Assembly: GCA_022763185.1 (NCBI GenBank)
Contig: JALEGL010000008.1
Location: 1 to 64,000 of the forward strand
Source of the DNA: a bacterium
Lineage (GTDB): Bacteria; Bdellovibrionota_G; JALEGL01
DNA: 64,000 nucleotides
Direction of reading: 5' to 3'
Shown here: positions 1-64,000 of the stretch, in pieces
Layout: each line of letters opens with the position of its first letter
Position numbering within the stretch: position 1 is the first letter of the stretch
Made by a program: the position numbers and the translations under genes
The notes under the pieces: generated by a model
What the model was told of the DNA's origin: nothing
Databases searched by the model: none
Seen by the model: only the letters and a program-made list of their open reading frames with translations

Positions 1-523
1 TTGTATAAGAAATCTCTATTAAGTCAGGTTGAACAACAGGTTGATTGTTTTCATTTAAAAAGTATTGGCGAGCTTCTTTTTCTATATCAAGCAATAAAGA
101 GTTATCGCTATTTAAGTAAAAATCTAAATTTAAATAAGAAAAAACATCATTTTCAAAGTCCCAGGTTTCATAGGCATGAGGTAAAGTTACATTAAATTCC
201 CTTAGATAGTCTTGAGATATTATTGATCTATTTTTAACAATATGGTCACTAAGTTGGGGGTCTCCCAAAATGAGGTTGTTTTCAATTTTGATGTCGTCTG
301 TAAATACAATATTCCTAGCTGCATCCATAAACCAGGTCCATTTGCCTCTAGTAATTGAATCTATAGCTTCTTCAGTAAGAACTTTAGGTGATTGAGATTC
401 TTCAAATTGAACCAAGTTTTCCCAAACTTTGTCACTCAAGTTTTGTGTTGAAATACCTTGTGCAAAACATAGGTTGGTAAAAATAATAGCCAATAAATAT
501 AAAAAACAAGAATTTTTTTTCAT
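1..523 (-). CDS. Secreted protein of unknown function (3' end outside window)
   Basis: An open frame runs on the minus strand from ATG at 523 to the window edge, about 174 codons without a stop. The N-terminus is a clear signal peptide (MKKNSCFLYLLAIIFTNLCF, then AQG), so the product is exported. The start is supported by AGGGG eight bases upstream. The mature part is acidic and rich in Asn, Asp and Glu, with no motif I recognise. The promoter region faces the repeat cluster at 676-812. The C-terminus is missing because the window ends, not because the gene is broken. Function unknown. Confidence 0.75.
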   Translation of the reverse strand, partial: MKKNSCFLYLLAIIFTNLCFAQGISTQNLSDKVWENLVQFEESQSPKVLTEEAIDSITRGKWTWFMDAARNIVFTDDIKIENNLILGDPQLSDHIVKNRSIISQDYLREFNVTLPHAYETWDFENDVFSYLNLDFYLNSDNSLLLDIEKEARQYFLNENNQPVVQPDLIEISYT

Positions 524-675
524 AACAGTAACCCCTAAAAAATACAGTTAGTTAATATAACAGGTATGTTATATAACAAACAATGAGACATTTGGACAGT
601 GAAAAATAACGCGCATTGACAATTTTGACGTTATCAGAGAAAAGATAACCGGGTACCATTATTCTGAATTATTTG

Positions 676-736
676 TTTAGGTGCCAGGCATATTTTTGTA
701 ACATGATGCATTTCAAAAGTACGCCTGGCACCTAAA
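676..736. repeat. 61-bp palindromic repeat, family B, copy 1
   Basis: A 61-bp element with perfect 14-bp inverted ends: TTTAGGTGCCAGGC at 676-689 and GCCTGGCACCTAAA at 723-736. The pairing continues imperfectly inward, so the whole unit can fold into one long hairpin. A second copy of the same length lies at 7061-7121 beside a decayed RAYT gene. Size, palindromy and that neighbour fit a REP-type element mobilised by a RAYT. Confidence 0.8.
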
Positions 737-748
737 CATGGCATTAAG

Positions 749-812
749 TTCCGGGGACAGCTACCTTATTTCTCCATCCGCATAATTATAATTCAGTCGA
801 CTGTCCCCGGAA
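749..812. repeat. REP-like inverted pair, family A, copy 1
   Basis: TTCCGGGGACAG at 749-760 is repeated in perfect inverted form (CTGTCCCCGGAA) at 801-812. A partial third copy (CTCCGGAATTATG) follows at 819-830. The TTCCGGGGAC core recurs at about 1425, 1482, 1767 and 5014-5043, so this is a dispersed family, not a terminator of one gene. Together with copy B1 it fills the intergenic region 524-863. Confidence 0.75.
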
Positions 813-863
813 TTAGTCTCCGGAATTATGACACCTAAACTAAAAATGATATATGTAGGGATC

Positions 864-1457
864 ATGACTAATTTAGAATTTTTAAAAAAAAATTATAAAG
901 CTATTCTTTTTGAAAAAACAAATTCTTCGACATTTAATATTGTTATAAATGACTATGAAGTGTTTGATGTTTTTGAAGATTATTTAATTGAGAAGCTAAA
1001 CATAGAATACTCTCATATGTTTAATTTAGATAAAAGCTATAAATTAGTATATGAAAATTTAGATGTTATAAAGCAGATTGTATTATTAGACTTTTTAAAT
1101 ACAATTTCTGTAAAAGTGGATAAAAAAACACGTACTGATATAGAAAAGCCGTTCTGGCAAACAGTCTACGATTATATTTTTGAAATATTAAATATAAATA
1201 AAGATATTTTAGATCAGTCGACGGTTGATGCTGTTAGGCACTATTTAAATCATGATGAGTATGAACTTGCTTTTGAAGGTCTTTTTATTGATATTATTAA
1301 ATATAAAGTGACACCTATGCTAGATATTGAAAAAGCAAAGAACGTTGCTATTTCATTAAATTTGAATCATGAGTCAGTACTAGATGCAGAATTTTGGAGT
1401 AACTTTGAAAGCTACTTTTTGAATTCTGGGGACGTGTATCGAAATAGTAGAAAATAG
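864..1457 (+). CDS. Hypothetical protein, possible immunity protein, with repeat-derived C-terminus
   Basis: An acidic 197-residue cytoplasmic protein with no signal peptide or membrane segment. Starts at 828 (inside repeat sequence), 846 and 864 are all in frame. I chose 864 because GTAGGG lies just upstream, but the spacing is short. The stretch around residues 138-158 (DAVRHYLNHDEYELAFEGLF) recalls small immunity proteins of the MafI type; this is family resemblance only. No toxin gene is visible nearby. The last residues (NSGDVYRN and following) are translated from a family A repeat at 1421-1446, so the original C-terminus has been replaced. The gene sits between repeat copies on both sides. 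Confidence 0.5.
   Translation: MTNLEFLKKNYKAILFEKTNSSTFNIVINDYEVFDVFEDYLIEKLNIEYSHMFNLDKSYKLVYENLDVIKQIVLLDFLNTISVKVDKKTRTDIEKPFWQTVYDYIFEILNINKDILDQSTVDAVRHYLNHDEYELAFEGLFIDIIKYKVTPMLDIEKAKNVAISLNLNHESVLDAEFWSNFESYFLNSGDVYRNSRK
1421..1446 (+). repeat. REP-like element, family A, copy 2
   Basis: GAATTCTGGGGACGTGTATC then GAAAT, a close variant of the family A core with its flank (compare AATTCCGGGGACATGTACCG at 1480). It overlaps the 3' end of the preceding coding region and supplies its final codons. Confidence 0.6.
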
Positions 1458-1458
1458 A

Positions 1459-1479
1459 AAAGGTATCCAGTTACTTTGT
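1459..1479 (-). repeat. Short palindromic repeat, family C, copy 1
   Basis: On the minus strand this reads ACAAAGTAACTGGATACCTT, a near match to the copy at 7398-7420. It directly abuts the family A element starting at 1480, so the two families occur here as a composite. Confidence 0.5.
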
Positions 1480-1517
1480 AATTCCGGGGACATGTACCGA
1501 AATCTAAATTATCTGGG
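1480..1517 (+). repeat. REP-like element, family A, left flank of RAYT remnant
   Basis: AATTCCGGGGACATGTACCG then AAATCTAAATTATCTGG. The element at 1741-1778 carries the same roughly 38 bases in inverted orientation with a few substitutions. The two form long inverted ends around the transposase remnant at 1509-1715, and the remnant's stop codon lies within this arm. Confidence 0.7.
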
Positions 1518-1715
1518 TTTAAGTAAGGCCTCTTTGTGTGTATGTGCCAGGCAGTAAGCAGCAATCTGAACCTGATATGCACTTGAAAATAAAGCTAGAA
1601 GTTCAAGAAAGACTTGATAGTCTTCGTCTTTAAAAAATACCATTTGCCGACGATTTCCCCGGTTGACAAGATGATGAGCAATATTAGGAACAACTACACG
1701 AGATAATCTGGCCAT
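1509..1715 (-). pseudogene. REP-associated tyrosine transposase (RAYT), internally deleted
   Basis: The 68-residue frame begins with the typical RAYT N-terminus (MARLSRVVVPNIAHHLVNRG then NRRQ). It continues to QIAAYCL, where a full protein would reach the HUH motif (normally NHxH). Instead it jumps to AHTHKEALLKPR and stops. An intact RAYT is usually 180-300 residues, so most of the catalytic domain, including the tyrosine, is gone and the product cannot be active. RAYTs are Y1-type single-strand transposases related to IS200/IS605 TnpA and are tied to REP palindromes. The flanking inverted family A repeats fit that. The deletion joint (GTGCCAGGCA at 1544-1553) matches the arm of family B repeats. 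Confidence 0.8.
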
Positions 1716-1740
1716 TCCTCTTTCAATAGCAATTCCAATA

Positions 1741-1778
1741 CCAGGTTATTTAGATTACGGTATACGTCCCCGGAATTG
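1741..1778 (-). repeat. REP-like element, family A, right flank of RAYT remnant
   Basis: The reverse complement reads AATTCCGGGGACGTATACCG then TAATCTAAATAACCTGG, matching the element at 1480-1517 in opposite orientation. It is the right-hand inverted end of the RAYT remnant unit. Confidence 0.7.
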
Positions 1779-1957
1779 AAAATTTCCATATAGGTAAATA
1801 TATTTATATCGAAAATCAAAAGGGCGAATGTATTGATGATATTTTGGTATTTAATGATTGAATTTTTGTTCAAGAAAATGGTTTCTATGGCTTTAATGAC
1901 TTTAACTATTAGAGTGAAGTGAAAACTCCCCGACGTGTAGTTCACAGCAATGTATAA
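1778..1957 (+). pseudogene. Relic of an unrecognised coding sequence with two in-frame stops
   Basis: One frame reads protein-like sequence (HIGKYIYIENQKGECIDDIL, then VFND) to TGA at 1859. It continues in the same frame (IFVQENGFYGFNDFNY) to TAG at 1910, then on to TAA at 1955. The composition looks like real protein, and the relic begins exactly at the end of a family A repeat. It is probably the truncated 3' part of a gene interrupted by the repeat unit. No family recognised. The remaining bases to 2144 show no feature. Confidence 0.3.
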
Positions 1958-2144
1958 CATTGAAAGTTGCGCCAAAATAAAATGTTTGGAACTTATCAGC
2001 ACTTAATTGCTTAATCATAAAACACTGTTTTAATGGTTAAAATTCCTATTTTTATATAACCAAAAAAGCACAATACTTTTAAAAGATTTTTATTTGAGAA
2101 TAAAGATGCGATGTGTTATTAAATAGAAAAATTAGAAAGGGAAA

Positions 2145-2564
2145 ATGATGAAAAACACAATTAAAATATTATTAATCTCATGCACGATATTATTTGGAGC
2201 CACCAATTTATATGCCCGTGACTGTTCCAAAGGAGACTATGTAAAGCTAAACAATCTGTGGGTATCATGGCTTTTGAAACAAAATTTAGACACAGAGGAT
2301 TATCCAGCAGTTTTTGAAGGTGAAAATGGCAATTGTCAATTGTTGTGTGAAGACTATCAATTAGAGAGAAGTAGAAAATATTTAATGGTATACAGCTATA
2401 TTAATAATTGTAATGGTAAGAGTGGCATACCTGCAGATTATTATTATTGGAAAAAACAAGATTTAGAAGGTTTAGGGGTTGATTTCTATGATCCAACATC
2501 TTCATCACTGTTGCCACCAGGGCAAAAAAATCCAGTTTCCGATGACATAATGCGTATAGAATAG
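2145..2564 (+). CDS. Small secreted protein of unknown function
   Basis: A 139-residue protein with a signal peptide (MMKNTIKILLISCTILFGAT, then NLYA before RDC), so the mature protein is about 115 residues in the periplasm or outside. It has six cysteines after the signal, three of them spaced as NCQLLC and NNC, consistent with disulfides. AGAAAGGGA precedes the two adjacent ATGs at 2145 and 2148, either of which could be used. No known domain recognised and no operon partner. Confidence 0.7.
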   Translation: MMKNTIKILLISCTILFGATNLYARDCSKGDYVKLNNLWVSWLLKQNLDTEDYPAVFEGENGNCQLLCEDYQLERSRKYLMVYSYINNCNGKSGIPADYYYWKKQDLEGLGVDFYDPTSSSLLPPGQKNPVSDDIMRIE

Positions 2565-2972
2565 GTGAGCTTTTTTTTAATTCTAAGGAGTTAAAAAGGG
2601 GCGGTTAGGTCAATCACATTGGCATTGTATCATTAATGATCAGGCGTTAGGCGCATTGTTTTGGTGCAATGCAGTAGATTGTGTGCAGCTTTTGCGAAAT
2701 GTCTCCGGCAATCTAATTTGTATGCTTTGACTTTATTTCCGTACTTCAGAAAAATTTGAGTTATATGTGTATGCTTCTTAGATTTAAAGCAAAAAGTGAA
2801 AAAATGTGGTCAACAAACGGCAAAGCCAGCTCCAAATTTAAGAAAATACATTGCGTCTAGCTAAGGGGAAAATTTACTTGCTTGAGCTGTAAAATAATGC
2901 AATACATTTTTAATTGACGTGCTGTGTAAAGTGATGTACCAAAATCTGCCAAGAGTTAGGGGAAAAAAAGCC
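2565..2972. other. Intergenic region without a recognised gene
   Basis: About 400 bases with no convincing reading frame on either strand. It contains a 12-bp palindrome (ATCATTAATGAT, 2629-2640) and a short hairpin-capable stretch around GCGCATTG and CAATGC (about 2651-2674). AGGGG before 2973 is the ribosome site of the next gene. Nothing else supportable. Confidence 0.4.
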
Positions 2973-4118
2973 ATGAATAAAAAATATATTTTATCTATTT
3001 TATTTTTATTTAATTTATTGAGTATGCCAGCAGTTTTTTCGGGGCCTGCACTCGAATGGGTACAACAGTATGCTTCAACCAGTCCATTTGAATCTATTAG
3101 GAAACGGACGTACATCAAAGAATTAAATCAAAATCAGTTGTTTAAATTGCAAAGTAGTTCGCCATCTGTTCAGTATTCAGCTAAACGTTATCAAAGAAAT
3201 GGCCAAAGTTTTAGCTCAATGAGTGCACAGGATCTAAATCAGTATGTAAAGCGCTACAACCAAGATTCTCAGATTAAAGGTTGGGATAAAACGATTCGGC
3301 AAAACATTGAAGCTAGTATTCGGGAATATGAACCTGGACAAGGTGATTTAACAATTATTGTTACAGGAACACTGCACGGGATTGATTTTTATCTCAATCA
3401 ATTGGTGACCAAAAGTTTGTCTGATTATCATATCGTATACGCCATTGATTATTGGAGTGAGGATAGCTTGCGAATATCCAGGGATTATAAAGAAGTGATA
3501 GAAACGGCTGGACCTCAAGAGCTGAACTTTTTTATGGGTGCCAGTCCAATTTTTCGCAGATTCCAGGATCCAAGGATGCGGAGATTTCGTAAACAAGATA
3601 GTGATGCACCCTTCGTACAAAACTTGTATGGGATGACGTACTATTATTTGAACCAACACGAGTCGCTGAAAAATCAGCAAAATTTGTACGATCAGCTCTA
3701 TCCTCAGGAAAGTATCGATCAAATGCCTGATGTGATCATTTATTTAGATTCGCACAACATGCACTTGGCTGGTTTTCATTCAAAGCTCCCCTCGACTCAT
3801 CAATTGAGTATGGATAATGTAGACCATGTAAGTTTTTTGATTGAAGGCTATGAGGCCAGAAAAGAGTTGTACCAATCTGATTTAGATATTTTGGCCTATT
3901 TTAGGGTAAATTCAAGTACACAGGCCGGTTTTTGCAAATATCTGCAAGGGGAATATCCTAATGGCGGGGCGCCCAATTGGGTCAAGAAAATCTGTAAAGA
4001 TGCTCGAATCATAAAAAGTTTACGTGGAGTGAAAATTTTAGATTGGTGGCGCAAGAACCCAGATTTACCGGTCAATTTTTATGGGTTAGCAACTCCTAAG
4101 TTCTCTCTAGAGGACTAG
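2973..4118 (+). CDS. Secreted protein of unknown function
   Basis: The frame is open from 2919, but ATG at 2973 is preferred. It has TTAGGGG upstream and begins a clean signal peptide (MNKKYILSILFLFNLLSMPA, then VFSG). The 381-residue product is exported. The central part has a beta-strand-like run (LTIIVTGTLHGIDFYLNQLV) and later DVIIYLDSHNMHLAGFHS, resembling an alpha/beta fold, but no catalytic signature that I can name. The C-terminus is basic and tryptophan-rich. It stands alone between two gene-poor intergenic regions. A short inverted repeat (CTCAC and GTGAG) follows the stop. Confidence 0.7.
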   Translation: MNKKYILSILFLFNLLSMPAVFSGPALEWVQQYASTSPFESIRKRTYIKELNQNQLFKLQSSSPSVQYSAKRYQRNGQSFSSMSAQDLNQYVKRYNQDSQIKGWDKTIRQNIEASIREYEPGQGDLTIIVTGTLHGIDFYLNQLVTKSLSDYHIVYAIDYWSEDSLRISRDYKEVIETAGPQELNFFMGASPIFRRFQDPRMRRFRKQDSDAPFVQNLYGMTYYYLNQHESLKNQQNLYDQLYPQESIDQMPDVIIYLDSHNMHLAGFHSKLPSTHQLSMDNVDHVSFLIEGYEARKELYQSDLDILAYFRVNSSTQAGFCKYLQGEYPNGGAPNWVKKICKDARIIKSLRGVKILDWWRKNPDLPVNFYGLATPKFSLED

Positions 4119-4504
4119 TCTCACTCAAATTGTGAGGGTAAAGGTAAAGTCCTTTTCAAGCTATTATTGCTTATTAAACTATTAACCTTAAGTCATAGGC
4201 TGCTTTTGGTAAGCTGCCTTACAATACGTAGCGTTTGGGATAAGTGATTGAAAGCGGAGCTTTGTGATCGTTTTTCCTGAATCAGTAAGGGTGCTTTGAA
4301 TAACATTTGTTCCCGAACTGCACTGCATTTTCCTCTTTTAAGAGTTCGTTGAAAAGGATTTTTATTTCAGCAATAGTTATTGCCTTGTTTTTTTCTTAGA
4401 GTTGACTGAACAACAGTTAAAGTCTAATTGCGTAGAGTATATTTCATAAGCGTTATGAAAGGCTAATGATGAATCGCATCTAAAATATACATCTTGCATG
4501 TTAA
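4119..4504. other. Intergenic region without a recognised gene
   Basis: About 385 bases between two convergent genes. CTCAC-CAAATT-type pairing with GTGAG just after 4118 could form a weak hairpin but lacks a T-run. No open frame, RNA gene or repeat copy was recognised in the rest. Confidence 0.35.
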
Positions 4505-4921
4505 CTATTTCATTTCTTTTATTCTCATTGGCATTTGATCGATTGCGTCAATAAAATACTTGCAGCTTTGAGGTCTAGCAGATTGTTTTTTTACTTCTCC
4601 ATCCAATCCAATGAGAGAAACCTTAAAAAATTGATTATTATTGTTGGAAGTTTGAGGTTTTAAGAAAATTTTAATTTTTCTTTCAGTGAAAGCATCGTAA
4701 CAGTTTATAAACAAGTTTTGCTGTTGCTGTGTGTTATCATTCTCAACTATAATAACCCTATGCCGCCAACGATTCTTTTTTAAGTCAAGCACCTTTGTAT
4801 AGAGTTGAGTGATATTAGAGGCATTAGAAATAAGGGGTATACTGAGAATCGTTAAGAACGAAAAATATATAGAGTTATTTAGACCTAGCAAAAATAATTG
4901 AAAGAACTGTTTAAGAAGCAT
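4505..4921 (-). CDS. DUF4174 domain protein, secreted
   Basis: A 138-residue protein with an N-terminal hydrophobic signal or anchor (about residues 10-33), then a DUF4174-type domain to the end. Family features visible are the opening NRWRHRVIIVEN strand, the central ERKIKIF, GLDGEVK, and the diagnostic C-terminal DAIDQMPMRIKEM. DUF4174 proteins are small periplasmic proteins of unknown role, with a thioredoxin-like arrangement suggested for some; I see no CxxC here. ATG at 4921 has AAGAAG close upstream. It is a single gene, convergent with the secreted protein at 2973. Confidence 0.75.
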   Translation of the reverse strand: MLLKQFFQLFLLGLNNSIYFSFLTILSIPLISNASNITQLYTKVLDLKKNRWRHRVIIVENDNTQQQQNLFINCYDAFTERKIKIFLKPQTSNNNNQFFKVSLIGLDGEVKKQSARPQSCKYFIDAIDQMPMRIKEMK

Positions 4922-5013
4922 GGCTTCTTATCTTATGAGGTCTGTGATAAAAAAACATGTTGTGCATTTATATTTATACCTTGAGAAGCGCAAGATATTT
5001 CTAAATCTAATTG

Positions 5014-5043
5014 ATTCCGGGGACAACAGAATATCCCCGGAAT
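5014..5043. repeat. REP-like inverted pair, family A, copy 5
   Basis: ATTCCGGGGA at 5014-5023 and its exact inverse TCCCCGGAAT at 5034-5043 enclose a 10-base loop. It lies just past the 3' end of the amino-acid permease. CTAAATCTAATT just before it matches the family A flank. Confidence 0.7.
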
Positions 5044-5055
5044 GCCAGAAACCAT

Positions 5056-6348
5056 TTATATTTTTGAATTTTTGAATTGATACATTTGATATGTTTTTTT
5101 TCTTACCATGAAAATACTTGCTGCAACAATCGATGCCAAAGCTACTCCTATATATTCACTGAAGTTAAGACTTGATAACAAAGTGCTTAACATGACAATA
5201 GTTAATAAAGGAATAATGGGCTTTTTGGGGTCTTTCTTGATGGCTGCGATAGAACATAAAATGTACATGCTGATCGCAGATAAATTAGCAATAATGACCA
5301 GTTTACTGAATGTTCCGGTTAATGAAAATACGGTTACAATAAGCAGTAATGTAAAAATAGCAGCATTTGGCGTTTGTGTTTTTGGATTGATGTAGCCTAA
5401 AAACTCAGGAAAAATCTTATCTTTACCCATTTTGTATAGGATACGTGGAATTCCCAAGGACATGCTACTTAAATAACCAAACATTGACAGCACCGTTGCC
5501 ACAAGTAATAAGGTTTTACCTAAAGGTCCCATAATACGTTCTGCAGCAAAAGCTAAAGGAGCATGTTTTAATGCAACAATTTCTGGCCCTAAAATATTTT
5601 GCGAAACTATTTGTAAACACATATAAACTAAAAGAATAGCAGTCATACCAATAAATAAACCTTTTTTAAGGGTGTGCTGTGGATTTTTAATCTCTTCACT
5701 TGGAGTTAAAGCACTTTCAATTCCCATAAAAGCAAACATAAGTACTAAAGCCGCCCTTATGACTGCTGTCAGTGGTGAAGAAGGCGTTATCGTATTTTCC
5801 AAATATACACCTCCTAACTTAGTTAAGCCATAGCCAATAAGGATGAGTAGTGGAAGAAGCTTAAAAAATGTAATTATGGATACTACATTAGCTCCAGTTT
5901 TAACGCCTTTGACATTACTCAGACCTAAAATAGTAAATACAGTCACAATGATTAAGGTTTTTGCCCCGATAGAAGCAAAACTAGGAAACAAAACAAATAC
6001 AGCTTCTACCAAGGCATTGGCTACTGAAGCCATTGCAAAAATACCCAAGAGCAAAAGTAAAAAGCCGGTTATGAATCCAGATAAACCTCCCAACTCTTTT
6101 TCGACGTAAGCATACGGCCCCCCTGACTCAGAATTTGAATTACCTACTTTGATAAAAACAATAGTTATAAATACTGTGGTTAAAGCGCAAATGATATAGG
6201 CTAAAGGCGCATAGGCTCCTGCAATTTCATAAACTTCACCTGGGAGGCGAAAAATTCCACCCCCCACAGTACAATTAAATACGATAGCCGCCAAACTTAT
6301 GGGGCCAATAGCTTGTTTAAGTACATTTGATTTTTGATTCATTATCAT
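5056..6348 (-). CDS. APC-family amino acid permease
   Basis: A 430-residue inner-membrane transporter with about 12 hydrophobic segments. The N-terminal GPISLAAIVFNCTVGGGIFR with GGGIF matches the unwound TM1 substrate site of the APC superfamily (amino acid-polyamine-organocation). SESGGPYAYVEKELG is the conserved TM2-TM3 region. It likely imports or exchanges an amino acid or polyamine; substrate not predictable. The frame opens at 6372, but GAGGAAAGA directly precedes ATG at 6348 (6342 also possible), so the shorter form is preferred. Monocistronic. Two small hairpins lie upstream (6413-6429 and 6442-6456). Confidence 0.85.
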   Translation of the reverse strand: MIMNQKSNVLKQAIGPISLAAIVFNCTVGGGIFRLPGEVYEIAGAYAPLAYIICALTTVFITIVFIKVGNSNSESGGPYAYVEKELGGLSGFITGFLLLLLGIFAMASVANALVEAVFVLFPSFASIGAKTLIIVTVFTILGLSNVKGVKTGANVVSIITFFKLLPLLILIGYGLTKLGGVYLENTITPSSPLTAVIRAALVLMFAFMGIESALTPSEEIKNPQHTLKKGLFIGMTAILLVYMCLQIVSQNILGPEIVALKHAPLAFAAERIMGPLGKTLLLVATVLSMFGYLSSMSLGIPRILYKMGKDKIFPEFLGYINPKTQTPNAAIFTLLLIVTVFSLTGTFSKLVIIANLSAISMYILCSIAAIKKDPKKPIIPLLTIVMLSTLLSSLNFSEYIGVALASIVAASIFMVRKKTYQMYQFKNSKI

Positions 6349-6372
6349 TCTTTCCTCTTGTGCAAAGTGCAC

Positions 6373-6753
6373 CGGTTGTTTAAGACGTAGTATATAAAAA
6401 AAAATTATGGATTTTGGGTAGAACCCAAATTAAGCTATGAATGGCGCTGGGCGCCAATGGAAAGAGTGATGAAAATGAGAAATCATTAAGAACACTCTCT
6501 TTCTAAACGCGACTCCGAATTTTTTGTCAACCCTTTTTGTTTTTGCTCCGCTCTCAAAGCTATTTTGAGGAATAAAAATTACTTTTTTTATCTAGCATGG
6601 ATGCTAAGTACCTACATTTATATATATGAGTTTATTTTCTAAACATGTGGCAAATAACTCAACATCAAGTAGCCGAGGCCCACTATAGCTAATTCTTGCT
6701 TTCAATTATAAAAAATATATTGAATAAAAGTTACGGGTAGTGAATCCAAAAAG
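6373..6753. other. Intergenic region with two short hairpins
   Basis: About 380 gene-free bases between the permease start and the acr3 remnant. It contains two tight inverted repeats, TTTGGGT-AGA-ACCCAAA (6413-6429) and TGGCGC-TGG-GCGCCA (6442-6456), 12 bases apart. They lie just upstream of the permease and could be operator or leader structures. No coding signal recognised in the remainder. Confidence 0.4.
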
Positions 6754-7060
6754 ATGCAATTTTTTGAGCAATATTTAAGCATTTGGGTAGCTCTTTGTAT
6801 TGTGTGTGTGGCATTATATTAGGAAAAATTTTTGGTGATTCAATATCCTTTCTTGTTGATATGAATATTGCGACAGTAAATATTCCTGTTGCAGGACTCG
6901 CTTGGTTTATGATTTTCCCTATGATGGTGCAGATTGATTTTACTTCAATCAAAACTGTAGGTAAAAACCCCAAAGCCTTCTTTCTCACACTAATCGTAAA
7001 TTGGTTGATAAAACCATTTACCATGGCTTTTTTTGCATGGGTTTTCTTTGATAAACTGTG
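6754..7060 (+). pseudogene. acr3-type arsenite efflux permease, frameshifted and truncated
   Basis: Translation from ATG 6754 gives MQFFEQYLSIWVALCIV, the usual start of ACR3 arsenite permeases, then goes out of frame in the GTGTGTGTG tract at 6802-6810. Removing one GT restores CGIILGKI and the rest of TM1-TM3, with the family signature NIPVAGLAWFMIFPMMVQID and LTLIVNWLIKPFTMAFF. Homology ends at about 7055, and a family B repeat begins at 7061. A full ACR3 is about 350-400 residues, so only the first quarter remains. It would have exported arsenite across the inner membrane. It is dead both by the frameshift and by loss of TM4-TM10. Confidence 0.8.
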
Positions 7061-7121
7061 TTTAGGTGCCAGGTATATTTTTGCAACACGATGCGTTTCA
7101 AAAATACGCCTGGCACTCTAA
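7061..7121. repeat. 61-bp palindromic repeat, family B, copy 2
   Basis: It has the same length and plan as 676-736. The left arm is TTTAGGTGCCAGG and the right arm CCTGGCACTCTAA, with about eight substitutions or small shifts relative to copy 1. It separates the truncated acr3 on its left from a decayed RAYT on its right, and marks the exact break of acr3. Confidence 0.8.
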
Positions 7122-7361
7122 CTAGTAGTTCATAATCAAATCAATATTGGATTGCGGTGTACTAATAATCATATGAAAATGATTATTCATGAGTACAAAG
7201 CTATGAAGATGAGCCTGATATCGATCAGAAATAGTTTAAAAATTAGGTGCAACAGATGTACCAAACTTGTTGTTGTAGAATAAAAAACCACTCTCTATTG
7301 TTCTATCTTGCGTAGATATGGTAAGTAAAGGCACTTGTACGAATAAGCTTTTCCTGGGCAT
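7122..7361 (-). pseudogene. Second RAYT transposase relic, different subfamily
   Basis: It lies on the minus strand. ATG at 7361 gives MPRKSLF, and another frame gives AFTYHIYAR, a stop, then NNREWFF, matching the RAYT N-terminus (usually YHxxxRxNNREWF). Further on, a third frame reads SFVLMNNHFHMIISTPQSNI, an unmistakable HUH motif block (NHFH). The frame stops at MNY, next to the family B palindrome. The 240 bp left, against roughly 600-700 bp for an intact gene, contain several frameshifts, a stop and deletions. The N-terminal type (MPRKSL...NNREWF) differs from the MARLSR...RGNRRQ type at 1509-1715, so this is a separate transposase lineage. Confidence 0.75.
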
Positions 7362-7383
7362 GCTCTAAATAAAGCAATTAACA

Positions 7384-7420
7384 TACCGAAATCTCCCCAA
7401 AGTAACCGGATACTTTTTTG
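7384..7420 (+). repeat. Composite short repeat, families A flank plus C
   Basis: ACCGAAATCT (7385-7394) is the flank seen in family A at 1496-1505. CAAAGTAACCGGATACTTTT (7398-7417) follows and is a palindrome (AAAGTA-ACCGG-ATACTTT) of family C. Related copies lie at 1459-1479, 14706-14726 and 54537-54567. Confidence 0.55.
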
Positions 7421-7464
7421 CTAAAAAATTTTTACAAATATAAAAGTTGTAGTAGAGTTAATTT

Positions 7465-8229
7465 GTGTTTTTATACCGCTACGTAATTAAATCACAACGT
7501 TTAGGATTTACTCTTGTTGAGATCATGATAGCAGTGGTTATTATTGGTGTATTGGCAGCTGTCACTGTCCCTGCATATCTAGAATATGTACAAAAATCGA
7601 GAGCTTCTGAAGGTGCTTTGGCAATTCGTTTTTTTTATGATGCTGAGCATGTTTTTGCCTCAAAAAACCAAATGTTTGTCAATGATTCTACTCATGGTCA
7701 GGTGCCATGTAGACCGAGTCCAAGGTTTGTCAGTATTTGTACAAAAAGCTTAGATGGAAGTACAATTAGAGATTACCCCCCTAGCATCAAACGCCCTTTT
7801 GTCATATATCATGATAACAATTATTTTACTTACAATCCTTCAACGAGAGTTTGCACGATGGATAACTATTATGGTCATCCAAAATTACTTAATCTTGGGG
7901 GAAATGGACCAACGAGATTCAGGGGAACGGAATACTATACAACGTTTCCTACACCTACTTTCTTTTTGGTGCGTGCCCGTCAAGATCAAGCATTGGTTGA
8001 TGAATACGGGGCATCTTTACCAAATACATTAATGATTACTGCAATTGCTGATTTAGATGGTGATAATGACGATGACGGCGTCTGGTGTGAAGGAGGAGGA
8101 GTTGGCTTATCTCCATCAGAATCATATTTTGATATTAAAAATCTGCATATCTATGCACGAGGAATGTATATTGATGTTTTAGGAGAAGTTAAGGGAACTG
8201 GAATGATTGTTGTTAATGAAAACGATTAA
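7465..8229 (+). CDS. Type IV pilin-like prepilin
   Basis: A 254-residue protein with a 14-residue leader ending in G, then FTLVEIMIAVVIIGVLAAVT. This is the prepilin peptidase site with Glu at +5 and the hydrophobic N-terminal helix of type IV pilins and type II pseudopilins. The C-terminal domain is larger than in a minimal major pilin. It has a DLDGDNDDDG acidic loop, likely Ca2+ binding, and four later cysteines. GTG at 7465 is the only start that keeps the leader; AGTAGAG lies about 11 bases upstream. No pilus assembly genes are nearby, so this is an orphan pilin. A secreted SGNH hydrolase follows 39 bases downstream and may be co-transcribed. Confidence 0.85.
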   Translation: MFLYRYVIKSQRLGFTLVEIMIAVVIIGVLAAVTVPAYLEYVQKSRASEGALAIRFFYDAEHVFASKNQMFVNDSTHGQVPCRPSPRFVSICTKSLDGSTIRDYPPSIKRPFVIYHDNNYFTYNPSTRVCTMDNYYGHPKLLNLGGNGPTRFRGTEYYTTFPTPTFFLVRARQDQALVDEYGASLPNTLMITAIADLDGDNDDDGVWCEGGGVGLSPSESYFDIKNLHIYARGMYIDVLGEVKGTGMIVVNEND

Positions 8230-8268
8230 TAATAGATAATAAAAAAACATTGTGAGAAAACTAATTTC

Positions 8269-9705
8269 ATGATACGTTGCGTTATTGTGATTAAGGGGCG
8301 AAGTATATCCGGTTTTATTTTATCAATGTGTCTGGTTTTATTTATAAATGCTAACGCACAAGAAAACCAATATAAAATAGGTGTTGTTGGGGACTCTATT
8401 AGTGCCGGATTTTTAACTTGGTCTAATAAAAAAGCATTTCCATATGTGTTAAGTGAATTTGCTAAACAAATTAGAAAAGATTTATCTCTTACGGCTATTG
8501 ATGCATTAGAAGGAAGATCATCCACAGAAGCCTTGATTCTTACTAAAAATATTATTCAGAATAATGATATCAATGTGTTGATACTTGAATTGGGAGGGAA
8601 TGATTTAATTTATCATCAAACTTTTGATGCAGAAAGCTATAAAAAAAATATAACTTCTGCAATTGATTATGCGCTCAACCAAAATATTAAAGTTGTTTTT
8701 ACACCTACAACTGTTCCAAATCATTTGATGGAAAGTCAAAGTTGGTTCGGTACAGATAAAGTGTTTAATTTAGAAGAAATTGAACTTTATCAAACTACAA
8801 ATGAAGCTATCTGCTTAGACTTTGAAGAAAATACTAGTTTTCATTGCTACCCAAATCTATTTTATACGCTAGAAAAAAAACACTTTTTTGATGCTGTTCA
8901 TCCTACAGCACTTGGGCATCGCATGATTGCGTACGAACTTTTAAAATGCATAAATGGTTTTATTCCGCCAAATAAAGAAGATTTTATCAAAGAGTTGGAT
9001 ATTAGTATGGTTGAGTCGGAGAATACAGCCTCTATAGGTCTTGGCGATTTGACAAACTACTTCATAACAAAAAATAAAATAAACTTATCTAAAGATTTGG
9101 AGACCTATCGGTTTGAAGTGTTTGAGAATCAGCAATTATGTACTGTAGGTGAAGAAACATTTTCTTTTCAAATTGATTCTGAATGGGATAACTTGTTTCG
9201 TTTTGCAGCTAAAGATGGAGAAGATAAAAATGTTTTTGAATATATTAAAAGAAAAAATAAAAGACGTATAGGTTCACGTAATGCAGTATTTATGAATAAA
9301 TTTTTAGACGTTGAGAATTATTACCTAGGGAACGTTGAATATAAAGCTGAAAAATTTATTACTTTAGCTCCTCAAATACTCAATTCTGTATGCCATCGTT
9401 TATCAAAAATTGATAAGAGAACAAAAATTGACTTATTTGAAATATTTTGGAGCATGTATCAACTTGATAAAGTCGCAACATATTTACTTACGAAAGCTCC
9501 AGATATAAAGCAACAGACTCAACTTAAGACAATAAAGCAAGCTGCAATGACAGTAAAAGATCGTTTGGTTGACAGAATCAATATACGTTTTAAAGCATTA
9601 AAATTATCTGCTGCAATTACAAAAAAACTGTACGAAAGTCTCAATCCTGAAGTTTTAGAATTTTTATCTGAAAATGGCTTTGCTGTTCCTAATGATTATA
9701 AATAA
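8269..9705 (+). CDS. Secreted SGNH/GDSL hydrolase with long C-terminal extension
   Basis: A 478-residue exported protein whose signal segment ends near residue 30 (NANA, then QENQ). SGNH block I is GDSISAG with nucleophile Ser43, block III is GGND (109-112), and block V is DAVHPTALGH with Asp208 and His211. It should be a periplasmic or extracellular esterase or acetylhydrolase; substrate unknown. The hydrolase domain ends near residue 230. The remaining 250 residues match nothing I recognise and are largely helical and charged. The ribosome site is weak (GTGAGAAAACT). Tight spacing to the prepilin gene suggests a shared transcript. Confidence 0.85.
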   Translation: MIRCVIVIKGRSISGFILSMCLVLFINANAQENQYKIGVVGDSISAGFLTWSNKKAFPYVLSEFAKQIRKDLSLTAIDALEGRSSTEALILTKNIIQNNDINVLILELGGNDLIYHQTFDAESYKKNITSAIDYALNQNIKVVFTPTTVPNHLMESQSWFGTDKVFNLEEIELYQTTNEAICLDFEENTSFHCYPNLFYTLEKKHFFDAVHPTALGHRMIAYELLKCINGFIPPNKEDFIKELDISMVESENTASIGLGDLTNYFITKNKINLSKDLETYRFEVFENQQLCTVGEETFSFQIDSEWDNLFRFAAKDGEDKNVFEYIKRKNKRRIGSRNAVFMNKFLDVENYYLGNVEYKAEKFITLAPQILNSVCHRLSKIDKRTKIDLFEIFWSMYQLDKVATYLLTKAPDIKQQTQLKTIKQAAMTVKDRLVDRINIRFKALKLSAAITKKLYESLNPEVLEFLSENGFAVPNDYK

Positions 9706-9857
9706 ATTTTTCTAAAGAAGTTGATTTTTTTGATAGGAAATTTGTTAGAAGCGAACCGACTTTTAATAAAAAATTGTGGACACTTGATACGTTTAAAGCT
9801 CTTGACCTAAGTTTTTGTGTAGGCAGTTAAAGAAATTTTGAAAAAGCTATTTTAGCA

Positions 9858-10517
9858 TTAGTGTGTTTTACGTAGGTGTTGTTTGAATGCCTTTAGTTTT
9901 TCTCTGCTTATTTTATCTTCTTCATTAGAACAGCGAAGAGATAGCAGTAAGGATGTTGTAGAGACTGGGTCTGTATCGTTTTCATAAGCCCAGTTATAAA
10001 GCATATCAATTTTATCCATTATTGAAGCTTCATTTATAAATAAATTGTTTTGATTTTCAATAAAATTATTCAGTTTATTTAATTGAATTAGGGTTTGTTC
10101 TTGATATTTGCGTTTACTTTTTTTATCCAAAATTATAGCTGATCCTGTGATAACAGCTCCCAATGAGTAGCCAATCGTTTTGTCTGTTGAATCTCTTGGA
10201 GTGTTATACCCATCTTCAATGCTTGGTATTTTAAAGCTTAAAGCAAAAATAAAAGCCGTAGGTAAAAAGATTGATTTAAAGGTGTGTTTTTCAAAAAAGC
10301 TTCTGGATACCTTTTGGATTGCATCTTGACAGGTACTTAAATCATCTAATTGATTAAGCATAAACGTATAGCTAGCAAGACCAGCGTTAATAAATTCGTC
10401 TGAATAAGGAGCTTGTTTTAAACTAAGGATATAATTTGTTTCGTTAACTTGAGCATGAACATAAAAAGGTAAAAGCATGTTAAACAAAGTAAAAGCTAAG
10501 AGTGTTTTTTTAAGCAT
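9858..10517 (-). CDS. Secreted protein of unknown function
   Basis: The frame opens at 10664, but the first 49 residues look untranslated. ATG at 10517 starts a good signal peptide (MLKKTLLAFTLFNMLLPFYV, then HAQ). The 219-residue product has a second hydrophobic stretch (IFLPTAFIFALSF) and a glycine-rich one (SLGAVITGSAIIL) around residues 82-125. The mature protein may therefore be membrane associated. The rest is polar and helical. No family recognised. It is divergent from adhC, with 281 bases between the starts. Confidence 0.6.
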   Translation of the reverse strand: MLKKTLLAFTLFNMLLPFYVHAQVNETNYILSLKQAPYSDEFINAGLASYTFMLNQLDDLSTCQDAIQKVSRSFFEKHTFKSIFLPTAFIFALSFKIPSIEDGYNTPRDSTDKTIGYSLGAVITGSAIILDKKSKRKYQEQTLIQLNKLNNFIENQNNLFINEASIMDKIDMLYNWAYENDTDPVSTTSLLLSLRCSNEEDKISREKLKAFKQHLRKTH

Positions 10518-10798
10518 TTTGAAAATATAGCTGCAACTTGTCATTAAGGTCAAGAGGAAAATAAAGTCACTAGACACACTAAGAGTTCTAGGGTGATCAA
10601 CTGAATTGGATTTATGTAAATCAAAAGTCTTGTAGCTATTTCTGGAACCAACAAACTTGAACAAGTGAGCTGCGGTGACATAAAAGCCAATATAAATATA
10701 TAGATCTATGATTTTTTAGTAGGTATTGGAGCTTTTGATAAACATATAGTATGTCAGGTGATAATAGTTTCATAAAATAATGTCACCAAGGAGTTGCA

Positions 10799-11908
10799 AT
10801 GAAAGTTAAAGCCGCCGTAGCCTGGAAGGCAGGAGAACCTCTTAAAATTGAAGAAATTGATTTAGAAATGCCAAAACGGGGTGAAGTTTTGGTTAAAATT
10901 ACCGCCAGCGGCGTCTGTCATACAGATGCATTTACTTTGTCTGGAGATGACCCTGAAGGCATTTTCCCTTCAATTTTAGGGCATGAAGGTGGCGGTATTG
11001 TTGAAGCTGTTGGCGAAGGCGTAACAACACTCAAACCTGGAGATCATGTGATTCCGCTGTACATTCCAGAGTGTAAAACATGTAAGTTTTGTCAATCTGG
11101 AAAAACCAACTTATGTCAAAGCGTGAGAGAAACCCAAGGTAAAGGCTTAATGCCGGATGGAACAACCCGTTTTTCAAAAGATGGCCAACCTATTTACCAT
11201 TATATGGGCGTATCCACTTTTGCAGAAAAAACAGTTGTTCCTGAAATTGCTTTGGCTAAAGTAAACCCTGAGGCCCCTTTAGAAAAAATTTGTCTATTGG
11301 GTTGCGGTGTTACCACGGGGATTGGCGCTGTTCTTAATACTGCAAAAGTAGAAGAAGGAGCTACTATCGCTGTCTTTGGTATAGGAGGCATTGGTTTGTC
11401 TGTTATTCAAGGGGCCAAAATGGCCAAAGCCAAAAGAATTATTGCTGTAGATATTAATCCAGATAAAAAAAAGATAGCCATGGATATGGGAGCCACTGAC
11501 TTTGTTAACCCCAAAGAAATTGAACAAAGTATTGTTGAAAAAATTGTGACGATGACTGAGGGAGGTGTGGACTATTCATTTGAATGTGTTGGCAATACAA
11601 AGTTAATGAGAGATGCTTTAGAGTGTTGCCATAAAGGTTGGGGACAGTCCATTATTATTGGTGTAGCAGGTGCTGGCCAAGAAATTAGTACCCGACCGTT
11701 TCAGTTGGTAACAGGCAGAGTATGGAAAGGCTCAGCGTTTGGAGGTGTCAAAGGACGCAGTGAATTGCCAGGTTTTGTGGAGAAGTATATGTCAGGAGAT
11801 ATTAACTTGGATGATTTGGTCACTTTTGAAATGCCAATAGAAGAGATTAATAAAGCCTTTGAGTATATGCATGACGGTAAAGCCATACGTTCAGTGGTAA
11901 AATTTTAA
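10799..11908 (+). CDS. adhC: S-(hydroxymethyl)glutathione dehydrogenase (class III alcohol dehydrogenase)
   Basis: It oxidises S-hydroxymethylglutathione, the adduct of formaldehyde and glutathione, to S-formylglutathione with NAD+, in the cytoplasm. The 369-residue length is standard. Catalytic zinc ligands are Cys40 and His62 (GHEGGG). The structural zinc has four cysteines at 92, 95, 98 and 106. The Rossmann motif is GIGGIGLS near residue 200. AAGGAG sits seven bases before ATG. fghA follows 21 bases downstream, so both steps of glutathione-dependent formaldehyde detoxification form an operon. No frmR-type regulator is adjacent. Confidence 0.95.
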
Positions 11909-11929
11909 ATAGTTAGGAAGCGTAAGGTT

Positions 11930-12760
11930 ATGGATAAAGTTAAATCGCATCGATGTTTTTCTGGGGTTACAGAGTTTTACAAGCATTCATCTGAAATCAC
12001 GGGTACAGAAATGAATTTTTCTGTGTATCAACCCAGCAATGATATTAAAATAAAAGGAGGGTTAATTTGGTTGTCTGGCTTAACCTGCAATGAAGAAAAC
12101 TTTATTACCAAAGCCGGAGCGCAAAAGTTTTTAGACGAGCATGGGTTAATCATTATTTGTCCTGATACTTCTCCCAGAGGACTTAATTTAGAGAATGAGC
12201 ATGAAAGTTATGATTTTGGCTCAGGAGCAGGTTTTTATGTGGATGCAACCATTGATCCATTTAAAACCAATTACAATATGTACTCCTATATCAATGAAGA
12301 GTTGTATGCTTTATTTAATGAGCATTTTAAATTAAATGGTAATATTTCTATTTTTGGTCACTCTATGGGTGGGCATGGGGCTTTGACGCTTGGCTTGAAA
12401 AATCCAAGTAAGTATAAATCTATTTCTGCTTTTTCTCCGATTGTAAATCCAATGAACTGTGCATGGGGACAAAAAGCATTTAAAGGATATTTAGGAGACG
12501 ACCGCAAACAATGGGAAGCGTACGATGCTTGTGAGTTGTTAAAATCGGGGAAAAAACATGAACAAAGCATTTTAATTGATCAAGGTACTGCTGATGAATT
12601 TTATCCTGAGCAGTTGTTGACTCAAAACTTTGAACAGCTTGCACAAGAATATCAGCAAGGCTTACAAGTCAATTACCGTGAAGGTTTTGATCATTCATAT
12701 TACTTTATTGCCTCGTTTGTTGAAAACCATATTAAACACCATGCCAAGTATTTAGGATAA
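11930..12760 (+). CDS. fghA: S-formylglutathione hydrolase
   Basis: A 276-residue esterase-D family alpha/beta hydrolase that splits S-formylglutathione to formate and glutathione, the second step after AdhC. The nucleophile elbow is GHSMGGHG with Ser145. LSGLTCNEENF and PDTSPRGLN are the conserved N-terminal oxyanion and substrate segments, and GFDHSYYFI carries the catalytic His. AGGAAG is about 10 bases before ATG. It is the last gene of the operon. A weak inverted repeat (12789-12809) lies past the stop. Confidence 0.95.
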   Translation: MDKVKSHRCFSGVTEFYKHSSEITGTEMNFSVYQPSNDIKIKGGLIWLSGLTCNEENFITKAGAQKFLDEHGLIIICPDTSPRGLNLENEHESYDFGSGAGFYVDATIDPFKTNYNMYSYINEELYALFNEHFKLNGNISIFGHSMGGHGALTLGLKNPSKYKSISAFSPIVNPMNCAWGQKAFKGYLGDDRKQWEAYDACELLKSGKKHEQSILIDQGTADEFYPEQLLTQNFEQLAQEYQQGLQVNYREGFDHSYYFIASFVENHIKHHAKYLG

Positions 12761-12785
12761 AGCAATTACAAAATAGCAATAGCGC

Positions 12786-12814
12786 GTTACCTATTTGTGT
12801 TGAATAGGTTTAAC
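12786..12814 (+). terminator. Possible terminator after fghA
   Basis: ACCTATT (12789-12795) and AATAGGT (12803-12809) form a 7-bp stem with a 7-base loop, flanked by GTT and TTAAC that extend the pairing. The T-run is poor, so termination strength is uncertain. Confidence 0.35.
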
Positions 12815-12940
12815 TGTGGATAAAATGAATATTTTCAGATCTGAGTCTGTTATGCATTGGCTGGACTGGATTATTCATAAGATTATTTTGCATAACTAAA
12901 GTAAGATTGTTTTTTTTATTTAACATGTTAGTAAAATCTT

Positions 12941-13879
12941 ATGGGACATTTAAGACAGGGTGTATGGAAAAGTGGAGATGTTGTTACCAGCAATGATCAA
13001 GGTGAATTTGATAGAGAAAAAACAACGTTTAGAGAGTCCATTTCATTGGATCATCCACAGTTTAAGCCTGAAAAAAACAGATATCACTTGTATGTAAGCT
13101 ATGCATGCCCTTGGGCACATAGAACGCTAATTGTGAGGGAACTAAAAGGTTTAAATGATATTATAGATGTCAGTGTGGTTCATCCAGACATGCTTGAGCA
13201 TAGTTGGACATTTGATTCAAGTTTTGAAGGGGCTACAGGCGATCAACTCTACGGATTGAATTATTTGTATCAAATCTATCAAAAATCTGATCCAAACATA
13301 AGCTGCAAGGTTACAGTTCCAGTTTTATGGGATAAAAAAACCGAACAAATTGTTAACAATGAATCTTCAGAAATCATGAGGTTATTCAACACTTCATTTG
13401 ATGATTTTACAGATTCATCCTTAGATCTCTACCCAAAGCACCTTCAAAGTCAGATTGATAGTATCAATGAATGGGTCTATAAAGATATCAACAATGGGGT
13501 CTATAAAACAGGCTTTGCACAAAATCAAAAAGCTTATGAAAAATCTTTTAAAGCATTGTTTGCAGCTTTGGATAGAGTAGATACTATTTTGGAAAAAAAT
13601 GATTATCTTGTGCAAGGCACGCTCACTGAAGCAGATATTAGGCTTTTTACCACGCTAGTACGTTTTGATTCCGTGTATTACGTCCACTTTAAATGCAATG
13701 GTCGACGTATAAAAGACTATCCCAATATTTCTAAGTATTTTTTAAAAATGCTTAATACTCCTGAGATATTACGAACAGTTGACCAAGATCATATCAAAAG
13801 ACACTACTATTTTTCTCATGATTTTATCAACCCCAAACAAATTGTTCCATTGGGGCCATTGGATTTAAATAATAGCTAA
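12941..13879 (+). CDS. Glutathionyl-hydroquinone reductase (Xi-class GST, YqjG/ECM4 type)
   Basis: It reduces glutathionyl-hydroquinones using glutathione, in the cytoplasm. The 312-residue length fits the family. The thioredoxin-like N-terminus has the signature YACPWAHRTLI with catalytic Cys56, and VPVLWDKK followed by NNESSEIMR is the cis-Pro and glutathione-binding part. The helical GST C-domain carries LTEADIRLFTTLVRFD. ATG 12941 gives the usual MGxLRQGxW start. It stands alone but lies beside the glutathione-dependent formaldehyde operon, consistent with a glutathione-making cell. Confidence 0.9.
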   Translation: MGHLRQGVWKSGDVVTSNDQGEFDREKTTFRESISLDHPQFKPEKNRYHLYVSYACPWAHRTLIVRELKGLNDIIDVSVVHPDMLEHSWTFDSSFEGATGDQLYGLNYLYQIYQKSDPNISCKVTVPVLWDKKTEQIVNNESSEIMRLFNTSFDDFTDSSLDLYPKHLQSQIDSINEWVYKDINNGVYKTGFAQNQKAYEKSFKALFAALDRVDTILEKNDYLVQGTLTEADIRLFTTLVRFDSVYYVHFKCNGRRIKDYPNISKYFLKMLNTPEILRTVDQDHIKRHYYFSHDFINPKQIVPLGPLDLNNS

Positions 13880-13938
13880 AACATTTTGGATGATTGATTC
13901 ATTGTTGAGTTAGGTTAAAACAATCAGTTGACTTGTAA

Positions 13939-14673
13939 TTATTTTTTTTGGAAGAAAGAAGATTTTTTTATAGCTTCACATTGTGATTTTGATATCTTTT
14001 TTTCTTTAGCAGAATGTGAAAGGTAAAGTTTTTTATTTTTTTCAGCTTCCTTAGTGCTATATGTATTGAGCAAAATATGTAAAAGTTCATGTGTTAAGAT
14101 GCTATGGCTATCACTGTAATATTTTTCTTCAGAACAATCGTATGCGCCTTTGCTTAACCAAATACTGTTACTTAAATTTTTTTCTTCCCCATTTAAGCCA
14201 AATCCATCAATAAAGTATGGTGCAAAAGAAACGCCATCATCAAGGCAGCTTAGTTGTAAATCTTGGTTAACAAAATAAACTGGAATGGATTGTGGGTGAT
14301 GAAGTTCAAGCACCTTAACCAAGTTAAGCATCTTATTGTAATCCCGAGGGGATATTTTTATTTGCTGAGTACTATCTTCATTTTGAATATGAAAAGAATA
14401 TAGGTTTATTTTGCCAAATTCTATGTCACAAAAATCTATAAACTGTTGCTTGGTTTTATCTATGAGTTCATCTATACTGTTTTCATCCCATCGGCTTTGT
14501 TCAAAAAAAATTAAATCTAGGTTAATTGAGCCTCTACCAGAGAATAGAGTCTCTTGGTTGCTAAGTGTAAGACTGCTTCTATTCTGCGCAAATAAACTGA
14601 ATATATAAAGTGCAGCAAAGATTAAACCCAAATAAAACAATGGTTTAGTGTTTTTGGATGGCATCATACTCAT
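13939..14673 (-). CDS. Membrane-anchored protein with HExxH motif, putative metallopeptidase
   Basis: A 244-residue protein with one N-terminal membrane segment (about residues 11-29) and the rest outside the cytoplasm. HELLH at 195-199 in the context SILTHELLHILLN is a typical zinc-peptidase helix. His220 in LYLSH is a possible third ligand, but the usual downstream Glu or Met-turn is not obvious. Peptidase activity is therefore a motif-based guess. No specific family is recognised. No clear ribosome site precedes ATG 14673. A family C repeat lies in the divergent gap to 14780. Confidence 0.6.
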   Translation of the reverse strand: MSMMPSKNTKPLFYLGLIFAALYIFSLFAQNRSSLTLSNQETLFSGRGSINLDLIFFEQSRWDENSIDELIDKTKQQFIDFCDIEFGKINLYSFHIQNEDSTQQIKISPRDYNKMLNLVKVLELHHPQSIPVYFVNQDLQLSCLDDGVSFAPYFIDGFGLNGEEKNLSNSIWLSKGAYDCSEEKYYSDSHSILTHELLHILLNTYSTKEAEKNKKLYLSHSAKEKKISKSQCEAIKKSSFFQKK

Positions 14674-14705
14674 ATATTAAGCAATTTTTGTACCAAGGCT
14701 TAATA

Positions 14706-14726
14706 AAAAAATATCCAATTACTTTG
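14706..14726 (-). repeat. Short repeat, family C, copy 3 (degenerate)
   Basis: The reverse complement reads CAAAGTAATTGGATATTTTT, close to CAAAGTAACCGGATACTTTT at 7398. It sits in the 106-base gap between two divergent genes. Confidence 0.35.
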
Positions 14727-14779
14727 TTTGATTTTATCATAAAGTGGTCTTTTTTTTTATAATCACTTAGTCTGTTGCA

Positions 14780-15802
14780 ATGATAATTCCAAAAAAACGA
14801 CTGTTTTTAGATTATTTGCCAAAAGGGTATTTTTTAGATCTGGATAATCAAGAAGATTTGTTTAGCTATTTAAAAAATAAAGAATGGTTTACTCCTGATG
14901 AACAGATTATAAAAGTAAATAAAGCTGGTGAAGGTAATATGAATTTCACCATACGTATTCAGACAACAAAAAAATCATATATTTTAAAACAAGCCCGGCC
15001 ATGGGTAGAAAAATTTCCTGAAATTGAAGCCCCTATACAAAGAAATTATGTTGAAAAAGCATTTTATGATCAAGTTGCGCAAGATGAGTTTTTAGCAACG
15101 CAAATGCCCAAAGTATTGCAAGATGATAAAGAGTCCTGCCTTTTACTTATGGAAGATCTTGGTAAAGGTAAAGACTACTTGGAGCTTTATCAGGGTAAAA
15201 AAATCACTGATCAAGAAACAGAGCAGTTATTTCATATTTTAAAACGTTTGCATGCATTAAAAGTTCATGACAGCCAGTCTTTTTTAAATGATAGAATGCG
15301 AGAGCTAAACCATGCCCATATGTTTGCTATTCCATTTCAAAATAACAATGGACTTAATCTAGACCAAATAACACCAAGTTTAGAAAATATTAAGGCTGAA
15401 ATTATAGAAGACCAGAATCTATTAAAAAACATTAATGATTTAGGAGAGCGTTACTTAAACTCTAGTAGCGGCAGTTTACTGCATGGTGATTTTTATCCGG
15501 GCAGTTGGCTGCAAACAAGTTCAGGTATAAAAGTACTTGATCCTGAGTTTTGTTTTTTAGGTGAAAAAGAGTTTGATTACGGAATCATGTATGCTCATTT
15601 AATAATTGCGAATCAGAACCTAGCTATGTTTGAAACAATAAGTCATGCATTGAATATGTCTTTGCTATCAAGATATGCTGGGGTTGAGATATTAAGACGT
15701 TTGCTTGGCTATGCTCAGCTTCCATTAAAAATGGACTTACAAGAAAAAGAAAAGCTTATACAACGTGCCATATTTTTATTAAATTCCTCTAGTACTGAAT
15801 AA
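14780..15802 (+). CDS. APH-fold sugar kinase, 5-methylthioribose kinase-like
   Basis: A 340-residue soluble kinase. The nucleotide loop is KAGEGNMNF (48-56) with the ATP lysine in ILKQA (Lys70) and the hinge MEDLG (124-128). The catalytic loop HGDFYPGSW starts at 235 and the metal motif DPEF at 254, followed by EKEFDYG. MtnK proteins share GNLNF, KQA, HGD...GS and DPEF, which makes methylthioribose or a related sugar the best guess. It is shorter than typical MtnK (about 390 residues) and could act on another alcohol. A secreted nucleoside hydrolase starts 16 bases downstream, an operon that suggests salvage of a nucleoside-derived sugar. Confidence 0.65.
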   Translation: MIIPKKRLFLDYLPKGYFLDLDNQEDLFSYLKNKEWFTPDEQIIKVNKAGEGNMNFTIRIQTTKKSYILKQARPWVEKFPEIEAPIQRNYVEKAFYDQVAQDEFLATQMPKVLQDDKESCLLLMEDLGKGKDYLELYQGKKITDQETEQLFHILKRLHALKVHDSQSFLNDRMRELNHAHMFAIPFQNNNGLNLDQITPSLENIKAEIIEDQNLLKNINDLGERYLNSSSGSLLHGDFYPGSWLQTSSGIKVLDPEFCFLGEKEFDYGIMYAHLIIANQNLAMFETISHALNMSLLSRYAGVEILRRLLGYAQLPLKMDLQEKEKLIQRAIFLLNSSSTE

Positions 15803-15818
15803 AATCAAGAGAAATCAA

Positions 15819-16805
15819 ATGAAAATTTATCTAGTAGGCATATTTGTGCTTGTTCAATCAGTGTTCGCGCAAAATCAAAAAATCTGGATTGATACAGATG
15901 TTGCTATGTATGAGAGTAATTTTTTACAGTACTTTCATGATGTTGATGATATTTTAGCTTTATTGCATATTATTCACATACCAAACATAAAAATTGAAGG
16001 TATCAGTACGCTTTATGGTAATGCTGGACATCAGCGAGCATATAAGTCTGCACTTAAAATAGTCAGTGAGCAAAATAAAAAAATACGTATTTACTCTGGA
16101 GCAAGGAGACCACGTTATTTTAAGGAGACAGAGGCACAAAGAGCTCTGATAGAAAGTTTAGAGAAAAATGATCATTTAACCATCATTGCATTGGGACCAT
16201 TGACCAACATAGCCTCTGTTATTTTAAAGCGACCAGATTTGATACCAAAAATTCAGAATCTTATTTTGGTTGGTGGAAGAAGAGTCGAAAAATTCTGGAA
16301 GTTCAAAATTGGACCCAAATATATTCCAGATGCAAATATTGCGCATGATCTGTTTTCAAGTGATCTTATACTGAAACTTTTAAAAAGAATAACCATTGTT
16401 CCTTTTGAATTGGCCAGACAGATGTTCTTTGATCAGCATGATATGGAGCGTTTAGGAAACATTAATGAAAAGATGCATGAAGTAAAAAAACAAATTAAGC
16501 CTTGGTTTCAGTTATGGAAGCTTGTTGGTGAAGAAGGCTTCAATCCCTTTGATTTATTTGCCGTTGGTTATGTTTCACATCCACATTTTTTTAATTGCTT
16601 TGGAGTGGGACAGTATCGCTTAAATCAATTGCGGTTAGGTAGAAAAAAGAAGGATATACTGGAAGTAAAAAATTTAGAAAAATCTATGCATGCCCGTATA
16701 CAATATTGTATAAATATCGATCAAAATTTTAAGTATGCATTTTTTGAAAATTTAGAAAATATGGATGATCAAGAATTAGTTTTAGATGAAAGTTTAGTTA
16801 AGTAA
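15819..16805 (+). CDS. Secreted nucleoside hydrolase (IUNH family)
   Basis: A 328-residue protein with a signal peptide (MKIYLVGIFVLVQSVFA, then QNQK) and an inosine-uridine nucleoside hydrolase fold. The family splits nucleosides into base and ribose; here in the periplasm or outside. Recognisable parts are IWIDTD, then DVDDILALL, GISTLYGNAG, LGPLTNIASV and LILVGGRR. The calcium-binding DxDxxxDD motif is split by about 12 inserted residues between Asp27 and Asp43-Asp44, which is unusual. Homologues exist with secretion signals, often on mobile or scavenging loci. Probably co-transcribed with the upstream MtnK-like kinase. Confidence 0.8.
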   Translation: MKIYLVGIFVLVQSVFAQNQKIWIDTDVAMYESNFLQYFHDVDDILALLHIIHIPNIKIEGISTLYGNAGHQRAYKSALKIVSEQNKKIRIYSGARRPRYFKETEAQRALIESLEKNDHLTIIALGPLTNIASVILKRPDLIPKIQNLILVGGRRVEKFWKFKIGPKYIPDANIAHDLFSSDLILKLLKRITIVPFELARQMFFDQHDMERLGNINEKMHEVKKQIKPWFQLWKLVGEEGFNPFDLFAVGYVSHPHFFNCFGVGQYRLNQLRLGRKKKDILEVKNLEKSMHARIQYCINIDQNFKYAFFENLENMDDQELVLDESLVK

Positions 16806-16937
16806 CTACTCTGGTTTTTTAGAAGAACGGAGCTAAGTCAATTTAAGAACAATTGATAGCCAATTAAAATTAAAAGTGTGCAATTAAGCCTTTTAATTAA
16901 GTTGTTTGATTAAAAAACATTATTTTATATTATAGTG

Positions 16938-17684
16938 TTAGCGTCCACCCGTCAGAGGAATGATTGCTCCAGAAAGGTAACTGGCCTGTTCAGAGCAGAG
17001 GTATGATACGACATCAGCAATTTCTTCAGCATGGGCTATTCTTCCAAGAGGAATTTTTTTTGCTAGGTCACTTTTACGCTTATCTCTAGATACATCTGGG
17101 TGAGCTTGGGTATAAGATTCTATCGCTTGATCAAGCATGGGCGCATGTGTTGGACCTGGACATATAGCATTGACTCTAACCCCATAAGGGCCAGCATCCA
17201 GAGCGGATGTTTTAGCCATGTTGACGACAGCAGCCTTACTCATAGCATAAACGGCACTTTCTGGGGCAGCCTGAAAAACTTGTTCTGAACCACACAATAC
17301 AATAGACCCATTTTTTTGTTTTTTCATAAGAGGTAAAATAGATTTTAAAATGTAAAAAGCACCTCGTATATTGAGATTTAAAATTTTCTCAAAGCTTTCG
17401 TTGGATGTTTCTTCTAAAATACCTGATGTATGTGACCCTGCATTAACAAAAAGAGCATCGATGCTAGAGAATTTTTCTTTGATTTGTAAGGTAGAGGTTT
17501 GAATGTCTTCCCACTTGCAAACATTACATTTATACCAGTGTATGTTTTTTGGAAGCGCATCTTTAGGGGGAGCGAGATCTAAATTAACCACATTCCAGTT
17601 CTGATTTGCAAAATTTAAACCGGTTGCTAAGCCTATACCTGAAGAAGCGCCGGTAATAACAATGGTTTTTTTTGAGATATGCAT
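16938..17684 (-). CDS. Short-chain dehydrogenase/reductase
   Basis: A 248-residue classical SDR, FabG-like in size. TGASSGIGLATG (about residues 11-22) binds NAD(P), NAG follows in the NNAG position, Ser sits in VLCGSEQ, and YAMSK gives the catalytic Tyr and Lys. The C-terminal YLSGAIIPLTGGR matches the family end. Substrate cannot be predicted. Single gene, convergent with the nucleoside hydrolase and divergent from the threonine-aldolase-like gene. Confidence 0.85.
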   Translation of the reverse strand: MHISKKTIVITGASSGIGLATGLNFANQNWNVVNLDLAPPKDALPKNIHWYKCNVCKWEDIQTSTLQIKEKFSSIDALFVNAGSHTSGILEETSNESFEKILNLNIRGAFYILKSILPLMKKQKNGSIVLCGSEQVFQAAPESAVYAMSKAAVVNMAKTSALDAGPYGVRVNAICPGPTHAPMLDQAIESYTQAHPDVSRDKRKSDLAKKIPLGRIAHAEEIADVVSYLCSEQASYLSGAIIPLTGGR

Positions 17685-17836
17685 AATTTTAACGGTATCT
17701 TTTTAAAGTTAAAGGTCAAATTTTAACTTGATCAACAGCGCTAAAAATTAATGAGCTAATACAAATAAATCAAAACTTAAGATGGGCCGTATTTTTTTAT
17801 ATGAAATTTTAATTACTTTATATAAGTTGGTGAATT

Positions 17837-18924
17837 ATGAACCAAAAGGATGCTTTGAAAATTCAGCGTTCATATAAATATTTTTGCATGGACATTACCC
17901 AATAAAGCCTAAACAATATTTTAAAGAAATGTATGATTATGTTTCTTCTGATGAAGAAGCGGATCGCTATGGTCAAGGTAAATCAATAAAAGATTTTGAA
18001 TATGAATTAAAAAATCTCTTTGGTTTTGAAGACTGTGTATTTTTTCAAACTGGAACAATGGCTCAGTTAATTGCTATGCGTATATGGACGGAGCAACAAA
18101 AAAAATCAAAGATTGCATTTCATCCTACATGCCATTTAGAATTGCATGAACATTCTGCTTATAAAGTGTTGCATAAGCTAAATGCTGAATTGATTGGTGA
18201 TCAAAGTCGATTGATCAATATTGAAGATTTAAAAAAATTAAAAGAAACTCCTTCGGTGGTTATTTTTGAGTTGCCTCAACGAGAAATTGGAGGACAGTTA
18301 CCAATATGGAAAGACTTAAATGAACAGATTACATATTTGCGTTCAAAAAAAATAAAAGTTCACCTTGATGGAGCAAGAATTTGGGAGTGCGCTTCATATT
18401 ATAAAAAAACGTATCAGGAAATTGCTAGCTTGTTTGATAGTGTTTACATAAGTTTTTATAAAGGTATTGGAGCTATTTCAGGGGCAGCATTGCTTGGGAG
18501 CCAATCTTTTATAGATAACGCACGTATTTGGAATAGAAGACATGGTGGAAATTTAATCACGGCCTTTCCAGTTTATTTGTCTGCACGCTACAATTTAAAA
18601 AAAAGAATAGCTCGCTTTGAAAAATATTACCAAAAAACAAAAGAAATATGTAAGCTGATATCAACAATGCAAGGTTATTCTATCAATCCGAAAACACCTC
18701 AAGTCAATATGTTTCACCTTATGGTTAAGGGTAAGAGTAAAGATTTATCTAAACGAGCATTGGAAGTATCGCAAGAAATGGGTATTTGGGGCTTTTCAAA
18801 TATAAAGCCTTCAGATCAACCTGAGGTCTCTATGCTTGAATGGTATGTGGGTGAAGCAACATTGGATATCTCATTAGAAAAAATTGAAGAATTTTTGAAT
18901 AAAATGTTACACAGCAATGATTAA
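17837..18924 (+). CDS. Threonine aldolase-like PLP enzyme, apparent frameshift near the start
   Basis: The main frame (17884-18924, 346 residues) is a fold-type I PLP enzyme of the L-threonine aldolase / beta-eliminating lyase group. It has GTMAQLIAMRIW, the PLP aspartate in VHLDGARIWE, and the Schiff-base lysine in SFYKGIGAISGAAL. It likely cleaves a beta-hydroxy amino acid to glycine and an aldehyde. The main frame has only a TTG start at 17884. In another frame, ATG 17837 gives MNQKDALKIQRSYKYF and runs into the T5 tract at 17881-17885. One more T would join it smoothly as YFLHGHYPIKP. So either a base is missing (sequence error or mutation) or TTG is used. Confidence 0.75.
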
Positions 18925-19004
18925 GGTTTGATAAGCGTTTAAGGTGTTAACTTATTGTTTTCTTCAAAGAATTAGAGGATAATCAAATTTAAAGGAGATT
19001 AGAT

Positions 19005-19409
19005 ATGAACAGTTTATCTTCTATGTTTTGTTACTTTATTTTGGTAGCTCACCTTTTGCTGGGTATATGGGGGCTATTTGGCATTTTTGAATACGTGACA
19101 GGTTATGCTTTTATTGGATCTCTTCAAAACCCAAACTTTCCTTCAGGTACTCAATTTATACACTGGGTATTGGCTACGCTTACAAGTCTTTTTTTTCTTT
19201 TTGGATATTTTAAGAAATGGAAATACACGCCTGAAGCAATGCTTGTGATGTATGCATGTCTCACTACTTTATGCTTCATTGAAACATTTGATTTTATGAC
19301 TAAAAACAATCGATATATTTTATATACAATGGAAGTTGTACAATACACAATAATTTTATTTTACTTATTCAAATCAAAAAAAATGAAAAATCAATTCAAA
19401 AGAATATAA
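19005..19409 (+). CDS. Small four-helix membrane protein of unknown function
   Basis: A 134-residue inner-membrane protein with four hydrophobic segments at about residues 8-30, 48-68, 76-95 and 105-123, and a basic C-terminal tail (KSKKMKNQFKRI). The start is well supported by AAAGGAG seven bases before ATG. No family recognised. Single gene. Confidence 0.75.
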   Translation: MNSLSSMFCYFILVAHLLLGIWGLFGIFEYVTGYAFIGSLQNPNFPSGTQFIHWVLATLTSLFFLFGYFKKWKYTPEAMLVMYACLTTLCFIETFDFMTKNNRYILYTMEVVQYTIILFYLFKSKKMKNQFKRI

Positions 19410-19490
19410 ATAATGATGAGTTTGTGCATACGTAAAGCCTCAAAAAATAAAAGTAAAATTAAAAAAATTGATTTCTTAGATGATTTTTCT

Positions 19491-20714
19491 CTAGGTTGAA
19501 TAAAATGAACGAACTTTAGGAATGCTTCTTAACGCTAAAATACCTGAGGCTAGACAATAAAAAATAATAAATAGATAACTTGCATTATAGCTTTGCCAGA
19601 GCTTGAAAATTTGGGCAAATAAGGCAGGTCCAATTGAGGTTGAAAATACCATGGCTGAAACAGCCATGCTTTTAAATTTACCCAATTGATTGAGAGGAAC
19701 CAACTCAGCAACAAAAGCCATTTTTACATTACTGGCATAACCAGCAGAAATACCTAATAATATAAAATACATTGCTATGGACAGTTTGTTGCTGCTCAAA
19801 AGAAGGCAGCTAGGGGCAAGCATGAGAGGTAGTAAATGAAAACTATAAATCAGTTTTGCACTATATTTATCAATGAGTAGACCAACCAGAACATTGGCTA
19901 TAATTTGAAAAAGAGCAAACAGACTAAGACAGCTTGCAAAAAAGCTTAAGCTAACCCCTAATTCTTTGGCAATAAAACTCTGGTGAAACAATAAGGCCGT
20001 AATAAACATGGGAACAGCAATATAAGAGGGCAAGATAGCAAATAAAAAAGATTTAGAGATATTTTGATTTGAGCTTGAATACGATGGATTTAGTGGATTT
20101 TTTGTTGGTGAAGAGGAGTCAGGTTCAATTTTTCTAAAAACTTGTGCTGATTTGACCAAAGCCCAAGCTGTAGGCAATAAAGCAAACAACAAAAAGCCAG
20201 CAGCAGTGAGATAAGCCGTTCTCCAACCCATTTGTTGTGTTAGATATACCATTGTTACTGGAAGCAAGGCTTCTCCAATGGGGTGACCACTCAATACAAA
20301 TGAGAGTGCTTTGCCACGATTTTTCTGGAAATACCTAGAACTGGCCGTAACCGCCACATGGCTCATGAGTCCTTGCCCTAACATCCGTATCAAAAATAAG
20401 CCTAAAATAAATGGAAGATAATGATGACTGAGAGTTAGTATAATAATGCCTAGAACTAAAGCAACAACAACAGCCGTTGCATAATGTAAGAGGTCCCAGT
20501 CATCTATATATTTACCTAACTTTGGAAGTAAGATAGCACTGGTTAAAGTTATTAAGCCATAGTAATTTGCAAACGTGCTTGTAGATATCTCAAAGCTTTG
20601 GGTAAAAGATGGGATGAAAAGTGAAATAAAAAAGGTTTGTCCAAAACTTGAGCCAAAAGTAAATAATGTGCCAAACATTAAGAAGGGTGCTTGCAATTTG
20701 ATTTTAGCCCACAC
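19491..20714 (-). CDS. MFS transporter
   Basis: A 407-residue major facilitator with 12 predicted membrane segments and a central cytoplasmic loop rich in Ser, Pro and Asn (about residues 200-220). The loop between TM2 and TM3 is LPKLGKYIDDWDLL, and RYFQKNRGKALSF sits in the TM4-TM5 loop, as in MFS proteins of the monocarboxylate or oxalate-formate type. GHPIGEALLPVTMVY is the TM5 motif C region. Substrate unknown. The gene is monocistronic. Confidence 0.85.
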   Translation of the reverse strand: MWAKIKLQAPFLMFGTLFTFGSSFGQTFFISLFIPSFTQSFEISTSTFANYYGLITLTSAILLPKLGKYIDDWDLLHYATAVVVALVLGIIILTLSHHYLPFILGLFLIRMLGQGLMSHVAVTASSRYFQKNRGKALSFVLSGHPIGEALLPVTMVYLTQQMGWRTAYLTAAGFLLFALLPTAWALVKSAQVFRKIEPDSSSPTKNPLNPSYSSSNQNISKSFLFAILPSYIAVPMFITALLFHQSFIAKELGVSLSFFASCLSLFALFQIIANVLVGLLIDKYSAKLIYSFHLLPLMLAPSCLLLSSNKLSIAMYFILLGISAGYASNVKMAFVAELVPLNQLGKFKSMAVSAMVFSTSIGPALFAQIFKLWQSYNASYLFIIFYCLASGILALRSIPKVRSFYST

Positions 20715-20972
20715 AGTTCAGGTTGCCTAACACAGGTTTAATTGAGAATCTATATCTTTTAATATAAGAGGCTAAGAAAACAGCTAATATAAAACAAGAG
20801 TTCAAATAACGTTGTTATAACAGTTTATAGCTGCGAGTAGAGCTCAAAAAGTTTTTTATAATACATGGTATGAGGATATCTGTATTCAAGTAGACATAAA
20901 ATTTGATGAATTTGCTTTCTATATGAATAAATTTTATCGGGTGTTGTGCATACAAGAAAATTTAGAAAAAAT

Positions 20973-21551
20973 TTAAAAATTGTATGAAATTCCTAATTTG
21001 AATGGAGTAAAAGATAATACATAGGTTTCGTCTCCAACTCCCAAATCATAGTGTAATGCAAGGTCGTCACTCAGTAATAATAATTTATTATTAGGAGATT
21101 TGTTGATGTAATAAGTTAAATACACATCTGAAACTACTTCTGGATCTGAATCGTTGCTGTTATTGATAGCAGGTATAAGGTAAATTATTATAGGGATGTT
21201 GAAAAAAAGGCTTGGATGAAGCTGTGAGTGTGTAGTAGTTTCGTAACCGTTATACTGGGCTAAAATAAATCGTTTGTTCGGCTGGACAATATGACTCCTA
21301 AGATCAAGACTTTTTTTACCAGGGGTTAATGTATCATTTAGAAAACAACAATAAGCATCATCAAAAATTCCATAGCTATCTCGACATTTATTGTTTACTT
21401 CATCCGTCAACAACGGATTATAGGCTACACTAAGATTAGTTTCATTTTTTTTTGTAGCGTATGATTTATTCACAAAACAGAAAAATACAAGCAAATAAAA
21501 GCTTAATATAAACTTAGAATTAATATTTTGTATTGGTTGTTTTTGTTTCAT
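20973..21551 (-). CDS. Putative outer-membrane barrel protein
   Basis: A 192-residue protein with an N-terminal signal (hydrophobic residues 13-28, ending NKSYA) and a C-terminus of alternating residues ending in phenylalanine (FTPFKLGISYNF), the usual barrel-assembly signal. Three cysteines (CRDSYGIF and CCF) lie near residues 56-69. Function unknown. ATG 21551 lacks a strong ribosome site. Confidence 0.6.
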   Translation of the reverse strand: MKQKQPIQNINSKFILSFYLLVFFCFVNKSYATKKNETNLSVAYNPLLTDEVNNKCRDSYGIFDDAYCCFLNDTLTPGKKSLDLRSHIVQPNKRFILAQYNGYETTTHSQLHPSLFFNIPIIIYLIPAINNSNDSDPEVVSDVYLTYYINKSPNNKLLLLSDDLALHYDLGVGDETYVLSFTPFKLGISYNF

Positions 21552-21600
21552 TTTAAATACCTATAACAGTCACAAAATCATGAGAATTTATTTAAGAACA

Positions 21601-21675
21601 CTAACTTTGGTTAAAAGTGTTTTATGATGAAGAGTATGTAATAGAGGTTTTAATTTTTAAGCTAACCAAGGTTAG
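21601..21675. promoter_or_regulatory. Pair of similar palindromes upstream of the crystallin-fold gene
   Basis: CTAACTTTGGTTA at 21601-21613 and CTAACCAAGGTTAG at 21662-21675 are related palindromes 61 bases apart, in the gap between divergent genes. They might be paired operator sites. A TATAAA box follows at 21709-21714. This is a pattern observation without a known regulator. Confidence 0.3.
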
Positions 21676-21742
21676 TTTTTATTAGCAATGTATCTGGTAG
21701 TCTCCAATTATAAAATAACATAATCAAAAAAAGGAGGTTAGT

Positions 21743-22189
21743 ATGAAAAAAATAATTGCAGTCAGTATAATGATGGCAACATTATTTACATTAAATTTAT
21801 CATTTGCTGATGATCATAAGAAAAAATCAGATGAAAAATACAATGATAAAGCAATTGATAAATATGTTACGATTTATACATACCAAGCGTTAGCAATGGA
21901 TGAAGGTTGTTGGGCAACGTTCTATGACAAAAAAAATTTTAAGGGAGCAAATCTTACTTTAGCGGGTAGATATAGTTTAGGTGATATTGACTTTGACTTG
22001 AAGCCATACAGCTTTGGAGGATATCCAGATAGTGTAAAAGTAGGAGAAAAAGCAACGCTGCATCTTTATGGTGATGAAAATTATAAAGATCTAGACTATA
22101 CCTTAAAAGCAAATGCATCAGTAAAAAAACTCAAAATGATACCTGTTTGGGATAAAATTGAGAGTGTGCGTTTGACATGTAATAAATAA
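21743..22189 (+). CDS. Secreted beta/gamma-crystallin-type protein
   Basis: A 148-residue protein with a signal peptide ending near residue 22 (LSFA, then DDHKK), a lysine-rich linker and one crystallin-like domain. The Greek-key features are CWATFYDKKNFKGANLTL (tyrosine corner and FKG), then PDSVKVGEKATLHLYGDENY, and a second motif ending IESVRLTC. The two terminal cysteines could pair. Microbial relatives often bind Ca2+ and are linked to stress, but the Ca2+ signature is not clear here. AAAGGAGG before ATG is very strong, implying high expression. csbD follows 52 bases later. Confidence 0.75.
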   Translation: MKKIIAVSIMMATLFTLNLSFADDHKKKSDEKYNDKAIDKYVTIYTYQALAMDEGCWATFYDKKNFKGANLTLAGRYSLGDIDFDLKPYSFGGYPDSVKVGEKATLHLYGDENYKDLDYTLKANASVKKLKMIPVWDKIESVRLTCNK

Positions 22190-22241
22190 AAGTAAAACCT
22201 TATAAAAACTAATTAAAAACTAAAACAAAAGGAAAACAATA

Positions 22242-22445
22242 ATGAATAAAGAAATTGTAAAAGGAAATTGGAATCAAGTAAAAGGTAAATTTAAAGAGAA
22301 GTGGGGAGAAATATCACATGATGATGTAGATCGTTTGGAAGGTAATTATGATCAAATCATTGGTAAAATTCAACAAGCATATGGTAAAAGCAAAGAAGAA
22401 GCTGAGCATGAATTTAACAGTTGGATGAATGAGCATAAAAGTTAA
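22242..22445 (+). CDS. CsbD-family stress protein
   Basis: A 67-residue protein covering the whole CsbD (YjbJ) domain: KGNWNQVKGKFKEKWGEIS, DRLEGNYDQIIGKIQ, YGKSKEEAEHEF. CsbD proteins are small, disordered to helical and abundant in general stress or stationary phase; the mechanism is unknown. AAAGGAAAAC precedes ATG. It probably shares a transcript with the crystallin-like gene and ends before the hairpin at 22493. Confidence 0.9.
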   Translation: MNKEIVKGNWNQVKGKFKEKWGEISHDDVDRLEGNYDQIIGKIQQAYGKSKEEAEHEFNSWMNEHKS

Positions 22446-22492
22446 AAATAAGACTTAGATTTTTAATATAACTTATTGGTTCGTACAAGGGT

Positions 22493-22540
22493 CTCAAACT
22501 AAAATTATTGTTTTCAATGGTTTTTAGTTTGAGGCTTTTG
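22493..22540 (+). terminator. Hairpin terminator between convergent genes
   Basis: CTCAAACTAAAA (22493-22504) pairs perfectly with TTTTAGTTTGAG (22522-22533) across a 17-base loop, followed by GCTTTTG. It lies between the end of csbD and the end of the minus-strand gene at 22644. Confidence 0.6.
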
Positions 22541-22643
22541 ACATAACGTAATGTTAATTTTTTAGGCTCTAGACTAGCTTGAAGAGGTTGTTTTAAAAGT
22601 TAGATTGCATTAAAAAATATTCAATACTTTGTATCAATAAAAT

Positions 22644-23441
22644 TTAATTGTTCTGCCGAGAACACTCAATAGCATTTCTAATCTCTTTTGGAATGAAACC
22701 GCTTGAAGCGGCCTTTGGAATTGGATCGCCAGACAGTTGACGAGTTCTTCTACGCATTGCTAAAGCTTTAAAGTTTCCGGCTTTATGTAACTGCCACACC
22801 ATCCCTAAATTTTGAGTTACATCGTTTATCTCAGCTATGCTTGCATAAGTTTTTTTCATCCAATACAGTTCGGCCGCAACAAACTCTATTGTCCCCTCAA
22901 ACTCTGTTAAGGCTTGGGTTATGTTTAATGGGTCAGGGTCACCGTCTGCATTAATATATTTTTGTGCATCATGGAACCAGTTCATTTCTACCATGCGCAT
23001 GGCCATGTAAATTTTTATTTCAGAAGCACCAATAGAATTAAAAATAGCACCATCAAAAGAGTTTCTTCTTGGAGTCATCATACCGTGAGATTCAAGTTCT
23101 TGGTCTTCAATTTTAGCACTTTTATAGTGTTGTATTAAGCTAGCGTAGCCATTTTTATTAAGAGCCATTTTTTTAGCTCTATCAGCCATGACTAACTCTG
23201 CGGCATCTTGAAACTCTCCCTGTTTCCATAAGATGCTTGCAATAGCAGTTGGGTTGACCTCATATAAGGTGGCATATTCACAGATTATTTTTTGTCTATC
23301 TTCATTGTTAATTAAATTTGACTCTGTCATTTTTTGAAAAGCTCTAAACTCAGACCCGATTAGGCCTCTTTCTTGAGCTAAAATTAAATGCTGTGTAAAA
23401 CTAAACACTACTGCGAATAAAAAAGTTGTATATTTTTTCAA
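22644..23441 (-). CDS. Secreted protein, possibly lysozyme-like fold
   Basis: A 265-residue exported protein whose signal peptide ends near residue 22 (LILA, then QERG). The body is helical. CEYATLYEVNPTAIASILWK resembles the first helix of transglycosylase-type domains, where a glutamate acts as catalyst, and EGTIEFVAAELYWMKKTY resembles the later helix found in DUF1402-type lysozyme-like proteins. The match is weak, and the putative catalytic glutamate is not certain, so activity on peptidoglycan is only a possibility. Single gene, preceded by CTTGAAAAA-type sequence without a strong ribosome site. Confidence 0.5.
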   Translation of the reverse strand: MKKYTTFLFAVVFSFTQHLILAQERGLIGSEFRAFQKMTESNLINNEDRQKIICEYATLYEVNPTAIASILWKQGEFQDAAELVMADRAKKMALNKNGYASLIQHYKSAKIEDQELESHGMMTPRRNSFDGAIFNSIGASEIKIYMAMRMVEMNWFHDAQKYINADGDPDPLNITQALTEFEGTIEFVAAELYWMKKTYASIAEINDVTQNLGMVWQLHKAGNFKALAMRRRTRQLSGDPIPKAASSGFIPKEIRNAIECSRQNN

Positions 23442-23700
23442 GTTTTCCCCCTTGAAGCTTCATTATAACACAGTTTGTTACAAAATTACCAGTTGAAATA
23501 AGTTGTTTTATGTCAGTGGGTTGAAAGGCCAGTTTAGTTTAAATTCAACCTTTAAAGTAGGTTTTTATTAACAGCCTATTCTAGTTACAGATTCTTTTTT
23601 AAACTTCATTTACAGTGAGAGTGAATATTTGACGACTATAGAATGAGTAGTAGGTGGTGTATTTACAAGACTCTTTTTGTATTTTTGCTATAGTCTTTTT

Positions 23701-24531
23701 ATGAGTATAGAAAAACTAAGAGATAAAGTATTAGTTGTGAGTGGTGGTAGTCGTGGCATAGGTAAAGCCATTGCTTTGCGTATGGCAAAAGCAGGCATGC
23801 GCGTGGTGATTTTAGGCAAAACAGAAACGCCACATCCTAAAGTGCCTGGAACAATTCATCAGACGGTAGATGAAATTAAAAAAGAAGGTGGCCAAGCCAT
23901 GGCTATAGCTTGTGATGTCCGTGACATATCACAATTGAAAGCTGTGGTTGACCAAACCATCAAGTCTTATGGTCAATTGGATATGGTGGTGAACAATGCC
24001 GGAGCCATTCAATTACAGCCCTTGGATCAGCTTGAAGGTAAACGTATTGATTTAATGACACAAATTAATGCCTATGCTCCCATTCATTTGATAAAACTTG
24101 CCTTACCTCATCTCAAGAAAAGTGATCATGCGCATATTATTAACATTTGTCCACCCATAGATTTAGATTTGAAGTGGTTTGCAAAGCATAGTGTTTACAC
24201 GGTATCTAAATATAGCCAAAGTATGCTAACATTAGGTTTGTCTGAAGAATTTAAAGACAGCACTATTGCTGTTAATGGCTTGTGGCCAAAAACCCTCATT
24301 GCTACAGCAGCGGTTCAAAATTTACTGGGTGGCGACAAGATGATTCAACGTAGTAGAAAGCCTGAAATTGTTGCTGATGCAGCACACTGGATTTTAAGTC
24401 AAGCGCCAGAAAAATTAACCGGGCATCTGTTTTTGGACGAAGAGGTATTGTCCAAAGCAGGAGTAAGTGACTTAGAGCACTATGCAATTAATTCAGATAT
24501 GGATTTACAAAATGATTTGTACGTTTCTTGA
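23701..24531 (+). CDS. SDR oxidoreductase, HSDL2-like
   Basis: The start at 23701 (MSIEKLRDK) is preferred over an upstream TTG at 23677. The 276-residue product has SGGSRGIGKAIA, NNAG, and YTVSKYS as nucleotide and catalytic parts. The stretch GKTETPHPKVPGTI and the ending LTGHLFLDEEVL with DLEHYAI closely follow the SDR domain of hydroxysteroid dehydrogenase-like protein 2. Unlike the animal protein it has no SCP2 domain. The catalytic serine position is INICPPI, with no Ser at the usual spot, as is typical of this subgroup. Substrate unknown, perhaps a lipid. Confidence 0.8.
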   Translation: MSIEKLRDKVLVVSGGSRGIGKAIALRMAKAGMRVVILGKTETPHPKVPGTIHQTVDEIKKEGGQAMAIACDVRDISQLKAVVDQTIKSYGQLDMVVNNAGAIQLQPLDQLEGKRIDLMTQINAYAPIHLIKLALPHLKKSDHAHIINICPPIDLDLKWFAKHSVYTVSKYSQSMLTLGLSEEFKDSTIAVNGLWPKTLIATAAVQNLLGGDKMIQRSRKPEIVADAAHWILSQAPEKLTGHLFLDEEVLSKAGVSDLEHYAINSDMDLQNDLYVS

Positions 24532-24550
24532 GCTGTTTTAATTGCCTAGC

Positions 24551-25240
24551 TTATTTTTTGGCAAACCATCCGCAAATCATCAAGGCCTGAAAAAATTGAA
24601 TGGTTTCTTTCAAGCCTGCTTGTTGCATTTGTTTTTCTGTTATTGAGGGAGGCAGAACAGTCAAGGCTTCTCTTAGTTGATGAGGTAGGTTTGACAAAGT
24701 TTCAGGTGTAGCGCCCATCAGTTTTTGAACTTCTTCCCATTTTTCAAGCATTTGTGGAAACTTGGATGAATCTAGATCAAAACTAATTTCTGTGTGGATT
24801 AGGTATCCACCGATGTTTAGGCGTTGAGTCATGTGCTTAAAAAAATCTATACGGTTTTCTTTTTCAACAAAGTGTCCTACAAACAGACTTAAAATTGCAT
24901 TAAAGTCTTGTTGAGTAGGAACATCATTTATATAACCATGAATAAACTCACACCTGTTGACTAAACCAGCGTTAGCCATCTTTTTTTTACATACATCCAA
25001 CATTGACTTTGAGGGCTCTAAAGCAACAAAACGCCACTTTGGAAAGATATTGGCAAAATAAAGGATTTCAGACCCCGTTCCAGCACCTACACATAGAACT
25101 TTTGAGTCTTCAGGTAATGTCTTTAAGATTAAACGACTTGAAAAATGTAGGGCATCTTTTATTGGACTGAGCTTACGGTTTCGTTCATCGTAAACTTGAG
25201 CCATACCTTCATTAAAAAAATCAACAGGTGTCTTGCTCAT
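24551..25240 (-). CDS. Class I SAM-dependent methyltransferase
   Basis: A 229-residue cytoplasmic methyltransferase. VLCVGAGTGSEILYFA (about 44-59) is the SAM glycine loop, VALEPSKSMLDVCKKKM the acidic ribose-binding strand, and ILSLFVGHFV the post-motif region. Relatives are annotated as UbiE-like. The substrate cannot be deduced. Convergent with the HSDL2-like gene, with only 19 bases between their ends. Confidence 0.8.
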   Translation of the reverse strand: MSKTPVDFFNEGMAQVYDERNRKLSPIKDALHFSSRLILKTLPEDSKVLCVGAGTGSEILYFANIFPKWRFVALEPSKSMLDVCKKKMANAGLVNRCEFIHGYINDVPTQQDFNAILSLFVGHFVEKENRIDFFKHMTQRLNIGGYLIHTEISFDLDSSKFPQMLEKWEEVQKLMGATPETLSNLPHQLREALTVLPPSITEKQMQQAGLKETIQFFQALMICGWFAKK

Positions 25241-25448
25241 AAATTGTCCTTTACTGACAAATTGTATTGAATTTATAGCTTATACTACTTTCCATTATTG
25301 AAGTAACTTAGATAACACATCATGAATATCTAAGCTTTATCACTACTAAGAAAAATTGTATAAAAACATGATATGTTTTTTTAGATCTTAGAAGATAGAA
25401 TGTAATGTTTATGGCTATATATTTTTATTAAGGTTAAAGGGATACAGT

Positions 25449-27404
25449 ATGGGAATTGCTACAGACATTATATTTTTAATTGTAACTGCCTTTTTTTTAG
25501 GCATTGTTCTTCAACGATTTGGTCAACCTATTATTCTTGGTTATATTGCGGCGGGTATTCTTTTGGGGCCCTATACAGGGGGGCTTACCGTTTCTGATGT
25601 GCACGAAATTGAAAAATTGGCAGAAATAGGTGTTGCTCTTTTGCTGTTTGCTTTGGGCCTAGAGTTTTCATTTAAAGATTTAAAACCAGTAAAGTGGGTG
25701 GCTTTATTGGGAACCCCTCTGCAAATGATGTTAACCATTGCTTTAGGCTATGGGATTGGCATGTATTTGGGGCTAGACTGGAAAGAATGTGTTTGGCTGG
25801 GGGCATTGCTTTCTCTTTCAAGTACCATGGTTGTATTAAAAACTTTAATGAACCAGGGCTGGTTGGGAACACTTTCCAGTAAAGTCATGATTGGTATGCT
25901 CATTGTTCAGGACTTGGCCATCATTCCGCTGATGATTATACTGCCTCAGTTAAATAACCCTGAGGGTGGTGTGTCTATTTTAATTCTTGCTTTAGCAAAA
26001 GCCCTGGCATTTATTCTGATGATGGTTTTTGTGGGCACACGAGTATTTCCCATGCTCTTATCTTATATTGCTAGACTTGGATCTAAAGAGCTTTTTCTCT
26101 TAGCTATAGCAGCACTGGGCTTGGGTGTGGGTTACCTTACCTATCATGTAGGGCTGTCTTTTGCTTTTGGAGCATTTGTGGCAGGTATAGTTTTAAGTGA
26201 ATCAGACTTTGGTCATCAAGCTTTGAGTGATATTATCCCTTTGCGAGATCTTTTTGGCCTTTTGTTTTTTGCATCTGTTGGAATGTTGCTGGACCCGGTA
26301 TTTGTTAAAGAGCATGCGGTAGAAATTGTGTCCTTGGTAATTTTGGTAAGTCTGGGAAAAGGGCTGATTTTTGCCTTGATAACCAAGCTGTTTCATTATA
26401 AAAATGTTGTTCCCATAGCTGTTGGCGCCGGATTATTTCAAGTGGGTGAGTTTTCTTTTGTACTTGCACAGTTAGGTTTGTCTAGCCAATCTATCTCACA
26501 AGACTTGTATGGATTAATTTTAAATACAGCCATTGTGACCATGATTATTACTCCATTTGTTTCAAAACTGGTTCCTAAAGTCTACGCCTTGAAAAAACGT
26601 TTCTCAAAACATGAAGAGCTATCTATGTCCAATATCAGCGACAAGGGTTTAGATAAGCATACGGTTATTATTGGTGGCGGAAGAGTTGGGTCTAGTCTTG
26701 CTAAAGTTTTTAAGAAAATAGATAAGTCATTTGTTATTATTGAACATGATCATTATCGTTTCTTAGAGTTAAAAACCAAAAAAGTTCCAGTCATTTATGG
26801 TGATGCCAGTCATGAAGTTGTTCTAAGGTCAGCAAAAGTAGATCAAGCCTACAGTATGGTCATCACTGTTCCTGACTTAGTGAGCAGTACAAATATTATA
26901 AAAAAGTCAAAAGACCTTAATCTAAATTTATCTTTTGTTGCAAGAACGTCTGATGTTAAGGCTTTAACGGTATTCCAAGATTTAGGTGTTCAAAATATTG
27001 TATTGCCTGAATATGAAGCAAGTTTTGAAATGTTAAGAGAAGTTTTGTTACTTGATGAAATGCCCGTAGAAGATATTCAAACACATACTGAGAATCTACG
27101 TCGTGATCTTTTTTCACCTTACTTTACCAAAGGTGGACATTATGAAACCTTAAGACAGCTTAAAGCTGCTGAACAACAGTTTCCTTTAAAATGGTTTCAA
27201 GTTAAGGAAAATAGTCCATTGAAAACGCAAACAATTGCCAGCTCTAAAGCACGTTCAGAAACAGGGGCTTCTATTGTTGGTATCATTCGTGAAAATACAG
27301 CTATACCCAATCCAGGAGTTGATGAGAGATTTGAAGCGGGGGATTGGGTTGCCATCATTGGCAATGAAGCGGCTCAAAAAGCTTTTTCAAAGCTAATGGT
27401 TTGA
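25449..27404 (+). CDS. CPA2 cation:proton antiporter with TrkA-N and TrkA-C domains (Kef/YbaL type)
   Basis: A 651-residue inner-membrane transporter. Twelve or so membrane segments fill residues 1-385, including the core [13 protein letters not shown] and [16 protein letters not shown]. An RCK/TrkA-N domain begins near residue 402 with [15 protein letters not shown] and binds NAD(H)-type ligands. A TrkA-C domain ends the protein, containing [20 protein letters not shown]. It likely exports K+ or Na+ in exchange for protons. There is no KefF or KefG partner gene next to it. AAAGGGA precedes ATG. Single gene. Confidence 0.9.
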
Positions 27405-27627
27405 ACGATATCGATTAAATAACGCAGGCAAAGTTTAACTAGGCCAATGTTGATTTTAGAGTCATCAATTAACATTGTTGATGAATGAACTGTGTCCAAA
27501 AAATAAACCCTTTATTCAGCTCAGTGTTGCACTAACTTTAGTCAGATGAATTATAAGTTGGATCAGATAAGTATATTTTAAATTAAATTGTTGTGAACAT
27601 GAAATAATTTAAAGCAAGGAGCAAAAA

Positions 27628-28134
27628 ATGAAAAAAGTAATGATAGCTTTAATTGCTGGGTTTGTATCATTAACCTATGCAGAAGAACGCTATATGGTAG
27701 AAACCAATGATAGAGATGTTCAAGTTGGAGCAGTATTTTTAATGCCATATCAATTAAGTGAACCAGAAGGCTCTACAGCATCTTTGTTTGGTGCTAGAGG
27801 TGAAATTTTCCCCGATCCAACATGGAGTGTGGGAGTGGAAGCAATATTTGGTGTTGAAGATAAAGGATTTGATGAAAACCCTCTGTATGTAACGCCTTTA
27901 TTAAACTTTTATCCCGGAGCCAATAGAGCCATTGAGCCAGTTGTTAACTTTGGATTACCTATTTTGTTGAACACATCCGAAGACAATATTGGTGTTCGTG
28001 GTGGTTTAGGTTTAATGACCACTTTGGGTGATACAGGTTTAGGTTTAAAGTACTCTTTTGATGTTAACTATTTCTTTGACCAAGATGTGCTAAGCTTAAA
28101 CATTGTCAACTTGGCCTTGAACTACTCTTTCTAA
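27628..28134 (+). CDS. Small outer-membrane barrel protein
   Basis: A 168-residue protein with a short signal peptide ending near residue 18 (LTYA, then EERY) and about eight amphipathic strands, ending in phenylalanine (LNIVNLALNYSF), the usual outer-membrane targeting end. GCAAGGAG precedes ATG. It looks like a small eight-stranded barrel of unknown function. A good terminator follows. Confidence 0.75.
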   Translation: MKKVMIALIAGFVSLTYAEERYMVETNDRDVQVGAVFLMPYQLSEPEGSTASLFGARGEIFPDPTWSVGVEAIFGVEDKGFDENPLYVTPLLNFYPGANRAIEPVVNFGLPILLNTSEDNIGVRGGLGLMTTLGDTGLGLKYSFDVNYFFDQDVLSLNIVNLALNYSF

Positions 28135-28150
28135 AGATAAATGTTTTATA

Positions 28151-28207
28151 AAAAAAAGTCTCTTTTTTAACTTATTGATTAAGTGAAGTGAAGAGGCTTT
28201 TTATTTT
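28151..28207 (+). terminator. Rho-independent terminator
   Basis: AAAAAGTCTCTT (about 28153-28164) pairs with AAGAGGCTTTTT (28191-28202), with a nested small stem (ACTTA and TAAGT) and T-rich sequence ATTTTTTA after it. It lies just after the barrel gene. Confidence 0.75.
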
Positions 28208-28323
28208 TTAATGTCTGAGTTTTATTCAGTCTATTGTATTGTTAAGTAAAACCATTTGCTTGAATAGAATTTAAAGATGTTTTAACTTACATCTTGATAT
28301 GATGAATAATTAAGGAGTTATCA

Positions 28324-28986
28324 ATGAATATTGCAATTATTGGCGCAAACAGAGGTATTGGTTTAGAGCTGGTTAACCACTACACGCAAGCTGGACATGA
28401 AGTTTATGCATTTTGCAGGAATACATCTAAAGCTTTAGAAAAACTTAATCCTAAACAAATTATCACGGACTTTGATGTACAGAAAATAGATGTTGTGAAA
28501 AAGTTACAGTCAAATATAAAGGATATTCATTTTGATGATGTGATTCACGTTGCAGGAATACTTAAAAGTGATCAATTTGACTCTCTAGATAAAAATAATT
28601 TGCTTGAACAGTTTGAAGTCAATGCTGTAGGGCCAATTTTATCCTTTAAGTTTTTCCTTCCCCATATGGATAAAGGATCGAAATTTTCTATACTGAGTAG
28701 CAGAATGGGTTCAATTACAGATAACAGCTCTGGAAATAATTATGGTTATAGAATGTCAAAAGCGGCAGTCAATATGGCAGCAAAAAATTTAAGTATTGAT
28801 GCAAAAGATAAAGAAATCAGTGTTTTGATTCTTCATCCAGGTTACGTTAAAACCGATATGACGCAACATAATGGTCATATCAGCGCAGCTGAATCTGCAC
28901 AACAGATAGCCAAACTTATTGAAGACAAAGATTTTACAGATACCGGAACCTTTTGGCACGCTAATGGTGAACCATTGCCCTGGTAG
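28324..28986 (+). CDS. SDR oxidoreductase, C-factor-like
   Basis: A 220-residue short SDR. The nucleotide loop GANRGIGLELV lies at residues 7-17, HVAG replaces the NNAG motif, SSRMGS carries the catalytic Ser, and YGYRMSKAAVN the Tyr and Lys. LHPGYVKTDMT is the conserved segment after the active site. The size matches CsgA/C-factor-type SDRs of myxobacteria and relatives; substrate unknown. AAGGAG lies seven bases before ATG. Single gene. Confidence 0.85.
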   Translation: MNIAIIGANRGIGLELVNHYTQAGHEVYAFCRNTSKALEKLNPKQIITDFDVQKIDVVKKLQSNIKDIHFDDVIHVAGILKSDQFDSLDKNNLLEQFEVNAVGPILSFKFFLPHMDKGSKFSILSSRMGSITDNSSGNNYGYRMSKAAVNMAAKNLSIDAKDKEISVLILHPGYVKTDMTQHNGHISAAESAQQIAKLIEDKDFTDTGTFWHANGEPLPW

Positions 28987-29356
28987 TATTGTAGTGTGTT
29001 ATTTAATGAATGATTAATGATTCTTTGCTGATATTGTATTGTGTGTTCTTGCTAAAGTACATGTGTTTTAGTTATATTTAGTTGATTTGCTTGCTATGCA
29101 TTTAGTATGTAGCTCAACCTTTTAAATCACAGTGAATGTTAAACTGCTAAACATCAAACGTATATTGCTTATTAACTTTGCTGTTTCACAATAATTAACT
29201 AAGCAACTGTTTAAGCAAAAAAAATCCAAATCTTTGTTATAAAGGCGTGCGAATTTTTTTATATCCTTTAAAAAATGCAGTCTTATTATAACCAGTGTAT
29301 GATTTAATGCGTTTGATATAAAGTATGCGTGCAAATCTTAAATTAAAGGAAGTGTA
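28987..29356. other. Intergenic region upstream of glutamate dehydrogenase
   Basis: 370 very AT-rich bases with no credible reading frame. It presumably holds the gdh promoter. AAAGGAAG before 29357 is the ribosome site. I recognise no riboswitch or repeat here. Confidence 0.4.
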
Positions 29357-30766
29357 ATGAAAAAGTTGAGTTTTTTTAAACAGGTAGAACTTAGTTTTGA
29401 TCGAGCGGCAAAATATACCAGTTTTTCAAAAGATATTTTAGATCAAATTAAAAAGACAAATTCTATCATTCATATTCATTTCCCAATTAAAAAAGATGAT
29501 GGATCAATTGAGGTTATAGAAGCTTGGCGAGCTCAACACAGCCATCATCGATCACCGTGTAAAGGCGGTATTCGTTTTTCTACTATTGCCAATGAAGATG
29601 AAGTAAAAGCTTTGGCTGCCTTGATGACCTATAAATGTGCAATCGTCGACGTTCCTTTTGGGGGAGCCAAAGGAGCTGTCAAAATTGACTCAAGAAATTA
29701 TTCAGAAGCAGAATTAGAAAGAATTGTAAGGCGCTTGACTTTTGAGTTGTACAATAAAAGATTTATTGGTCCTGGTATTGATGTTCCAGCTCCTGACTAT
29801 GGCTCAGGAGCTCGTGAAATGGCTTGGATTTCTGATACCTACAAGTCTTTAAGTAATGAGTTGAATGCTATTGCATGTGTTACGGGTAAGCCGGTGACAC
29901 AGGGAGGTATTAGAGGAAGAGCTGAGGCTACTGGCTTGGGTGTAGCATTTGGATTAAAAGAATTTTGTGAAAACAAAACCATTGCTCAAGCATATGGTGT
30001 TGAGCACGGTATTCGAAACAAACGTATTGCTATTCAAGGTCTGGGGAATGTAGGTTATTTCAGTGCTTTGTTTTTAAGTCAATTTGGTGCAAAAATTGTT
30101 GCAGTATCTGAATATGAGGGGATGATTAGCAATGAACAAGGTTTAGATATTGAAGCTTTATACAAGTATAGAAAACAAGAGGGTACAATTGAGAAGTTTC
30201 CAGGCGGACAATTCACAAAAAATCGTGAGGATGTGTTTTCATATGAGTGCGATATTTTGATTCCCGCAGCTTTAGAAGCACAGATCAATTCTGAGAATTA
30301 TAATGTGATTAAAGCTAGAGTAATTGCGGAAGCGGCAAATGGTCCAGTGACAGATGAAGCCAGTCAAAAGCTTTTTGAAAAGGGAGTTGTGATTATTCCG
30401 GATGTTTACTTGAACGCTGGAGGTGTTACTGTCTCTTATTTTGAGTGGATCAAAAATTTATCACATATTCGTTTGGGAAGAATTGAGCGCCGCTATGATC
30501 AAAAGAGCTTTAATAATATGGCTGCTCTGGTATCAGAAATCACGGGCACAACAATTGACTCAGAAAAAATAGATGAGTATGCAAATCATGGAGGTGAAAA
30601 AAACCTTGTGGCTTCAGGCTTAGAAGAGACAATGATTAACAGTTTGCATGAGTTGTTTGAGGTTTGTCAATCTAAAGATTTTGCCATCGATTTAAGAACA
30701 GCGGCCTTTATCAGTGCAATTAATAAAATTGCAATCAGTTATGAAGAAAACGGAATTTTCCCATAA
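29357..30766 (+). CDS. gdhA: Glutamate dehydrogenase (Glu/Leu/Phe/Val dehydrogenase family)
   Basis: It interconverts glutamate with 2-oxoglutarate and ammonia using NAD(P), in the cytoplasm. The protein is 469 residues. SPCKGGIRFS is the substrate-binding segment and CAIVDVPFGGAKGAVKI contains the catalytic lysine region. PAPDYGSGAREMAWI, GKPVTQGGIRGRAEATGLGV and the Rossmann motif IQGLGNVG follow in order. The length and the extra C-terminal helices resemble the NAD-linked family. AAAGGAAG supports the start. A barrel gene follows after only three bases, so the two are probably co-transcribed. Confidence 0.9.
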   Translation: MKKLSFFKQVELSFDRAAKYTSFSKDILDQIKKTNSIIHIHFPIKKDDGSIEVIEAWRAQHSHHRSPCKGGIRFSTIANEDEVKALAALMTYKCAIVDVPFGGAKGAVKIDSRNYSEAELERIVRRLTFELYNKRFIGPGIDVPAPDYGSGAREMAWISDTYKSLSNELNAIACVTGKPVTQGGIRGRAEATGLGVAFGLKEFCENKTIAQAYGVEHGIRNKRIAIQGLGNVGYFSALFLSQFGAKIVAVSEYEGMISNEQGLDIEALYKYRKQEGTIEKFPGGQFTKNREDVFSYECDILIPAALEAQINSENYNVIKARVIAEAANGPVTDEASQKLFEKGVVIIPDVYLNAGGVTVSYFEWIKNLSHIRLGRIERRYDQKSFNNMAALVSEITGTTIDSEKIDEYANHGGEKNLVASGLEETMINSLHELFEVCQSKDFAIDLRTAAFISAINKIAISYEENGIFP

Positions 30767-30769
30767 GCC

Positions 30770-31570
30770 ATGCTGAAAAAAAGTCGGTACCGTATGCTTT
30801 GCGATATGTTTATCAAAACACCATCCATAATAGTGTTGAGCGCACTTTTTGCTATCAATTGGGCGTTTGCTGAAGAAAGACAATCCCGGTTTCGAATAGA
30901 AACTGAGGTTGCTTCAACCTGGCAAAGCCGAAACGATGTCCAAATTCCTGGTGATACGGGTACTGCCTTTTCTTTGAGTGACTTTGCCTCGGGTCCTTTT
31001 TTTGCAAGCCGTGTATACTTTTGGTTTCATTTTAATGATAGACACTCAATACGTGCATTGTATGCACCGCTTAATATTCAGGTTGAGGGCTTGTCTGACA
31101 ATAATATTGAGTTCAATGATGCTGTTTTTTCTGGTGGCGCCCCGGTGACTGGATCTTATAAGTTTAACTCGTATCGCCTTGCATACCTTTACCACCTAAG
31201 ATCTGATTCACCTTGGCAGATTGCTATTGGTTTCTCAGCTAAAATAAGAGATGCAAGAATAGCCTTAAGCAATGCAACAACACGCAGTGTATACAGTAAT
31301 ATAGGCTTTGTTCCTCTTTTGTTGGCCAGGCTTGAATACCACTTCAATCAAGACTTGTTCTTGCTACTGGATATTGAAGCATTGGCCGCACCCCAAGGAA
31401 GAGCGGAAGATGCTACCTTACAGATACGTTATAGCCCTTTTAAGGGCACCTTTGAAAATACCAATATAGGCTTTGGCTATCGAACAGTTGAAGGTGGTGC
31501 AAGCAATGAGAAAGTGAATACCTTTGCTTGGCTTCATTACTTGACATTATCAGTGGCTGTAGATTTTTAA
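30770..31570 (+). CDS. Outer-membrane barrel protein
   Basis: ATG 30770 lies three bases after the gdh stop, but ATG 30806 gives a cleaner signal peptide (MFIKTPSIIVLSALFAINWA, then FAEE). The mature protein is about 230 residues of alternating strands and ends in phenylalanine (LTLSVAVDF), so it is predicted to be an outer-membrane barrel. Function unknown. Its GC content looks higher than its neighbours. The close spacing suggests read-through from gdh. Confidence 0.7.
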   Translation: MLKKSRYRMLCDMFIKTPSIIVLSALFAINWAFAEERQSRFRIETEVASTWQSRNDVQIPGDTGTAFSLSDFASGPFFASRVYFWFHFNDRHSIRALYAPLNIQVEGLSDNNIEFNDAVFSGGAPVTGSYKFNSYRLAYLYHLRSDSPWQIAIGFSAKIRDARIALSNATTRSVYSNIGFVPLLLARLEYHFNQDLFLLLDIEALAAPQGRAEDATLQIRYSPFKGTFENTNIGFGYRTVEGGASNEKVNTFAWLHYLTLSVAVDF

Positions 31571-31692
31571 TACATGCGCAGTTTTTATCAAAAAGCCGTA
31601 AAAAGAAGCTTTTCCATGACATGTAATTTTAAAAGAGGAGATCATGTTTGTGCTAGACTATTTTTTGTTTTTAAGTAGGTTATAGCCCTATT

Positions 31693-33540
31693 ATGTCAAG
31701 TCCTCTTTTAAGTGTTCATCAATTAAGCCAGTCTCATGGTGCTAAAAGTCTTTTTAAAAACTTAAGTTTTTCAATTCAGCATCAAGATAGAATTGGATTG
31801 TTGGGACCCAATGGTGCAGGGAAAACCACATTATTGAATATTATTGCGGGGCAGTTAAAAGCGGACGCTGGGCAGGTTATTTATACTCAAAATTTAAAAT
31901 TAGGCTACTTGGAACAATCTCCCAGTTTTCAACATGCAACAATCGAAGAAGAACTTTTAGCGGTTTTAGACGATGCATTTGATAAACGTCAACGATCAAT
32001 GGCAGAAGAACTCATCTCTCGTTTAGGTTTAGATTCTGATAGGTTTGACAGACATGCAGAAATTAAAACATTATCTGGTGGGCAACAAAAAAGAGTGGCG
32101 CTGGCTAGAGCTTTATTGAAACAACCCGATTTATTAATCTTAGATGAACCGACCAACCATCTTGATATAGAAAGTTTATTGTGGCTGGAAGACTACCTTG
32201 AACAACAAAAAAACTTAACATTATTATGTGTTAGCCATGACCGGTTGTTTTTACAAAATGTCTGTCACACTATTTTTGATTTAGACCCAAAATACAAAGA
32301 GGGTTTGTTAAAAATTGAGGGGTCTTACGATCAGTACTTAAACCACAAAGAAAGCGTTTTAGCAGCGCAGGAGTCTTTTGAAGCAAGTCAAGCCAATATC
32401 CTCAGAAGAGAAACAGCTTGGCTGCAACGTGGAGCCAAAGCCAGAACTACCAAAGCCAAGGCACGAATAGATAAAACACAAGCATTAAAAACAGAGGTGG
32501 ATGCTTTACGTGAACTGAATAAAAAACGTGACCTTAGTATTGAGTTTTCAGTCAATCAAAAGTTACCTAAAAAACTGATTGAAGCTAAAAAAATATCAAA
32601 AGCTTATGCGGATAAAATCTTATTTAAAAATTTTGATTTGAGCTTGATGGCCGGTTCAAGGATAGCGCTCTTGGGTAAAAATGGCGTGGGTAAAACAACT
32701 TTGATTCGCTGTTTGTTGGGTGAAGAAGCCATTGATACAGGCAGCATTGATAGAGCCGAGAATTTATTTGCCAATTATATTGACCAAACCAGAGCAGGTT
32801 TAGACCAGGAAAAAAGCTTGATGGAAAATTTAGACAGTCAAGGCGGCCATGTTTTTGTCAATGGAACGCCTTGGTTTGTTGATGCCTATTTAAATCGATT
32901 TAATTTTAAAAAAGAACAGTTCACTATGCCTGTTAAAGCTTTATCTGGAGGAGAAAAAGCACGTTTGATGCTGGCCAAATTAATGCTCAAACCATCACCT
33001 GTAATTGTTCTAGATGAGCCTACCAATGATTTGGATATAGAAACCTTGGATGTGTTAAGAGATGCTTTAAAAAGTTATACTGGGGCAGTCATTTTGGTTA
33101 CGCATGACAGGTTATTCATGGAGCAGGTCTGTGATAGTATCATTGCCTTTACAGATAAAAACGATTTATTGAACGAAGAAGAAGGGCAGTTGATTCGTTT
33201 TGAGTCGTATTTGCAATGGCAAGATTGGAAAGAACAGCAAAAAAAACAACATCAAGCCAAGTTAGAACAAGCAAAACAGACCCAAAAAAAGCGTTCCAAT
33301 AATGTTTTAAAGATGAGCTATAAAGAAAGCTATGAGTTAGAGCATATTGAAGAAAAAATTCTGGAAAAAGAAGCTCAGCTTGAATCAGTGAAAACTGACC
33401 TTGCAAGTGACGCAGTGGTCAGTAATCCAGAAAAATTAATAGAACTTTCTAAGCAACAGGAAAGCTTAGAAAGTGAAGTTGAAAGTATGTATCAACGCTG
33501 GGCTGAACTGGATGAAAAGCAAAAGCTGTGTTCCAAGTAA
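31693..33540 (+). CDS. uup: ABC-F family ATPase, Uup-like
   Basis: A 615-residue cytoplasmic protein with two ABC domains and no membrane part. The first has GPNGAGKTT, LSGGQQKR and LDEPTNHLD, and the second GKNGVGKTT, LSGGEKAR and LDEPTNDLD. A linker of about 80 residues rich in Arg and Lys joins them. A C-terminal charged coiled coil (about residues 530-610) is the mark of Uup rather than EttA. ABC-F proteins act on ribosomes; Uup is also tied to precise excision of transposons and DNA repair. radD lies 92 bases downstream, a functionally suggestive neighbour, since RadD and Uup interact genetically in E. coli. Confidence 0.85.
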   Translation: MSSPLLSVHQLSQSHGAKSLFKNLSFSIQHQDRIGLLGPNGAGKTTLLNIIAGQLKADAGQVIYTQNLKLGYLEQSPSFQHATIEEELLAVLDDAFDKRQRSMAEELISRLGLDSDRFDRHAEIKTLSGGQQKRVALARALLKQPDLLILDEPTNHLDIESLLWLEDYLEQQKNLTLLCVSHDRLFLQNVCHTIFDLDPKYKEGLLKIEGSYDQYLNHKESVLAAQESFEASQANILRRETAWLQRGAKARTTKAKARIDKTQALKTEVDALRELNKKRDLSIEFSVNQKLPKKLIEAKKISKAYADKILFKNFDLSLMAGSRIALLGKNGVGKTTLIRCLLGEEAIDTGSIDRAENLFANYIDQTRAGLDQEKSLMENLDSQGGHVFVNGTPWFVDAYLNRFNFKKEQFTMPVKALSGGEKARLMLAKLMLKPSPVIVLDEPTNDLDIETLDVLRDALKSYTGAVILVTHDRLFMEQVCDSIIAFTDKNDLLNEEEGQLIRFESYLQWQDWKEQQKKQHQAKLEQAKQTQKKRSNNVLKMSYKESYELEHIEEKILEKEAQLESVKTDLASDAVVSNPEKLIELSKQQESLESEVESMYQRWAELDEKQKLCSK

Positions 33541-33632
33541 ACCTTAAAGAAAAAGTATTGGATAAACTTCTCTTGGGCCAGGTGCAATAGATTAGCATCG
33601 TTAACAAGTTTCTGCTAGAACAACAAGACTGT

Positions 33633-35387
33633 ATGTATCAACTCAGAGACTATCAGAAACAAGCTGTTGACAGCACCATTGCCTACTTTAAAAAGAAGCG
33701 TAATCCGGGTTTAATTGTTTTGCCCACGGGTGCGGGAAAAAGTTTGGTGATTGCCGAGTTGGCCCGTGTTGCCAAAGGCAGGGTTTTGGTCTTGGCGCAT
33801 GTCAAAGAATTGGTTGAGCAGAATCATGCTAAGTTTGAAAGTTATGGGTTAAAAGCCGGAGTTTATTCTGCCGGTTTAAATAAAAAGCAAAGCGCTGAAA
33901 AAGTTATTTTTGGTGGGATACAGTCTGTTGCCAATGCGCCGGACAGTTTTTTTGAGGCTTTTACTTTATTGGTAATTGATGAGTGTCACAGAGTGAATAT
34001 TGATGCCGACACACAATACGGCAAAGTGATCCAGAAACTTAAAGAAAAAAATAAGGATATATGTGTTTTAGGCTTAACCGCAACGCCGTACAGAACAAAC
34101 TTGGGTTGGCTTTACAATTATGCGGATACGGGTGAAATTAAAACAACGGAACCAAGGTTTTTTCAGCACTGTATTTTTGAACTGCCATTGCACTACATGA
34201 TCAAGCATGGCTATTTAACGCCACCGGTAAAGGTTGATATTCCAGTCACCTGCTATGATTTTTCTGAACTGGCTCAACCGGGTAAACTCTATACAACAAA
34301 AGAAGTGGATGAATTGCTAAAGCAACAACGAAGCTTAACACCCTTAATCATTAAAAATATCATAGATATTGCTGAAAAGTATGATCGCCAAGGGGTTATG
34401 ATCTTTAGCAGTACAGTCAAACATGCTCGTGATATTCTTGAGTATTTGCCCAAAGATAATGCGCGTTTGATTATTGGAGAAACCGAAGCTCAAGATCGAG
34501 ATCAGATCATTGAAGATTTTAAGCAAAAAAAATTTAAATACTTGGTGAACGTATCTGTTTTAACGACAGGCTTTGATGCTCCACACGTTGATGTAATTGC
34601 TATTTTAAGACCCACAGAATCAATAAGCTTGTATCAACAAATAATTGGTAGAGGCTTGCGTTTGGATAAACATAAAACAGATTGTTTTGTTTTAGACTAT
34701 ACAGGCATGAGCTATGATATATACAGCCCACAAATCAGTGAAAGAAAAACCACGTCCAACGCTGTTCCTGTCTTGATTGAATGCCCGCAATGTGCATTTG
34801 AAAATACTTTTTGGGGTATTGTGGATGATGAAGGCAATGTTGTAGAGCATTATGGAAGAAAGTGCAAAGGGGGTGTGTTTGACGATGAGAGCTATAGCAT
34901 AAAAGCATGTGGATACAGGTTTAGATTTAAGATCTGTGAAAAATGTGGTGAGCAAAATGATCTAACAGCAAGGGCATGTACACAGTGTCAACATGAGTTG
35001 GTCAGTGCCGAAGAAAAACTAAAGCAAGCCAAATTGTCAAAGACAGCCCATGTTTTAATTCCTGATCATGTTGAGTGGCAAAAAAGAAAAGATAAACATG
35101 GCAATGATTTTTTACAAATCAAGTACTATGATTTTGATGCCAATGCTTTATCAGAATATTACTATTTAAATAACAGAACCAGTTTGCAAAAATTTCATAT
35201 TAATTTTTTACGCTCGCATATGAAAAGACCAGAAAAAAAGTTGCATATAAACTCTATTGAGGATGTAATTTCAGCACAAAATCATTTTAGAGTGCCAGCT
35301 TTTATCATAGCTCGTAAACAGGATAAGTTTTGGAAAATAACAGAAAAAATCTTTGCTGAAGAAGTAAATCTAAATATAAGGTATTAA
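33633..35387 (+). CDS. radD: RadD-type superfamily 2 helicase/ATPase
   Basis: A 584-residue protein with helicase motif I LPTGAGKS, motif II DECH, motif III LTATPYR and motif VI QIIGRGLR. After the helicase core come a C4 zinc region (CPQCAFENTFWG and FKICEKCGEQND with ACTQCQ) and a C-terminal domain that begins HVEWQKRKDKHGNDFLQIKYY. This order follows E. coli RadD (YejH), which aids recovery from double-strand breaks and stimulates RecA strand exchange. It starts 92 bases after uup and heads a run of four close genes ending in alkD. Confidence 0.9.
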   Translation: MYQLRDYQKQAVDSTIAYFKKKRNPGLIVLPTGAGKSLVIAELARVAKGRVLVLAHVKELVEQNHAKFESYGLKAGVYSAGLNKKQSAEKVIFGGIQSVANAPDSFFEAFTLLVIDECHRVNIDADTQYGKVIQKLKEKNKDICVLGLTATPYRTNLGWLYNYADTGEIKTTEPRFFQHCIFELPLHYMIKHGYLTPPVKVDIPVTCYDFSELAQPGKLYTTKEVDELLKQQRSLTPLIIKNIIDIAEKYDRQGVMIFSSTVKHARDILEYLPKDNARLIIGETEAQDRDQIIEDFKQKKFKYLVNVSVLTTGFDAPHVDVIAILRPTESISLYQQIIGRGLRLDKHKTDCFVLDYTGMSYDIYSPQISERKTTSNAVPVLIECPQCAFENTFWGIVDDEGNVVEHYGRKCKGGVFDDESYSIKACGYRFRFKICEKCGEQNDLTARACTQCQHELVSAEEKLKQAKLSKTAHVLIPDHVEWQKRKDKHGNDFLQIKYYDFDANALSEYYYLNNRTSLQKFHINFLRSHMKRPEKKLHINSIEDVISAQNHFRVPAFIIARKQDKFWKITEKIFAEEVNLNIRY

Positions 35388-35407
35388 AAAACAAAGGAGA
35401 AAATTTT

Positions 35408-35824
35408 ATGTCAAACAATACAGCCACGTGTTTATGTCAATCTGTAAAGATGAATGTTGCATCTAATAATAGATCTATAGGAGCATGTCATTGTGGCATG
35501 TGTAGAAAAGTTGCTGGTGGTCCCTTATTGGCAGTTGATTGTGGGCAAGATGTTCAAATTTCTGGTCAGGAACATATTGGGGTGTATAGCTCTTCAGACT
35601 GGGCAGAAAGGGGGTTTTGTAAGGTTTGTGGCAGTAGCTTGTTTTATCGTTTAAAAGAGGAGCAACAATATTTTATTCCCGCTGGTTTATTTGATGATCA
35701 AAACTTTAAACTTGATCATCAAATCTTCATTGATCATAAACCAAGCTACTACGACTTTGCCAATGAAACCCATACCATGACTGAGCAAGAAGTTTTTGAA
35801 AAAGCCATGAGTGAAAAAAAGTAA
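35408..35824 (+). CDS. GFA-family zinc protein (CENP-V/GFA domain)
   Basis: A 138-residue cytoplasmic protein made of a single GFA domain. The zinc cysteines are seen in CLC near the N-terminus, GACHCGMCRK in the middle, and GFCKVCGSSLF later. The family is named after glutathione-dependent formaldehyde-activating enzyme, but most members have no proven activity. AAAGGAG supports ATG 35408. It is followed without a gap by the DUF1428 gene. Confidence 0.9.
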   Translation: MSNNTATCLCQSVKMNVASNNRSIGACHCGMCRKVAGGPLLAVDCGQDVQISGQEHIGVYSSSDWAERGFCKVCGSSLFYRLKEEQQYFIPAGLFDDQNFKLDHQIFIDHKPSYYDFANETHTMTEQEVFEKAMSEKK

Positions 35825-35828
35825 TGAT

Positions 35829-36209
35829 ATGTTTTATCTTGATACCTATGTAATTCCAGTCAAAAAGAATCGTTTAGATGAATACAAAACAATGTCTAAA
35901 CTATCTGCACAAGTATGGTTAGATCATGGAGCCTTATTTTATACGGAAGCTTTGGCAGATGATGTGAGTTTGGGAGACCTAACCTCTTATTATAAAAGTG
36001 TAGATTTAAAAGATGATGAAGTCTTGGTCACTGGTTTTGCAGTTTATAAAAATAAAGAAGATAGAGATCGAATTAAAAAAGAAGTTATGGATGATGATCG
36101 CATGAAAAAAATGGATTTTGATAATGCTCCGTTTGATATGCAACGTATGTATTGGGGAGGGTTTTCCAGTATTACGGCTCTGGGTGGAATTGAACAGCCA
36201 AAGTTATAG
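35829..36209 (+). CDS. DUF1428 family protein (YbaA-like)
   Basis: The frame is open from an ATG at 35811 that overlaps the GFA gene, but ATG at 35829 fits the family start (MFYLDTYVIPVKKNRLDEY). The 126-residue product contains EVLVTGFAVYKNKEDRD, the DUF1428 core, and AL(F)YTEAL. These are dimeric alpha/beta-barrel-type proteins of unknown role, often annotated as RNA-signal-recognition-like without evidence. Translationally coupled to the GFA gene. Confidence 0.85.
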   Translation: MFYLDTYVIPVKKNRLDEYKTMSKLSAQVWLDHGALFYTEALADDVSLGDLTSYYKSVDLKDDEVLVTGFAVYKNKEDRDRIKKEVMDDDRMKKMDFDNAPFDMQRMYWGGFSSITALGGIEQPKL

Positions 36210-36212
36210 TAA

Positions 36213-36905
36213 ATGAATATGTTGGCTATTGATAAAGATTTAAATGCTTTAAAAAATAAAAGCTATGCCGAACATGCCCAGAGCTTTTTTAAAACTGGAA
36301 AAGGTGAGTATGGCGAAGGAGATTGTTTTTTAGGGATTCGTGTTCCTGTTCTTAGAAAGCTTGCTAAACAATATAAAGATATTGACTTGAGCACTGTTCA
36401 AAAACTTTTAGATTCAAAGTGGCATGAAAAAAGACTTCTGGGACTTTTTATTTTGATTCATCAATATAAAGATAATCCTGATCAAGTTTATAAAGTGTAC
36501 ACCAACAATTTTAAAAATATCAATAATTGGGACTTGGTCGATACAACCTGTCATAAAATTATTGGCCCTCATCTTTTTGATAAAGATAGATCTGTTTTAT
36601 ACACCTGGGCCAGGTCAAAAAATTTATGGACCAAGAGAATTAGCATGATGACCACCTACTATTTTATTCAAAGAAATCAGTTTCAAGACACCTTAAAGTT
36701 AGCTGAGGTTTTATTGGATGATGAGCATGATTTGATTCATAAAATAGTGGGTTGGATGTTAAGAGAAGTGGGAAAGCGATCCAAAGCAACGGAAGATCAA
36801 TTTTTAAAAAAACATTATAAAGTCATGCCTAGAACCATGTTACGCTATGCCATTGAAAAATATCCACAAACAGAGAGAAAAAAAATACTCAATTCCTCCT
36901 GGTAG
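36213..36905 (+). CDS. AlkD-like DNA alkylation repair protein
   Basis: A 230-residue all-helical protein of HEAT-like repeats. Family markers are GIRVPVLRKLAKQY, HEKRLLGLFIL, NNWDLVDTTCHKIIG, KIVGWMLREVGKR and MPRTMLRYAIEK. AlkD glycosylases remove positively charged bulky alkylated bases such as 3-methyladenine without flipping them. The aspartate expected in the active site is present in NNWDLVD. It is the last of four genes after radD, only three bases from the DUF1428 gene, so a repair operon is likely. Confidence 0.9.
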   Translation: MNMLAIDKDLNALKNKSYAEHAQSFFKTGKGEYGEGDCFLGIRVPVLRKLAKQYKDIDLSTVQKLLDSKWHEKRLLGLFILIHQYKDNPDQVYKVYTNNFKNINNWDLVDTTCHKIIGPHLFDKDRSVLYTWARSKNLWTKRISMMTTYYFIQRNQFQDTLKLAEVLLDDEHDLIHKIVGWMLREVGKRSKATEDQFLKKHYKVMPRTMLRYAIEKYPQTERKKILNSSW

Positions 36906-36911
36906 ACTTTG

Positions 36912-37856
36912 TTAATCAATAATTCCTGAAGCAGCTTTTTTTAATCTATCCAATATACCTTGCCACTTTGGATCTAAATGCCAAGAAGGTTTTATATGGC
37001 AGACAAATGAATGATAATCGTTATCTTGATGCAATAATGTATAGAGAGAGCGTGCAGCTAAGATTGGATCATTTGGAAGTTTTAGTTCCATATAACTGTT
37101 GAGCTGTATATGATTTAAAAAATCAGTTATGGTTGATAGATCAAAACTGGACGTTAAAAATAAAGGTTTGCTGGGCATGTAGTGATCTTCCATCATGCCG
37201 GGTGCGTTGATGGAGTCATTTGGTTTTTTTTCAATACAGTGGATTCCAATGTTTTCAAAATCTTCTTGATTGAGCATACCAGGTCGTAAAATACCAACCC
37301 CTCCTTGAGTTAACTCAACTATGGTTGACTCTATACCTACTGTGCATGAGCCACCATCTAAAATATAAACATCATCTTCTGAAAAAGCTTTTTGTACATG
37401 TTCAACTTGGCTTGGGCTGGTTTGTTTAAATTTATTGGCACTGGGAGCAGCCAAAGGAACGCCAAGTGATTCAATAAGGGTCTGCGTTAGGGAATGTTTT
37501 GGAAAACGGATGCCAACCGTAGGTAAACCGGCAGTGATAATATCAGATACATGTTCTTTTTTGGGCAGGATCATGGTTAATGGACCCGGCCAAAAGCTGT
37601 GCGCTATTTTTTGAGCGGTATCTGACCAGCAAGAGCTTAAGCTTTTGGCCTGTTCAATGCTGGCTACATGAACAATCAGTGGATCAAAGAAAGGGCGTTC
37701 TTTGAGGGTAAAAATTTTATGGATCAAGGCTTCATTATCAATTGGGGCAGCCAGGCCGTAAACCGTTTCTGTAGGAATGGCAACCAGCTTTTGTTGTTTG
37801 AAGGCTGATAAAGCATTTTTAATGGCATGATCTATACTTGTTTGGGTGGGCAGCAC
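36912..37856 (-). CDS. L-threonylcarbamoyladenylate synthase (Sua5/YrdC family)
   Basis: It makes threonylcarbamoyl-AMP from threonine, bicarbonate and ATP, for the tRNA modification t6A. The YrdC domain (residues 1-200) has IPTETVYGLA, KERPFFDPLIVHV, WPGPLTMIL and APSANKFKQTSP. The protein is 314 residues, so it also carries the C-terminal Sua5 domain, joined by a linker containing SINAPGMMEDHYMPSKPL. That makes it the longer Sua5 type. The start is GTG at 37856. It converges on alkD, with six bases between the ends. Confidence 0.9.
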   Translation of the reverse strand: MLPTQTSIDHAIKNALSAFKQQKLVAIPTETVYGLAAPIDNEALIHKIFTLKERPFFDPLIVHVASIEQAKSLSSCWSDTAQKIAHSFWPGPLTMILPKKEHVSDIITAGLPTVGIRFPKHSLTQTLIESLGVPLAAPSANKFKQTSPSQVEHVQKAFSEDDVYILDGGSCTVGIESTIVELTQGGVGILRPGMLNQEDFENIGIHCIEKKPNDSINAPGMMEDHYMPSKPLFLTSSFDLSTITDFLNHIQLNSYMELKLPNDPILAARSLYTLLHQDNDYHSFVCHIKPSWHLDPKWQGILDRLKKAASGIID

Positions 37857-37942
37857 AGCTTTGCCATATCATAAAATAGATCAAACGGGTAAGGCCAATT
37901 GATTGAGGCCAGAAAGTTAATTTTTGTGTTTATTTATGATAC

Positions 37943-38536
37943 ATGATGCCTATTGTGCTAAGAAGTTTTGTTCCCTTATGTATTGCTTTAAATGTCATTG
38001 TCTTTTTACTCTGGCGGACTTTGCCCAGAGAAGTCATGTTTGAACATTTTACCATCAGCTGGCTTGCCTTAAGTCAAAATAGGTTTTGGACCTTGATCAC
38101 ATCAGCCTTTTCTCATATTGAGTTATGGCATCTATTGATTAATATGTTTGTTCTTAATAGTTTTGGCCCTGTGTTAGAAATGATTGTAGGTAAAACATCC
38201 TTTTGGCGATTTTATATTTTTGCTGCAGTCATTGGTTCTTTGGCACATGCGGTGGTGAGTAAATTTTTAATGAGCCAAGCAAGCTTACCCGCTGTAGGGG
38301 CTTCAGGAGCCATTGCTGGGGTCATTTTATTGTTTGCTTTAAAGTTTCCTAAAGAGAAAATTTTGTTATTTGGTATAGTCCCCGTGCCAGCCTTGATTGG
38401 CTCCATGCTTTTTATTGGTATTGATGTTTGGGGTTTAATTGCCCAAACCAAAGGCGGTGGACTGGGGATTGGCCATGGCGCACACTTGGGCGGATCATTG
38501 GCCGGGCTACTTTACTACCTAATGTACATCAAATAG
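37943..38536 (+). CDS. Rhomboid-family intramembrane serine protease
   Basis: A 197-residue inner-membrane protein with about six membrane helices. The catalytic Ser lies in GASGAIAGVI, and the catalytic His in IGHGAHLGGSLAG. HIELWHLLINMFVLNSFG is the rhomboid L1 and TM2 region with the conserved HLxxNM pattern. It cleaves membrane proteins within the bilayer; the substrate is unknown. Divergent from the Sua5 gene. Convergent with acs, separated by four bases. Confidence 0.9.
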   Translation: MMPIVLRSFVPLCIALNVIVFLLWRTLPREVMFEHFTISWLALSQNRFWTLITSAFSHIELWHLLINMFVLNSFGPVLEMIVGKTSFWRFYIFAAVIGSLAHAVVSKFLMSQASLPAVGASGAIAGVILLFALKFPKEKILLFGIVPVPALIGSMLFIGIDVWGLIAQTKGGGLGIGHGAHLGGSLAGLLYYLMYIK

Positions 38537-38540
38537 TAGG

Positions 38541-40490
38541 TTAAACCATTTGTTTGCGTTGTTCAATTAAGGTTTCAACGCATTCTGGATTGGCCAAAGT
38601 TGAAGTGTCTCCCAAAGTATCAAAATCTTTGTGTGCAATTTTTCTTAAAAGCCTGCGCATCACTTTTCCGCTTCTGGTTTTAGGAAGAGCCTTGCAAATG
38701 TGTACGTGCTCAGGTTTTGCAAAGGATCCAATCAAAGTTTTGACTTGATTCTTGATAAGATCAGACCATTGCTCTGCATTATGCTCAGTGGAGGTATGAT
38801 TTAAAACAACATAGGCATAAATGCTTGTACCTTTGATGTCATGAGGAATGCCAATAACTGCAGACTCGGCAACATCATGGTGTTCAACAATAGCACTTTC
38901 TATTTCTGCTGTTCCCAGGCGATGGCCAGAAACGTTGATGACATCATCCATTCTACCTGTGATCCAAAGATAGCCGTCAGCATCTCTTTTTGCGCCATCA
39001 CCGCTAAAGTAATAGCCCTTGTATTGTGAGAAATACGTTTCATAGAAGCGATCATGGTTTTTGTAAATCGTGCGAGCTTGCCCAGGCCAAGAATCAGCAA
39101 TGCATAGTGCCCCTTCGCCAGCTCCCTCAATTGTTTGACCATTTTTATCTAAGATTTCTGGCTTGATGCCAAATAAAGGCAGGGTTGCACAGCCGGGTTT
39201 GGTGGGGGTGGCTCCAGGAAGCGGTGAAATAAGAATGCCACCGGTTTCGGTTTGCCACCAGGTATCAACAATAGCGCAGCGTTTTTCACCGACTATGTCA
39301 TAATACCATTTCCAAATTTCTGGATTGATGGGTTCTCCAACACTGCCTAAAATACGTAGGCTTGCCCTGTTATGTTGCGTAACCCATGCATTTCCTTCAG
39401 CAGCAATAGCTCTTAGAGCAGTGGGAGCGGTATAGAACAGAGAAACTTTTAACTCTTCAACGATTTGCCAATAGCGGCCAGCATTGGGATAAACCGGTGT
39501 TGATTCAAAAATAACCGTTGTTGCTGCATTGGCTAAAGGGCCATAAACAATATAAGAGTGCCCCGTAATCCAGCCGACATCAGCGGCGCAAAAGTAAATA
39601 TCCTGTTCATGATAGTCAAAGACCCATTTATGGGTGTTTGAAGTATACACCATGTAACCGCCGGTTGTATGTAAAAGCCCTTTAGGTTTACCGGTACTCC
39701 CAGATGTGTATAGAATAAATAAAGGGTCTTCACTGTCCATCCACTCTATTGGACAAGCAGTGTTTTGTTTTTGCATCTGCTCAGTTAAGTCAAGGTCTCT
39801 ACCTTTTTGCATGTTGACCGCTGTTGCTGTGTGTTGGTATACCAACACACTTTGCACAATATCTTGTCCATCTAAGGCTTGGTCAACAATGTCTTTTAGT
39901 GGAATTGTGCGGCCACCGCGTAAGCCTTCATTGGCAGTTAATAAAACCTTGCTACCCGAGTCTACGATTCTATCTCTTAATGCCTCACTACTAAAACCAG
40001 CAAAAACGACTGAATGAATGGCCCCAAGTCTAGCACAGGCAAGCATGGCATAAATGGTTTGGGGTACCATGGGCATGTAAATGCATACTCGATCACCTTT
40101 TTGAACACCTTGAGATTTGAGTACATTGGCCAGTTGACTGACTTTTTCTAAGAGTGTTTGGTAATTGATGTGCTCATACTGACCTGCTTCATCTTTGGCC
40201 CAGATCAGGGCAGTTTTTTGCCCTAAGCCAGCTTCAACATGCCTATCAACACAGTTGTAACAGGCATTGAGTTTACCGCCGGTAAACCATTTTATTTTGG
40301 CTTCATTGAAATTGATTTTTTTAACCTGTTGATAATCTTTAAACCAGGAAATACTTTGAGCTTGTTCATGCCAAAAGCGTTCTGGATCATTAATGGATTG
40401 TTGGTAAAGCTCCTGATACCTGGTCATAGATTCAATATGGGCATTTTTTTGAATGTGATTGGATGGAGAGTATGTTTTTATTGTGCTCAT
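38541..40490 (-). CDS. acs: Acetyl-CoA synthetase, AMP-forming
   Basis: A 649-residue adenylate-forming enzyme that activates acetate to acetyl-CoA through acetyl-AMP. It shows YTSGSTGKPKGLLHTTGGY (phosphate loop), WWQTETGG, YFSGDGAKRD and WITGRMDDVINVSGHRLGTAE (hinge and A8). The C-terminal PKTRSGKVMRR carries the lysine that is acetylated in the family. Length and motif order are full and intact. Single gene. It lets the cell use acetate as carbon. Confidence 0.97.
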   Translation of the reverse strand: MSTIKTYSPSNHIQKNAHIESMTRYQELYQQSINDPERFWHEQAQSISWFKDYQQVKKINFNEAKIKWFTGGKLNACYNCVDRHVEAGLGQKTALIWAKDEAGQYEHINYQTLLEKVSQLANVLKSQGVQKGDRVCIYMPMVPQTIYAMLACARLGAIHSVVFAGFSSEALRDRIVDSGSKVLLTANEGLRGGRTIPLKDIVDQALDGQDIVQSVLVYQHTATAVNMQKGRDLDLTEQMQKQNTACPIEWMDSEDPLFILYTSGSTGKPKGLLHTTGGYMVYTSNTHKWVFDYHEQDIYFCAADVGWITGHSYIVYGPLANAATTVIFESTPVYPNAGRYWQIVEELKVSLFYTAPTALRAIAAEGNAWVTQHNRASLRILGSVGEPINPEIWKWYYDIVGEKRCAIVDTWWQTETGGILISPLPGATPTKPGCATLPLFGIKPEILDKNGQTIEGAGEGALCIADSWPGQARTIYKNHDRFYETYFSQYKGYYFSGDGAKRDADGYLWITGRMDDVINVSGHRLGTAEIESAIVEHHDVAESAVIGIPHDIKGTSIYAYVVLNHTSTEHNAEQWSDLIKNQVKTLIGSFAKPEHVHICKALPKTRSGKVMRRLLRKIAHKDFDTLGDTSTLANPECVETLIEQRKQMV

Positions 40491-40619
40491 AATAAAGGTA
40501 TAGCAAATCTTATGAAGATAAAAAAATAATACAGGTCAGTTGTTTATTTTAAAAAGCGATTCACTGTAAGTCATAAAATACTGTACCCAAAAGAATAAAG
40601 CCATTAGACTGCTTTATAC

Positions 40620-42215
40620 ATGCAAAAAACAGATTATGATTTGGTTGTTGTTGGTGGTGGTATACAAGGGGCTGGTGTTGCAAGAGAAGCCGTGTTGCAG
40701 GGCTTAAAGGTTTTATTATGTGAAAAAGAAGACTTCTTACATGCAACCAGCAGTCAAAGCTCCAAACTTATTCATGGCGGATTAAGGTATTTGGAGTCCT
40801 TAGAGTTGAGCCTTGTCCATGAAGCGCTGAATGAAAGAAAAATAATCTTGGATAGCGCGCGGCATGCGGTCTATCCGCTAAAGTTTTTTATTCCAGACTA
40901 TAGTAACAATCAACGGTCGTTTTTTTTGTATCGAGTTGGTCTATGGATGTATAAACTGTTGGCTGGGAAAAAAAATATTGGTTCTTTTGGAGTCGAAAAC
41001 GGAGAGATTATTCAAAAAAAATATAGCATCTTCAAAGAGGACTTTAAAAAAGCAGCTTACTATTATGATGCCAGAACCGATGACTTTAGGCTGGGTCTAG
41101 ATTGGTTGCTGGATGCACAAAGTAAAGGGGTGAATTGTAAAAACTATACTGAAGTAAGCCGTATAAAAAAAAATCACAAGGGTTATAGTCTTCAACTGAA
41201 ATCTATGGGCTTAAGTCATACCGTGACCACAAGAACAGTCGTCAATGCTGCTGGACCATGGGTTAATGTTGTAGATCAAAAAATAGAGCATGCGTCACGC
41301 TATAAAGTAAAGTTTGGTAAAGGGGTTCATGTTGTCTTTGAAACAGAACTTTGTTTAAAAGAAGCTTTTTTACTGGAAGTTCCCAATGAAAAAAGGATCT
41401 TTTTTATTTTACCATGGAAAAAAAATAGAATTTTAGTAGGCACAACCGATACCGAATACAATCAAAGTCTAGAGCAAATAAAGGCAAATCAGAATGATGT
41501 TGAGTATTTAAAGCATGCTTTACAACACTATCTTAAGACCGATTATTTAAGTCAACTAAAGCCAGTTGCCTTAATGGCAGGTGTTAGGCCTTTGGTGATG
41601 AAAAGTGCAAAAAGTAGCCAAGAGCTATCCAGGGGCTATAAAATTGAACCTACATTAAAGGGCATGTGGAATATTGTTGGCGGTAAATACACTGTTTTTA
41701 GAGAAGTCGCTGAGAAAGTTGTTGATCAAGTTCTGCGCTACTTAAATAAAGAACAGCAATGTGATTCACGCAGGCATCCGCTTTCAAATTCACCTGAGCA
41801 GAGCTTAGAACAATTTATTGAAAGCAACAAAGAAGCTATCGTCAAAAAATTAGGCATTCATGCAGCACATGCGCAAAACCTTTTAAAACGTTATGGTAAG
41901 CATTGGCAAAAACTACAACCTTATTTTAAAACACAATCTAAAGATGATATTAAGCCTTGGAATAAAAATTTTCCTTACTATCCTCAAGAGCTTGCTTACT
42001 CCATTGAGCATGAACATTGTAAAACCCTTGAAGATTACATGATGAGAAGAACCAGTCTATTCTATACGGAATCCAGTGGAGTAGAAATCATTGATGATGT
42101 GCTCAGAGTGTTTCAAGAAAAAAAAGTGATTGGTGCTGAATCAGCTGAAAAACAAAAAAACAATTACCTGATGAAAGTCCATGCCATGAAAGAAACTATA
42201 AAAAAAGTGTTTTAA
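40620..42215 (+). CDS. glpD: Glycerol-3-phosphate dehydrogenase (FAD, aerobic)
   Basis: A 531-residue FAD enzyme that oxidises glycerol 3-phosphate to dihydroxyacetone phosphate and passes electrons to quinone at the inner membrane. VVVGGGIQGAGVAREA binds FAD, SSKLIHGGLRYLE is the diagnostic GlpD segment, and GTTDTEYNQ and GVRPLV follow. The C-terminal helical domain is present. No glycerol kinase or facilitator gene is adjacent. ATG 40620 lies in a 129-base gap from acs. Confidence 0.95.
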   Translation: MQKTDYDLVVVGGGIQGAGVAREAVLQGLKVLLCEKEDFLHATSSQSSKLIHGGLRYLESLELSLVHEALNERKIILDSARHAVYPLKFFIPDYSNNQRSFFLYRVGLWMYKLLAGKKNIGSFGVENGEIIQKKYSIFKEDFKKAAYYYDARTDDFRLGLDWLLDAQSKGVNCKNYTEVSRIKKNHKGYSLQLKSMGLSHTVTTRTVVNAAGPWVNVVDQKIEHASRYKVKFGKGVHVVFETELCLKEAFLLEVPNEKRIFFILPWKKNRILVGTTDTEYNQSLEQIKANQNDVEYLKHALQHYLKTDYLSQLKPVALMAGVRPLVMKSAKSSQELSRGYKIEPTLKGMWNIVGGKYTVFREVAEKVVDQVLRYLNKEQQCDSRRHPLSNSPEQSLEQFIESNKEAIVKKLGIHAAHAQNLLKRYGKHWQKLQPYFKTQSKDDIKPWNKNFPYYPQELAYSIEHEHCKTLEDYMMRRTSLFYTESSGVEIIDDVLRVFQEKKVIGAESAEKQKNNYLMKVHAMKETIKKVF

Positions 42216-42282
42216 ATTGAAGTTAAATAAAAGCCTCTAGACGAATTAAGTAAAGCATAGTAGGGGCCTGTTACTGGGTTTT

Positions 42283-43977
42283 ATGGATAGAGTAGATCAA
42301 CAGTTTAATTATCGATTGAATATTTATGCTTTGGGTGTTGGCGTTGTCTCGGCGTTTGGGGCCATTGCTTTTAGGGCAATGATTGCCTTTGTGCAAAATA
42401 TTCTATTTAAGCATCAGATTGACTTTACACTCATAGATCACTTAGAGCAAAGCCGAGAAATATGGTTTATTTTGCTGCCGGTATTTGGTTTTATTTTATC
42501 CCATACATTGATTGAAAAATTTGCTTCAGAAGCAAGGGGACACGGAGTTCCTGAAGTTATAGAGGCTGTTCAACATAAGTCTGGCGTCATTCGTAAACCT
42601 GTGGCTTTAGTGAAAACCTTAGCCTCAAGTTTGACCATTGGTTCTGGTGGTAGTTTGGGAAGAGAAGGACCTATTGTTCAAATTGGTGCAGCGATTGGTT
42701 CTTTTTTGGGGCAAAGTTTAGGCCTTAAACAACAAAATTTAAAAATTTTGGTTGCCTGTGGTGCTTCAGCCGGAATTGCAGCGACCTTTAACACACCGAT
42801 TGCCGGTGTAATTTTTGCTATTGAATTGATTTTATTAGAATGGCGAGCTAAATCATTTATTCCACTGGTGGTATCTACCGTTTTTGCAACCTTAATTTCA
42901 CGCTATTATTTGGGTAATCAACCTGCATTTCTTGTTCAGACTTTTTCTCTTAAAACCAATACAGAGATTGTTTTCTATTTGTTTCTTGGGATTATCACGG
43001 CAGTTGGAGCCTATTGTTTTGTCAATGGAATTGAATGGGTAGAAAGTAAAATTAAACATATACTAAGGAATGCCTGGTTGAGAGCGTTGGTTGGTGGCCT
43101 AATGGTGGGAACGATGGCTTATTTTTTTCCACAGCTTTATGGTGGGGGCTATGAAGCCGCCAATGCTATCTTACATCAAGAGCTAGCGGTTTATTTGTTG
43201 CTGCCTTTGTGTGTGTTAAAGATTATTTCAGTTGGCTTAACTCTGGGCAGTGGCGGTTCAGGAGGAGTCTTTGCGCCTTCATTGTTTATGGGAGCTTTGA
43301 TTGGAGGCCTGTATGGTGTTTTTGTGCACGCATTATTTCCTGATATCACCATGCCTTATGGAGCGTATGCTTTGGTTGGGATGGGCAGTTTTTTTGCTGC
43401 CGTATCACGGGGAACTTTCTTTTCAATTGTGATTTTGTTTGAGATGACCCGAAACTACTCCATTATTCTTCCAGTTATGTTTGCCTGTGTTGTTGCTGAC
43501 CAGGTCTCGGTAGTTTTAATTGGTAAGTTTTCGCTGTATGCGAGACATCTACAGCAAAAGAAATTACCGTTTGCTACAGACTTTAGAGTTGACCCTTTTG
43601 AAATGACCTCGGTAGACAAAATCATGGTAACGCAAATTGATTGTATCAAGTCTGGAACCTTGGTTATCAATGCTTGGCAAAAGGCAAGGCAAAGTAAGCA
43701 CAGCGTTTATCCTGTGGTGGGTAAAGATAAGCTGTTATTGGGCGTCATTTCATACTTTGATTTAGAATTGTTGCAGAAAAAACATGGTCAGAAAAAAGTA
43801 GATGAGGTTATGAAATTGAAATCATGCATTGCTTTTATTGATGAAACTGCTAGGACTGTAATTGAGAAGTTAGATCAATCAAGAGATCCACGTGTGTTTA
43901 TTGTAGAGAGAAACAGTCATAGGCTTTTGGGAGTGGTTACGCCGACGGATTTGATCAGATATCACGATGAAGCTTGA
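42283..43977 (+). CDS. ClC-type chloride transporter or channel with CBS pair
   Basis: A 564-residue protein. The ClC membrane domain (about 15-420) shows GHGVPE (anion filter position), GSGGSLGREGP with the external gating glutamate, and GSGGSGGVFAPSLFMGA. Two CBS domains fill the C-terminus (about 440-560) and probably sense nucleotides. At the position of E. coli ClC-ec1 Glu203, the sequence FAIELILLEWRAKSF has Leu after the first Glu. That could favour channel-like Cl- flow over H+ exchange; this rests on hand alignment. Single gene. Confidence 0.9.
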   Translation: MDRVDQQFNYRLNIYALGVGVVSAFGAIAFRAMIAFVQNILFKHQIDFTLIDHLEQSREIWFILLPVFGFILSHTLIEKFASEARGHGVPEVIEAVQHKSGVIRKPVALVKTLASSLTIGSGGSLGREGPIVQIGAAIGSFLGQSLGLKQQNLKILVACGASAGIAATFNTPIAGVIFAIELILLEWRAKSFIPLVVSTVFATLISRYYLGNQPAFLVQTFSLKTNTEIVFYLFLGIITAVGAYCFVNGIEWVESKIKHILRNAWLRALVGGLMVGTMAYFFPQLYGGGYEAANAILHQELAVYLLLPLCVLKIISVGLTLGSGGSGGVFAPSLFMGALIGGLYGVFVHALFPDITMPYGAYALVGMGSFFAAVSRGTFFSIVILFEMTRNYSIILPVMFACVVADQVSVVLIGKFSLYARHLQQKKLPFATDFRVDPFEMTSVDKIMVTQIDCIKSGTLVINAWQKARQSKHSVYPVVGKDKLLLGVISYFDLELLQKKHGQKKVDEVMKLKSCIAFIDETARTVIEKLDQSRDPRVFIVERNSHRLLGVVTPTDLIRYHDEA

Positions 43978-44078
43978 GCTTCTTTTATTTCGTGTAGCAA
44001 GAATATAAATTAATGTGCTGTCTTTAGTTAGTTTGCAAGTTAAAGTAAAAAGAATATAAAAAATACGGAGTGTAATGA

Positions 44079-44459
44079 ATGAAGTTAAACTATTTATACA
44101 AAACCATGATTTTTTTTCAATACATTATAAAACCTATGATTAGCTATAAAACTAAGCGTTATCAAGCTCAATGTGCAGCAAAGTATATAGAGCTGGGGAT
44201 GCAAGTCCGTAAACTATTTATCTGGACTATGGCGGCTTTTTCGTTGATGATGTTATCTGCAGTGTATTCTATGGTTTATTTTTTGGTTATTTTCCCAAAT
44301 GAGAGTAATTACGTTGCAAGTCCGCAGTTTTGGTTAGCCTTGCTAAGCATAACAACAATTGTATTGACAGTTTTTACAGTGTGTTCACAATGGTTTTGGA
44401 TAAAATTACTTAGAATAAATGAAATTTTATCCTATATAGAAATAGATAAAGATCAATAA
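44079..44459 (+). CDS. Small membrane protein of unknown function
   Basis: A 126-residue protein with two membrane segments (about residues 44-72 and 80-105) and a basic N-terminus. ACGGAG lies eight bases before ATG 44079. It sits 18 bases before a DUF883 gene. In enterobacteria the DUF883 protein YqjD is followed by a holin-like two-helix protein, YqjE. The similar pairing here suggests, but does not prove, a related role at the inner membrane. Confidence 0.65.
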   Translation: MKLNYLYKTMIFFQYIIKPMISYKTKRYQAQCAAKYIELGMQVRKLFIWTMAAFSLMMLSAVYSMVYFLVIFPNESNYVASPQFWLALLSITTIVLTVFTVCSQWFWIKLLRINEILSYIEIDKDQ

Positions 44460-44477
44460 TAAGTTAGAGAGGTAACC

Positions 44478-44765
44478 ATGGCAAAAAATATTTCATCAAT
44501 TAAAAAAGCGCTTGATTTACTTAAAGAAGCCGCTCAGGAACAAAAAGACGATTTACAAACCCTGTTCTTAAAAGAATATGAAGAATTGGGCGATGTTATT
44601 TCTGGGCTAAAGCCAAAACTTGAAGAAACAGCCAAACAAGTCAATCAAAAAACACAGGATTTAGGTAAGGATGTTGTTGAAGCTACTCAGAAAGATCCTG
44701 TAAAAGCTCTAGGTATAGCGGCGGGTATTGGCTTTGTGCTTGGCTTAATGGTTAATAAAAAGTAA
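44478..44765 (+). CDS. DUF883 family protein (ElaB/YqjD type)
   Basis: A 95-residue protein with a long amphipathic, charged helix region (residues 1-70), then a glycine-rich C-terminal membrane segment, DPVKALGIAAGIGFVLGLM, ending in two basic residues. This is the layout of YqjD/ElaB, which are membrane-anchored by the C-terminus and bind ribosomes in stationary phase. AGAGAGGTAACC precedes ATG. Likely an operon with the preceding membrane protein. Confidence 0.85.
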   Translation: MAKNISSIKKALDLLKEAAQEQKDDLQTLFLKEYEELGDVISGLKPKLEETAKQVNQKTQDLGKDVVEATQKDPVKALGIAAGIGFVLGLMVNKK

Positions 44766-44807
44766 CCAAAGTTACAACAAGTCTTTAGTTTTTTTAGTGC
44801 CTTTATT

Positions 44808-44832
44808 TATAAACATGATATAGATCATGTTT
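44808..44832 (+). promoter_or_regulatory. FNR-like box over the fnr-type promoter and start codon
   Basis: AAACATGAT (44811-44819), four bases, and ATCATGTTT (44824-44832) form a perfect 9-bp inverted repeat. TATAAA at 44808-44813 is a good -10 box, which would place transcription start near 44820, at the centre of the palindrome. The box also covers ATG 44827. Occupancy should block transcription, so negative autoregulation is the natural reading. Confidence 0.65.
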
Positions 44833-45564
44833 ATGGAAAACAGTGCAGCCTATAAAGCATGTCATGCACACAACAAAGTCAGTTGTTTAACCTGCCCATC
44901 AAGAATGAATGGTATTTTTTCTGATCTGGCAGAAAAGCACCTTAAACAGCTGGATTTACATAAAAGTAATCATCATTACAAAAAAGGTCAGACCATTTTT
45001 TATGAAGAAAGTGACTGTCCAGGAGTTTTTTGTATTGTTTCTGGACAAGTCAAGTTGGTTAAAAATGGTGCTGAAGGAAAAGAAACACTGTATAAAATCA
45101 TAAGTCCAGGAGAAGCGATAGGAGTCTATGATGTGATTTCAAAGCAAAGTTGCAATGTTACCGCCATAGCCATGCAGGATTCGGAACTTTGTTTGGTGGA
45201 TAAAAATTTTATAAGCAGTTTAATCCAGCAAAATTCTGACCTTGCCTTAAAAGTTATTCAACAGATGACGCAAGATTTACACGACTTTGAAAACAGACTG
45301 AATGATATTCAAAATAAAGATGTACAACAAAGGATAGCCAAACTTTTATTTATTCTCAATTCCACGCACGGTAAAGATACAGAAAATGGTCGTTATTTAG
45401 ATATTCAGCTCACCCGCTCGGATATGGCAGCTATGGTTTCAACTACACCAGAGTCTGTTATGCGAGCGTTATCTGAATTTAAAACCATGGGTTATGTTAA
45501 ATTGGTAGCCAAAAAGATTTACATAAAAAAAATTGAAGACATAAGGCAGGTTGCTGAAGTTTAA
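44827..45564 (+). CDS. Crp/Fnr-family regulator, FNR-like with N-terminal cysteines
   Basis: A 245-residue regulator; ATG 44833 (third residue) is an alternative start. The N-terminus has Cys12, Cys20 and Cys23 before a cyclic-nucleotide-type beta roll (about 35-150), and Cys122 aligns with the fourth cluster ligand of E. coli FNR. A 4Fe-4S oxygen sensor is therefore plausible, though the CX7CX2C spacing differs from FNR's CX2CX5C. The winged helix contains TRSDMAAMVSTTPESVMRAL. The recognition helix keeps the Glu and Arg of FNR (ExxSR) but has Met in place of Ser. It precedes the cbb3 oxidase genes, and its own start is covered by a palindrome, so it is the likely regulator of this island. 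Confidence 0.85.
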   Translation: MFMENSAAYKACHAHNKVSCLTCPSRMNGIFSDLAEKHLKQLDLHKSNHHYKKGQTIFYEESDCPGVFCIVSGQVKLVKNGAEGKETLYKIISPGEAIGVYDVISKQSCNVTAIAMQDSELCLVDKNFISSLIQQNSDLALKVIQQMTQDLHDFENRLNDIQNKDVQQRIAKLLFILNSTHGKDTENGRYLDIQLTRSDMAAMVSTTPESVMRALSEFKTMGYVKLVAKKIYIKKIEDIRQVAEV

Positions 45565-46232
45565 TGGTTGTGTGCCCCTCCATGAGAGTGCATAAAGTTC
45601 ATCATAAAAATAAACAGTAAAGATACGCCTGCCAAGGCATGGTAAACGTATTGTTGGTTTTTTCTAGATAAAGACTTAAAAAACTTTAAACCCAAAATAT
45701 TAACGCCAAACAACATAGGCATGGTTCCAATTGCAAAAATGCTTAGGCTTACAAGGGCTGTTTTAATGTTGGGTGTGGTTAGAGCAGCAATATAAGCCGC
45801 GTAAAGCATGCCGCAGGGAAAAATACCTGAAAAAAGACCCACACCAACGCTTTTGTGCTTTTTAGGGAATACTTTTATGGCTGAGCTTTGCAACTGGATG
45901 AACAGTTTTTTAATAAACAAAGGGGTAGAAAAAAGTTTAAAAAGACTATTGCTTAATATGACAATGATCAGAAAAACAGCACTTATTTTTTTAAGCTGCG
46001 GTGTTAAAAAGCTAGCGCCAATAAAGTAAAGTACAGTTCCAATAACAATGTAGGAAATCAAACGCGAAAAATTATACTTTATACTTTCTTTGACTGCAGA
46101 GTCATTGTCAGAGATAAAAAGCATGGCTATGGGGCCACACATACCAACGCAATGAAAGCTTGTTAAGAAGCCCAGTACAAAAAAAGAAGAGTAACTGGTT
46201 AATTCAGCTGCATGGTGTACACCGTGTTCCAT
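45561..46232 (-). CDS. TauE/SafE-type (UreH-like) membrane protein of the cbb3 cluster
   Basis: A 223-residue inner-membrane protein with six to seven helices. LGFLTSFHCVGMCGPIA and GLFSGIFPCGMLYAA are the two repeated cysteine-glycine motifs of the family. Both ends are histidine-rich (MEHGVHHAAE and MHSHGGAHNH), suggesting metal binding. Homologues commonly accompany ccoGHIS genes and are thought to help copper supply or oxidase assembly; this is genomic association. The frame extends to a TTG at 46250, but ATG 46232 is preferred. It overlaps the end of the fnr-like gene by four bases and shares a control region with ccoI. Confidence 0.85.
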   Translation of the reverse strand: MEHGVHHAAELTSYSSFFVLGFLTSFHCVGMCGPIAMLFISDNDSAVKESIKYNFSRLISYIVIGTVLYFIGASFLTPQLKKISAVFLIIVILSNSLFKLFSTPLFIKKLFIQLQSSAIKVFPKKHKSVGVGLFSGIFPCGMLYAAYIAALTTPNIKTALVSLSIFAIGTMPMLFGVNILGLKFFKSLSRKNQQYVYHALAGVSLLFIFMMNFMHSHGGAHNH

Positions 46233-46239
46233 AAAAATG

Positions 46240-46284
46240 CTTATACGCAAATTTTATGAAAAAAACATGATATTTCTCATGGTT
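46240..46284. promoter_or_regulatory. FNR-like box between divergent tauE-type gene and ccoI
   Basis: CATGAT (46266-46271), four bases, CTCATG (46276-46281) differs at one base from the perfect box at 44811. On the minus strand TATAAG (46245-46240) lies where a -10 would be if the box centre is near -41, giving a start near 46233, next to ATG 46232. Toward ccoI (46319) the spacing allows activation, but no good -10 box is seen. Confidence 0.55.
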
Positions 46285-46318
46285 TGTTTTATTGGAATAG
46301 GGTTAGAAGACGTTTGGC

Positions 46319-48673
46319 ATGGCACAAGTATTGAAAAAACACAATGAAGCGCTTGAAGTGCAACCTGAACAATGTTTGCATTGTGAATTGCCTATTCCAA
46401 GGAGCATACAGTTAAAAAAGAGCCAGGAGTATCGTTTTTGTTGTACAGGTTGTGAGCATGTGTATGGCTTGATTCATGAATTAGGGTTAAAAAACTTTTA
46501 CCAACTCAAAGATGCGGACTTTAATCCTTTTGTAAAAGATGATTTGCGTAAAAATAATTTAGAAGGTTTTGAAACATTTTACGCAGAACACAAACAGAGA
46601 CTGATTTTTCATGTAGAAGGTATCCAGTGCTCAGCCTGTGTTTGGTTGATAAAAAAAGTAGCTAAAAAACATGATTTAAAAGTTAATGTTAATACCGTCG
46701 CTTCAAGCATTCATATCATTAATCAGACCCCTGATTTTGAAAAAACCAAAGAATTTTTAAAAACCATTCAATCTTTAGGCTATAATGTTTCGTTTGAAGA
46801 AAAAGTTACGCATAAAAATAGAGGACTGTTGATTCGTTTAGGTGTTTGTACGCTGCTTGCGATAAACATCATGGGACTGAATTTTGCCATTTATACCGGG
46901 CTAAATAAACAAGACGGACTATTGTATGATTTTGTGCAAGCTTTAATTATGGGCTTTGCAACGGTTTCATTTTTTGTTGGAGGGAGTTATTTTTTTAAAA
47001 AAACCTTCCGTGCAATAAAAAATAAAATTTTTCATTTTGATATCCCTATTACTTTGGGCATTGTACTTTCCTTTTTTGGCTCTTGGGCAGCATTTTTTTT
47101 GGGTTATGCAGAAAAAACATATTTTGATAGCATGAGTGTGTTTATAGCGTTGATGTTATTGGGACGGTTTTTACAAGAGCGTTGGTTAGAGAAAAGTAGA
47201 GCAAGTATATTAAATTCAGTTAATTTTAAAGGCTTGAAAGTTTTAAAATTATTATCCGACAAGACTTTAGATAGCATTGACTTTTCTGAGGTTAAAAAAG
47301 GAGACAAACTGGTTTTAAGATCAGGGGATATCGTTCCTACAGAAAGTAAAGTCATTGATCCGAATCTTTTAGAGTTTGATTACCAGTGGATTAGTGGTGA
47401 AAGTGATGTGATTCATCAATCAAAAGGTGATGTGGTTTGTGCTGGAGCAAGATACATTGGCTTACAGATGATCCATTTAGAAAGTTTGGAAAACTTTGAA
47501 AACTCCAGATTAAAAACGTTATCATCTACAGTCAGTCAATCCGAATATGGTGGAGAAATTAGTTCTTTAGATTTTTCCAAGTACTACACTCTTTTTGTTT
47601 TGCTATTGCTCACACTATCTTTTAGCTACAATATAATGAATAATGGCTTTGAACAGGCTTTTTTATCTGTTGTAACCATCAGTGTCATCACTTGTCCTTG
47701 TGCAATTGGGATAACTTTGCCTATTGTACAGTTTATTTTACAGCAAAAGCTTTTTAGTAAAGGGGTGTACATACAAAATGGTCAAACATTGAGTGCAATC
47801 GCAAAAATAACGGCGATCGTATTTGATAAAACCGGGACGCTCACTTTTTTAAATAAAAAAATCAGTAAAAGTCCATCATATCATCAACTAGCCAATGAAG
47901 AAAAAACAGTGTTGTTTAGTGCAGTTGCGCAAAGCAAACATCCGTTTAGTCAGCAGATTTTTAATCGTTTGCTAGAAGAGGGATTAACTTTATTGGATCT
48001 TGAAGTGACAGAGAAAATTGGTGAAGGGCTATTTTTTACTTTTAAAGGGCAACACTACTATCTAGGAAAAGACAAAACCAGTGATGAACCTTTGGTTGTG
48101 TTTATGAAAAATCAAAAAAAGCTTTGTGATTTTAAGTTCAGTGAAGTTTTACTTAAAGATAGTGAAGCTGTCATTAAAGACTTAAAACAAACTAATAAAC
48201 TGTACCTTCTTAGTGGAGACAAAAAAGCAGCGGTGTTAAAGGTTGCAAAAAAACTTCATATCAATGAAGAAAATGTTCGATATGAATGCTTACCGCAAGA
48301 AAAGCTAGACTGGGTAAGAAAAAGGTTAAGTCAGGAAAAAACCTTGTATTTAGGGGATGGTCTCAATGATCTTGAAGCCATGCAAGCGGCATATATTTCT
48401 GGCGCAAGTTTGTCACAAAGCTTGGTGGCTGCAAGCAGTGCAAGTTTCAGCTTTAAACCTTTTTCATTATTGTGGCTAAAAGATTTTTTTGAATGTGGAA
48501 AAGTATGGAAAAAATTGGTTTATTTTAATTATAGTTTAGCTTTGGTGTATAACGTGTTGGTGGCAGGGTTAGCTACAGTAGGATGGATAGGACCTTTAGA
48601 GGCGGCAATCATCATGCCCGCTTTTTCAATTGCAGTCTTGGTGATTTCATCCAAACAAATTAAAAAAACCTGA
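46319..48673 (+). CDS. ccoI: Copper-translocating P-type ATPase CcoI (FixI)
   Basis: A 784-residue P1B-type ATPase that supplies copper for cbb3 oxidase assembly. A cysteine-rich N-terminus (CLHCELPIP and CCTGCEHVY) precedes a heavy-metal-associated domain with CSAC. Then come the membrane motif CPC in VITCPCAIGITLP, the phosphorylation site DKTGTLTF, KHPFS and GDGLNDLEAM. The actuator loop TGE is SGE (WISGESDV). All key motifs are intact. The TGA stop at 48671 is 19 bases before ccoS, so ccoI-ccoS-ccoNO-ccoQ-ccoP is probably one transcript. Confidence 0.95.
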   Translation: MAQVLKKHNEALEVQPEQCLHCELPIPRSIQLKKSQEYRFCCTGCEHVYGLIHELGLKNFYQLKDADFNPFVKDDLRKNNLEGFETFYAEHKQRLIFHVEGIQCSACVWLIKKVAKKHDLKVNVNTVASSIHIINQTPDFEKTKEFLKTIQSLGYNVSFEEKVTHKNRGLLIRLGVCTLLAINIMGLNFAIYTGLNKQDGLLYDFVQALIMGFATVSFFVGGSYFFKKTFRAIKNKIFHFDIPITLGIVLSFFGSWAAFFLGYAEKTYFDSMSVFIALMLLGRFLQERWLEKSRASILNSVNFKGLKVLKLLSDKTLDSIDFSEVKKGDKLVLRSGDIVPTESKVIDPNLLEFDYQWISGESDVIHQSKGDVVCAGARYIGLQMIHLESLENFENSRLKTLSSTVSQSEYGGEISSLDFSKYYTLFVLLLLTLSFSYNIMNNGFEQAFLSVVTISVITCPCAIGITLPIVQFILQQKLFSKGVYIQNGQTLSAIAKITAIVFDKTGTLTFLNKKISKSPSYHQLANEEKTVLFSAVAQSKHPFSQQIFNRLLEEGLTLLDLEVTEKIGEGLFFTFKGQHYYLGKDKTSDEPLVVFMKNQKKLCDFKFSEVLLKDSEAVIKDLKQTNKLYLLSGDKKAAVLKVAKKLHINEENVRYECLPQEKLDWVRKRLSQEKTLYLGDGLNDLEAMQAAYISGASLSQSLVAASSASFSFKPFSLLWLKDFFECGKVWKKLVYFNYSLALVYNVLVAGLATVGWIGPLEAAIIMPAFSIAVLVISSKQIKKT

Positions 48674-48692
48674 TACAAATCATCTTTTTATT

Positions 48693-48854
48693 ATGAATAT
48701 ATTGATATTACTCATCGCAATTGGCATAGCAATCATCTTACTGGCAGGATACTTTTTTGTATTCACTGTCAAAAATGCAGAGTACGAGCATATGGATGAT
48801 TCAGTGTGGTTACCATTTGATGATGAAGAAAGTGAGATAGAGCGTGAACAGTAA
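48693..48854 (+). CDS. ccoS: Cbb3 oxidase assembly protein CcoS
   Basis: A 53-residue protein with one N-terminal membrane helix (MNILILLIAIGIAIILLAGY), then FTVKNAEYEHMDD and an acidic tail. This is the typical CcoS (FixS) form: a single helix, then a short stretch with a conserved glutamine or glutamate and aspartates. It is needed for cofactor insertion into cbb3 oxidase. The stop overlaps the GTG start of ccoNO by 11 bases, which suggests translational coupling. Confidence 0.9.
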   Translation: MNILILLIAIGIAIILLAGYFFVFTVKNAEYEHMDDSVWLPFDDEESEIEREQ

Positions 48855-51123
48855 AGAGATTCATTTTGATGATTCGATTGTAAGACAGTTTTCTTGGGCG
48901 ACCATGATTTGGGGTGCTGTAGGGATGTTGGTTGGAGTGATTGTGGCTTTGCAAATCGCTTTTTGGCAAACCAATTTTGGACCGTATCTTAGCTTTGGTC
49001 GATTAAGACCTTTGCATACCAATGCTGTGATTTTTGCTTTTGTAGGTAATATGATGTTTGCTGGGATTTATTATTCAACGCAACGGCTGTTAAAAACACG
49101 GATGGCCAGTGATCTGTTGAGTAAGTTGCATTTTTGGGGTTGGCAACTGATCATTGTTTTAGCGGCAATAACTTTGCCCTTGGGCTTGAGCCAATCTAAA
49201 GAATATGCTGAATTAGAGTGGCCTATTGATATTTTGGTGGTGATTGTTTGGGTTATTTTTGCCATTAACTTTTTTTGGACCTTGGCCAAGCGTAGAGAAA
49301 AGCATATTTATGTGGCAATCTGGTTCTATATTGCATCTATCGTAACTGTAGCTATTTTGTATTTGGTTAACAATATGAGTTTGCCGGTTTCATTGACCAA
49401 GTCATACTCTGTTTTTTCAGGTGTACAGGATGCTTTGGTTCAGTGGTGGTATGGACACAATGCCGTAGCGTTTTTCTTGACCACACCTATTTTGGGTATC
49501 ATGTACTATTTTGTTCCAAAGTCTGTTGAGCGTCCTGTGTACTCGTATCGCTTATCCATTGTTCACTTTTGGGCCTTGGTTTTTATGTATATTTGGGCAG
49601 GACCGCATCACCTTTTATATTCAGCACTTCCTAGTTGGGCACAAAGTCTGGGTGTGATTTTTAGTGTGATGTTATGGGCACCCAGTTGGGGCGGAATGAT
49701 CAACGGTTTATTAACCTTGCGCGGGGCATGGGATAAACTCAGAACAGATCCAGTGGTCAAATTCTTTGCAGCAGCCATTACTTTTTATGGAATGGCAACC
49801 TTTGAAGGCCCCATGCTATCTATTAAATCATTCAATGGATTGGTTCACAGTACAGATTGGATTATTGGTCATGTGCATGGCGGCGCTTTGGGTTGGAATG
49901 GTTTTATGGCTGCAGGAATGTTGTATTGGTTAATCCCGCGTTTGTATGGCACCAAGCTTTGGTCAAAATCCTGGGCTAACTTTCATTTCTGGATTGGCTT
50001 ATTTGGTATTCTACTTTATGTAGCTGCAATGTGGGCCAGTGGCTTAACACAAGGTTTGATGTGGCGTGCACTTAATGCTGAAGGCACGTTATTGTACCCT
50101 AACTTTCTTGAGGCTATTACCAAAAGTCACTTGATGTACATGATGCGTTTGATCGGTGGTACTTTGTATTTGGTCACCTTTATCATGATGATCATTAACT
50201 TGTTTAAGACAGCCAGACAAGGGCAAGCCACTGACTATAAAATTCAAGTTGTTGAAGAAGAAAAAGCTGAAGAAGATTTGTCTTGGAAAAAAATAGTATT
50301 CAGTCCAATTTCTATGGTGGTCATTTTGGGCTTGGTGTTGATGTTTGGGTTGCTAACCAAAAGCTTATTACATTATTTTGTATGGATAGGTCTGGCGATT
50401 ATTTTTACCGTGGCAGCCATCTTTACCTTTCTCAGTGCAAGAAAAGAGAAAGTCAGTTGGCATAGAGCCTTAGAGGGAAAAGCCTTACTGTTTACGGTTT
50501 TTACCTTGATTGCGGTTTTAATTGGTGGCATGGCACAAATCATTCCTGCCGTTATGGTTGATAAGGCCGTACCCATGAAACATAAAGCATCTGTATATAA
50601 ACCCTTGGAATTGGTTGGGAGAGATATTTATATACGAGAAGGCTGTAATAACTGTCACACGCAAATGGTGCGTAGCTTACTGTCTGAAAGTATGCGTTAC
50701 GGTCATAAGTCTGAAGCTTGGGAGTTTGCCAATGACTTTCCTCATCTTTGGGGATCAAAGAGAACAGGTCCAGACTTGGCAAGGGTTGGAAAAAAATATC
50801 CAAACTTGTGGCATTATAAGCATATGATTAACCCAAGATCTACTTCACCAGGCTCTAATATGCCCAGCTACGAGTTTCTTGAGCACTCTAAAGCAGATTA
50901 TAGCAGCCTTACATATAAGATGCGTGCCTTAAAAAAACTTGGCGTTGATTACAGTCAAGACATGATCAATAATGCTGAACAGCTAGCGGCTGAACAAGCA
51001 CAGTCTATTGTAGATGACCTTCTTGCACAAGATGAGGTTGATACATCTGCCGATAGTGAGCTTGTGGCATTGATTGCATACTTACAAAAACTGGGTGTCG
51101 ATCGCAAAAACATAAAGGAGTAA
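48844..51123 (+). CDS. ccoNO: Cbb3 cytochrome oxidase, fused subunits I and II (CcoNO)
   Basis: A 759-residue fusion. Residues 1-470 form the CcoN heme-copper subunit, with helices carrying HTNAVIFAFVGNMM (heme ligand), WWYGHNAVAFF and GPHHLLYSALP (copper B ligands), and HVHGGALGWNGF (heme b ligands). A linker follows, then membrane helices, then CcoO from about 560 with the heme c site REGCNNCHTQMVR and a Met ligand in NMPSYEF. It reduces O2 at high affinity and pumps protons. Proteobacteria usually encode CcoN and CcoO separately; fusions are known in Bacteroidota and Bdellovibrio-like groups. Start GTG 48844. Confidence 0.95.
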   Translation: MNSKEIHFDDSIVRQFSWATMIWGAVGMLVGVIVALQIAFWQTNFGPYLSFGRLRPLHTNAVIFAFVGNMMFAGIYYSTQRLLKTRMASDLLSKLHFWGWQLIIVLAAITLPLGLSQSKEYAELEWPIDILVVIVWVIFAINFFWTLAKRREKHIYVAIWFYIASIVTVAILYLVNNMSLPVSLTKSYSVFSGVQDALVQWWYGHNAVAFFLTTPILGIMYYFVPKSVERPVYSYRLSIVHFWALVFMYIWAGPHHLLYSALPSWAQSLGVIFSVMLWAPSWGGMINGLLTLRGAWDKLRTDPVVKFFAAAITFYGMATFEGPMLSIKSFNGLVHSTDWIIGHVHGGALGWNGFMAAGMLYWLIPRLYGTKLWSKSWANFHFWIGLFGILLYVAAMWASGLTQGLMWRALNAEGTLLYPNFLEAITKSHLMYMMRLIGGTLYLVTFIMMIINLFKTARQGQATDYKIQVVEEEKAEEDLSWKKIVFSPISMVVILGLVLMFGLLTKSLLHYFVWIGLAIIFTVAAIFTFLSARKEKVSWHRALEGKALLFTVFTLIAVLIGGMAQIIPAVMVDKAVPMKHKASVYKPLELVGRDIYIREGCNNCHTQMVRSLLSESMRYGHKSEAWEFANDFPHLWGSKRTGPDLARVGKKYPNLWHYKHMINPRSTSPGSNMPSYEFLEHSKADYSSLTYKMRALKKLGVDYSQDMINNAEQLAAEQAQSIVDDLLAQDEVDTSADSELVALIAYLQKLGVDRKNIKE

Positions 51124-51129
51124 TAAGGC

Positions 51130-51300
51130 ATGTTAAAAGAAATATTAACAGAAAATGCTTGGTTGAACTTAGCACTTGTTGCGCAGCTGTTCACTGGAGC
51201 TGTTTTTTTGGGTGTTTTAGCCTATGTTTTTAGTAAAAAAAATAAAGAGAAATTGACCAATGAGTCAACCGTCCTTTTTTATGAGGAGTTAAAACAATGA
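51130..51300 (+). CDS. ccoQ: CcoQ-like small cbb3 subunit
   Basis: A 56-residue protein with one membrane helix (LALVAQLFTGAVFLGVLAYV) followed by a basic stretch (FSKKNKEK), then TNESTVLFYEEL. Position between ccoNO and ccoP and the helix-then-basic pattern identify it as CcoQ/FixQ, which stabilises the oxidase. AAGGAGTAATAAGGC precedes ATG. Its TGA overlaps the ATG of ccoP by four bases. Confidence 0.85.
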   Translation: MLKEILTENAWLNLALVAQLFTGAVFLGVLAYVFSKKNKEKLTNESTVLFYEELKQ

Positions 51301-51857
51301 GTGATGAACAAGATAAAAAGATAGAAGGTCACAGTTATGATGGGATTGAAGAGTATGACAACAATCTCCCCAACTGGTGGTTGGTAACATTTTATTTAAC
51401 AATTATTTTTTCTTTTGTTTATTGGACAAAGTACTATGTGTTTACTGATAAAGACCCTCAAGAAATTGAGTACTCACAAGCTTTAGAAAAACACGAGCAA
51501 AAATTGGCAAGTCTTCAAAAAGATGTCAGTGATGAAGATATTATTGCTATGGCAAATGACGCAGCAGTTATCGCTCGTGCAAAAGAAGCTTATGTAACCA
51601 ACTGTCAAGTTTGTCATGGTGCAAATGGAGAGGGAGGCATTGGCCCCAACTTAACGGATGCAGCTTGGATTCATGGCTATGAGCCCAGTAAAATTATTCA
51701 TACCATTAACCAAGGTGTTCTTGAAAAAGGGATGACCGCATGGAAAGGTGTTTTATCAGAAAGTACCATTCATGAACTTGCTGCTTATGTTATCAGTTTA
51801 GAGGGAAGTAATCCTGATAATGCTAAAGAACCGCAAGGGGACATTATAAAAGGCTAG
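51297..51857 (+). CDS. ccoP: Cbb3 oxidase subunit III CcoP, single heme
   Basis: A 186-residue membrane-anchored cytochrome c. The FixP-type N-terminus has YDGIEEYDNNLPNWWLVTFY and one helix. Then comes a single cytochrome c domain with heme motif CQVCH and the Met ligand in GMTAWKG. Typical proteobacterial CcoP has two heme domains and about 300 residues, so this is the short form. It passes electrons from c-type cytochromes to CcoNO. AGGAG sits just upstream, inside the end of ccoQ. Confidence 0.95.
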   Translation: MSDEQDKKIEGHSYDGIEEYDNNLPNWWLVTFYLTIIFSFVYWTKYYVFTDKDPQEIEYSQALEKHEQKLASLQKDVSDEDIIAMANDAAVIARAKEAYVTNCQVCHGANGEGGIGPNLTDAAWIHGYEPSKIIHTINQGVLEKGMTAWKGVLSESTIHELAAYVISLEGSNPDNAKEPQGDIIKG

Positions 51858-51908
51858 TGCCACAGAATAAATAACTTAAAATGTTCAAACATTAAGGTAA
51901 GGTGCGGG

Positions 51909-53282
51909 ATGCAATCGCCAGAATATACACATAAATCATCTATTCAAAAAGATGGGAGTAGACCTAAAATAAGGTTGGCGGATGTTAAAGGTTTTTTTAC
52001 CCGATTTAAAAATAAAACCTTTACACTTATCATTATTATTTTTTTTGTTATTCCATTGCTTAAGTTTGGTGGAGAACGCTTCTTGCTTTTGCAAGTTGAT
52101 CAACGGGTTTTCAATATTGCAGGCTTTGTTTTTAATGCCCAAGACGTATATCTGATCTTTTTTATTGTTACCGGTTTAGCCTTTTCTTTGTTTTTTATTA
52201 CGGCTCTGTTTGGACGTGTCTGGTGTGGATACCTATGTCCACAAACCGTTATTTTAGAAGGCGTTTATAGAAAAATTGAGCGTTGGATAGAAGGTCCAAA
52301 AAACCAGCAACTTATTTTGGAAAAGTCAGCTTGGAATAAAGAAAAAATAATGAAGAAGGGGCTCAAATACTTTTTGTATGCTTTGGTTTCTTTGTTATTT
52401 GCTTTTGGTTTTATTTCTTACTTTGTTCCGCACAGTTATTATATAGATCTATGGCAGCATGGGCCCTCAACCCATCCAAATGTGTTTTTGTGGGGATTAA
52501 TTTTAAGCTTCATTTTTTATGGTAACTTTGCTTGGTTCAGAGAGCAGCTTTGCTTAATCATTTGTCCTTATGGTCGATTACAGTCAGCGCTCACCGATGA
52601 TGATACGTTTGTAATTGGTTACGATGAAAAAAGAGGAGAACCTAGAGGAAAGCTAAAAGATGAAAATAGAGGCGCCTGCATAGACTGTGGTCGATGTGTT
52701 GTTGTTTGCCCTACCGGAATAGATATACGTCAAGGTATGCAAATGGAGTGCATAGGCTGTGCAAATTGTATTGATGCTTGTGATGAAATCATGGAAAAAA
52801 CCAATCAACCCAAAGGGCTTATTCGTTACGATTCCTACAATGGTTTTAATGGTGAAAAAACAAAGCTACTGCGACCAAGAATCTACGTTTATATGGTCCT
52901 TTTACTTATTGGTTTTTTAGTGTTTTCTGTTTTTTTAAGAAATCGGCAAAATTTTGAGGCCAATTTATTAAGGTTGAGTGATAGACCATACATACTCGAA
53001 GCCGGTCAAATTAGAAATGCTTTTGAAATTCACATAATTAATAAATCTGCACAAGAACAACGTTACACTATTGATGTTGAGTCAGAGCAAAAACAACTTG
53101 AAAGTATCATGCCTTTTAAATCAATTGTCCTAAAAAAGAATGAAGATAAGCGTATACCTCTGTTTTTGGTTTTAAATAAAGATATGTACAAGAAAGAGTT
53201 TGAAGTGAATGTTAAAATACATGTTGACGAGAATGAAAAAAAAGTTCCCATAAAGTTTTTAGGGCCTAATACCTTAAAATAA
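51909..53282 (+). CDS. ccoG: Cbb3 oxidase accessory protein CcoG (FixG)
   Basis: A 457-residue inner-membrane iron-sulfur protein. Helices bracket WCGYLCPQTVILEGVYRKIE and two ferredoxin-like cysteine clusters (CIDCGRCVVVCPTGIDIRQG and CIGCANCIDACDE). The C-terminal FixG Ig-like periplasmic domain begins near residue 355. CcoG reduces Cu(II) to Cu(I) for oxidase assembly in studied bacteria. It starts 51 bases after ccoP, so it is either in the operon or has its own weak promoter. No ccoH gene follows it. Confidence 0.95.
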   Translation: MQSPEYTHKSSIQKDGSRPKIRLADVKGFFTRFKNKTFTLIIIIFFVIPLLKFGGERFLLLQVDQRVFNIAGFVFNAQDVYLIFFIVTGLAFSLFFITALFGRVWCGYLCPQTVILEGVYRKIERWIEGPKNQQLILEKSAWNKEKIMKKGLKYFLYALVSLLFAFGFISYFVPHSYYIDLWQHGPSTHPNVFLWGLILSFIFYGNFAWFREQLCLIICPYGRLQSALTDDDTFVIGYDEKRGEPRGKLKDENRGACIDCGRCVVVCPTGIDIRQGMQMECIGCANCIDACDEIMEKTNQPKGLIRYDSYNGFNGEKTKLLRPRIYVYMVLLLIGFLVFSVFLRNRQNFEANLLRLSDRPYILEAGQIRNAFEIHIINKSAQEQRYTIDVESEQKQLESIMPFKSIVLKKNEDKRIPLFLVLNKDMYKKEFEVNVKIHVDENEKKVPIKFLGPNTLK

Positions 53283-53314
53283 GCGCATGCTATGCTATAG
53301 AATAGACAAAAAAA

Positions 53315-53358
53315 ACCATGATATATCTCATTGAATAACTTTATTTTTTTGTTATGCT
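53315..53358 (+). promoter_or_regulatory. FNR-like box and -10 element of uspA
   Basis: CATGAT (53317-53322), ATAT, CTCATT (53327-53332) matches the box upstream of fnr with two differences. TATGCT at 53353-53358 is a good -10 box, giving a start near 53365, about 40.5 bases from the box centre. This is the geometry of class II activation by FNR-type proteins. It lies 33 bases after the ccoG stop. Confidence 0.6.
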
Positions 53359-53384
53359 TTCTTCAAAAGTCAAAAGGAGGCTGT

Positions 53385-53840
53385 ATGAATTTTAAAAATA
53401 TTTTACTTCCCATAGAGTTTAACGATACATCTAAACTTTTTTTAAAAGAGCTGCTCCATACCCATGAGTTTACTGAATCCAACTTTTATTTACTCAATGT
53501 GGTGGATATCTCTGATACCTATTTGTATTCTGGTAGACACCTGGGGATCCCTGCCAATCTATCTGATGAAATAGCTGAAGCGGCCAAACAAGATATGGAA
53601 GTGATAAAAAAAGAGTTTTTTTACGAAAAAGGAAACAGCAAGATATCCACGCATGTTCGCAAAGGTTTAAGTATTTCTGAAGAGATCGTGGATTTTGTAA
53701 AAAATAACGATATCGATCTTGTGATCATGCCTTCGCATGCAAGAAAAGGTTTGCAGCGAATGTTTTTAGGCAGTGTCACAGAACAAGTATTACGTGATTG
53801 TCCATGTCCGGTCTTAACGGTCAGAAACAGAGACGTTTAA
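53385..53840 (+). CDS. Universal stress protein UspA family
   Basis: A 151-residue cytoplasmic protein. The long upstream frame is ignored because AAAGGAGG sits seven bases before ATG 53385. NILLPIEFNDTSK opens the domain, and DLVIMPSHARKGLQRMFLGSVTEQVLRDCPCPVLTV carries the ATP-binding G-x2-G-x9-G(S/T) region with minor changes (GLQRMFLGSVTE). USP genes are frequent partners of low-oxygen regulons. The upstream FNR-like box and well-spaced -10 support co-regulation with the cbb3 cluster. Confidence 0.9.
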   Translation: MNFKNILLPIEFNDTSKLFLKELLHTHEFTESNFYLLNVVDISDTYLYSGRHLGIPANLSDEIAEAAKQDMEVIKKEFFYEKGNSKISTHVRKGLSISEEIVDFVKNNDIDLVIMPSHARKGLQRMFLGSVTEQVLRDCPCPVLTVRNRDV

Positions 53841-53900
53841 GGCTTATAAATAAAATTGAAGTGATTGATACTGTGTGATGGCAGGGGAGATGGATTATAT

Positions 53901-54518
53901 TTATGTCCAAGCATAGTTAAAACTAATGCTAACCCTGTCTTTTTTATTGTGAGACGCCGGTACTTCATGTCCAAGCCAACTCTCAAACAAGATAAGATCA
54001 CCTGCTTTTGGGCTTATTGAGATGTGATTTAAATCTTTGTTAGGACAGGTATTCTTTTTTGGTGGGCAGGCCATCATTCTTGATAAACGTGGATCTTCAA
54101 ACTTGATGGCCGCTGAGTTTTTTGGAGTTTGAACATAATAGGTTCCACTGATTAATGACAAGGGATGTATATGCTGGCTGTGGGTGACAGCTGCAGGCAT
54201 AATATTGATCCAACAGTCCGTCATTCCCAGTTGTTTTATTGAGATATCGTAATGCAGTTTTTTTAAGTATTTTTGCACATGCGGTCTGATTGCGCTTTCT
54301 AAGTCATGAAAGGTAGAAGAAAACTGGTGCAGGTTATCCATGCTAGAATAAGAGGTGTAGCCCCCTATATAAGCATTTTTTGACCACTCTTGCCCTTCTA
54401 TATCGTAATCTTTAACCTGATAACATTCTTTCAGCAGAGTTTTATTGAATGCAGTTGCCCCTTTATCTTGTAAGGCAGCTTGATAAACATAGCTTGGAAA
54501 AAATGTGTGTATGGCCAT
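53901..54518 (-). CDS. Putative 2OG-Fe(II) oxygenase (TIGR02466 type)
   Basis: A 205-residue cytoplasmic protein. HSQHIHPLSLISGTYYVQTP provides iron-binding histidines and the double-stranded helix core, and GDLILFESWLGHEVPASHNKKDRVSISFNYAW provides the distal His and the 2OG-binding arginine. The order is that of the TIGR02466 family of uncharacterised oxygenases. The substrate is not known. It follows pruA on the same strand, 60 bases away, across a strong hairpin. Confidence 0.8.
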   Translation of the reverse strand: MAIHTFFPSYVYQAALQDKGATAFNKTLLKECYQVKDYDIEGQEWSKNAYIGGYTSYSSMDNLHQFSSTFHDLESAIRPHVQKYLKKLHYDISIKQLGMTDCWINIMPAAVTHSQHIHPLSLISGTYYVQTPKNSAAIKFEDPRLSRMMACPPKKNTCPNKDLNHISISPKAGDLILFESWLGHEVPASHNKKDRVSISFNYAWT

Positions 54519-54536
54519 AGCTCAAAATCTTTCTAT

Positions 54537-54567
54537 GTACCCAAAGGTAGCCGGTACCTTTGGGTAC
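54537..54567. repeat. Perfect 13-bp hairpin between pruA and the oxygenase, family C-like
   Basis: GTACCCAAAGGTA (54537-54549), loop GCCGG, TACCTTTGGGTAC (54555-54567). The core AAAGGTAGCCGGTACCTTT resembles the family C palindrome AAAGTAACCGGATACTTT. It follows the pruA stop by about a dozen bases. No T-run on either side, so it is not a standard terminator; it may stabilise or process the pruA message. Confidence 0.6.
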
Positions 54568-54578
54568 TTGTAAATTGT

Positions 54579-56204
54579 TTAGCCTAAGAAGGGGTAACGG
54601 TAATTGCTTGGTGCAGTAAAACTTTCTTTAATGGTTCTGGGTGATAACCATCGGTATAAGTTTAAAATGGAACCGGCTTTATCATTGGTTCCTGAGCCTC
54701 TTGCTCCACCAAAAGGTTGTTGTCCAACCACTGCGCCAGTAGGCTTATCATTGATGTAGAAGTTACCCGCAGCATACTTAAGGGCTTTGCTGCTTTTTTC
54801 TATAATATGTCTATCTTTGGCAAAAATACTTCCAGTTAAGGCATAAGGAGAGGTTTGATCTACAAGCTGTAGTGTTTGATCATAGTCAGCATCTTTATAC
54901 ACATAGATGGTTAATACAGGACCAAAAATTTCCTCTTCCATGCTTAAAAAATGTGGGTCGTTGGCAACAACAACCGTGGGTTGAATAAAGTAACCTTCTT
55001 CTTTACTGTATTCACCACCTGCAATAATTTGCGCGTCATTAGATTTTTTAATGGTGTCAATATAGCCAGCAATTTTATCAAACGCTTTTTCATCTATAAC
55101 TGCATTGACAAAATTAGAAAAATCCTCAGGTGATCCCATTTTCATGGAAGCAACATCAGCTTGTAAATTTTCTTTAACGGTAGGCCACATGGATTCAGGT
55201 ATATAGGCTCGTGATGCCGCCGAGCACTTTTGACCTTGAAATTCAAAAGCACCTCTTGATAAAGCCGTAACGACTTGTTCCGGGTTGGCACTGGGATGAA
55301 CCATGACAAAATCTTTTCCGCCGGTTTCACCTACAATTCTTGGATAACTTTTGTAGTTTTGAATGTTATTACCAATGGTTTTCCATAAATTTTGGAAGAC
55401 TTCAGTACTGCCAGTAAAATGAAGACCAGCAAAATCAGCATGATTAAAAATAACCTCACCGGCATCTTTACCGCTAACAAAGATTAAATTAATAACCCCT
55501 TTGGGTAAGCCAGCTTCTTCAAAAATTTTCATGGTTAAGGCAGCTGAATAGATTTGGCTTTCTGCTGGTTTCCAAACCACAGTATTGCCTAACATAGCCG
55601 GACAGCTGGGTAAGTTACCTGCAATGGCTGTAAAGTTAAAAGGTGTAAGAGCAAAAACAAAGCCTTCTAAGGGTCTGTATTCCATTTGATTCCATACGGT
55701 GTCACTGCTTTGTGGTTGATCTTGATATATTTGCGTCATGTAATGCACATTAAAACGTAAAAAATCAGCAAGTTCTGCAACAGCATCAATTTCTGCTTGA
55801 TAAATATTTTTTGATTGGCAAAGCATGGTTGCTGCATTCATTTGATGTCTATAAGGGCCACTGATAAGATCAGCTGCCTTTAAAAAAATGGCTGCTCTGT
55901 CTTGCCAAGGCATATTTTCCCAAGAGTTTTTTGCAGCTAATGCAGCGGAAACTGCTTGTTCTACATGTTCTTGATTACCTTTGCAGTACTGTCCAATTGT
56001 TTGTTTTAGATTGTAAGGAGAGACCATGTCAATGGTGTTAGATGTGGAAACTTTTTCCCCATTGATGGTCATGCAAATTTTATCTTGCTGTGACTTCATT
56101 TTGGTCAAGGTTGCTAAAAAGTCTTCTTTTTCTTTAGACCCAGGAGCATAATCAAGAACGGGTTCGTTGATAGGGTAAGGGCTTTGATAAAATGCATTAG
56201 ACAT
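54579..56204 (-). CDS. pruA: L-glutamate gamma-semialdehyde dehydrogenase (P5C dehydrogenase)
   Basis: A 541-residue ALDH4-type enzyme that oxidises glutamate semialdehyde (from proline via P5C) to glutamate with NAD+. Catalytic Cys327 lies in EFQGQKCSAAS, general base Glu293 in GETGGKDFV, and the NAD site in LTPFNFTAIAGNLPSCPA. The ending PFGGARGSGTNDKAG is the family pattern. Full length and intact. No proline dehydrogenase domain is fused and no putA is adjacent. With gdhA in the window it gives a route from proline to 2-oxoglutarate. Confidence 0.95.
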   Translation of the reverse strand: MSNAFYQSPYPINEPVLDYAPGSKEKEDFLATLTKMKSQQDKICMTINGEKVSTSNTIDMVSPYNLKQTIGQYCKGNQEHVEQAVSAALAAKNSWENMPWQDRAAIFLKAADLISGPYRHQMNAATMLCQSKNIYQAEIDAVAELADFLRFNVHYMTQIYQDQPQSSDTVWNQMEYRPLEGFVFALTPFNFTAIAGNLPSCPAMLGNTVVWKPAESQIYSAALTMKIFEEAGLPKGVINLIFVSGKDAGEVIFNHADFAGLHFTGSTEVFQNLWKTIGNNIQNYKSYPRIVGETGGKDFVMVHPSANPEQVVTALSRGAFEFQGQKCSAASRAYIPESMWPTVKENLQADVASMKMGSPEDFSNFVNAVIDEKAFDKIAGYIDTIKKSNDAQIIAGGEYSKEEGYFIQPTVVVANDPHFLSMEEEIFGPVLTIYVYKDADYDQTLQLVDQTSPYALTGSIFAKDRHIIEKSSKALKYAAGNFYINDKPTGAVVGQQPFGGARGSGTNDKAGSILNLYRWLSPRTIKESFTAPSNYRYPFLG

Positions 56205-56234
56205 AGGTTTTTCCTCTCTTTTTAGTTTATAGTG

Positions 56235-56738
56235 CTATGGTTTTATTGACATGCTGATGATTTTGACACTGTAGTCTTTATCTACACATGGCTTATCTTT
56301 ACTGGGTATGCATTTGAGCATTTGATTTTTATTTGTAAGCTTTTTATTCAACCTGTAATTTTTTTTAACAAGCTTCTTATCTTTGGTAAGGTGGCCAGTA
56401 ACAGGAAGACCTAAAGTGTCTTTTGGTGCATAATTTTTGTACCGCACAGTGTTTGCATTGAGTTCTTCTAAATTCCCTTCGACACCAATAAAAAACTCAC
56501 TCAATGAAGCGCTACTGTCTTGAAAAGATCGTCCTAATGCAAATGCTCCAGACTCAACCAGTTTGATGAATGCTTCAGATGTTTGCTTTGGTTTTTGACT
56601 AAGACTCACTTCTATGTCACCTAGTGTGTTTTTAATCAGTAAAGTTTTAAGATGGTCTGTTTTAGATTTAGCCATGACAGTGTTTGTAAGGAAAAACACA
56701 AAAAAGCCAATAAATAAAAATCGTATACCGATATGCAT
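56235..56738 (-). CDS. Secreted cyclophilin-like fragment protein
   Basis: The frame opens at 56885, but ATG 56738 starts a signal peptide (MHIGIRFLFIGFFVFFLTNT, then VMAKS). The 167-residue product has a stretch typical of cyclophilins (LLIKNTLGDIEVSLSQKPKQ, then TSEAFIKLVESGAF). The catalytic Arg-Phe-Gln core and later strands are missing, and the C-terminus is lysine-rich. So it looks like a degenerate or shortened peptidyl-prolyl isomerase fold; isomerase activity is doubtful. It is divergent from the DUF457 gene (113 bases between starts). No strong ribosome site. Confidence 0.5.
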   Translation of the reverse strand: MHIGIRFLFIGFFVFFLTNTVMAKSKTDHLKTLLIKNTLGDIEVSLSQKPKQTSEAFIKLVESGAFALGRSFQDSSASLSEFFIGVEGNLEELNANTVRYKNYAPKDTLGLPVTGHLTKDKKLVKKNYRLNKKLTNKNQMLKCIPSKDKPCVDKDYSVKIISMSIKP

Positions 56739-56851
56739 GCTAGCAATATCTAACAATAGATGACTTGCTTGTAAAGATGCTTTTGCGAAAAATAATATGA
56801 TTTTAAAATGAATTGAGGGAGTTTTTATTTGAAAATTGATATGTCTTAAGC

Positions 56852-57859
56852 ATGGATCCAATTTCTCAGGGTGTTTTTGGGGCAAGTTTTAGCCAGAGCA
56901 CTGTAAAACAAAAAGTTAATTTTAAAACAGCGACAATTCTAGGGTTTTTATCTGCAATGGCCCCTGACTTAGATGTTTTAATAAGGTCGGCTGAAGATCC
57001 ACTTTTGGGCTTGGAGTATCACCGCCAATTTACCCATTCCTTGCTTTTTATTCCTCTGGGCGGGTTACTTTGTGCCTTGATAGCAAGTGTTTTTTTAAAA
57101 AAGAAATTAAGTTTTTGGCAGATCTATCTTTTTTGTACAGTTGGTTGGGCAACGCATGGTCTTCTTGATGCCTGTACAACTTATGGCACCTTATTGTTTT
57201 GGCCATTTTCATACCAGCGAATAGCATGGAATAATGTTTCTATTATTGACCCTTTATTTACCTTACCCTTGTTGTTCTTAATGGCGATGACACTGATAAA
57301 AAAGAAAAAAGTCTATGCGCAGTGGGCGTGTCTTTATAGCCTGGCTTATCTTGGTTTTGGTTTAGTTCAGGGGCAAAGAGTCAAGGGCTATGTGCAAAGT
57401 AAGATAATAGAACGGCAACATAGCGCTGAGAAAATTATGGTTAGTCCTTCTTTTGCCAATTTATTATTATGGAGAACAGTATATGAGCATAACGGCCATT
57501 ACTATGTTGATGCAGTTAGAGCGGGTTTTACACAACACATGTTTTCAGGTGAAAAAATTAAGAAGCTTCAAAAGTATGAAGATTTGCCATGGCTTGAGCG
57601 GGGTAGTACACAAGACCAAGATATAGAGCGCTTTCGATGGTTCACCAATGATTACTTAGCTTGGACAGATAAAAACCCTTATATGATTCAAGATATTCGT
57701 TATGCCATGTCTCCACGATCAACACAAAGTTTATGGGGTCTCAGTCTGTCACCAAGTATGCAAAATAAACATGCTCAATTTGAACGGGTGTCTAAAGATT
57801 CTTCAGCAGATAGAGAACAGTTTTGGGAGATGCTGTTGTATAAGGCAATGAGCAAGTAA
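56852..57859 (+). CDS. Membrane-bound metal-dependent hydrolase (YdjM/DUF457 family)
   Basis: A 335-residue protein with about four to five N-terminal membrane helices and a soluble C-terminal half. MDPISQGVFGASF, MAPDLDVLIR and YHRQFTHSLLF (His and Asp ligands), plus WATHGLLDACTTYGT, are the DUF457/LexA-regulated YdjM motifs. The predicted activity is metal-dependent phosphoesterase-like hydrolysis at the membrane; natural substrate unknown. The C-terminal region, residues 190-335, is an extension commonly seen in family members. Single gene. Confidence 0.85.
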   Translation: MDPISQGVFGASFSQSTVKQKVNFKTATILGFLSAMAPDLDVLIRSAEDPLLGLEYHRQFTHSLLFIPLGGLLCALIASVFLKKKLSFWQIYLFCTVGWATHGLLDACTTYGTLLFWPFSYQRIAWNNVSIIDPLFTLPLLFLMAMTLIKKKKVYAQWACLYSLAYLGFGLVQGQRVKGYVQSKIIERQHSAEKIMVSPSFANLLLWRTVYEHNGHYYVDAVRAGFTQHMFSGEKIKKLQKYEDLPWLERGSTQDQDIERFRWFTNDYLAWTDKNPYMIQDIRYAMSPRSTQSLWGLSLSPSMQNKHAQFERVSKDSSADREQFWEMLLYKAMSK

Positions 57860-57925
57860 CTTTAAAAAAATTTGGTATGCTTGGTTTGTCATAAGTAACA
57901 GGATATTAAAGTATGAAAGGACAGC

Positions 57926-58300
57926 ATGGTTAGCGCAATTGGAATGGTCTGTAAAAATATAGAACAAACAATCAAATTTTATCAGTGTTTGGGTTTAGCA
58001 TTTAAACAAATGGGGGGGCCAGACCACTACGAAACATTTAATGATAAAGATTTTAAAATTATGTTGGATTCAGAAGATTTAATAAAGAAACTTTATCCTT
58101 CCTGGCAAAGACAGCATAATCAAAATATAAGCTTATGTTTTGAACAAAAAAATCCAAAAAACGTTGATCAAATTTTCTTTGATTTAATTGAACATGGAGG
58201 CACAGCGATCAAAGAGCCTTGGGACGCTTTTTGGGGTCAACGTTATGCATGCCTATTGGACCCCAATGCAAATCAAATAGATCTTTATGCTGAATTATAA
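57926..58300 (+). CDS. VOC (glyoxalase/bleomycin-resistance) family protein
   Basis: A 124-residue single-domain VOC protein: AIGMVCKNIEQTIKFYQCLG at the start, then DKDFKIMLD, and FWGQRYACLLDPNANQIDLYAEL at the end. Metal-binding Glu is replaced at several positions, as is common in antibiotic-resistance-like members. Activity unknown. Single gene, followed 84 bases later by a GST. Confidence 0.85.
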   Translation: MVSAIGMVCKNIEQTIKFYQCLGLAFKQMGGPDHYETFNDKDFKIMLDSEDLIKKLYPSWQRQHNQNISLCFEQKNPKNVDQIFFDLIEHGGTAIKEPWDAFWGQRYACLLDPNANQIDLYAEL

Positions 58301-58384
58301 TTGGACGGTTGACAAACTGTTTTGGTGAGTACTATCTTTAAGTGGGGATTGTCTTATTAACACCAATAACTAAAAAGGTTATCA

Positions 58385-59044
58385 ATGAAAAACACATTAC
58401 AGCTTTATTCACTGGCCACACCCAATGGACAAAAAGTATCCATTTGTCTTGAGGAAATGGGTTTGGACTATGAAGCGCATACGATTAATATATTAAAGAA
58501 TGAACAGTTTACCGATGAGTATAAACAAATAAATCCCAATTCAAAAATTCCAGCATTGATAGACCCAGCAGGCCCTGAAGGCAAAAAAATAACATTGATG
58601 GAATCTGGAGCAATTTTACAGTATTTAGCAGAAAAAACAGGGATGTTTTTACCCAAAGAAACACAAGCCAGGTTTGAAGTAATGCAGTGGTTGTTTTTTC
58701 AGATGGCGGGTGTTGGCCCTATGTTTGGTCAGTTTGGACATTTTTATAAATATGCAAAAGATCAATGTAATCATCCTTATCCAGTTGAACGCTACAGTAA
58801 GGAAGTGAAACGTTTATTATCTGTTATAGATAAACAGCTTAGCAGTCATTCTTATATTGCGAATGATAATATAAGTATTGCAGATTTTTCAATTTATCCG
58901 TGGCTTAAAGCTTTAGATCAATTTTATGAAGCTCAAGAACATTTAAACCTTAATGAATATAAATATATTAGCTCTTGGTTTAATGAATTGTCAGAGCGAC
59001 CAAAACTGAAGAAGGGGTTAAACGTATGTCCTTTTCCAGAGTAA
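58385..59044 (+). CDS. Glutathione S-transferase (Nu/Ure2-like)
   Basis: A 219-residue GST. The N-terminal thioredoxin fold has LATPNGQKVSICLEEMGLDY (active site Thr-Pro-Asn-Gly, as in YfcG/YghU), NPNSKIPALIDP with the cis-proline, and LMESGAILQYLAEK for the glutathione Glu-Ser. The C-terminal helices contain SIADFSIYPWLKALD. Nu-class members act as disulfide-bond reductases with glutathione. The gene end overlaps the PIG-L lipoprotein gene by 19 bases, so they are probably co-transcribed. Confidence 0.9.
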   Translation: MKNTLQLYSLATPNGQKVSICLEEMGLDYEAHTINILKNEQFTDEYKQINPNSKIPALIDPAGPEGKKITLMESGAILQYLAEKTGMFLPKETQARFEVMQWLFFQMAGVGPMFGQFGHFYKYAKDQCNHPYPVERYSKEVKRLLSVIDKQLSSHSYIANDNISIADFSIYPWLKALDQFYEAQEHLNLNEYKYISSWFNELSERPKLKKGLNVCPFPE

Positions 59045-59940
59045 ATTTCTTGAAAATAAAAAAAATAGCGTTAATAGCATTTCTTGGAAGCTTTTTATTT
59101 ACTGCATGTTCAAGAAATATTGAGACAATTAATCATGACTTGAAGAAGCAAGATAGCGTTTTTTTGGTTTTGGCGCATCCAGATGATGAAACAATGTTGG
59201 GCGGCCTGTTATTAGAATTGAAACGTTTGAACATACCTGTCTATGCAATGTATATTACTTCGGGCGAAGGTGGAAAACGTTTAACATTAGATGCTCAAGG
59301 GCAGTGGATGGCTAAAAGTATTGATGCTTCTAAGCTTAAAGAAGTGCGTGAACATGATCTTGAACAAGTTGCCACCAACTATGGTATTAAAGATTACTTT
59401 TTATTAGAGCAAAAAGACACTCCCTTACGCAATAAAGATGGCTTGCCCATAAGAGAAGGTAAACTGTTTTTAGAAAAAAATATCTGGCAAAAAAAAATGA
59501 TACAAAAAAAATTAGTATCTTTATTGAGCCAATATCAGCCAAGCTATGTGATTGCTATGAGTTTAGATGAACATACACATGCCCATCATAAAGCCAGCCG
59601 TTTAATATTGGATGAACTAAAAATAACTCAAAGGTTTAGCTTTATTAAAGGAGTCTATGCATTCACAGAAACCGGTTGGATAAAACCAAGCTTAAAGGAT
59701 GAAAAAAAGTTTCCAAAATTAACTCTAGATAGAAAACAAAACCTTCCTGGTTCAAACATAGATTACGCAACACTCAATGCACAGGTAGCTGGCGGACATT
59801 ATTCACAGCACTCCGGTCATACGGGACCATGGTCGCACAAAGAAGAGTTTTATCAAATAGAAGGGAGCTTACTAGAGTTTTATAAGTTTCTATGCAAAAG
59901 CCGTAACTGTAATCAAAGGATACAGTATACAGAGCAATAA
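59026..59940 (+). CDS. PIG-L family deacetylase, predicted lipoprotein
   Basis: A 304-residue protein with a lipoprotein signal (LFTAC at residues about 25-29) and a PIG-L domain. LAHPDDETMLGG is the zinc motif (HPDDE), and HTHAHHKASRLILDEL gives the distal zinc His. Members deacetylate GlcNAc-linked glycans such as GlcNAc-PI, mycothiol or bacillithiol precursors. With a lipid anchor this one acts at the envelope, so a cell-surface glycan is more likely than a thiol. It overlaps the GST gene by 19 bases. Confidence 0.85.
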   Translation: MSFSRVNFLKIKKIALIAFLGSFLFTACSRNIETINHDLKKQDSVFLVLAHPDDETMLGGLLLELKRLNIPVYAMYITSGEGGKRLTLDAQGQWMAKSIDASKLKEVREHDLEQVATNYGIKDYFLLEQKDTPLRNKDGLPIREGKLFLEKNIWQKKMIQKKLVSLLSQYQPSYVIAMSLDEHTHAHHKASRLILDELKITQRFSFIKGVYAFTETGWIKPSLKDEKKFPKLTLDRKQNLPGSNIDYATLNAQVAGGHYSQHSGHTGPWSHKEEFYQIEGSLLEFYKFLCKSRNCNQRIQYTEQ

Positions 59941-59955
59941 AGCTCATGATAGGGG

Positions 59956-60516
59956 CTATTTTTTTAGGTGTAATAGCCAGAGAATAGGAGCGTTGTTTTT
60001 CTTTATATCGTGATGCTCAGTATAAATATAGAGTGTTTGCTGATTGATCCAGCTCTCTATGCTTTCTTTTTCCTCTTTCCCTTGTCTATGTCCTGGATAC
60101 GCTAAAACTGAAACTATACCACCTGGCTTGAGTAATTGTGAACATTGATCCAATGCCAGTAGAGTAGTTTTTTCTTGGGTGCAAATAGTTTTATTTTGGC
60201 TTCCAGGTAGGTAACCTAAATTAAACATAATAAGATCTATTTTTTTGTAAAAGCGTTTAGGAATGAAGGCAGTCATTTTTGAATGTGAAGCTTGAAAAAA
60301 ACTGAGCTGTTTTTTGTTTAAGTCGTGAGCACATTTTTTTTGTGTTGTTAATATTGCTTGTTGTTGGACGTCAAAGGCAAAGACATGCCCTTGTGCTTGA
60401 GTATTTTTCAATAAAAAAGCTGTGTCATGCCCATTACCGCACGTCGCATCAATACTGTACAAGAAAATTTTTTGATGTTTAATAATTTCTTGATGACACA
60501 TTTGGGTTAGTGACAT
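59956..60516 (-). CDS. mnmM: tRNA mnm5s2U methyltransferase MnmM-like (YtqB family)
   Basis: A 186-residue class I methyltransferase. DATCGNGHDTAFLL is the SAM loop of the PF06962 (rRNA_methylase, YtqB) family. IMFNLGYLPGSQNKTICTQE is its diagnostic catalytic stretch, and GGIVSVLAYPGHRQGKEE follows. MnmM adds the methyl group to nm5s2U34 to give mnm5s2U in some tRNAs. It is the last gene of a minus-strand operon, one base after a DAO-type oxidoreductase, in agreement with a shared pathway. Family identification is strong; the substrate is by homology. Confidence 0.85.
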   Translation of the reverse strand: MSLTQMCHQEIIKHQKIFLYSIDATCGNGHDTAFLLKNTQAQGHVFAFDVQQQAILTTQKKCAHDLNKKQLSFFQASHSKMTAFIPKRFYKKIDLIMFNLGYLPGSQNKTICTQEKTTLLALDQCSQLLKPGGIVSVLAYPGHRQGKEEKESIESWINQQTLYIYTEHHDIKKNNAPILWLLHLKK

Positions 60517-60517
60517 T

Positions 60518-61507
60518 TTAAGAGCGCCTTGTTTTATTTAAAGAGTTGATGAAACTATGTGCATGATGAGGAATTTCCAAGCAACCTTTACTGCCAAAGC
60601 CATTGAATAGCCAAAGTCTTGAATCTTGAGGAGAAGTTTGAATCAGTACTTGTCTGTTGACAGTTGTTGGCCTAATGCCCGTATAATGATTTTTTAACGT
60701 AAAGACTTTTTTGCTGATTGGGAGCGGGGCTTTAGAAGTGAACAAGGCATACTCTTTTTCTGTATTCGCTTGATATTGAATACCCCAGTGATAACTTGCA
60801 CCTAAATAAAAGTGCTGATCAATGTTAAAGTTAGGTACTAACCAGTGCCCCCAGTTATAGAAAGATTTTTCTAAACCTTGTATTTCAACATTCATGATAC
60901 TGCCTTTTGAAAGCTGAAAAAGATCATGTTGAAAAAATGGATTGTATATATTTTGGTAGCCTTCACAAAAAATGAGTTGATAAAATGAACTGTTTTTGTA
61001 GATAAGGTTATTTTTTTTGAATTGAAGTTGCGTGTAGTCAAATTGTGCACTTTCAAAATCAGAATTTTTTTTGAAATAATTTTTACTTAGCTTTAAAAAA
61101 TTTCTTACATTTACACTTGCAGTATCGTGAATATAAATCTTATCTTTTGTATGAAATTGAAAAGACTGAGGAAACTGTAGTTGTCTTTTTAAATAATAGT
61201 CATATTGCTCTGAGGAAGATAAAAACCGGTGTTGTATGATAGGATGAAATAAACGAGTATTTAATTTTTTTTCTATTGCTTGGTAAAAATTTTTTGCCTT
61301 TAAAAATTTTTCAAAAAAATTATCCGTTAGTTTTAATCTTGGTCCAGTAAAGGGATTGATGATGCCCGCTGAAACAATTGAAGAAGAACCTCTGTGTTCA
61401 TGGTCAATGATTTTAAGTGTATAACCTTCTTGAATCAGGGTGTGCGCTAAGATGCTCCCTGCTAGCCCCTGACCTACAATTAAGAAATCATAGGTTTTTT
61501 GCTTCAT
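60518..61507 (-). CDS. FAD-dependent DAO-family oxidoreductase, MnmC C-terminal-like
   Basis: A 329-residue FAD enzyme. FLIVGQGLAGSILAHTLIQ binds FAD, SAGIINPFTGPRLKL (residues 47-61) resembles the MnmC oxidoreductase domain, and GIRPTTVNRQVLI plus LWLFNGFGSKGCLEIP ends the fold. In E. coli MnmC this domain removes the carboxymethyl group of cmnm5s2U to give nm5s2U. Here it is separate and followed by mnmM, which would do the next methylation step. It starts with an ATGA overlap with the deaminase gene upstream. Function inferred from family and neighbour. Confidence 0.75.
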   Translation of the reverse strand: MKQKTYDFLIVGQGLAGSILAHTLIQEGYTLKIIDHEHRGSSSIVSAGIINPFTGPRLKLTDNFFEKFLKAKNFYQAIEKKLNTRLFHPIIQHRFLSSSEQYDYYLKRQLQFPQSFQFHTKDKIYIHDTASVNVRNFLKLSKNYFKKNSDFESAQFDYTQLQFKKNNLIYKNSSFYQLIFCEGYQNIYNPFFQHDLFQLSKGSIMNVEIQGLEKSFYNWGHWLVPNFNIDQHFYLGASYHWGIQYQANTEKEYALFTSKAPLPISKKVFTLKNHYTGIRPTTVNRQVLIQTSPQDSRLWLFNGFGSKGCLEIPHHAHSFINSLNKTRRS

Positions 61508-62022
61508 GATGAAAGAGGTGAAAAATTAATTTGATGAACACCGTGTTCAAAGCGATTGAGCAGCTGTAAGTATTGCGCATGTAAATCTGGATCTTGCGCT
61601 TTCCAAGTGTCTTGAATAGACCAGGCTTCAATGTAGATGATTTTAGAGATTTTTGCCTGCAGCATGGCTTTGCTACAATTAAAGCAAGGTTGCATGGTGG
61701 TGTACATGGTGCTGTTTTCTGTTTTGATACCAAAACGTGCAGCACTTAAAATAGCATTTTGCTCAGCATGAACACATATACAAATATCATAAGCTGTTCC
61801 AGAAGGGTAAGCCCCTCTTTTATTGCAACGTACACAACCACCATCCAAACAGTTTAGAGTGCCTTCAGCTGTCCCATTATAACCAGTTGAGATGATTCGA
61901 TTGTCTACAACTAAAACTGCACCCACTTGACTGCCTTTACAGTTGGCTTTGGCTTTAACTGCCAGAGCTATATTGAGATAATATTCATCCTGAGTCATAA
62001 GCGCTTTTTTACCATTGATCAT
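61504..62022 (-). CDS. Deoxycytidylate deaminase (ComEB-like)
   Basis: A cytidine deaminase superfamily protein of about 172 residues. The zinc site is CVHAEQNAI and PCFNCSKAML, and CLDGGCVRCNKRG is the extra cysteine loop typical of dCMP deaminases. It converts dCMP to dUMP for thymidylate synthesis. A TTG at 62034 is further upstream; ATG 62022 and ATG 61998 (MTQDEYYLN) are both possible, and no ribosome site clearly decides. It heads the operon with the oxidoreductase and mnmM, a pairing with no evident metabolic link except nucleotides. Confidence 0.85.
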   Translation of the reverse strand: MINGKKALMTQDEYYLNIALAVKAKANCKGSQVGAVLVVDNRIISTGYNGTAEGTLNCLDGGCVRCNKRGAYPSGTAYDICICVHAEQNAILSAARFGIKTENSTMYTTMQPCFNCSKAMLQAKISKIIYIEAWSIQDTWKAQDPDLHAQYLQLLNRFEHGVHQINFSPLSS

Positions 62023-62082
62023 AAGAAGGAACAAGTCTTGCTAAAATAAACAAAACTGGCGTATATAAAAACAGAAAAAATT

Positions 62083-63183
62083 ATGGAGCCCTTTAAAAAT
62101 ATATATAACTCAAACAGTATAGCAGACCTTGCACACGCTATTTATAGCATTGAGCAAGGTTTTAAGAAAAAAAGTTTTATCAATAAATCCATGTCCAATC
62201 TGGAGCAATTAGAAATGAAGCAACGTGTTGTGCAAATAGCACAAGCTTTAGAAGATTGTTTGCCTGGCAACTACAAGCAAAAACTTACGGCATTGTTAAA
62301 AAGTGTTAAGTCAGATAAAAATCCTTCAGGCGTAGAGGGTTTTTTATTATGGCCATACACTTATTTTATAGAATGCTATGGTATGGATGACTTTGAAAGC
62401 TCGATGCATGCTTTGTATGTCATCACACAGCAGTTTACCAGTGAATTTGGTGTAAGACCTTTCTTAGAGCACTATCCAGATAAAGTTTATGGTTTATTTA
62501 AACAATGGGTACATGATCCAAATGAACATGTGAGACGTTGGGTCAGTGAAGGTTTAAGGCCTAATCTTCCCTGGGGAATGAAGATTTCACATATTAAGAA
62601 AAATTTAAAAAAAAATATAAGGCTTATTTCTTTACTTAAAGATGATGCATCACTTTATGTCAGAAAAAGTGTGGCCAATCATTTAAACGATATTGCGGCT
62701 TTGGATTCACAACTGCTCTTAGATACAGTTGAGAAGTGGCCTTTAAATAAAGATTACAGAAAAGTTTTAGTAAAAAATGCTTTGAGAAATCTTATTAAGC
62801 AGGGTAATCCAAGGGCTTTGAAAATATTAGGCTTTGATCCAAAAGCAAAAATCAAACTTAATAAATTAAATCTATCAAAAAAGAAAATCAGAGAAGGTGA
62901 GAGTCTGGTTATAAGCTTTGAACTGATTAATGAAAGCAACACTCAACAGGCACTGATGGTTGATTATGTCTTGTATTACATGAAAAAAAATGGAGAGCTT
63001 TCTCCCAAAGTTTTTAAACTTAAGCAACTTCAATTGGCCAAAGATCAAAGGCTTGCATTGGCTAAAAAGCATACTTTTAAATTGGTTACAACCCGAAGAC
63101 ATTATTCGGGAAAGCATAAGATTGAGATTCAAGTGAATGGACAGAGAAAAGGATTTGTAGACTTCATCTTGAGTGTAGAATAG
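62083..63183 (+). CDS. AlkC-like DNA alkylation repair protein with Ig-like C-terminal domain
   Basis: A 366-residue protein with an all-helical N-terminal two-thirds (residues 1-250) in which DPNEHVRRWVSEGLRPNLPWG is the AlkC signature. HEAT-like repeats continue with VRKSVANHLNDIA. The C-terminal third (about 268-366) is beta-rich, like the immunoglobulin-like domain of AlkC, which grips DNA. AlkC enzymes excise 3-methyladenine-type bases. Combined with the AlkD-like gene at 36213, the cell has two alkyl-base glycosylases of the HLR family. Divergent from the dCMP deaminase operon. Confidence 0.9.
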   Translation: MEPFKNIYNSNSIADLAHAIYSIEQGFKKKSFINKSMSNLEQLEMKQRVVQIAQALEDCLPGNYKQKLTALLKSVKSDKNPSGVEGFLLWPYTYFIECYGMDDFESSMHALYVITQQFTSEFGVRPFLEHYPDKVYGLFKQWVHDPNEHVRRWVSEGLRPNLPWGMKISHIKKNLKKNIRLISLLKDDASLYVRKSVANHLNDIAALDSQLLLDTVEKWPLNKDYRKVLVKNALRNLIKQGNPRALKILGFDPKAKIKLNKLNLSKKKIREGESLVISFELINESNTQQALMVDYVLYYMKKNGELSPKVFKLKQLQLAKDQRLALAKKHTFKLVTTRRHYSGKHKIEIQVNGQRKGFVDFILSVE

Positions 63184-63369
63184 GCATGAAAACGGAGCTT
63201 GCTTTAATTGTAAGATGCATGCTATAGAAGCTTGGAAATTAATTAAGTTAGGAATACATTTTAAGGAAATAGCTCGGTTTTTGTTTTTAGACTTTGTTTG
63301 TCTCGTCTATAGAGTTCAATGAACAGTTCATCCGTTATTCAAATATAAATTTTAAGGTAACAGAATATT

Positions 63370-64000
63370 GTGAAAAATATAACATCATTTAGTGATCTTG
63401 GCTTGTCAAAAAAGCTTATTCAAGCCATTGAAGGTTTGGGCTACGTCAAGCCAACAGAAATTCAAGAAAAAGCCATTCCCATGCTTTTGCAGGACAGTCA
63501 AAAAGATTTTATAGGACAAGCACAAACAGGAACCGGTAAAACAGCAGCATTTATGCTACCTATTTTGCAAAAAATAAATATAAAAAACCAACATGTCCAA
63601 GCGCTGGTTCTTGCACCCACTAGAGAGTTGGCTCAACAAGTGGAAAAAGAGACAGTTAAGTTTGCCAAACATTTAAATGTTAAAACTTGTTGTGTCTATG
63701 GTGGGTCTCCCTATAAAAAACAAATTCAAACTTTGAAAAAAGAAAAGCCCAGTATTGTTGTAGGAACACCAGGAAGAATCAAAGATTTAATTAATAGAGG
63801 TGTTTTGGTTTTAGACAATGCCAGTCATTGTGTTTTAGATGAAGCCGATGAAATGCTGAATATGGGCTTTTTTGATGATATCGAAGAAATTTTGCAACAG
63901 TTTAATGAACAACGTCAGTTGGTCATGTTTTCTGCAACTATGCCAAAAGGTATTTTAAAGCTGATCGATAAAACCTTCAAGGCCTATGAACGAGTCAACG
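63370..64000 (+). CDS. DEAD-box RNA helicase (3' end outside window)
   Basis: The frame starts with GTG at 63370 (TAAGGTAAC upstream) and runs to the window edge, 210 codons. The Q motif (VKPTEIQEKAIP), motif I (AQTGTGKT), Ia (APTRELA), Ib (GTPGR), II (DEAD as LDEADEML) and III (SAT) are all in order. This is the N-terminal RecA domain of a DEAD-box RNA helicase such as DeaD, RhlE or CshA; the C-terminal domain that would separate them is outside the window. Confidence 0.9.
   Translation, partial: MKNITSFSDLGLSKKLIQAIEGLGYVKPTEIQEKAIPMLLQDSQKDFIGQAQTGTGKTAAFMLPILQKINIKNQHVQALVLAPTRELAQQVEKETVKFAKHLNVKTCCVYGGSPYKKQIQTLKKEKPSIVVGTPGRIKDLINRGVLVLDNASHCVLDEADEMLNMGFFDDIEEILQQFNEQRQLVMFSATMPKGILKLIDKTFKAYERVN

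Follow-up and report, generated by a model that had tools for sequence, protein, structure and literature searches.

The MnmC oxidase domain, MnmC(o), uses flavin to oxidise cmnm5U at its C-alpha–N bond, and hydrolysis of the resulting imine releases nm5U (PMC3648344). MnmM is a methylase of the same wobble position that was discovered without a known oxidase partner and is reported to be mutually exclusive with MnmC. It can use nm5U made directly by MnmE and MnmG (MnmEG) with ammonium (PMC9976899). The same study considers that an MnmC(o)-like enzyme likely exists in organisms with orphan methylases. A table in a later source cites MnmL for the oxidase step (PMC12548931).

The locus described here lies at positions 59956–62022 of the window, which is the whole stretch of 64,000 nucleotides that was analysed. 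It consists of three co-directional, tightly packed genes on the minus strand:

62022 (ATG) to 61504, minus strand: deaminase-family gene, cytidine/deoxycytidylate-deaminase family (PF00383)
60518 to 61507, minus strand: FAD gene, proposed cmnm5(s2)U34 oxidase, 329 aa, DAO family (PF01266)
59956 to 60516, minus strand: mnmM, predicted tRNA nm5(s2)U34 methyltransferase, 186 aa (NF053511 and PF06962)

The deaminase and FAD genes overlap by 4 bp (ATGA), and one base separates the FAD stop codon from the mnmM start codon (TAA-A-ATG). The preliminary description had proposed an operon of deaminase, FAD gene and mnmM, with an MnmM-like gene one base away, and both points are confirmed by the overlap, the gap, the shared strand and the MnmM profile score given below. 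A 366-aa protein without a Pfam or NCBIfam match is encoded at 62083–63183, divergent from the operon.

The FAD enzyme quite probably converts cmnm5(s2)U34 to nm5(s2)U34, which MnmM would turn into mnm5(s2)U34. It would be an MnmC(o)-like enzyme from a separate clade and an alternative to the MnmL of Bacilli. In the proposed sequence, MnmE and MnmG would make cmnm5(s2)U34, and the FAD protein would oxidise the glycine part of this nucleoside at the C-alpha–N bond. Hydrolysis would then free glyoxylate and leave nm5(s2)U34 for methylation by the MnmM of the same operon. The oxidation of cmnm5(s2)U34 is proposed because the fold, the glycine-site arginine and the partner are all present; for the FAD protein, the substrate, the reaction and possible tRNA binding are all predicted.

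The methylase is MnmM, with 175.3 bits against NF053511 (curated cut-off 135). Over most of its length, the product matches the YtqB/MnmM structures 8h0s and 4pon and resembles the structurally solved enzymes of B. subtilis and S. aureus. Mutation of seven residues (K11, D34, N101, Y104, K110, Y141, H144) nearly abolishes the activity of B. subtilis MnmM (PMC9976899), and all but the first are kept in the window protein. The K11 position is occupied by histidine, likewise in most of the 15 aligned MnmMs, including those linked to MnmL. The window MnmM is a predicted nm5(s2)U34 methylase. The MnmM tree is poorly resolved, contains many long branches, and is too weak to show co-inheritance.

The window genome is a 2.25 Mb assembly, 97% complete. 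MnmE (386 bits) and MnmG (887 bits) are both above cut-off and lie near each other. No MnmC(o) above cut-off was found in the genome-wide profile search, in which the best MnmC_Cterm score is 28.5 bits (cut-off 174). The MnmC methylase domain MnmC(m) (PF05430) is absent from this genome, and the best TIGR01212 score is 27 bits against a cut-off of 180, so that a radical-SAM MnmL partner was not found either; such absence calls are weaker in MAGs than in complete genomes. Since MnmEG can make cmnm5(s2)U34 and MnmM can finish the modification, the intermediate oxidase step has no gene to account for it other than the FAD gene. The preliminary description had called for a search of the genome for mnmE, mnmG and mnmC, and the first two are present with no intact mnmC. 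Its claim that an oxidase followed by MnmM replaces the two halves of MnmC is supported by gene content (MnmC and MnmL missing, MnmE and MnmG present, a recurring gene pair), while the enzymatic steps are predictions.

The mnmE–mnmG region (locus L042, G000:C15:222500-230000) contains three perfect parS-like sites (TGTTTCACGTGAAACA) at positions 2124, 4231 and 4456. These are within coding sequence, are read as VSRET, and likely mark the origin region. A gene between mnmE and mnmG (L042:2116-2871) resembles the acetyltransferase half of GlmU-like enzymes. The host appears to be Gram-negative, judging from the Deltaproteobacteria label of an order-mate and the cbb3 oxidase cluster of the window. 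In this cluster, a single fusion protein combines cbb3 oxidase subunits I and II (48844–51123; NF011053, 1176 bits), and its gene is flanked by those for a P-type metal ATPase (46319–48673) and a FixG-like protein (51909–53282).

The FAD gene is directly upstream of mnmM in seven genomes, the window genome included. Four Ectothiorhodospiraceae MAGs (L025, L028, L029, L033) have it on the same strand as an MnmM of 166–180 bits, and none of the four has PF05430, MnmL or MnmC(o) above cut-off. The survey sample comprises 385 genomes, 11 with MnmM and six with a clear FAD-family member; a YurR-grouping protein of 109 bits (G055) is left out of the latter count. Three of the 11 MnmM genomes have the FAD gene directly upstream of mnmM, namely the window genome, G295 and G156 (L058 and L064 being the two loci besides the window). 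G295 looks like a planctomycete from its prepilin-like (DUF1559-type) neighbour gene, and its FAD and MnmM genes overlap. G158, of the same family, has the two genes about 131 kb apart (L063, L069). In three further MnmM genomes of the survey, the position directly upstream of mnmM is taken by MnmL (338–401 bits); the remaining four have no FAD gene anywhere and no MnmL adjoining mnmM. For the Gram-positive pairing mentioned in the preliminary description, the MnmM partner is the radical-SAM MnmL and not a flavoprotein.

Co-occurrence is strong: MnmM is present in 4 of the 6 genomes with a FAD-family member and in 7 of the remaining 379 (Fisher p 5e-6, uncorrected for kinship). The value is 5e-5 once the contig-cut genome and one of the same-family pair are removed, with no further phylogenetic correction. 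The contig-cut genome, G003 (Deltaproteobacteria MAG HKST-UBA01), is the only relative in the order of the window genome with a FAD gene. Its FAD gene is truncated to 192 aa by the end of the contig and G003 has yielded no MnmM, which makes it uninformative on linkage. Since the pair recurs in unrelated genomes, the pairing is well beyond chance.

The FAD protein has a DAO fold (PF01266), and its scores against named families are all low. It reaches 39.2 bits with ThiO (TIGR02352, cut-off 250.8) and 33.8 bits with MnmC_Cterm, the MnmC(o) model (TIGR03197, cut-off 174.2), values that give MnmC(o) no advantage over ThiO. It has no match among plasmid proteins. The species-genome scan contains 19 relatives, mostly from Bacteroidota; the others are from the four Ectothiorhodospiraceae MAGs, a UBP8 MAG, a Verrucomicrobia MAG and G003. 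The AlphaFold (AF2) model is of high confidence, with a mean pLDDT of 89.4. Its best Foldseek match is the iminodiacetate oxidase IdaA, followed by ThiO glycine oxidases, with MnmC lower yet strong. The matched enzymes act as oxidases on glycine or on N-substituted glycines, which is the chemistry needed. Fold cannot choose between MnmC(o) and ThiO, because the two are already strikingly alike (Kim and Almo, PMC3648344).

The equivalents of the E. coli MnmC active-site and FAD residues S304 (S/T), G518, R567 and G619 (PMC3648344) are kept in 20–21 of 21 family members and are S, G, R (R279) and G in the window protein; these FAD- and substrate-site residues are common to MnmC(o) and ThiO. Two further marks are present in MnmC(o) and absent from ThiO: an aromatic residue three positions past G518 (GATY), and a basic residue at R/K618 in the motif GS[RK]G. 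Each is found in 20 of 21 FAD members, L019 being the sole exception to both. Isoelectric points give no consistent separation of the family.

Two maximum-likelihood trees place the FAD family in one clade (100/99) and MnmC(o) in another (100/99), parted by long branches. ThiO groups elsewhere, in a third part of the tree that it shares with YurR and DadA, and the FAD family falls outside its clade. A constraint uniting the FAD family with ThiO is mildly rejected against the other rows (p-AU 0.036). By trees and profiles, the family is distinct from ThiO and from the MnmC(o) orthologues, and it forms a separate, well-supported clade of glycine-oxidase-like flavoproteins. The resemblance to the oxidoreductase half of MnmC noted in the preliminary description is valid for the superfamily and not for the orthologous family; the idea of a freed MnmC(o) domain is not borne out.

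If the FAD protein were instead a genuine but diverged orthologue of MnmC(o), with MnmM standing in for a lost methylase domain, this would account for the GATY and GS[RK]G motifs common to both groups. It would also fit the TIGR03197 matches, which cover most of the model and reach 97 bits in family members, and the unrooted tree, where the ThiO/YurR/DadA branch leaves both clades on one side. However, every member scores below the TIGR03197 cut-off, which no member exceeds in any genome checked, and the two clades are each monophyletic with long branches between them, the tree being unrooted. This origin is unlikely.

Still less expected is another pathway role for the FAD enzyme, on a different tRNA nucleoside or in the control of glycine or glyoxylate, with MnmM using nm5U from MnmE–MnmG and ammonium, the route that is documented for MnmM (PMC9976899). 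Most retrieved family members, from Bacteroidota, have neither MnmM nor a link to tRNA genes, and the neighbours of their FAD genes include no recurrent tRNA-modification partner. In contrast, the fold and the conserved arginine suit a glycine-like substrate, and the alternation of MnmL and the FAD gene in the slot directly upstream of mnmM suggests that the two do the same step.

It is very improbable that the FAD protein is a glycine oxidase of the ThiO type, serving thiamine synthesis and standing beside mnmM by chance: ThiO models slightly outscore MnmC models (39 vs 34 bits) and ThiO structures are strong fold matches, but the ThiO clade excludes the FAD family, GS[RK]G is absent from ThiO, the recurring neighbour is MnmM and not thi genes, and the reading is already contradicted by the lack of ThiG (PF05690) in the window genome, G156 and G075. 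The grouping with ThiO that the preliminary description had named as evidence against its own proposal does not occur.

The preferred assignment, oxidation of cmnm5(s2)U34 ahead of MnmM, applies to the paired genes, and its extension to the whole family is tentative. A stand-alone PF05430 methylase is present in 6 of the 15 non-Ectothiorhodospiraceae genomes retrieved; the other nine, contig-cut G003 included, have neither PF05430 nor MnmM above cut-off. Among Bacteroidota loci, L018, L022, L023, L026, L027 and L030 carry the FAD family with neither methylase detected. These nine genomes may mean that the family has a wider range of functions or that the MAGs are incomplete; where both methylases are missing, the modification may also stop at nm5(s2)U. 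It is possible, though doubtful, that the entire family is a third class of cmnm5(s2)U34 oxidase, serving MnmM in some phyla and a stand-alone MnmC(m) in Bacteroidota. If true, the family would provide the MnmC(o)-like enzyme whose existence PMC9976899 considers likely where methylases are orphans.

The deaminase contains a Zn-binding PF00383 domain. Among named models, ComEB/dCMP deaminase scores highest, with 92 bits where the cut-off is 219. It is likely a dCMP deaminase, an identity that is not proven because the ComEB score is under the cut-off. The flanking sequences retrieved for the other FAD loci contain no homologue of the deaminase. The linkage is probably incidental and the gene a passenger; as a component of the system, it is without support outside the window. 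Of the dCMP deaminase placed in the operon by the preliminary description, the adjacency stands and the identity is likely, while membership of a conserved unit is not seen.

The pairing predicts a flavin-dependent MnmM partner outside Bacilli that is distinct from MnmL, and it names a testable protein family. These comparisons predict that the FAD enzyme carries out the step as a third enzyme type, orthologous to neither MnmC(o) nor MnmL. At least three enzymes that are unrelated, or related only distantly, would then serve a single wobble-base step, and a DAO family of Bacteroidota that is so far uncharacterised would gain a function.

IdaA (PDB 6PXS), the best fold match, acts on an N-substituted glycine that is chemically like the cmnm5U side chain. 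It has about 17% identity to the FAD protein and is a metabolic enzyme with no known tRNA link. ThiO (TIGR02352; PDB 1NG3, 7CYX) oxidises the C–N bond of a glycine and resembles the FAD protein in fold and in the glycine-site arginine. It differs in its clade, in a C-terminal RNG/RHG where the family has S[RK]G, and in that the window genome is without ThiG. The MnmC(o) domain of E. coli, also MnmC1 (PDB 3AWI, 3PS9; C-terminal FAD domain), is similar to the FAD protein in its DAO fold, in the S304/G518/R567/G619 equivalents, in the GATY/GASY and GS[RK]G motifs, and in the predicted action on cmnm5(s2)U34. In contrast, the FAD protein is a free-standing protein of 329 aa in a separate clade, below the TIGR03197 cut-off, and is paired with MnmM, a methylase of a family other than MnmC(m). 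The MnmL (YtqA, TIGR01212) and MnmM (YtqB) genes of Bacilli are the closest in arrangement, with two genes, the same MnmM, a partner directly upstream and the same proposed step; MnmL is a radical-SAM enzyme, whereas the slot is held here by a flavoprotein.
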